DNA of 21,737 nucleotides from a virus. This document shows, in pieces, positions 1-21,737 of this stretch. The notes beneath the pieces were generated by a model, which did not search any database, was not told the origin of the DNA, and worked only from the letters and a program-made list of their open reading frames with translations. Both the position numbers and the translations under genes were made by a program. Where the stretch lies: the IMG/VR virus record IMGVR_UViG_3300042104_000105, positions 1 to 21,737 of that record. One strand, written 5' to 3'. Each line of letters begins with the position of its first letter. Within the stretch, counting starts at the first letter, position 1.

Positions 1-27
1 TGGCGAAACAGTATAACAACTAACTAA
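1..27 (+). CDS. possible 3' end of an upstream gene (partial)
   Basis: Frame 1 is open for eight codons and stops at TAA (25-27), just before the Shine-Dalgarno of the next gene. This spacing matches the dense gene packing elsewhere, so it may be the tail of a gene that starts outside the window. Nothing can be said about its product, and a stretch this short is open by chance often. Confidence 0.3.
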   Translation, partial: WRNSITTN

Positions 28-38
28 AGGAGTTTATT

Positions 39-764
39 ATGTTTGATTGGTATAACCAGCGTAAACTGCAAAAACAACTAGATAAACTCTTAATTGCAGA
101 CATTGACCTTCAACAGGATTACAATAAACTGCCCGTTACTGACGATATTTCTCAACTTAAGCGTGAGAAGTTAGCCATTGAACAGCAGAAGTTAGCTTTG
201 TACTTCGATGAACTTAAGTACCAAATCAGTAACTTTACGTACATTACCACTAGTACGTGTTTTAGTAAATTCCGTAAACCAATTAACTCTGAAGGTACAC
301 TGTTTGAAGTAAACCCATACGTATACACAAACGATGAATTTTTATCGAGTATTACAGCATCTGATCATTTAATTTCACAGTATGACTCATACATTACTGA
401 GTGTGACTTATTACTACACGAGGTTTGTATAAACCCTACTACCCATAACGCAAAACCTTGGCTAGTACAAGCACTAGTTAATGACCGTAAACGTACACAG
501 ATCAACCACTCTATTACTTATTTATCTAATTATATACCTAATAAATTACTAATTAAACTTTCAGAAGACAACCATCGTGAGCTATTTAAGCTCAGTAAGT
601 TTTCTTTGGGTTTTTCAGACATAACTAAAGTGCAGATTTATACTGCTTACACAAATACTACGTACTATTCAGTACTTAAGCAAGCTCTTATTGAACTGGC
701 TAAGTCTACTAATACTAATATAATACTTATTAATCAATCTGAATCAGCTGAAGGAGGAATCTAA
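39..764 (+). CDS. hypothetical phage protein with N-terminal coiled coil
   Basis: The 241-aa product is unrecognised. Residues about 5-65 are rich in Gln, Lys, Leu and Glu and look like a helical coiled coil; the remainder is mixed and Tyr/Asn/Thr-rich. There is no signal peptide or membrane segment. A strong Shine-Dalgarno (AAAGGAG, 26-32) sits upstream of the ATG. The stop overlaps the next start as TAATG (translational coupling), so it probably works with the 165-aa and 664-aa proteins that follow. No catalytic motif is visible, so no function is proposed. Confidence 0.85.
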   Translation: MFDWYNQRKLQKQLDKLLIADIDLQQDYNKLPVTDDISQLKREKLAIEQQKLALYFDELKYQISNFTYITTSTCFSKFRKPINSEGTLFEVNPYVYTNDEFLSSITASDHLISQYDSYITECDLLLHEVCINPTTHNAKPWLVQALVNDRKRTQINHSITYLSNYIPNKLLIKLSEDNHRELFKLSKFSLGFSDITKVQIYTAYTNTTYYSVLKQALIELAKSTNTNIILINQSESAEGGI

Positions 765-1261
765 TGCTACCAGTTATCCACAAACAACAGGACGAGTACT
801 GGCAGTTTACACCAGATTTCTTTGATGCCTTACAGAAAGCTTCAAATGATCATTTTTTATTCAGTATAATTAATAGACATGATAATACTGATGATTATAC
901 CTTCAGAAAAGAAGTTACTAAACGTATTTTACGTAATAAGGAATTTTACAAAACGTTTCCATTTAGAAAAGGAAACAGCCACGAACTTGGGATAGAACTT
1001 TACAGTGATAACTTAGGTAATTTTGTTATACCTTCAGAATACGTAGTTTACGTACCAGCTATCGATGCGACTGTGGACTTTTCTACTTGCCAGGATTATT
1101 TCATCTATAAGGCAAGTGACGCTCATACCGGCACGACAGTAGTTAACGCAGCACTGAAAGAGGGATATAAACTTATTAACATTCACGGATCAATACTTAT
1201 CGAAATGGCTAAAACTAATCCATATTTTAGCACAAACCAACCTACAAAGGAAATATTATGA
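764..1261 (+). CDS. hypothetical phage protein (165 aa)
   Basis: Unrecognised soluble protein of mixed composition with no membrane segment and no obvious motif. Its start overlaps the previous stop (TAATG) and is preceded by GGAGGAATC. Its own stop overlaps the next ATG (ATGA at 1258-1261). It is therefore the middle cistron of a translationally coupled trio. The tight coupling suggests a shared process or complex with its neighbours, but the sequence gives no function. Confidence 0.85.
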   Translation: MLPVIHKQQDEYWQFTPDFFDALQKASNDHFLFSIINRHDNTDDYTFRKEVTKRILRNKEFYKTFPFRKGNSHELGIELYSDNLGNFVIPSEYVVYVPAIDATVDFSTCQDYFIYKASDAHTGTTVVNAALKEGYKLINIHGSILIEMAKTNPYFSTNQPTKEIL

Positions 1262-3252
1262 ATTTTAAACAATTCGCACAATTAGTGCACAACCAATTCA
1301 ACCATATGGCGAATAACTACCCACTATTCAGAATGAATATCGATAGAGACGAAATTAAAGAACATTACCTTAATGCGTTCCCGGAAGGAACTAATCCTAC
1401 CTACATCACTAACACTAAGCATGATTGTTCATGTTGTAAGAACTTTATCAGAAACGTAGGTAATTTAGTAGCAGTAAAAGATGGTAACTTTATTTCAGTA
1501 TGGGATATAATTGTTGATGATGAGTACCAAGCTGTAGCAGATAGTATGTCAGCTTACGTAAAAACTAAACCTATTCACTCAGTATTTTATGCTTCTGAGA
1601 AGAAATACGGAGCATATGAATCTAAACAAACCTTACCTGACGGTTCAGTTATTAACTGGAATCATTTCCACTGTGAGATGCCTTCTAGCCTGTTTAAAGG
1701 CCCTAGTGTCGGAGAAATTACTGGACAAGCAACTACTTCAGCAACTATGTTAACTACAGCTATTGAATCGTTTAAACTATCCGCACTTAATGATGTTATT
1801 GAACTTATTGAATCTAATTCTCTGTACAGAGGGGACGAGCATCTTAAGGCTGTTAAACAGTTCAAAGATTTATTTAACAAATCACTGTCGTACTCTGGTA
1901 CAAAGAGACTCTTCGGATTTGAAAATTATAATAACCCAGCAGCTAGGTTCAAGAACACAGTTATTGGTACATTAGTTGAGGACCTATCTAATGGAGTCGA
2001 CTTAGTATCTGCAGTTAAGTCTTTTGAAGCTAAAGTAGCTCCTCAGAACTATAAACGTAGTAAATCTCTTATTACACAGGGTATGATTAATAAAGCAATG
2101 GAAACTATCACTGAACTTGACCTTGAGCCTTCTTTAGCTAGAAGACATGCAACTATTCATGATGTTAATGTAAATGACGTATTATTCTCTGATACTGCAG
2201 TTCAATCTCTAATGAAAGGTGGTGTAGCAGATCTGCTTAAACAAGAAGTAAAAGTTAAGAAACCAACTACTGATAATGCTCAGGATATCTCAATTGAAGA
2301 TTTCTTAGCACATCAATTACCTAATGCACAATCTATAGAAGCTTTAGTTGATAACAAACACCAATCCAACTTTATGAATATTATAGCACCTATTAATGAG
2401 TCTAAGCACTTACTTAAATGGGATAACAATTTTACATGGTCTTATAATGGTAACGTTACTGACTCTATGAAGCAACTAGTGCAGTCATTTGGGGGTAAAG
2501 TAGACGGAGCAACTAGGTGTTCTATTATGTGGAATGAAGATAACGATAATCCAGATGATCTTGACTTATACTGTAAATCACCATACGGTCATATCAAATA
2601 CTCAAATAAAGGTAATGCAGCATTTAACCTTGATGTTGATATTACTAGCCCGGGTAGTAAAGTGGCAGTAGAGAACATTGTTCATGCTCACGGTAAAGTA
2701 AAACAAGGTATATATGAATACGCTGTAAATAACTTTTCAGCTAGAGGAGCCACATCAGGTTTCAAAGCAGAAATTGAGTTTAACGGAGAAGTATTTGAAT
2801 ACAGTTACCATAAACCACTTAGTGACAAGGAAAACGTTAGGATAGCGACATTAGTTGTGGATTCTTCTGGAAATATAACTATTACACACCACTTAACCCA
2901 TTCTCAGTCATCTAAAACTATTTATGGTGTTAAAACTCAGCAGTTTGTTAAAGTAAATAATATTATGTTATCCCCTAACCATTGGCAAGATAACTCTACC
3001 GGTAATAAGCATTATATGTTTATACTAGATGGTTGTAAGACTACTGATCAAGTTAGAGGATTCTATAACGAATTCTTAGCCGCTAATCTTAATGAACACC
3101 GTAAAGTATTCGAAGTATTAGCATCTAAAATGAAAGTAGAAGCAGCGAATGAACAATTAGCTGGACTAGGCTTCAGCTCTACAGTGAATAACGAGGTAGT
3201 ACTTAAAGTGACTAACCCTAATTCAACAAAACTATATAACGTACAATTTTAG
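1258..3252 (+). CDS. large hypothetical protein with Cys cluster and possible DUF2135-like domain
   Basis: The 664-aa protein is the longest in the window. A Cys cluster (C57-S-C59-C60, followed by KNFIRNVGN) could bind a metal. The middle (about 150-390) is helical and charged. From about residue 420, a stretch with WNEDNDNPDDLDLYCKSPYG resembles the Asp-rich start of DUF2135/YfaP-like beta-sandwich domains, in which a TWN-x-DVDLHV pattern precedes a Gly/Tyr-rich sheet; this similarity is by eye only. There is no signal peptide. It overlaps the upstream gene by 4 nt (ATGA) and ends 16 nt before the tRNA cluster. It could be a phage-particle or host-takeover protein; this is undecided. Confidence 0.85.
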   Translation: MNFKQFAQLVHNQFNHMANNYPLFRMNIDRDEIKEHYLNAFPEGTNPTYITNTKHDCSCCKNFIRNVGNLVAVKDGNFISVWDIIVDDEYQAVADSMSAYVKTKPIHSVFYASEKKYGAYESKQTLPDGSVINWNHFHCEMPSSLFKGPSVGEITGQATTSATMLTTAIESFKLSALNDVIELIESNSLYRGDEHLKAVKQFKDLFNKSLSYSGTKRLFGFENYNNPAARFKNTVIGTLVEDLSNGVDLVSAVKSFEAKVAPQNYKRSKSLITQGMINKAMETITELDLEPSLARRHATIHDVNVNDVLFSDTAVQSLMKGGVADLLKQEVKVKKPTTDNAQDISIEDFLAHQLPNAQSIEALVDNKHQSNFMNIIAPINESKHLLKWDNNFTWSYNGNVTDSMKQLVQSFGGKVDGATRCSIMWNEDNDNPDDLDLYCKSPYGHIKYSNKGNAAFNLDVDITSPGSKVAVENIVHAHGKVKQGIYEYAVNNFSARGATSGFKAEIEFNGEVFEYSYHKPLSDKENVRIATLVVDSSGNITITHHLTHSQSSKTIYGVKTQQFVKVNNIMLSPNHWQDNSTGNKHYMFILDGCKTTDQVRGFYNEFLAANLNEHRKVFEVLASKMKVEAANEQLAGLGFSSTVNNEVVLKVTNPNSTKLYNVQF

Positions 3253-3268
3253 TACGTTATATACCCAT

Positions 3269-3417
3269 TACTCGGTAGCTCAGTGGTAGAGCGTCATCCA
3301 AAATCTGTAGCTCAACTGGTTAGAGCACTAGCTTAGTCTAGGGGTTCTAGGTTCAAATCCTAGCAGATTTACCATTACACGATGAAGGCCGTAGGTTCAA
3401 TCCCTACTCGAGTAACC
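3269..3417 (+). tRNA. split tRNA gene, tRNA-Val(UAC)-like, with another tRNA gene inside its anticodon loop
   Basis: Outer tRNA of the nested pair. The acceptor is 3269-3275 TACTCGG with 3408-3414 TCGAGTA (7 bp, one G-U). The D arm is GCTC/GAGC (3278-3281/3289-3292), the anticodon stem TCATC/GATGA (3294-3298/3381-3385), the variable loop 3386-3390, and the T arm GTAGG-TTCAATC-CCTAC (3391-3407). The discriminator is A3415, followed by CC. The anticodon loop is interrupted by a complete tRNA cloverleaf. Removing 3300-3374 leaves the 7-nt loop CTTACAC, which has U33 and anticodon UAC (Val), a plausible phage tRNA because GTA codons are frequent in the neighbouring genes. All outer stems pair without loss, so it looks maintained. 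Whether the halves are spliced is unknown. Confidence 0.75.
3301..3374 (+). tRNA. inner tRNA gene nested in the outer tRNA's anticodon loop; anticodon arm shortened
   Basis: Contiguous 74-nt cloverleaf. The acceptor is AAATCTG/CAGATTT (3301-3307/3364-3370, perfect), the D stem GCTC/GAGC (3310-3313/3323-3326), the T arm CTAGG-TTCAAAT-CCTAG (3347-3363), discriminator A3371, and an encoded CCA (3372-3374). The anticodon arm is odd: only 14 nt lie where 17 are usual, best drawn as a 4-bp CTAG/CTAG stem (3328-3331/3338-3341) with the 6-nt loop CTTAGT. The anticodon therefore cannot be assigned (a UAG-like triplet is present but lacks a normal loop). It may be a decayed tRNA, a tRNA with a non-standard loop, or an intron-like element released by RNase P and 3' processing. 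Confidence 0.72.
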
Positions 3418-3420
3418 TAT

Positions 3421-3504
3421 TACCGTATAGCTCAGTCGGTAGAGCGCTTGCCTTAAAATGCAAACAAGCAAGATGTCTCAGGTTCGATTCCTGATATGGT
3501 AACC
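3421..3504 (+). tRNA. tRNA with 16-nt anticodon loop; tRNA-Val(UAC) or tRNA-Leu(UAA)-like
   Basis: The acceptor is TACCGTA/TATGGTA (3421-3427/3495-3501, one G-U), the D stem GCTC/GAGC (3430-3433/3442-3445), the anticodon stem CTTGC/GCAAG (3447-3451/3468-3472, perfect), the variable loop 3473-3477, the T arm TCAGG-TTCGATT-CCTGA (3478-3494), discriminator A3502 and CC. The anticodon loop (3452-3467) is 16 nt instead of 7. Dropping 3455-3463 gives CTTACAA, the usual Val(UAC) loop; keeping the first seven nt gives CTTAAAA (Leu UAA). The class I variable loop argues against a normal Leu tRNA. It begins 3 nt after the CC of the nested pair, so the cluster is probably one transcript. Confidence 0.7.
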
Positions 3505-3545
3505 TTATGGCCAAATTGGCAACCACAAATAACAAAGGAAATAAT

Positions 3546-3914
3546 ATGAATTTATTCAAAGAAGCAACAAAACACAATTGGACATTCCAATCAACTAAAG
3601 GTGTACTTAACGTACAACAGCTATGGCAATTAACTCCAGCACAACTAAATGATATTGCTATGGAGCTTCATTCGCAGTTTAAGCAGTCAAAAAAGAAATC
3701 CTTTCTAGACACAACTGAACCAGATACATTAGCTGAACTACAACTTAATTTAGTTGTAGATATTATTAAAACTAAACAAGACGATAAATTAGCAATTCAG
3801 TCAGCTAAAGCAAATACTTCACATAACGATATGATAGATGATCTTATTGAAAAGAAGAAAAATGCACAATTAGCTGAAATGTCTATTAAAGACTTACAAG
3901 CGATGAAAAAGTAG
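3546..3914 (+). CDS. hypothetical small helical protein (122 aa)
   Basis: I place the start at ATG 3546, after an AAAGGAA Shine-Dalgarno, rather than at the in-frame ATG 3507. The earlier ATG lies only 2 nt past the third tRNA's CC and has no ribosome site of its own. The protein is polar and Lys/Gln-rich with no membrane segment; the C-terminal third (DDLIEKKKNAQLAEMSIKDL) looks like an amphipathic helix or coiled coil. It is the first gene after the tRNA cluster and may share its transcript. Not recognised. Confidence 0.75.
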   Translation: MNLFKEATKHNWTFQSTKGVLNVQQLWQLTPAQLNDIAMELHSQFKQSKKKSFLDTTEPDTLAELQLNLVVDIIKTKQDDKLAIQSAKANTSHNDMIDDLIEKKKNAQLAEMSIKDLQAMKK

Positions 3915-3942
3915 TAATTACAATTTTACGAAAGGAGAAAAT

Positions 3943-4272
3943 ATGGAATTAACATTACAATGGTTCTGGTTAGCTAAACTAGCTTTTAGTGCAGCATTCT
4001 TACTTGCTTTGTATAAAGCATGGAGAACGTCTCAAGCATCTTTTGAAGCTGGTGATAACAAATTATGGAATAAGTGGACTACCGTATCATTAGTTATACT
4101 AGTACTGCAGATTATATCACCAGTAAAAATGGATGTAAATACTAAAGCTAAAACTGACTATGCGAATACTCAAATTGAGCAATCAAAAGTACTACCAGCT
4201 AAAACAATAGATAACTCATTTGATAAATCGGTTAACAAAGACTTCGGTATATCAGCTGAAGATTTAAAATAG
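3943..4272 (+). CDS. small inner-membrane protein, two TM segments (109 aa)
   Basis: Two hydrophobic stretches are visible, about residues 5-24 and 47-64. They are separated by a polar linker and followed by a soluble, Lys/Asp-rich tail of about 45 residues. There is a good Shine-Dalgarno (GAAAGGAG). The gene lies in a run of membrane or membrane-associated small proteins leading to the SPFH lipoprotein, so it may act with that protein at the host envelope; this is inference from position. Family not recognised. Confidence 0.8.
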   Translation: MELTLQWFWLAKLAFSAAFLLALYKAWRTSQASFEAGDNKLWNKWTTVSLVILVLQIISPVKMDVNTKAKTDYANTQIEQSKVLPAKTIDNSFDKSVNKDFGISAEDLK

Positions 4273-4280
4273 GAGAAAAC

Positions 4281-4505
4281 ATGTTTAGTATGAAACAAAA
4301 CGGAAGTGACTTAATTAAGTCAACACTAAGTCAGTTTGAAAGTGTAAAAACTAAGCTTCAAGAGGGTATTAATTTATGTCAAGAAAGTATTAATACTAAC
4401 TTAAAAACAATGGAGTTGTTAGATGCAGAGAATGCTGATAACGATGCCAGTATTGTACAGGCTACAAACACAATCGAACAACTTGATAAACTACTAGGCG
4501 CTTAG
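4281..4505 (+). CDS. small coiled-coil protein (74 aa)
   Basis: The product is almost wholly polar and helical with heptad-like hydrophobic spacing (about residues 10-45 and 55-72), consistent with a short coiled coil. It has no Trp and no membrane segment. A GGAG ribosome site lies between the previous stop and this ATG. It sits between a two-TM protein and an SPFH lipoprotein, so it may be an oligomerisation partner at the membrane. Not recognised. Confidence 0.75.
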   Translation: MFSMKQNGSDLIKSTLSQFESVKTKLQEGINLCQESINTNLKTMELLDAENADNDASIVQATNTIEQLDKLLGA

Positions 4506-4516
4506 TCGTCTAGCGC
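4498..4516 (+). promoter_or_regulatory. hairpin at gene junction before the SPFH lipoprotein
   Basis: GCGCT (4498-4502) pairs with AGCGC (4512-4516) around a 9-nt loop containing the stop codon region of the coiled-coil gene. The stem ends just before the AAAGGAA ribosome site of the next gene. No T-run follows, so it is not a terminator; it could modulate message stability or coupling. Confidence 0.35.
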
Positions 4517-4528
4517 AAAGGAAAATAA

Positions 4529-5395
4529 ATGAAAAAACAATTAATAGTATTAGTATTAGCCGGTTTGGTGATGTTTGGATTTACAGGCTGTAACACGCAA
4601 GTCCCAGCAGGACACAAAGGTAAAATTATGGGTAAAACTGGTTTCCAGCCAGAAGTATACCCTCCATCTAAAGTTTGGTTAAATAACAATATTTGGAATT
4701 TAACTCCTGAAAAAATGTTTTTAGTACAAACAACAACTAAGAAATATTCTCAACCAATTAAAGTATTGCTTAAAGATAAACTTACATTGAAAGCTCATAT
4801 AGTATTCAGAGGAAGAATTAGTGGTGATAACAAAACTATCAGTACAATCTTTAATGATATGCAAATGGACGATAAGATAGTTACTACAGACGAGGTATAT
4901 AATACTTACGGTAAAATGGTAGTACTTAATACAGCGAGAGAAGTTATATCACAGTACAATGTTGATGAAGTAAATACGAATTATGCTAGAATTACTGTAG
5001 AACTATATAATGCAATTAAACCTAAGCTAGACCACTTACCTATCGAAATCTCTGATGTAACTATCGGAAGTATTGAATATCCAGCAATCGTAACTGAAGC
5101 TATTGAAAAAGCTAAAGAAAGAAGAATGGCTATTGAAAAGGAAGAAGCACAAGTTCAAATTGAGTTAACTAAACTAAAGGGTAGAGAAGCTATCGCTAAA
5201 GGTGAGTACAACATTAAAATGATTGAAGCTAAGAGAATTGCTGACTACAATAAGAAGATCGCTTCAGGTATTACTAAAGACTTATTAGAGCTTAGAAGAC
5301 TTGAACTTAGAGAACAAGAATTAACTAAGTGGGATGGTAAGTTACCAACAACACTTATGGGTGGAAACGTCCCGGTTATAGTTAATACTAAGTAG
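4529..5395 (+). CDS. SPFH / band-7 (prohibitin-like) lipoprotein
   Basis: The 288-aa protein begins with a lipoprotein signal: MKK, a hydrophobic core (5-18) and a lipobox ending in F-T-G-C with Cys21, so the mature protein should be lipid-anchored. The fold looks like the SPFH/band-7 family: a beta-rich domain (about 30-190) with a TxEVYNTYGKMVVLNTAREVI helix region, then a long charged helix (about 190-255, rich in EKAKER/EEAQVQIE repeats) typical of the prohibitin/HflK coiled coil, which drives ring assembly on membranes. Prohibitin-like proteins occur in several large phages, with no settled role. The neighbours are small membrane proteins. Confidence 0.8.
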   Translation: MKKQLIVLVLAGLVMFGFTGCNTQVPAGHKGKIMGKTGFQPEVYPPSKVWLNNNIWNLTPEKMFLVQTTTKKYSQPIKVLLKDKLTLKAHIVFRGRISGDNKTISTIFNDMQMDDKIVTTDEVYNTYGKMVVLNTAREVISQYNVDEVNTNYARITVELYNAIKPKLDHLPIEISDVTIGSIEYPAIVTEAIEKAKERRMAIEKEEAQVQIELTKLKGREAIAKGEYNIKMIEAKRIADYNKKIASGITKDLLELRRLELREQELTKWDGKLPTTLMGGNVPVIVNTK

Positions 5396-5403
5396 GAACT
5401 ATT

Positions 5404-5616
5404 ATGCTTTCTCATATAATCTCAGCTGCAGCTGGAGCACTAGCTACTCTTTACTTTATTGGAATTACTGTAGAACGTAAACCCCAATTTAACAGTGAGT
5501 ATATTGTAGGCTTTAAGCAATTAGACGTATCGAATTTTAAGTGTATAAAAGCTAAAGACAGTTTCTTTAAAAACCCTATTACTTACAAAGAAGATTCTTT
5601 TGTAAGTGGAGAATAA
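5404..5616 (+). CDS. small single-TM protein (70 aa)
   Basis: An N-terminal hydrophobic segment (about residues 3-21, Ala/Leu/Ile-rich, no basic residues before it) is followed by a short polar tail. That suggests a membrane anchor with the C-terminus in the cytoplasm or periplasm. It starts 8 nt after the SPFH gene behind a GGAAC site and is probably co-translated with it. It could be a small accessory subunit of the SPFH assembly. Not recognised. Confidence 0.7.
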   Translation: MLSHIISAAAGALATLYFIGITVERKPQFNSEYIVGFKQLDVSNFKCIKAKDSFFKNPITYKEDSFVSGE

Positions 5617-5727
5617 TGTATAGGTAGACGAAGTATAGAGCCTATACAATAGCAGAAACAGACTGTCAAATCGACTAAATCCTGAACAGTTCACATAGTA
5701 GAGCCAGATGACTTAGTCGTGAAGTCT
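5617..5727 (+). ncRNA. candidate structured non-coding RNA A
   Basis: This gene-free stretch holds three sets of pairings. TGTATAGG/CCTATACA (5617-5624/5641-5648) forms an 8-bp hairpin. AGACT/AGTCT (5660-5664/5723-5727) encloses CGACTAA/TTAGTCG (5672-5678/5713-5719). The heptamer TAGAGCC occurs at 5636 and 5699 and recurs in the other non-coding regions of this window. No ORF or poly-T terminator is present. It may be a small RNA or the 5' part of a longer one; no known family is recognised. Confidence 0.45.
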
Positions 5728-5757
5728 TTAAATTTATACACAAATTATTTTTATATG

Positions 5758-5788
5758 TTAACAGTAAGGGAAATTTTATCAGTATAAT
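5758..5788 (+). promoter_or_regulatory. possible sigma70-type promoter
   Basis: A TATAAT box (5783-5788) lies 19 nt downstream of TTAACA (5758-5763), which differs from the -35 consensus at one base. The spacing is 2 nt longer than ideal and there is no TG extension. It would fire into structured RNA B (from about 5827) and then the small gene at 6030. Chance TATAAT matches are common in DNA this AT-rich. Confidence 0.35.
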
Positions 5789-5826
5789 GCGAACACGCAA
5801 ATCTACACTACTATTTATTATTAATT

Positions 5827-5986
5827 AAGAGCATCAACAATATCCATATAGGGAAACCTTGCTGGTGATATGACATACTAACGCGTAGGACGTATGTAAA
5901 TGGTCTTTGACCTTCATTGTTGGAAAACTACGACATAATCGACTATACGAATGCATGTAGTATAGTCGGATCCTTTAGGTGCTTTT
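5827..5986 (+). ncRNA. candidate multibranched structured RNA B (about 160 nt)
   Basis: An outer helix AAGAGCA/TGCTTTT (5827-5833/5980-5986, one G-U) closes a set of nested and side helices: CAACAAT/ATTGTTG (5835-5841/5916-5922), CATAC/GTATG (5874-5878/5892-5896), GGTC/GACC (5902-5905/5909-5912) and a 9-bp hairpin CGACTATAC/GTATAGTCG (5940-5948/5960-5968). All are mutually compatible, giving a junction with a closing stem, as in a folded RNA or long leader. A possible promoter lies upstream at 5758-5788. No family is recognised and there is no classic terminator. Confidence 0.5.
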
Positions 5987-6029
5987 AGTTAATAGTAATA
6001 AATGAAGATTAAAATACAAAGGAAATATA

Positions 6030-6242
6030 GTGAATACAACATTAATAATAGCAGTACTTGTAGGTTTTATAGTACTTACACTGGGTATAACAACTTACAA
6101 TAAGCAGCAAATGGAGTCTGACATAGCATTAGCTAAGGCAGGACTTGAACAGTGCAAATCTGTACCAGACTTTCAAAGTCACGCAGGTGTAATTTGGGTT
6201 AAGGATTGCAAAACATATGTAGAAGCTATAAGGAATAAGTAA
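6030..6242 (+). CDS. small single-TM protein, GTG start (70 aa)
   Basis: The start is GTG at 6030, supported by AAAGGAA six nt upstream. No better ATG precedes it. Residues 4-21 form one membrane segment; the rest is a small soluble domain with two Cys residues (in EQCKSVP and VKDCKTY) that could form a disulfide if exported. The stop overlaps the next start as TAATG. This architecture (N-terminal TM, two or three Cys) recurs in the 69-aa gene at 9311. Family not recognised. Confidence 0.75.
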   Translation: MNTTLIIAVLVGFIVLTLGITTYNKQQMESDIALAKAGLEQCKSVPDFQSHAGVIWVKDCKTYVEAIRNK

Positions 6243-6484
6243 TGGAACGAAAACTACGTATAGAATTACAAAGTGAGACCGCTAAACCGTTCTTAGTATA
6301 TGCTAGTGAGAAATTAGGCACAGAAGTCAATCTAGCTACATTTTCTGGACTGTTAAATTGGGATGATTCTAGTCCTGATTCTTTAACTACATTCTCACTT
6401 GATGGTTATATACTCAGCAAATCAGAGTATGATGAATACCTTGACTTGAAAGATCTTATAATTAGAATCAAAGACACTATTTAA
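6242..6484 (+). CDS. hypothetical small protein (80 aa)
   Basis: Soluble, mixed-composition protein with no membrane segment and no recognisable motif. Its start overlaps the previous stop (TAATG), so it is translationally coupled to the small membrane protein upstream. It is the last gene before a roughly 1-kb stretch without genes. Nothing in the sequence indicates a function. Confidence 0.75.
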   Translation: MERKLRIELQSETAKPFLVYASEKLGTEVNLATFSGLLNWDDSSPDSLTTFSLDGYILSKSEYDEYLDLKDLIIRIKDTI

Positions 6485-7037
6485 CCAGGTGTGGTCACCT
6501 TGACCCTAATAACTAGACCTAGCTCCTGAGTATGAGCCTAAAAGACTTCTATATAATTTATACCCTTTGGTCGAGGGCTGACCCTAAAGATTGCTCAAGA
6601 CTTGGTCTGCTTGAGTATTTAGATTAGCTAACAGCTATACATCAACTGTACCTAGGAACGTGCCGAAACAAGCAGACATCCTAGGCTAAGTCACAGTAGA
6701 GCCCAAAAGACATTGATCCGTCAAGTACACGTTATACAGCAGTTATAGAGTCTCCCAAACGTCGACCTCTGGAAGAGATGCTCACGGTGTATAGTTGTTA
6801 GGTGATCTAACTGATCTGCATGAAACGCTAGTGAAAGCACAGGTGTAGAGTTATTGGATATTCACTTATCTCGAATACGTAGCCTACGAACAAACGGGTA
6901 GTGATCAGACGGCAGACGCACTACATAATCAATAGTACGAGGCAGGAGTTTACTTCTAACCTCTTCCTATTGTGTTTATCAGATTGATAGCCGTAAGCTA
7001 TTGCCGATGGTAAGGGAATTCGGGATATAAAAGAATC

Positions 7038-7067
7038 CTGGTGTGTGCACCAGTTATAGTGCACACA
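7038..7067 (+). other. mutually exclusive hairpins just before the fourth tRNA-like element
   Basis: CTGGTG/CACCAG (7038-7043/7048-7053) and TGTGTGCAC/GTGCACACA (7042-7050/7059-7067, 9 bp) share bases and cannot form together. The second ends 5 nt before the tRNA-like acceptor stem. It could guide 5' processing or be a conformational switch in the large RNA. Confidence 0.45.
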
Positions 7068-7072
7068 TACGA

Positions 7073-7180
7073 GAACCTTTAGGCTCAATTGGTAGAGCAG
7101 GCGAGGGGCCGGGATCGTTACCCGTATTATGGATGGTCCACCCTGCACGGTTTCAGGTTCGAATCCTGAAAGGTTCACCA
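7073..7180 (+). tRNA. tRNA-like element with interrupted anticodon arm, CCA encoded
   Basis: The acceptor is GAACCTT/AAGGTTC (7073-7079/7171-7176 plus A7170, perfect), the T arm TCAGG-TTCGAAT-CCTGA (7153-7169), the discriminator A7177 and CCA 7178-7180. The D arm is GCTC/GAGC (7083-7086/7095-7098) with a GG-containing loop, but three nt rather than two separate acceptor and D stem. Between D and T stems there are 54 nt where about 22-23 are usual, so roughly 31 nt are extra. They are GC-rich and fold as GGGCC/GGTCC (7106-7110/7135-7139) with GGG/CCC inside; AGG/CCT (7099-7101/7142-7144) may be the remaining anticodon stem. No anticodon can be assigned. It could be an intron-bearing tRNA, a pseudogene, or a tRNA mimic inside the large RNA. 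Confidence 0.6.
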
Positions 7181-7529
7181 CTTAAGAGCCACACTATAAG
7201 TATAAAATCGTGGAGTTTGCTGGCTTAAAGCAATGTTTCACTGTGTGTTTAGACAACTATCATAATTCGGTGGGTATTGTTGTACTTGTCGTATCGAAGG
7301 TAGGCTATGATGCAAGGCCTAGAAGTGTTAGTGATTGCCGTAACAACAATTATGGCTCAGTTGAAAATCAGCATAGTTTATTGTGTGACTGGCACATAAA
7401 CACTAAAAACAGTCTATAGATGGATCAGACAATATCGGAGCAATTCTGGTAGGAGTCTGATCTAGTGTGTAGATTTGATGCCGACACTGATGTCGGTCTC
7501 AAAAACAATTTATAACTAAAGGAGATTTG

Positions 7530-7775
7530 ATGTTAAATTTTTTACAAAACTTATTATGCAAAGATATAGTGCATATAACATGGAATGGGACAAACAAAGA
7601 TGGTAACTTCCATAAAATTTTAGTGGATAATAAAACCAATGAAACACTGCAATATATTGAAGGGTATAGAGGACAAGAAGATACCCTATTTTATGTGGAC
7701 TCTCTTGGTGGTTATATTGAACCAGACACAAAACTATTTATTTATAAAAATAAATTATATAGAACCAAAGGATAA
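7530..7775 (+). CDS. hypothetical small protein (81 aa)
   Basis: I choose ATG 7530 rather than the TTG at 7527, because AAAGGAG (7518-7524) is ideally spaced for the ATG. The product is soluble and rich in Tyr, Asp and Lys, with no membrane segment. It is the first gene after the long structured region. Family not recognised. Confidence 0.75.
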   Translation: MLNFLQNLLCKDIVHITWNGTNKDGNFHKILVDNKTNETLQYIEGYRGQEDTLFYVDSLGGYIEPDTKLFIYKNKLYRTKG

Positions 7776-7778
7776 ATA

Positions 7779-7976
7779 ATGATTAAATACCGTAAAAACG
7801 ACAACTGGGGAGTTATTTCTTTCAACACTGATAAGAATATCGACCTAGAGTCAAAAATACTATCAGAACTAAATCTCCAGGTAAGCAGTACTATGGACAT
7901 CGACATAGTGGATATTAATATTAACCTATCGGCAGCTAACATCTATCATGTGTCTGTATTCTATGCACTGGTATAG
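7779..7976 (+). CDS. hypothetical small protein (65 aa)
   Basis: It begins 3 nt after the previous stop, with its AAAGGA site inside the last codons of the preceding gene. The product is soluble, with alternating charged and hydrophobic residues (DIDIVDININLS) suggesting a beta strand. No motif is recognised. The tight packing implies co-translation with its neighbours. Confidence 0.7.
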   Translation: MIKYRKNDNWGVISFNTDKNIDLESKILSELNLQVSSTMDIDIVDININLSAANIYHVSVFYALV

Positions 7977-7979
7977 CTA

Positions 7980-8177
7980 ATGCTTGACTATGACACTTGG
8001 TATCACAATACCGGATCAGATGAGTACGAGGAATACCTTAACGACTTTCAGAACTTACATCCTAATGACGAACCTGAAGAGGAATGGGCATGGTTAGAAA
8101 CCAGATACACGGAATTCATCAGTGAATGCAACGATAAGGCTTACGAAGCTTATAGAGATGAACAGATAACCGCTTAA
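7980..8177 (+). CDS. small acidic protein (65 aa)
   Basis: Very acidic and Tyr/Trp-rich (DEYEEYLNDF, EPEEEWAWLETRY), about a quarter Asp/Glu, with no membrane segment. Small acidic phage proteins are often inhibitors or DNA mimics of host proteins, but that is only a compositional analogy. It starts 3 nt after the previous stop without a strong Shine-Dalgarno, so it may rely on coupling. Family not recognised. Confidence 0.7.
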   Translation: MLDYDTWYHNTGSDEYEEYLNDFQNLHPNDEPEEEWAWLETRYTEFISECNDKAYEAYRDEQITA

Positions 8178-8208
8178 ACTAAAACAATACAATAACCAAG
8201 GACAACTA

Positions 8209-8601
8209 ATGTTTACAAACCCGATCAACAAAAAGCAATATTGCGTATCACAATGTGCTAAAGACAAATTCCAGAAACACATAGTTCCACTTTTTACGTG
8301 GACTGTAATAATTATAGCTACAAGTGTAGCTGTGTTTTTGTTTGGACTAATTACTCAACAAGTACAAGTATGGTTTCTTAGTGGATTAACTTCCCTATCC
8401 CTACTTAGCGTACTACCGGTATTTCACATTTTACTTACAGGATTAATTGCTGCAGCCTTCATTGCAGTTATTTTTATTATGTTAACTATAGTAGGTGTAG
8501 CACTTTACGAAGCTAACAATAAACTAAACCACTGGTGTAACACTAAGTATGAGAGCAAATACAAGAAAGACTGTGTACTATTCGAGGAATGTACAGAATA
8601 A
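8209..8601 (+). CDS. membrane protein, candidate holin
   Basis: The 130-aa protein has two or three strongly hydrophobic segments (about residues 26-48, 52-72 and 74-98), an N-terminus with Cys and basic residues, and a polar charged C-terminus ending KKDCVLFEECTE. It lies directly upstream of the GH24 endolysin, in the usual position of a phage holin, and its size and topology fit. Holins lack conserved sequence motifs, so the call rests on context and topology. It has its own AAGGA site upstream. It could instead be an unrelated inner-membrane protein. Confidence 0.55.
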   Translation: MFTNPINKKQYCVSQCAKDKFQKHIVPLFTWTVIIIATSVAVFLFGLITQQVQVWFLSGLTSLSLLSVLPVFHILLTGLIAAAFIAVIFIMLTIVGVALYEANNKLNHWCNTKYESKYKKDCVLFEECTE

Positions 8602-8622
8602 CGTACAACCAAAGGAGATCAC

Positions 8623-9093
8623 ATGAAACTACTTTATATACTAGGTATTATCCTGGCTATCACATATACTCAATTACGAGCTAACCCAACTGAGTTATCT
8701 CTTGAACTTATCAAGGACCATGAGGGATTCGTATCTTCAGTATACAGAGATGCTAATGGATATGCAATTGGCTACGGTACTAATTTATCTTACATAACTA
8801 AAGCCGAAGCTGAGTACTTACTAGTGTCACGACTATTCGTAGTTGACCAGGACCTAGATCGACGATTTCCCTGGTACTCTAATTTACCTTATGTACCTAA
8901 ATCTATCCTACAGGATATGGTATATAATATGGGTATTAGTAGATTCAGCACTTTCAAGAAGATGCACACACAACTATCTAGACAAAATTGGGTCAAGGCT
9001 GCATTGGAAATGAAAGCATCACGTTGGTTCAAGCAAACTAAAACTAGAGGCGTCTATTTGTATAATATGATGCGCAATCACAAGGATAACTAA
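8623..9093 (+). CDS. GH24 (T4-type) endolysin with N-terminal signal/anchor
   Basis: The 156-aa protein should cleave the MurNAc-GlcNAc bond of peptidoglycan. Residues 3-18 are hydrophobic and act as a signal peptide or signal-anchor-release segment, so Sec export would deliver the enzyme to the periplasm. The catalytic Glu is in KDHEGF (E34); Asp43 in YRDANGY lies nine residues on, matching E11/D20 of T4 lysozyme. The usual Thr of the following T-I-G-Y-G motif is replaced (A48-I-G-Y-G), with one residue fewer. NMGISRF and WFKQTKTRG match the conserved C-terminal helices. The Shine-Dalgarno is AAAGGAG. It ends in KDN, from the repeated junction motif. Confidence 0.88.
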   Translation: MKLLYILGIILAITYTQLRANPTELSLELIKDHEGFVSSVYRDANGYAIGYGTNLSYITKAEAEYLLVSRLFVVDQDLDRRFPWYSNLPYVPKSILQDMVYNMGISRFSTFKKMHTQLSRQNWVKAALEMKASRWFKQTKTRGVYLYNMMRNHKDN

Positions 9094-9311
9094 TGGACAA
9101 TACGTATAGAAGAATGCTAATTGATGCAATAGTCGGTAATAGTCCTAGCTATGATGCAATGTCAACAGACGAAATATCGAAATGCGGATCTTATTCAGGA
9201 GGCTTTAAAAGCGAATGGACTTGGCACAGAAATGAATTAGCTAAGTTACCAAATGACTCCCTGGAACTGGTATATAGTAGAGTCAAAGAATGGTACAACA
9301 AGGATAACTAA
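9093..9311 (+). CDS. hypothetical small protein (72 aa)
   Basis: Soluble, Ser/Trp/Tyr-rich protein with no membrane segment. It overlaps the endolysin stop (TAATG), and its ribosome site (AAGGA) lies within the endolysin's last codons. It also ends in KDN for the same reason. Position suggests shared expression with the lysis genes, but no motif indicates a role. Not recognised. Confidence 0.75.
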   Translation: MDNTYRRMLIDAIVGNSPSYDAMSTDEISKCGSYSGGFKSEWTWHRNELAKLPNDSLELVYSRVKEWYNKDN

Positions 9312-9520
9312 TGGATAACATAATTACTGCAACATTGTTTAGTATATTTGTAGGATTAGGTTTAGTAATATACTTTGCTGTCGAGAGGGCTAATGCCCAT
9401 ACATCAGCTATTGAACAGCATTGCACTGAAGTACCAAACTTATATACGGATGACTACACTAAATCAGGTTCTCAACTTCGACCAGTATACCGCTGTATCA
9501 ATTACCCAAAGGATAACTAA
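9311..9520 (+). CDS. small single-TM protein, spanin-like size (69 aa)
   Basis: Residues about 5-24 form one membrane segment. The rest is a short domain with two Cys (EQHCTEVP and YRCINYP) that would be periplasmic in an N-in topology. Following the endolysin within the lysis region, it could be a lysis accessory such as a small spanin-type protein, but there is no lipobox and no partner gene, so this is weak. It ends in PKDN from the repeated junction motif. Confidence 0.7.
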   Translation: MDNIITATLFSIFVGLGLVIYFAVERANAHTSAIEQHCTEVPNLYTDDYTKSGSQLRPVYRCINYPKDN

Positions 9521-9969
9521 TGAAACTAAGCACATTTTTAAAAGATAATAATTGTTATGATGAGTTTGTAGAAAACTTTGATGAAGATGATAATGATTAT
9601 TGGTTAGAAAATATTAGCTGTTCTATCACATCTGCTTTCAGCTGGAAAAACACTCCACAAGGTGATGTTTATTGGGATAATATTGATGATAAATGGGATG
9701 ATATAGAAAACAAAGAAAATGATATGTTGTGGATATTAGAAAAGAATAATTCACACTACAACAAAGTAACATCAAATGATGAATTAATTATAGGTGAGTA
9801 CTATTGGTGTGTGTCTAAACTATTTGATAGTCAGCGTATTGAAATTGTTCGTGAAACAAGTGATAGGAAGATTATTGGGGGTATATGGGCTTTTGAAGAG
9901 AATAGTCAAGTACTAGAAAAATATGATATTTATGGTCCAATAACTAGACCTACTACGGTAAAAGGATAA
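9520..9969 (+). CDS. hypothetical acidic protein (149 aa)
   Basis: The first 75 residues are highly acidic and Asn/Trp-rich (EDDNDYWLENI, DNIDDKWDDIENKEND). The second half, from DELIIGEYYW, reads like a small beta-sheet domain. There is no membrane segment. Codons favour GAT, AAT and TTA more than the genes on either side, which hints at separate acquisition. It starts in a TAATG overlap and ends in the same junction motif, directly before the NAD+ genes. Not recognised. Confidence 0.75.
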   Translation: MKLSTFLKDNNCYDEFVENFDEDDNDYWLENISCSITSAFSWKNTPQGDVYWDNIDDKWDDIENKENDMLWILEKNNSHYNKVTSNDELIIGEYYWCVSKLFDSQRIEIVRETSDRKIIGGIWAFEENSQVLEKYDIYGPITRPTTVKG

Positions 9970-9972
9970 CTA

Positions 9973-10497
9973 ATGCCACGCAAACATGGAGTCTTTCTTG
10001 GGCGTTTTCAGCCCTTTCACACCGGTCATCAATCTATCATTGATCACATTATCGCAGACGGGTTAGAGCCTGTAATATTAGCTGGATCAGCGCAAGAATC
10101 ATGCAATGTAAAGAACCCTTACTCGGTAGAGGATCGTACATCTATGATTAACCTTGTATATCCAAACATCAAAGTAATTTCTATAGAAGACAGAAACTGC
10201 TGGGATGAATGGTATTCATTACTGAAGTCAACACTACAAGAACAAATAAGTGAAGACTTGGACGAAATAACAATCTATCTGCACGAAAAGTTGGAAGACC
10301 TACAAAACTTCACTTTTAGGGGTGTAGATTATCTTGATGAGTCATATTGTAAGATGTACGAAATCGACGGCTTACACACAACTAGTTTACCTATATCTGA
10401 TATACCGATTAGAGCGAAGTTAATTAGAGAAGACCTAGAAGCTAACAAACACTATTTACACCCAAGTGTGTATAATTATATAAAGGATAACAAATGA
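9973..10497 (+). CDS. nadM: nicotinamide-nucleotide adenylyltransferase (NMNAT, NadM-like)
   Basis: It should catalyse NMN + ATP to NAD+ + PPi. The nucleotidyltransferase signature GRFQPFHTGH (residues 10-19) carries the H/TxGH ATP-binding motif, and ISDIPIR (about 141-147) corresponds to the ISxTxIR motif of the family. The 174-aa length equals stand-alone archaeal/phage NadM-type enzymes; there is no kinase or Nudix fusion as in NadR. It lies directly before and overlaps (ATGA) the nicotinamide phosphoribosyltransferase, so the two enzymes form a complete nicotinamide-to-NAD+ route. NadM versus the NadR-N subfamily is not certain. Confidence 0.9.
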   Translation: MPRKHGVFLGRFQPFHTGHQSIIDHIIADGLEPVILAGSAQESCNVKNPYSVEDRTSMINLVYPNIKVISIEDRNCWDEWYSLLKSTLQEQISEDLDEITIYLHEKLEDLQNFTFRGVDYLDESYCKMYEIDGLHTTSLPISDIPIRAKLIREDLEANKHYLHPSVYNYIKDNK

Positions 10498-11939
10498 AAA
10501 ACAACATCTTAAACCTAGCCGATAGCTACAAATACTCCCATGCTAACCAATACCCAGCTAATACAGTATCTATGTATGACTACATGGAATCTAGAGGTGG
10601 TGTATACCCAGCAACAGTATTTGTAGGACTTCAATACTATATTAAACAGTATTTAATGAGTATACCTACGCAAGAAGAAGTAGATAAAACTAGGGACAGG
10701 TGTCAAGCGCACGGTGTGCCATTTGATTATGACGGTTGGTCTTATATCGTGCAATTAGGTTACTTACCTATTAAGATCAAAGCAGTTGATGAGGGATCGC
10801 TAGTCCTAACTAAACATGTACTTATGACTATTGAATCTACAGACCCTAAAGTACCATGGATAGCAGGCTTTACTGAAACGATACTTATGAAATTATGGTA
10901 TCCAACTACGATAGCCACTAAATCTTACTATGCTAAACAAATGTTAGAAAAATACGGTTCACCTGAATGGGCACAATTTGCATATCACAATTTTGGAGAC
11001 AGAGGTTCTAGTTCTGTTGAAGCTGCAGCTATCGGCGGATTTGCACACTCTACACAATTTATGGGAACTGATAACTTCAACTCATTAGACTTCTGTGAAG
11101 AATTTTACGGAGCAGGCATCGCTGAGTCATATTCAGTATTTGCTACTGAGCACAGCTCAACTACTTCATATGGTAGAGATAATGAAGAACAATTTGTATA
11201 TGATCAATTATTAACTAACCCAGATGCGCCTATTATGTCATTCGTGGCAGATAGCTATGACGTATATGCATTCACTGAATTCTGTACCCATCCAGACTCT
11301 AGGATTAGAAAACTAATCGAATCTAGACCAAATCAGAAATTCGTCTTAAGACCTGATAGTGGTCATCCTATTAATGTCATCAAGCAAATGTTAGCTATAA
11401 TGGTCAACAATGATTGTTTTGATACAGATATAGAAGGCAAAGCACTTTCAACAAACTTTGGTATTTTATGGGGTGATGGTATTACACCGCACACTATAGA
11501 AACTATTCTTAAAACATTTACTACTTATGAAACAATTCCAGCACCAGATCAAACATCAACACAACCTTTTGCTGCTGAAAACTTTGTATTTGGCTCAGGT
11601 GGTGATTTAATGCAGAATGTTAATAGAGATACTCAAAAGTTTGCTATTAAATGTAGTTCTATTACTAGACGGTATGATGACCCAATCTGTAAAGATGGTC
11701 AATCAGGATACATTTATGAAGACATAGACGTCTACAAAGACCCAATCACGGACCATGGTAAAGCATCCAAGAAAGGTAAAGTAACTACTTGGTTCGATAC
11801 TGAAACTAAGGAATACATCGCTGGAATTGTTGGTAAGCAACCAAATATGCATTGCGTAGAGGCACTGAGTGTAGTGTTTGAGAATGGTAAACTGCTTAAA
11901 GAAACAACATTAGCTGAAATCAGAAACTGGGGTAACTAA
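10494..11939 (+). CDS. nadV: nicotinamide phosphoribosyltransferase (NAMPT)
   Basis: It converts nicotinamide + PRPP to NMN + PPi. The whole length matches the family: N-terminal ADSYKYSHANQYP (cf. DSYKxTHYKQYP), FGDRGSSSVEAAAIGG (about 166-181; cf. FGYRGVSS), ATEHSS, RPDSG (about 285-289, PRPP/nicotinamide site), WGDG, FGSGGDLMQ (about 366) and DPITDHGKASKKGK near 415. The 481 residues are close to the normal size, so it looks intact. It overlaps the NMNAT stop by 4 nt. With that enzyme it makes the two-step salvage known from phages as NARP2, which restores NAD+ after host NADase immunity. Confidence 0.93.
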   Translation: MKNNILNLADSYKYSHANQYPANTVSMYDYMESRGGVYPATVFVGLQYYIKQYLMSIPTQEEVDKTRDRCQAHGVPFDYDGWSYIVQLGYLPIKIKAVDEGSLVLTKHVLMTIESTDPKVPWIAGFTETILMKLWYPTTIATKSYYAKQMLEKYGSPEWAQFAYHNFGDRGSSSVEAAAIGGFAHSTQFMGTDNFNSLDFCEEFYGAGIAESYSVFATEHSSTTSYGRDNEEQFVYDQLLTNPDAPIMSFVADSYDVYAFTEFCTHPDSRIRKLIESRPNQKFVLRPDSGHPINVIKQMLAIMVNNDCFDTDIEGKALSTNFGILWGDGITPHTIETILKTFTTYETIPAPDQTSTQPFAAENFVFGSGGDLMQNVNRDTQKFAIKCSSITRRYDDPICKDGQSGYIYEDIDVYKDPITDHGKASKKGKVTTWFDTETKEYIAGIVGKQPNMHCVEALSVVFENGKLLKETTLAEIRNWGN

Positions 11940-12280
11940 TGCCAATATCTAAAGAATTATTAAGTGAAGTATTAGGCTGTAAACTTGATATTGACGAACA
12001 GCTTCAGCCTAATGAGATTGAATATATTGAAAAAGTAGGAAGTAGGCTATATTATAGGTATATCAACATCTACGAACTAGCTAACAAATGTAAAGAATGG
12101 GCTTATACTAAGAATTACTTTTTGTTTTCAGGGCATGGTGCAATATCCGCGTCATGTGAAGTAAATCATCGCACAGCTTCACCTGGTAAAATAAACCCAC
12201 AAGAAATAGTTTTAGCAGATACAGAATCAGAAGCAGTATTCGAAGCATGTCAATGGATATTAGAGAATAAGGAGAATTAA
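11939..12280 (+). CDS. hypothetical protein within the NAD+ operon (113 aa)
   Basis: Soluble protein of mixed composition with one His pair region (SGHGAISASCEVNHRT). It overlaps the NAMPT stop (TAATG) and ends directly before the Nudix gene, so all four genes are almost certainly co-translated. No family is recognised. The C-terminal DTESEAVFEACQWIL resembles the small helical end found in many phage orphan proteins. Its place inside the operon makes a role in NAD+ or nucleotide metabolism possible but not shown. Confidence 0.75.
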   Translation: MPISKELLSEVLGCKLDIDEQLQPNEIEYIEKVGSRLYYRYINIYELANKCKEWAYTKNYFLFSGHGAISASCEVNHRTASPGKINPQEIVLADTESEAVFEACQWILENKEN

Positions 12281-12883
12281 ATGAAACCAGTTTTCATACA
12301 CAAGCAAAAACCGTTAGTTGAACCTAAGTTCTTGACTAAAGACGCTCAGCTAGTTACTTACACTAGAGGTGACAAACTAGGCAAGCAGCACCAATGGGAA
12401 GTCGGGACAGGACATGACACTGTTCACATCTTAGTTAATAATATCGATCATAATGAATTATTACTAGTTAAGCAAATTCGTATTCCTGTTCTGATCAATC
12501 AATCAGACCACTCAGGAGAAGTAATTGAATGTTGTGCAGGCCTTGTAGACAAGTACAGTTCTTGTACAGATGACTACAGAATACCGAAAACGGCTATCGA
12601 AGAAATGCATGAGGAACTAGGTTACCTAGTACCAATTAAACGATTAGTGCCTATCACTACTACACTTAATGCTGTGGGTACCAAAGGTAGCAAATCACAC
12701 CATTTCTACTGTGAAGTAGCTGATACTGATTATATAGGTCAGAAACTATCACCTGATGAAGATATCGAAGCGTATTCACTTGACTACATTGACGTATTTC
12801 CATTCCTGAATGAAGTAACTAATACTGACAGTACAACTCGTATGCTGCTGCAGTGGTGGCTACTTAACAAAATCAAAGAATAG
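12281..12883 (+). CDS. Nudix hydrolase, ADP-ribose/nucleoside-diphosphate-sugar pyrophosphatase-like
   Basis: The 200-aa protein has the layout of the ADPR pyrophosphatase branch (NudF/NUDT5-14): an N-terminal beta region with a HILVNNIDHNELLLVKQIRIPV strand pair, CCAGLVDK, then a Nudix helix reading EEMHEELGY (about 107-115) preceded by a longer than usual insertion. The first Arg of REUxEExGU is Glu here; the metal-binding EE is kept. The expected reaction is ADP-ribose to AMP + ribose-5-phosphate. Beside NAMPT and NMNAT it could clear ADP-ribose made by host NADases and feed ribose phosphate back to PRPP. Substrate is inferred. Confidence 0.8.
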   Translation: MKPVFIHKQKPLVEPKFLTKDAQLVTYTRGDKLGKQHQWEVGTGHDTVHILVNNIDHNELLLVKQIRIPVLINQSDHSGEVIECCAGLVDKYSSCTDDYRIPKTAIEEMHEELGYLVPIKRLVPITTTLNAVGTKGSKSHHFYCEVADTDYIGQKLSPDEDIEAYSLDYIDVFPFLNEVTNTDSTTRMLLQWWLLNKIKE

Positions 12884-12901
12884 AGGCTTTAATTAGCTTC
12901 T

Positions 12902-13027
12902 GTTGTAATAATTAAGCCTATCAAAAATCTAGAACCATCTGCATAGTACGCAGTTTAAAATAGTATGTTTGATTTATTTTTTTTTAACACGGAATTTATA
13001 GAGCCATGTAGGCTTAATTATTACAAC
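12902..13027 (+). repeat. 126-bp element with perfect 19-bp terminal inverted repeats
   Basis: 12902-12920 is the exact reverse complement of 13009-13027 (GTTGTAATAATTAAGCCTA). The 88 nt between hold a hairpin CTGC/GCAG (12939-12942/12950-12953), TCAAA/TTTGA (12921-12925/12968-12972), a T-rich run (about 12973-12985) and the heptamer TAGAGCC (12999). No ORF. It might be a folded RNA with a long basal stem, a MITE-like insertion, a protein-binding or origin site, or a stem protecting the NAD+ transcript's 3' end. No target-site duplication is apparent. Confidence 0.8.
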
Positions 13028-13044
13028 CAACCAAGGATACAACA

Positions 13045-13422
13045 ATGACACACCATGAGCAAAAAATTACCCAAATAGTAATAAAAAGGTATAACTTAAA
13101 TGAAACTCTGTTGGCTGCACAGAAAGTAACTTACAAGCAAATATATGAATTAGATAAGCTGTATGAAGAACTAGGTATATTACTAGAGTCAAATCCTACT
13201 ACTACAAAATCTCACCGTACTGTAGTGGAAAATATCACAGAGCTTGAGTTTAAACTGCAAGATAATTGGAATTTTCCAAGAAATATAGCATTTCATACGT
13301 ACACTATGGAGCTAAACGGTTGCCTTTGTCCAAAAATGGATAACGCAGAACGTGTAGGATTTACTGAAACCAGAATAATAACAGAATCATGCCCATGGCA
13401 CGGAGGATACAACAATGAATGA
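13045..13422 (+). CDS. hypothetical protein with Cys/His cluster (125 aa)
   Basis: The N-terminal 70 residues are helical (QKVTYKQIYELDKLYEEL). The C-terminus carries GCLCPKMD, about 20 residues, then CPWHGG: a C-x-C plus C-P-W-H arrangement that could bind zinc. There is no signal peptide. Its ribosome site is AAGGATAC, and the same junction wording (GGAGGATACAACAATG) recurs before the next gene, which it overlaps by 8 nt. No family is recognised; it could be a small nucleic-acid or protein-binding protein. Confidence 0.8.
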   Translation: MTHHEQKITQIVIKRYNLNETLLAAQKVTYKQIYELDKLYEELGILLESNPTTTKSHRTVVENITELEFKLQDNWNFPRNIAFHTYTMELNGCLCPKMDNAERVGFTETRIITESCPWHGGYNNE

Positions 13423-13717
13423 AGGAACTAGAATTGGGAACATTAGTTTTCGTACAACACGCGCAATTGGACCAAACCAGGTAGAGTATTGTGAATTAGT
13501 TAAGTGGGAGCCTAATCAGTCTACTGAGGGCGAGTACTGTTATACACTAGCAAAATGGGACATAGGTAGCGAAGACTACTACTTATCTTTTTGTGGTAAC
13601 AGGCCTTTTGACTTGGATAGCGCAGAACAGCTAGTTTTTTGGCAATTAGCTAATTACGGTCAAAAACTAATGGACGCTGCATTCGTTTTAGCAGGTTTTG
13701 CAGAGGATAACTCATGA
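13415..13717 (+). CDS. hypothetical small protein (100 aa)
   Basis: Soluble, Trp/Tyr-rich, probably mostly beta (CELVKWEPN, CYTLAKWDIG, YLSFCGNRPF) with a C-terminal helix. It overlaps the preceding gene by 8 nt and the following small gene by 4 nt (ATGA), so expression is coupled. No motif is recognised. Confidence 0.75.
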   Translation: MNEGTRIGNISFRTTRAIGPNQVEYCELVKWEPNQSTEGEYCYTLAKWDIGSEDYYLSFCGNRPFDLDSAEQLVFWQLANYGQKLMDAAFVLAGFAEDNS

Positions 13718-13857
13718 ATACAATATATGGAATTCACGGCAAGTTCATATGGCACGTAAGTTATTGGATGTATTATCCAGATAACTACTTCGATACACCA
13801 GTAGCAGTAACTGACTGGAAACAAGCAATCAAACTATTTTTTACAGGAGCAGAATAA
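13714..13857 (+). CDS. small Trp/Tyr-rich protein (47 aa)
   Basis: A 47-codon ORF starts at ATG 13714 in an ATGA overlap with the previous stop and ends in TAATG overlapping the next start; GAGGATAACTC before it is the repeated ribosome-site/junction motif. The product (MNTIYGIHGKF..., ending LFFTGAE) is aromatic-rich. Exact fit to the gap on both sides and the ribosome site support a real gene. Function unknown. Confidence 0.7.
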   Translation: MNTIYGIHGKFIWHVSYWMYYPDNYFDTPVAVTDWKQAIKLFFTGAE

Positions 13858-14966
13858 TGGCACAATTTGAAACAGTACAAGAACTAGCTAACTGGGTAGT
13901 AAATAACACTAACTCAAGTCAAATACAAGAATTTTACGAATTTAATGATAATAACCAATCCTACCATAAAGAACACGTAGTCTCTGCAGAATTTGATAAA
14001 TTACCGGATTTGGCTACTAAATTATTTGTTATGGGTGTGTACGCAAGTAGCTCCCGAGTATGGCTAAATATCACACAGTCAGCCAAGACGCCAGTTTACG
14101 ACTTAGCAGAAGACTATTGTAAGGAATTTATCACACATCCTCCAGGGGGATGGGGATTTTCCGGTAAACTTGAGGGTATAATAAAAGCTATTCCTGACGA
14201 CAAACTTAAAGACTACGCAACAACCTCTGTACTTAAAAAAGAACGATCTAGGCGTAGAGAGCTAGAATTTAATGCTACTAAACCTAATCTCAAACTTGAC
14301 ATGTTTAGTTATACAGTTTTCGAAAACTTTCTTAAGTCGAAGAAGTATATTACAGGCGTAGATGCGGTTAACTACATGTCAGAAATATTACCATCAACGT
14401 ATATAAATAATAACTACACTCAAGCAGAACTTGACATTAAAGTTAAATACATGAACCTAATTTGGAATAAGGCTAGGACAAAAACTAATCACCTTATTAG
14501 CACTATTAGGGATTGTAGATCAATAGACTGCACTAATCAATCAGACTTACCTTTTAAATATATATGGTATGAAACTGCATTAGCGGATGTTGATGATAAT
14601 AATGTATGCGATAACATAGCATTTTCAAATGACTTTTATAACTCCGTAGCACGTAACCACAAATTACCGGTATCTACGTCTATACTAGCTGTGTATTCAA
14701 CTGACTACATGTACGTTAGTGGTGTAACTAAACCTAGTAAACTGGACGATAGAGAGGTTAACCTGCTAAGGGATAAGCTAGTAGTACTTAATTACCTTTT
14801 AAGTACTAACACAAATGGTAAATATTACTTAACTACCGCTAGAGATCAACTACTAGAAGTCTTTAACAGTGGTCTAGTATCAGATGAGTTACGTGACAAA
14901 ATATCTACAGACAACGCGTTTTCTGCTTATGAAACAACAATGAAACAACTAAACAAGGAACAATAA
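13857..14966 (+). CDS. hypothetical 369-aa protein upstream of MoxR/VWA pair
   Basis: The soluble, mainly helical protein has no recognised motif; short Asn/Thr/Tyr-rich segments separate the predicted helices. It overlaps both neighbours by one base (TAATG) and precedes a MoxR-type AAA+ ATPase and a VWA protein. MoxR ATPases and VWA proteins commonly work as a chaperone pair on a third client or adaptor encoded beside them, so this protein is a candidate client. That is inference from gene order only. Confidence 0.8.
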   Translation: MAQFETVQELANWVVNNTNSSQIQEFYEFNDNNQSYHKEHVVSAEFDKLPDLATKLFVMGVYASSSRVWLNITQSAKTPVYDLAEDYCKEFITHPPGGWGFSGKLEGIIKAIPDDKLKDYATTSVLKKERSRRRELEFNATKPNLKLDMFSYTVFENFLKSKKYITGVDAVNYMSEILPSTYINNNYTQAELDIKVKYMNLIWNKARTKTNHLISTIRDCRSIDCTNQSDLPFKYIWYETALADVDDNNVCDNIAFSNDFYNSVARNHKLPVSTSILAVYSTDYMYVSGVTKPSKLDDREVNLLRDKLVVLNYLLSTNTNGKYYLTTARDQLLEVFNSGLVSDELRDKISTDNAFSAYETTMKQLNKEQ

Positions 14967-16162
14967 TGAACCCATTAATTACAACAGTACTAAAAACAAA
15001 TATCTCAGGTCAGCTTGCAGGAGCTGATATCGGTGGCGGAGTATGCCTAGTAGGACCTCCAGGAATCGGTAAAACACAATCTATGTACGCATTAGGTAAA
15101 GAACTTAATATGTCAGTTATTCATATCTCATTACCAGAGGCAACTATTGAATCCGCATCAGGGATTCCTACGTTCAAACCAGCGCCTAATATGGATAAGT
15201 ATTCTACTGCAGGTGTAACTGATTCTCAATCAACTCAATGGTCTGTACCTGAACTTATAGCTAACTGTAATAACGCAGCAGAAACTGGTAATGGGGCAAT
15301 TTTATTCCTTGACGATTTACATAAAATTCCTAAACCAGTTGAGCCTTACCTATATTCACTATTAGGTGAGCGTAAGCTAGGTAATTACAAATTATCGTCT
15401 AAAGTGGCCATCATGGGCGCAATGAATGATTCAGAAGAAGCAGGATTTGAAGGACTAGAAGCTCCTATCAAGAACAGGTTCTCTCTTATGAAGATTGATT
15501 TCGATTTCAATTACTGGTTTGATAATTTTGGTAACAGATTACATCACTATGTAGCATCGTACTTAAAAGCTAATCAAGGTGACATAGTTGGTACAGAATC
15601 TACTGACTTAGAACAATTTGAATCTCCTAGGTCTTGGACGTACTTAGCTAACGAAATCGGATTACACTCTACAGAGTTTGTAAACGATAACATAGAAATG
15701 TTAGCTAGGATGAAAATATCTAACGACGTATCTAAAAAGCTGTATGAACATGTTACTTATATCAATAAGATTGACTTCGATAACGTAGTTAAATCACAAG
15801 CTATGCAATCAATCTCACAGCTTAAGGAAACTGATAAAGTACTATGGGCTTATATAGTTAACTATATCCATACACCAACTGATGCGGCATATTTAATTGA
15901 TTTAATTAACCACAATAGTAACGATGTAACAGCTCAGAACTTTATCGGATACTTATCAGGGCAGATTTACATTAAATTTGTTATGTCATCTCAAGAGGGT
16001 ATAGCTATTACAGCAGGACAACAAATCCTAATAGAGAAATTCTTAGGTAATTACAATGAAGCTAATCACAAATTAACTAAGAAAGAGAAAGAGTTACTAG
16101 AAACTAAAGTATTAGCTAATCAGTCTAAATTACTGGACACAGTAAGTGACTATATACATTAA
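14966..16162 (+). CDS. MoxR-family AAA+ ATPase
   Basis: Walker A GPPGIGKT is at 30-37, Walker B ILFLDDLHK at about 112-120 (hhhhDD), sensor 1 in MGAMND and an Arg-finger-like NRFS follow about 60 residues later. The GAxLPEATIE/GIPTF stretch after Walker A is typical of phage MoxR proteins. At 398 residues it has an AAA+ core plus a helical C-terminal lid. MoxR ATPases form hexamers that remodel or insert cofactors into targets together with VWA proteins; the next gene encodes one. It overlaps the 369-aa gene by one base. Confidence 0.88.
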   Translation: MNPLITTVLKTNISGQLAGADIGGGVCLVGPPGIGKTQSMYALGKELNMSVIHISLPEATIESASGIPTFKPAPNMDKYSTAGVTDSQSTQWSVPELIANCNNAAETGNGAILFLDDLHKIPKPVEPYLYSLLGERKLGNYKLSSKVAIMGAMNDSEEAGFEGLEAPIKNRFSLMKIDFDFNYWFDNFGNRLHHYVASYLKANQGDIVGTESTDLEQFESPRSWTYLANEIGLHSTEFVNDNIEMLARMKISNDVSKKLYEHVTYINKIDFDNVVKSQAMQSISQLKETDKVLWAYIVNYIHTPTDAAYLIDLINHNSNDVTAQNFIGYLSGQIYIKFVMSSQEGIAITAGQQILIEKFLGNYNEANHKLTKKEKELLETKVLANQSKLLDTVSDYIH

Positions 16163-16165
16163 TTA

Positions 16166-16174
16166 TGGTATAAT
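16166..16174 (+). promoter_or_regulatory. possible extended -10 promoter
   Basis: TGGTATAAT is a full extended -10 element (TGnTATAAT) in the 35-nt gap before the VWA gene, where most neighbouring genes overlap instead. No convincing -35 is visible, which extended -10 promoters do not strictly need. It may give the VWA gene extra transcription. Confidence 0.4.
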
Positions 16175-16197
16175 ACCGTATAAATAAAGGATACACA

Positions 16198-17634
16198 ATG
16201 AAATACGAAAAATTTATTAAACAAGCCGAAGAGACAATCTTTAAAGACATTATGAAGAACATTAATATTCTTATGCAACAAGAGAAAACATCATTCCTAT
16301 CGACGGGTATGATACTTAAGTTAGGTGTAAATATTTCAGCAGTACAGGATGATAATACTACTGTCACTAAAACACTATCAATAGAAGACTTAGATAATCA
16401 ATTCATTTCATACATAAATCCAGATAACCCTTCAACAGTTGAGTTTAAGTTTGTGTATAAAGACGAAAAACACCTTAAGCACCTACTTAGAATCATAGAG
16501 AAGAAACCTTTACTGTTCTCATACCACTACCTAAGAAACATGCATAGCATTATACTTAAGCATGGTACACTAGCTCATACTCAGTCATTAGCTAGGGTTA
16601 TTGGCGATAAGCAAGATATCCATATGCTAGTAGAAATTGCTAACGACCAGGTAATAAGACAAAAAATGCGTGCTATACTAAATGTCTTAGCACCAGCTAC
16701 TAAGGCTATTAATGAACTTAATAGCCTTTACCCAGCGCCGTCATCAGACCTAAGTGCAGAAGATATTATCAAAGAAATAGCTTTTTCTGCTCCAACGCTG
16801 AAAGTGACTAGTATCAAGAAGTACTTAAAGAAAGTAAATATTAACGGTAAACATTATGTTATACCTGAAAAAGTATCTCACGGCTGTAACCCTGACCTCG
16901 GTGAATATGGGTATCAAACAGGCCTAGGCAAAGTTGACGCTTCTATTACATCATTAGCTGATCAATTACATAACGATATCTCATCTAACTGTAAGGGTAC
17001 TGGTGTAGGTGACCTATTTGCTGCTACATTTGACTCTGTTAAAGTAGACACATCATGGTTTAAGAAACTAGCTAAGTCTTTTCACAGAGTGGTTTATCAT
17101 AGAACTAATGAGCATGAGGCTACTTGGGCAGGTTTAAACAATACCTATAGGCATATCTATTCAGCACCTAAGCACAAGCACATAAAAAAGACTATTAAGC
17201 TAATCTTATCTATTGATAACTCTGGCTCAATGTCATATAGTGATTTACAGAAGTTATTAGGTCTATTTGAAAAACAGTCTAAAAGAATTAGCGAAATCAT
17301 TGTATTACCACATACTTCAGCTGTACTGAAAGAATTCACACTTCAAGCAGATGATAGTATTGCAGATGACCCGATGTTCAGAAAAGCAATCGGTACCAGA
17401 CACGGAAATGGCGGTACATCTCATTTGGATGTATTCAAGCACATAGCTAACCTAAAAGTAACTAATCCTACAGAATACCTATATATGTCGTTTTCTGATA
17501 ACTATTCAGATATTGAAGATACATTCTATAAGTACCCAATCATGGGTAAATTAACTTGCTACTGGGTATCACCATCCGATGGTAGACCGGTAGACACAAC
17601 TAAAGTACCAGGAACTAATGTAGTTATCCCTTAG
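16198..17634 (+). CDS. von Willebrand factor A (VWA) domain protein, MoxR partner
   Basis: 478 residues. The C-terminal half is a VWA domain: strand ILSID, MIDAS motif D340-N-S342-G-S344 (DxSxS), then NGGTSHLDVF supplying the MIDAS Thr and SFSDNYSD the distal Asp. The N-terminal 300 residues are helical with no recognised motif. With the adjacent MoxR ATPase it should form a MoxR/VWA chaperone pair similar in outline to CbbQ/CbbO, NorQ/NorD or CobS/CobT. In T4-size phages such pairs have no assigned target. It is preceded by AAAGGA and a possible promoter. Confidence 0.85.
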   Translation: MKYEKFIKQAEETIFKDIMKNINILMQQEKTSFLSTGMILKLGVNISAVQDDNTTVTKTLSIEDLDNQFISYINPDNPSTVEFKFVYKDEKHLKHLLRIIEKKPLLFSYHYLRNMHSIILKHGTLAHTQSLARVIGDKQDIHMLVEIANDQVIRQKMRAILNVLAPATKAINELNSLYPAPSSDLSAEDIIKEIAFSAPTLKVTSIKKYLKKVNINGKHYVIPEKVSHGCNPDLGEYGYQTGLGKVDASITSLADQLHNDISSNCKGTGVGDLFAATFDSVKVDTSWFKKLAKSFHRVVYHRTNEHEATWAGLNNTYRHIYSAPKHKHIKKTIKLILSIDNSGSMSYSDLQKLLGLFEKQSKRISEIIVLPHTSAVLKEFTLQADDSIADDPMFRKAIGTRHGNGGTSHLDVFKHIANLKVTNPTEYLYMSFSDNYSDIEDTFYKYPIMGKLTCYWVSPSDGRPVDTTKVPGTNVVIP

Positions 17635-17647
17635 CGATAACTGCCTT

Positions 17648-17669
17648 CTCCTGGGCAATTAAACAGGAG
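17648..17669 (+). promoter_or_regulatory. hairpin that hides a Shine-Dalgarno
   Basis: CTCCTG (17648-17653) pairs perfectly with CAGGAG (17664-17669) across a 10-nt loop. The right arm is the ribosome site of the gene starting at 17676, so the folded RNA would block its translation. It could be a simple translational switch or autoregulated operator; nothing shows what opens it. Confidence 0.5.
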
Positions 17670-17675
17670 CATTAA

Positions 17676-17978
17676 ATGACTACACTAACTAACTCAGAGT
17701 TAACTAAACTCAATCAACTAACTAGTATTTCCGTAGAACGATTAGATACCGCAGGGAATCAAATTATTCTTAGAGATACTGCAAATAATCTACAAGTATT
17801 CTTTTCATACAACACTAAGATAGCTGCTAAAATAAACAATAAAGTAATTATCTACCCAGCATACGACTACTCAAGAACGACTGGAAAATACAGAAATATA
17901 TTCTTAGATGAAGTGAAAGCGGACACAGAGAAGAAATTAAAACTAGGTACATACCTATACATAGAAAAGGGCAAATAA
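17676..17978 (+). CDS. hypothetical small protein (100 aa)
   Basis: Soluble, Thr/Asn/Lys-rich protein with alternating hydrophobics suggesting a small beta barrel (LQVFFSYNTKIAAKI, NKVIIYPAYDYS). There is no membrane segment and no recognised motif. Its Shine-Dalgarno lies in the right arm of a hairpin (17648-17669). It shares a TAATG overlap with the next gene. Confidence 0.75.
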   Translation: MTTLTNSELTKLNQLTSISVERLDTAGNQIILRDTANNLQVFFSYNTKIAAKINNKVIIYPAYDYSRTTGKYRNIFLDEVKADTEKKLKLGTYLYIEKGK

Positions 17979-18670
17979 TGAATGACTTTGATTTTATACT
18001 TAAGTACAACAAAATAAAAGAAGCGCAATACGTTAAAGACTACGAATCAGCCGTTAGGCAAAACACCTTACACGGGATTGATAGTAGCTCACCAACAAGA
18101 GAACTTGAACATACTTTCATGTTAGCTACATATGCTTATGAACGTCTTAGAGAGAAGTCTTCAAAAGAATTACCAGACTTTATAGAGTACTCATTACGTA
18201 ACCAGGCTACAGAACTTATGCTACGGTACTTCAAACATCAATCACCAGATTTACCAACTTACGAACGGATGATGGAAGTATTCCAACACACTACGCATGT
18301 TGAAATGCCAGGCAATTCTGGTGATATTATAACTAATTTTTCTACCGTAACAGAGGATAACCCTACTAATTTTACTGTTAATTGGAGAATGTATACAGAC
18401 TCATTATATAGCTATTTAACTGGACCTTTACCTACCTCGGGTAGACATTATGCTAACAGGGGTAACGGTAATGAGTATCTAACTAAAATTATACAACTAC
18501 AAAACATAGTTAACCATTTGCCAAACAAGAGTATTAAGTACAAACATATTAATGAATACATGGATGAGTTATACACTAAGTTACCAGAAGTCGATGATAA
18601 ACTAGTTGAACTTGACTACTACAGCAATTGTCTATTAACAGTATCAAACCAAATTAAAGCTAGGATCTAA
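17978..18670 (+). CDS. hypothetical protein (230 aa)
   Basis: Soluble protein, largely helical at both ends (ELEHTFMLATYAYERLREK; KHINEYMDELYTKL), with a Thr/Asn-rich middle. No catalytic or binding motif and no membrane segment is visible. It overlaps the preceding gene by one base (TAATG) and is followed after 2 nt by the GIY-YIG-like gene. Not recognised. Confidence 0.8.
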   Translation: MNDFDFILKYNKIKEAQYVKDYESAVRQNTLHGIDSSSPTRELEHTFMLATYAYERLREKSSKELPDFIEYSLRNQATELMLRYFKHQSPDLPTYERMMEVFQHTTHVEMPGNSGDIITNFSTVTEDNPTNFTVNWRMYTDSLYSYLTGPLPTSGRHYANRGNGNEYLTKIIQLQNIVNHLPNKSIKYKHINEYMDELYTKLPEVDDKLVELDYYSNCLLTVSNQIKARI

Positions 18671-18672
18671 CT

Positions 18673-19119
18673 ATGGAATGGACTCATAAAAACCTGCCTG
18701 TAGACACTATACCTGATGACGTATTTGGGTTTGTTTACGAGCTGACGTACAAATCAGGGCTGAAGTACATTGGTAAGAAGCAAGTTCACTCATACAACGA
18801 GAAAACTGCACTAAAATCTGGCAAACCACGTAAAGGGCATATCAAGTTCCTTAACCGCATCAAGAAGAGCAAACGTGTAGCTATGGAATTAGTTGCCACA
18901 GAATCTAAATGGCGCAACTACGAAAGTAGCAGTAAAGATATTGACCCTGAAGATAAAGTAATAACTAAAACTATTTTATTCTATTCACACAAAAAGCAGT
19001 ATTTATCTTACCTTGAGGATAGAGAACTATTTAAAGTAGAAGCGTGTATCAACGATAACTACTACAATAAAAACATAGCTGGGAGATATTTCAGCAATTT
19101 ACTAGACGATAAGGAGTAA
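18673..19119 (+). CDS. GIY-YIG-like phage protein (putative nuclease)
   Basis: The start resembles the GIY-YIG fold: FVYELTYKSGLKYIGKKQ (about 17-34) supplies both tyrosine motifs, the first as VYE instead of IY. Downstream ESKWRNYESSSKDI and DNYYNKNIAGRYF match a family of short phage GIY-YIG proteins with ES.W..Y.GSS and YYN.N..G.F blocks. A usual Gly in the YGSS motif is Glu-Ser here. The 148-aa size equals that family; some are annotated as Seg-like homing endonucleases, but activity is untested and no DNA-binding domain follows. It could be a degraded or repurposed nuclease. Confidence 0.65.
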   Translation: MEWTHKNLPVDTIPDDVFGFVYELTYKSGLKYIGKKQVHSYNEKTALKSGKPRKGHIKFLNRIKKSKRVAMELVATESKWRNYESSSKDIDPEDKVITKTILFYSHKKQYLSYLEDRELFKVEACINDNYYNKNIAGRYFSNLLDDKE

Positions 19120-19122
19120 TTG

Positions 19123-20283
19123 ATGAAGGTAACTAATTTACCGTGGCTATATGCCAAATACAATACAAAAGAATTTATACTTAACATAGTAGATATCTTA
19201 CCACCACCTAACCCAACTTGGACCCAAGACGTATGGGAAGTTAGTATACTTGGTAATATACACTACATGGCAGCTCCACAAAATACTAAATTTTATGAAG
19301 CTGCTGGAAAGATAGAAGTTTCTACCTCTATTAAAGTAAGATTAGCGGACAACGGTAGATTCAGTAGCTCTAGCGCACCTTTCAGGTTAGAGTATATATC
19401 TCATGTAAAAGCCGAAGTTAAACCTGACGTAGTAGTCACAATCACTGATGATGATGATGACAAACCTAGAATTACTAATTTACACGAAGTCAAAACTGGA
19501 ACTAAGGATATTAGTTTTGATGCCTGTGCGAATAAAAGGTTCTACGGACTATACGTATTACCAGAAAAAGGCAGGGAAAGCTACTTAATCCTTATGGATG
19601 AGTCTGGAACTGCTCAATTAATCTCATATGACCAGAGTACAGTAACTGTAACTGCTCCTTACGAACCTTTTACCGCTGTAGTAACTATTAAACAAACTAA
19701 ACGTAAAAAATCAGTAAAGGTTATCAGTACAGACTCAACTACAGTTGCCGACGAATCTGAAATAATTGAAGCTATGAAGAAATCTTTAGGTGTTTCTATC
19801 TTATATAATAACTTCCTTAGGAAGAAACGACATCAATCAGATACAGAACCTGCACAACTGCCTGTAGTTGAACCAGCAGTAGACGACGTACCAGACTTTG
19901 ACAGTACTAAACAGGTTGTCGATTGTAGTCCAACTATTAGTATAGGTAACTATACATTCAATAACCCAGACTTCAAATGCAGACTACTAGAGATAACTGA
20001 TGATATTATTGTAGGGTATGTTAGAAACGCTAATAACGATGTTATATCAACTCAGTGGCTGTTAACTGGTGAATGTAAATTCCACAATGACTATGACTTA
20101 ACTATGTACAGATCATTGCAAACTTACACAGTACTAGCTACTAAGTCAATAACTGAATCTACTACAGTAGAGGCTGCGTCTGAAGCAGAAGCATTAGCTT
20201 TAGCTGATTCAGCTTACACTGATTACACATGGGATCATGTTGACGGTACTGATTCAGTAGGTAATTTCGAAATATCGAACTAA
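19123..20283 (+). CDS. hypothetical phage protein (386 aa)
   Basis: I choose ATG 19123, six nt after AAGGAG, over the TTG at 19120. The protein is soluble with several beta-rich segments (VVVTITDDDDDKPRITNL, an acidic run) and a C-terminal module (TYTVLATKSITESTTVEAASEAEALALADS...W) whose Ala/Glu pattern recurs in the C-terminal regions of many unrelated phage orphans. There is no membrane segment. Neighbours are a GIY-YIG-like gene and a helicase. Not recognised. Confidence 0.8.
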   Translation: MKVTNLPWLYAKYNTKEFILNIVDILPPPNPTWTQDVWEVSILGNIHYMAAPQNTKFYEAAGKIEVSTSIKVRLADNGRFSSSSAPFRLEYISHVKAEVKPDVVVTITDDDDDKPRITNLHEVKTGTKDISFDACANKRFYGLYVLPEKGRESYLILMDESGTAQLISYDQSTVTVTAPYEPFTAVVTIKQTKRKKSVKVISTDSTTVADESEIIEAMKKSLGVSILYNNFLRKKRHQSDTEPAQLPVVEPAVDDVPDFDSTKQVVDCSPTISIGNYTFNNPDFKCRLLEITDDIIVGYVRNANNDVISTQWLLTGECKFHNDYDLTMYRSLQTYTVLATKSITESTTVEAASEAEALALADSAYTDYTWDHVDGTDSVGNFEISN

Positions 20284-20292
20284 GGAACTTAA

Positions 20293-21585
20293 ATGCTAAA
20301 CGAAAAACAACAACAAGTATACGACAGGGTCATTAAAGAACGGGCTCCTATAACTTACTTGACAGGTGAAGCCGGTACCGGTAAGTCATTCACAGTATCA
20401 CAAATTATTCATGATATACCTTCAATACTAACAGCATCTACACATAAAGCTAAATCAGTTTTATCACAAATGACGGGTAGACCTTCTCAGACTGTACATA
20501 AGTACTTTGGATTTCGTTTAACTAACATTAACTATAAACAGGTACTTGTTCAGAATGGTAATCACGATCTAAAGGAAACAAGACTTTTAGTTATTGATGA
20601 AGTATCTATGCTACCTGACAGAATACTCACTGCAGCTCTAGAAGCTTTAGGTGACTCATATGATCAACTACTATTTGTAGGAGATCCTATCCAGCTACCA
20701 GCAGTATCTAATAAACCTAAATTAGCTAAACTCGCCAAACATCAGATCAATTTGACTGAACAGATGAGACAACAACCGTGCGATAAGCTAGCTTCATATA
20801 TGGATACATACCGTACAGCAATAAAGGAAGGTAATTTACCTGAATTAGGTACAGAAGCTCCAGCTATTGAGTTAATCGATGACCACAAGGTATTTTGCCG
20901 TAAGTACGTAACCTGTGAGGGTAATAAGAAGATTATTGCTTATAGAAACAACGTGGTGGAGAAGTATAACGCTAATATCAATGACGGTGATACATTCAAT
21001 ATTGGAGACGCTGTAATACTGGATAAACCAATCGGTCAAATTGCACACAACCAGGATGTAGTAATAATAAACGACTTAGAGGAACTGGACGACTACTATT
21101 CTATACGAGTAGTAACCGATAATGGCAGCATGTCTTGGATTAGGCACTATAAGGCTTCTTCTAAGTTGACTAAACTGTTAGGTGAATTGCAACTAGAAGG
21201 TAACGAAAACGGTTACTGGGACTTATTTGATAAGTCATTTAGACTTAAACATGTGTACGCTTCAACTGTACATAAATCACAAGGCGAATCAATTGACTAC
21301 GTATTCTTAGATGCACTAGATATTGTAAATGCTTATGAAACACCTAAATCTAAGTATAACAACCCTATTAATCTTGATCTAATGTTGAGATTGTTATACG
21401 TCGGTATCAGTCGAATGAAGATTAAATGTTACATATACACTGGTGATGACGACAGGGGCAGGTGGTATAATATTTTACAAGAATCAGCTGAACAGGCAGA
21501 ACGTAATCTTAAGCGAAAGAAACCAATTAAGAATCAGGAATTATCGCAAGAGGATAATATACCACAACCAAAATTTATCATATGA
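20293..21585 (+). CDS. dda: Dda-like SF1B DNA helicase (5'-3')
   Basis: 430 residues, close to T4 Dda (439). SF1 motifs in order: Q-motif-like NEKQQQVYD; Walker A GEAGTGKS (about 25-32); motif Ia ILTASTHKAK; Walker B VIDEVS (about 99-104); motif III FVGDPIQLPAV; motif IV LTEQMRQ; motif V ASTVHKSQGESIDYVF; and motif VI YVGISRMK. It should unwind DNA 5'-3' during replication initiation or recombination and clear bound proteins. The start follows AAGGAAC. It is not adjacent to other replication genes in this window. Confidence 0.9.
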   Translation: MLNEKQQQVYDRVIKERAPITYLTGEAGTGKSFTVSQIIHDIPSILTASTHKAKSVLSQMTGRPSQTVHKYFGFRLTNINYKQVLVQNGNHDLKETRLLVIDEVSMLPDRILTAALEALGDSYDQLLFVGDPIQLPAVSNKPKLAKLAKHQINLTEQMRQQPCDKLASYMDTYRTAIKEGNLPELGTEAPAIELIDDHKVFCRKYVTCEGNKKIIAYRNNVVEKYNANINDGDTFNIGDAVILDKPIGQIAHNQDVVIINDLEELDDYYSIRVVTDNGSMSWIRHYKASSKLTKLLGELQLEGNENGYWDLFDKSFRLKHVYASTVHKSQGESIDYVFLDALDIVNAYETPKSKYNNPINLDLMLRLLYVGISRMKIKCYIYTGDDDRGRWYNILQESAEQAERNLKRKKPIKNQELSQEDNIPQPKFII

Positions 21586-21596
21586 GGAAATAAACG

Positions 21597-21737
21597 ATGA
21601 GAGAGATTAAGTTTAGATATTACTTTAACGTAGATTTACCAAACCGTAAAACATTTCACAGAGATGCTACCCTGAATCAGATAGAAGACAGAAAAGCTTT
21701 TAATGGTGTAGTGGGTTGGGGTAATTGTAAATATAAA
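21597..21737 (+). CDS. hypothetical protein, cut by the window end
   Basis: It opens with ATG 21597 after GAGGAAAT and remains open for 47 codons to the window edge. The N-terminus MREIKFRYYF resembles the opening MREIKFR of YopX-like phage proteins, but the rest (NVDLPNRKTFHRDATLNQIEDRKAF) does not clearly continue that pattern. Too little is present to classify. Confidence 0.6.
   Translation, partial: MREIKFRYYFNVDLPNRKTFHRDATLNQIEDRKAFNGVVGWGNCKYK

Follow-up and report, generated by a model that had tools for sequence, protein, structure and literature searches.

Organization of the nested tRNA locus

The window, i.e., the whole analyzed stretch of 21,737 nucleotides of viral DNA (IMG/VR record IMGVR_UViG_3300042104_000105), carries a block of tRNA-like sequences located between genes of the phrog_1735 and phrog_2018 families. 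Within this block, one tRNA-shaped element resides in the anticodon loop of another. The relevant features are as follows.

1258..3252, plus strand: upstream gene, phrog_1735 family (family match)
3269..3299, plus strand: 5' half of the outer, tRNA-Val-like tRNA with acceptor, D-arm, anticodon stem TCATC and C32 (read from the sequence and found with the interrupted-cloverleaf detector)
3300..3300, plus strand: base A directly 5' of the insert, which extends the residual loop from 7 to 8 nt (sequence and excision)
3301..3374, plus strand: inner tRNA-shaped insert with encoded CCA and a shortened anticodon arm, CTAG CTTAGT CTAG, at 3328-3341 (Rfam tRNA, 56.2 bits; ARAGORN tRNA-???)
3375..3415, plus strand: 3' half of the outer tRNA with TTACAC, GATGA, variable loop AGGCC, T-arm, acceptor and A73 (sequence, detector and excision)
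3421..3502, plus strand: third tRNA body with a 16-nt anticodon loop (CTTAAAATGCAAACAA) that contains 9 extra bases (Rfam, 61.9 bits; ARAGORN tRNA-???; alignment with the tRNA-Thr of pf16)
3543..3914, plus strand: downstream gene, phrog_2018 family (family match)
7073..7180, plus strand: fourth tRNA body, GAACCTT/AAGGTTC, with D-arm, T-arm and ACCA (relaxed cloverleaf scan; detector score 25.5)

As read from the sequence, the outer tRNA has an acceptor stem of six Watson-Crick pairs and one G-U pair (TACTCGG/TCGAGTA, 3269-3275/3408-3414), a D-stem GCTC/GAGC, an anticodon stem formed by TCATC (3294-3298) and GATGA (3381-3385), a T-arm GTAGG TTCAATC CCTAC and A73 at position 3415. This bears out the statement of an earlier note on this DNA that the outer stems pair perfectly or with a single G-U. 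The same note had drawn both elements as cloverleaves, which holds for the outer stems and, in the inner tRNA, for the acceptor AAATCTG/CAGATTT, the stem GCTC/GAGC, the T-arm CTAGG TTCAAAT CCTAG, A73 and the encoded CCA, but not for the inner anticodon arm. With 4 bp and a 6-nt loop, this arm comprises 14 nt compared with the normal 17, and ARAGORN detects the inner tRNA without a readable anticodon.

An ordinary tRNA gene is a continuous cloverleaf with a 5-bp anticodon stem and a 7-nt loop, while the outer tRNA is interrupted by about 75 nt. When the whole window was searched on both strands with a detector for cloverleaves with inserts, the outer tRNA scored 30.0, as compared with a maximum of 25.0 in 60 dinucleotide shuffles. 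Upon excision of the insert, the outer tRNA folds into a cloverleaf (-20.3 kcal/mol). Its body is closest to tRNA-Val, with a 5-fold enrichment of Val in the top 20 among 3233 phage and MAG tRNAs. The nest is present in identical form on a 52,878-base contig of the same virus (G001) that is 99.9% identical to the window (20 mismatches). The nesting as originally noticed is thus confirmed, in that the anticodon loop of an intact outer cloverleaf holds a CCA-bearing tRNA insert. All 20 mismatches separating the two contigs fall within the 1-kb chunks 16001-17000 and 21001-21737 and represent a close strain difference.

It had further been claimed that removal of the inner element restores a 7-nt loop with the anticodon UAC. 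This is correct for excision of 3300-3374, after which ARAGORN reports tRNA-Val(tac). It does not apply to the mature ends of the inner tRNA, because removal of exactly 3301-3374 leaves an 8-nt loop, in which CA is joined to TTACAC, and ARAGORN then reports Asn(att). A 7-nt loop is only obtained after a shift by one base. Rfam recognizes the 74-nt insert of the window as a tRNA, and no group I ribozyme core was found in it. An exact-match search with the outer 5' half recovered only the same virus, and the tRNA block of the window matched named phages solely in parts of ordinary tRNAs. Several named relatives have no tRNAs at this position, and their two flanking genes are directly adjacent.

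tRNA-shaped inserts in other phages

A tRNA residing in the anticodon loop of another tRNA places two T-arms unusually close to each other. IMG/VR and GTDB contigs were therefore scanned for close T-arm spacing, and a further scan was run for the matching D-arm spacing. Candidates were screened with a detector free of any fixed residual loop length, by excision followed by ARAGORN and by reading of the aligned hits. This yielded at least 22 CCA-bearing inserts in intact outer tRNAs, including that of the window, from IMG/VR and one MAG contig. When the cut was placed at the first acceptor base of the insert and after its CCA, the residual loop had exactly 7 nt, U33 and a purine at position 37 for 19 of the 22 CCA-bearing inserts among the matches listed. 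The outer tRNAs of these 19 precise cases read Ile(UAU), Lys(UUU), Gln(UUG), Glu(UUC), Leu(UAA) and Pro(UGG); the inserts are 44-91 nt long and split the loop between positions 34 and 35, 35 and 36 or 36 and 37. Among the matches listed, the CCA-bearing exceptions are the window, L275 and L052 with residual loops of 8, 9 and 10 nt, respectively. Note that the list was assembled by hand and contains kin (the Glu group, L435/L546 and L129/L560), such that it corresponds to about fifteen independent cases; L411, which lacks CCA, and the ambiguous L178 were left out. Two further inserts have no encoded CCA: that in L134 (Asn) leaves 7 nt, and that in L098 (Arg) does so only if the insert ends with ACCC.

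Two contigs, L550 and L602, have a complete tRNA-Asn(GUU) nested in a tRNA-Lys. The interrupted anticodon had no second copy within the carrier loci examined. The Rfam tRNA model, which is independent of our detector, spans the insert and joins both outer halves in L129, L104, L558, L218, L486 and L378. In 13 carrier loci, Rfam matched no group I intron. Shifting the excision boundaries did not lower the ARAGORN counts, and our argument therefore rests on the length of the residual loop and not on ARAGORN. A blastn search of INPHARED returned no named phage matching the interrupted tRNAs. Likewise, a wider T-arm spacing scan for insertions into the D-loop gave no convincing D-loop nest on excision among the candidates tried.

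Two tRNA-shaped inserts are found on contigs binned as bacterial, both of which could be phage: a 71-nt insert in tRNA-Ile(UAU) in a Kiritimatiellae MAG (L378) and an insert of about 120 nt in tRNA-Gln in a Mollicutes MAG (L411). A second insert type of about 80-90 nt occurs in L152 (2224-2378, 3871-4021 and 5005-5157), L174 (2701-2863, reverse strand) and L042 (6371-6532). It consists of a 5' hairpin, often with an AGTAAA loop, an A-rich linker and a minihelix with one unpaired base, and it has no CCA. An RNA ligase gene lies within or beside the tRNA cluster in G010, the contig of L152; G011, the contig of L174, encodes RtcB. Anticodon-loop inserts of 22-66 nt belonging to neither type are present in L121, L117, L205, L153 and L162 (around 9712).

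Covariation in the minihelix group

At least ten sequences share an insert of only 44-45 nt that is composed of a 7-bp acceptor, a linker of 9-10 nt with a conserved GG, a T-arm with the T-loop TTCAACT, and NCCA. In the alignment of this minihelix, 94.5% of the cells pair, and both sides have changed in 24 of the 33 pairs. The covariation amounts to 0.772, compared with 0.250 in shuffled alignments and at most 0.226 when the partners are slid against each other. The outer anticodon stems also covary across the insert, as exemplified by CTGGA/TCCAG versus CTAGA/TCTAG in tRNA-Lys, with the restriction that the columns mix isotypes and general tRNA structure accounts for part of the outer signal. 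In this group, the predicted fold of the insert and the predicted fold of the outer tRNA both covary.

Association with RNA ligase genes

An RNA ligase is encoded on eight of the nine contigs of at least 80 kb that carry precise inserts, as opposed to 12 of 40 large controls taken from these scans (one-sided Fisher p 0.0019; controls unmatched for completeness, and the carriers G018 and G019 are related). The carrier ligases belong to phrog_968 or, in G018 and G019, match PF09414 above the cut-off. Among the weak PF09414 hits, those of about 400-490 amino acids in G005, G014, G017 and G020 match phrog_968, RNA ligase, whereas those of about 380 amino acids in G014, G015, G020 and G006 were rejected, as these are DNA ligases. 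In G022, G018, G019, G005 and G017, no more than about 5 kb separates the ligase gene from the interrupted tRNA. The ninth large carrier, G007, in which no RNA ligase was found, contains the CCA-less L134 insert. The T4 Rnl1 family (PF09511) was not matched in any contig, and since this includes the controls, the result is uninformative.

No match to PF09511, PF01139, phrog_968 or phrog_548 was obtained on the 52.9-kb contig of the window virus, which is probably only part of the genome. A PF09414 hit on this contig (45387-46475) was rejected as an RNA ligase because it belongs to phrog_114 and its closest PDB chain, 6imj, is a DNA ligase. RNA ligases of large phages are usually explained by the repair of cleaved tRNAs (PMC7824862), and the association reported here is therefore no proof of splicing. 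Phages with tRNA-associated theta ribozymes show an enrichment of an RNA ligase as well (PMC10879173).

A possible end-processing and ligation pathway

The exact residual loop, the covariation and the ligase association can be integrated into one model. As judged from the sequence, the outer and the inner fold could both form in the primary transcript, one inside the other. The insert would then be matured like a pre-tRNA, with RNase P generating its 5' end and a 3' nuclease, RNase Z/BN or a different one, cutting after the encoded CCA. RNase P leaves a 3'-OH on the upstream fragment, RNase Z-type cleavage leaves a 5'-phosphate on the downstream fragment, and Rnl-type ligases join such ends. 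The products would be a 5' half with a 3'-OH and a 3' half with a 5'-phosphate, kept together by pairing of the acceptor and anticodon stems, and a 5'-3' RNA ligase could seal them into a full tRNA. For the class as a whole, excision by tRNA end-processing followed by ligation offers the simplest reading of the three lines of evidence, and we consider it probable.

The earlier note had put forward the same idea for the window itself, i.e., an inner tRNA acting as an intron that is released by RNase P and 3'-end processing and leaves two halves for a ligase. Support for it comes from elsewhere, namely from the 19 precise inserts, the covariation and the ligase enrichment, whereas the window retains 8 nt, the partial contig yielded no RNA ligase and the anticodon loops of the other tRNAs are abnormal. 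The window would represent an imprecise version, with 8 nt left unless RNase P cuts one base upstream, and its outer product may be a tRNA with a shifted loop, or the halves may be joined with low efficiency, if at all. An interrupted tRNA-Val-like gene with a tRNA-shaped insert, processed by the same pathway with a one-base cleavage shift, is a reading that we hold at not quite even confidence. It ranks below the reading for the class because 8 nt are left over, the inner arm is defective and no RNA ligase hit was obtained on the partial contig.

Alternative explanations

In principle, the nest in the window can be explained in fundamentally different ways. It could have arisen recently and neutrally by recombination in a fluid phage tRNA array, in which case the inner tRNA alone would be or have been used and the outer halves would be a relic that has not yet decayed. 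The imprecise nests agree with such an origin in several respects: the residual loops of the window, L052, L275 and L015 are not clean 7-nt loops with U33 (excision of the inner tRNA of L015 produces loops with C33 only), the outer T-stem of L275 is degenerate, the inner tRNAs of L052, L275 and L015 are normal tRNA-Ile by their anticodon, and no RNA ligase was found on any of the four contigs (window G001, L052, L275 and L015), some of which are partial. The window itself shows the reverse of what would be expected, since its outer stems are intact and it is the inner anticodon arm that is damaged. Furthermore, L015 is a distant relative with 33% identity in the phrog_1735 protein, and a different nested tRNA pair is also situated 3' of its phrog_1735 gene. 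The presence of a nest at the same gene junction argues for persistence, and we regard neutral nesting as unlikely.

The remaining tRNA bodies of the virus bear on two further explanations. The third body (3421-3502) has the tRNA-Thr of phage pf16 as its closest named match; its nine extra loop bases (CTTAAAATGCAAACAA) possibly stem from a GCAA duplication. In the fourth body (7073-7180), which was detected neither by ARAGORN nor by Rfam, D-arm and T-arm are set apart by about 30 extra bases. Taken together, the anticodon region is abnormal in each of the four tRNA bodies of the contig (a 75-nt insert, a 14-nt arm, a 16-nt loop and about 30 extra bases), and the disturbance is limited to this region, with acceptor, D- and T-arms intact in each case. 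This pattern would suit non-decoding tRNA bodies with altered anticodon loops that serve to decoy tRNA-cutting defences or to signal RNase P processing, so that decoding by the outer tRNA would be irrelevant. Changes in the anticodon loop of phage tRNAs have been proposed to provide an escape from tRNA-targeting defences (PMC10264068). However, decoys for anticodon nucleases are expected to keep a recognizable anticodon loop, and the exact 7-nt rule in the other carriers is left unexplained; we thus rate this explanation as rather improbable. It is very doubtful that the window simply harbors four decaying tRNA pseudogenes with the nest as a passive by-product. None of the four bodies has a normal anticodon loop and ARAGORN assigns no isotype, as decay would predict, yet decay should affect all arms, and all other stems pair, with the outer score exceeding every shuffle. 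An assembly artefact or chimera, conceivable for a metagenome contig, has a negligible probability because G001 matches the window exactly over the nest and many other contigs contain comparable nests.

Relation to known introns and RNA repair

Returning to excision by end-processing and ligation, the inserts found across phages suggest an as yet undescribed kind of tRNA intron. To our knowledge, a tRNA intron either is itself a ribozyme or is removed through a dedicated splicing endonuclease. Group I introns such as those in Anabaena tRNA-Leu and Azoarcus tRNA-Ile likewise sit in the anticodon loop, and their removal would restore a 7-nt loop. The precise phage inserts, in contrast, are 44-91 nt long and tRNA-shaped with CCA, and the carrier loci searched contain no group I match. 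Archaeal and eukaryotic introns cut by endonucleases resemble the proposed pathway in its outcome, cleavage and ligation of two tRNA halves, but the boundaries in the phages coincide with the mature 5' end and the CCA end of the embedded tRNA or minihelix, and the ends would be 3'-OH and 5'-phosphate. Split and permuted tRNA genes and the intervening sequences of bacterial rRNA also give rise to functional RNA from pieces with the help of end-processing nucleases, whereas the phage case involves two co-linear, nested tRNA-like genes.

Theta ribozymes at the 3' ends of phage tRNAs are another instance of phage-specific tRNA maturation, and genomes containing them are enriched in an RNA ligase of the DRB0094 family (PMC10879173). 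However, they flank the tRNA at its 3' end, while the inserts described here interrupt the anticodon loop. Phage RNA repair by T4 Pnkp/Rnl1-type enzymes and jumbo-phage RNA ligases seals tRNAs broken in the anticodon loop (PMC7824862). In the proposed pathway, the break would originate from end-processing of an encoded insert and not from a host anticodon nuclease.

According to one review, the significant structural variation known from bacterial tRNA genes is limited to group I and II introns (PMC4033280), and phage introns observed up to 2014 reside in protein-coding genes (PMC3984707). We found no description of nested tRNA genes, phage tRNA introns or RNase P acting with introns in the PMC literature; subscription journals and preprints lie mostly outside of it, and a description could exist there. 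Within this scope, the earlier assertion that no phage splicing system of this kind has been described stands.

The embedded element resembles a substrate of RNase P and of the 3'-end nucleases that bacteria already possess, and splicing would need only a ligase, which the carrier phages tend to encode. We tentatively propose, with less assurance than for excision and ligation in the class, a further kind of phage tRNA intron that consists of a tRNA or a 44-45-nt minihelix with CCA and is excised by end-processing and sealed by a phage ligase. One nested transcript could then yield two tRNAs, e.g., Lys enclosing Asn, and the window would be a one-base-shifted member. If correct, this would assign phage RNA ligases a role beyond repair and would explain why some tRNAs are overlooked by annotation programs. 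Such a mechanism can be put to a direct test both in vitro and in E. coli.

Further observations in the window

Two regions of the window, 5617-6029 and 6485-7515, are long, have no convincing open reading frames and appear to be rich in short hairpins. Neither gave an Rfam match, and they may contain structured RNAs of new kinds. The region 9973-12883 encompasses NAD salvage genes, namely a nucleotidyltransferase-like open reading frame (GRFQPFHTGH), a nicotinamide phosphoribosyltransferase (phrog_448) and a Nudix-like open reading frame.

Follow-up and report, generated by a model that had tools for sequence, protein, structure and literature searches.

Positions 6485 to 7526 (+ strand) of the viral DNA analysed here (the window, 21,737 bp) probably encode a giant non-coding RNA that is structured and belongs to a type found in a lineage of large NAD-salvage phages. 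It is best read, by analogy, as an unclassified giant phage RNA that resembles GOLLD and has a tRNA-like linker. The presence of a giant structured non-coding RNA in this phage, near tRNA genes, is well supported, and comparable tRNA-bearing blocks in related phages suggest an undescribed type of giant phage RNA.

The window is an IMG/VR virus contig from an uncultured large phage. It is near-identical to the records IMGVR 3300042099_000057 (52.9 kb; 20 differences over 21.7 kb, ungapped) and 3300042098_000066, and it carries genes for phage lysozyme, a Band_7 protein, NMNAT, NAMPT, an AAA ATPase, a SegE-type GIY-YIG endonuclease and a Dda-like helicase. The window DNA gave no match against phage records, and when the lysozyme was used as query for relatives only the near-identical contigs were recovered. 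An island of tRNA genes, found with ARAGORN (with introns) and the Rfam tRNA model, lies upstream of the block on the same strand (3269-3504), and the block itself sits between two complete ORFs, each having its own stop or start.

Coding content and folding of the block

The initial annotation described about 1 kb of structured non-coding sequence at which the gene-dense flanks end abruptly. Both statements are borne out. There is no coding from 6484 to about 7527, and the ORFs within these 1042 nt are limited to 61 and 69 aa on the + strand and 86 aa in antisense. None of the three reached a meaningful E-value against Pfam and PHROG, and the two + strand ORFs had no tblastn match in the relatives tested, so that no credible overlooked gene was found. 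When the 52.9-kb contig is cut into 49 tiles of 1042 nt without overlap, the block has the highest GC content (0.43-0.45, against 0.30-0.39 elsewhere). The minimum free energy of 6485-7510 is -316.1 kcal/mol, compared with -279.9 +/- 8.1 kcal/mol for 40 dinucleotide shuffles, which corresponds to z -4.5 on the + strand (z -3.1 on the - strand), and the whole block reaches z -5.4 (14 shuffles). By folding energy against shuffles it ranks second of the 49 tiles; the first one (from 39401) holds a group I intron and acts as a positive control, and one coding control scored z -4.1 too. On the other hand, the many nested long inverted repeats reported earlier were not confirmed as an excess, since the number of perfect inverted words (7-10 nt) does not exceed that in shuffles (fractions 0.09-0.40). 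What argues for a structured block is its stability as a whole, together with long imperfect helices. Promoter or terminator signals above shuffles were not found in the block.

According to the predicted structure, three parts account for the folding signal, all of them on the + strand: a 24-bp helix around 192 nt, two hairpins at 7021-7072 and a 3' domain at 7404-7502. The helix closes the domain 6619-6810 (mean pair probability 0.94-1.00) and consists of 8 bp (6619-6626/6803-6810), a G-G mismatch and 16 bp (6628-6643/6786-6801); for this domain z is -3.9. The two adjacent hairpins, of 6 and 10 bp, stand directly 5' of the tRNA-like domain described below (z -5.9). The 3' domain (z -7.1) is composed of a long imperfect hairpin at 7412-7474 and a further one at 7475-7502 (GCCGACA/TGTCGGT), with no U-tract. 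In each of these three cases, 0 of 200 shuffles were as stable.

A 9-bp long-range helix had also been proposed (6605-6613/6669-6677). The complementary match does exist, but the prediction gives this pairing a probability of 0: 6610-6617 is engaged locally with 6592-6599, and the other half of the proposed helix falls within the loop of hairpin 6651-6685. The pair probabilities thus rule this helix out in favour of a local 8-bp hairpin (6592-6617, + strand; mean pair probability 0.94). The loop of this hairpin (6600-6609) contains GTCTG (6605-6609), complementary to CAGAC at 6673-6677, which would allow at most a loop-loop kiss.

Elsewhere in the window, a second ORF-free structured element is found at 5812-6003 (192 nt, 21-bp closing helix, z -5.0), with no match in Rfam.

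The tRNA-like domain and the blocks of related phages

The block contains a tRNA-like domain that was overlooked in the initial annotation (7073-7180, + strand). It gives the only Rfam match in the block, a tRNA hit of 19.1 bits (7083-7169) that is below the gathering score of 29. Its acceptor has 7 bp (GAACCTT/AAGGTTC) and an ACCA end, its D arm is GCTC-AATTGGTA-GAGC and its T arm is TCAGG-TTCGAAT-CCTGA. The domain thereby resembles tRNA and tmRNA in acceptor, T arm, D arm and CCA, and differs from them in its sub-threshold score, in the lack of any match in the window by the tmRNA model or the ARAGORN tmRNA search, and in the anticodon arm, in place of which stand 54 nt that form no canonical stem-loop. 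No single excision restores a canonical arm (5-bp stem, 7-nt loop). Part of this region (7113-7125) is complementary to a segment at 6894-6906 on the same strand (inverted repeat I5, 13 nt, 85% complementary); the long-range pairing has a probability of about 0.5 and competes with a local arm. With sequence complementary to the 5' domain standing where the anticodon arm would be, the tRNA-like domain would be unable to decode.

In isolation 7073-7180 folds as a cloverleaf, its total stability being ordinary for its composition (z -1.2), and when the whole block is folded its acceptor stem is not the preferred pairing. ARAGORN reports the domain only at a relaxed threshold and with a mismatch. 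In shuffles, equivalent tRNA-like matches arise by chance at 0.01 per block.

Related phages were collected by means of NAMPT (54-67% identity for the phages discussed here) and Band_7, and their gene neighbourhood is partly common. Their ORF-free blocks measure about 0.55-2.6 kb, with a GC content 0.03-0.08 above the locus average: 0.44 against 0.40 in L180/L168, 0.43 against 0.38 in L181, 0.43 against 0.40 in L182/L169, 0.45 against 0.37 in L173, 0.38 against 0.34 in both L184/L171 and L186/L172, and 0.43 against 0.39 in L225/L222. Several of them show a modest folding bias that is not specific to one strand. The blocks of L180, L182, L184, L186 and L225 contain tRNA-type elements and that of L185 a standard tRNA, with about 0 in shuffles. 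A T-arm with an acceptor remnant is visible in L173, and in L181 no tRNA-type element passes the search.

The initial annotation proposed that homologues be collected and tested for covariation, and this could be done for two relatives. The block was compared by blastn with phages, plasmids, IMG/VR relatives and Band_7 relatives, and only tRNA arms and noise were matched. The closest Band_7 relative (L216, 82%) shows no blastn-detectable copy between the gene and the contig end, which lies 1.8 kb further downstream. The collections searched hold no homologue of the window block beyond the near-identical contigs, which confines the covariation evidence to relatives. The blocks of L181 and L182 are homologous to each other at both ends (blastn E 1e-7 to 4e-5), the middle being longer in L182. 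In the closing helix of a module found in both of them (R1), 57 of 57 cells are paired and 8 of the 15 pairs show compensatory changes, compared with 0-1 in a slid-register control. The alignment and the covariance model were built from four copies, three from L182/L169 (paralogous, from one genome) and one from L181. Judging from these sequence changes, the RNAs of L181 and L182 are real and modular. The R1 model also matches L185 beside tRNA-His (E 0.048) and finds nothing in 33 other loci; in the window, with filters off, the best score is 8.2 bits on the other strand (E 0.32), so the module is not found there. Since the R1 helix is absent from the window, kinship with the L181 and L182 blocks is suggested by context and architecture, and the window RNA would be tied to their RNAs only through lineage, position, composition and the tRNA-like domain.

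These relatives also bear on another explanation, that the block is not one RNA but a cluster of degenerate or hypertrophied tRNA-like genes, that is, a phage tRNA array whose anticodon arms have been lost or replaced. Several tRNA-like elements with inserts are present in each of the L225 and L182 blocks, L186 has a 66-nt element (L172:11033-11098) with acceptor, D and T arms in which the D and T arms are just 13 nt apart, leaving no room for an anticodon arm, and the two tRNA genes that lie upstream in the window each have an interruption after position 32. However, even the relaxed tRNA search finds one tRNA-like element in the window block and no more, and the remainder of the block is long-range structure plus a 3' domain that has nothing tRNA-like about it. 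An array of this kind is therefore considered unlikely, with perhaps one chance in several of being correct.

Relation to known large RNAs and possible function

Giant phage RNAs such as GOLLD and ROOL belong to the largest structured RNAs that have no known function. The suggestion that size, phage context and nearby tRNAs fit these RNAs agrees with the viral record, the tRNA genes at 3269-3504 and a length of 1042 nt (>800), and it also holds that no consensus is recognised: cmscan of the window (E <= 5) and of the block alone (E <= 10) gave neither GOLLD nor ROOL. The cmsearch runs proposed with it (GOLLD RF02032, ROOL RF03087) were negative on the window record, and both models found nothing in eight relatives. 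The dedicated ROOL searches are weak on their own, given that their positive controls gave no match on either occasion.

GOLLD is a large phage RNA of more than 800 nt found near tRNAs (PMC12286853), and the block fits both traits. It has two domains and a variable linker that lies inside the cage and sometimes holds tRNAs (PMC12286853), which together with the tRNA-like domain strengthens the analogy; 7073-7180 lies between two structured parts of the block, these being candidate equivalents only. GOLLD assembles as a 14-mer nanocage, and any multimer of the block RNA would be putative. Unlike GOLLD, the block has a tRNA element with no anticodon arm, and the GOLLD covariance model matches neither the window nor the relatives. 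ROOL resembles it as a large structured phage or prophage RNA that is often near tRNA islands, and differs from it in the lack of a match, in size (574 model positions against about 1040 nt) and in the internal tRNA-like domain.

The block could also be a GOLLD or ROOL RNA that has diverged too far for the Rfam models to detect it. Its size, phage context, tRNA neighbourhood and central tRNA-type element would fit GOLLD (PMC12286853), but nothing was matched at E <= 5 or 10 in the window, nor in the eight relatives, and the GOLLD 3' region, although described as universally conserved, gives no match. For these reasons this possibility is regarded as improbable.

Giant phage RNAs outside the catalogued families do exist and are abundant, as the following cases show. 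The phage ICP1 produces an unclassified giant RNA of about 800 nt that is its most abundant transcript (PMC7567579), and phage K has two unclassified lncRNAs (PMC9241854). Like the window block, they are free of ORFs and have been likened to GOLLD or ROOL by size or location (PMC7567579, PMC9241854); those of ICP1 and K are abundant transcripts. The ICP1 RNA adjoins a lysis cluster, and in the window a lysozyme gene lies 1.1 kb downstream of the block. ICP1, in contrast, has no tRNAs, and its RNA and those of K were compared with the block by description.

Still less probable is that the block is an untranscribed or weakly structured spacer, or the leader of the downstream gene, which folds well by chance. 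Perfect inverted repeats at shuffle level and the lack of a promoter signal speak for it; against it stand the z values of -4.5 to -5.4, the second rank among 49 tiles, the top GC content, an intact tRNA-like domain and the comparable high-GC blocks in relatives.

Returning to the giant non-coding RNA, the most likely course is that one stable + strand RNA over 6485-7526 is transcribed during infection. By analogy with GOLLD, the 5' and 3' domains would fold separately, joined by a linker that holds the tRNA-like domain. With its acceptor stem, D arm, T arm and CCA, this domain appears to retain what enzymes acting on tRNAs usually recognise. It may serve not for translation but as a module for structure or RNA processing, or the folded RNA may carry it as tRNA-like cargo; cargo, processing site and decoy would all be conceivable roles. 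More tentatively, and with a chance clearly below even, these RNAs would constitute a new class of giant phage RNA in large NAD-salvage phages, which took up tRNA-like domains stripped of the anticodon arm and grows by module duplication, possibly as a tRNA-mimicking scaffold or cage. If this is true, the cage could for example hold tRNA-like parts or shield them from host tRNA-cutting defences. An unclassified set from a different phage lineage, with built-in tRNA-like domains and duplicating, covarying modules, would provide independent evolutionary evidence on giant-RNA function and would allow the connection between giant RNAs and tRNAs to be tested directly.

Introns and interrupted tRNA genes in the lineage

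An intron origin of the block (group I or II, intact or as a relic) was considered because relatives carry introns: a group I intron of this phage scores 99.8 bits, and others interrupt protein genes of the relatives G012 and G013. It is a very remote explanation. In the isolated block cmscan (E <= 10) found no group I or II intron family, which largely refutes this reading, RF00028 gives no match there although it does detect introns in relatives and in other parts of the contig, and the flanking ORFs are complete.

The lineage of the window phage is rich in introns. Group I introns lie in its contig and in G012 and G013 (L038:2178-2399, L044:3314-3686, L040:1108-1414, L043:16255-16551 and L046:10457-10795), and the AAA ATPase gene is interrupted by one of them in both G012 and G013.

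Several tRNA genes are interrupted as well. In the window, the tRNA-Val(UAC) gene (3269-3417) has a complete tRNA (3301-3374), with a 6-nt anticodon loop, inserted in its anticodon loop after position 32, and tRNA-Cys(GCA) (3421-3504) has a 7-nt insert, CTTAAAA, likewise after position 32. Further nestings of a tRNA in the anticodon region of another were found at L143:1669-1814 and L161:8097-8242, and at L022:9197-9450 about 180 nt, not called an intron by Rfam, interrupt the anticodon region of a tRNA gene.

When tRNAs with long anticodon regions were sought by pattern, many viral tRNA genes turned out to have short inserts. In about 20 of them the inserts measure 41-54 nt and lie between positions 28/29 or 29/30, and their removal gives a perfect 5-bp stem and a 7-nt loop. 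These inserts have in common a 5-9 bp hairpin of variable sequence followed by CAGCAA or a close variant, and from their sequence they look like a family of mini-introns, of which no published description was found in a limited literature search. They are carried by L047, L064, L075, L076, L077, L078, L094, L095, L097, L101, L113, L133 and L153, among others, and several of the carriers are phage contigs of more than 100 kb. In a second group of interrupted phage tRNA genes (L068:3733-3845, L073:1614-1726, L111, L138 and L151) the inserts have a different motif, GTTCCTATT or TTCCTAT, near their 3' end.
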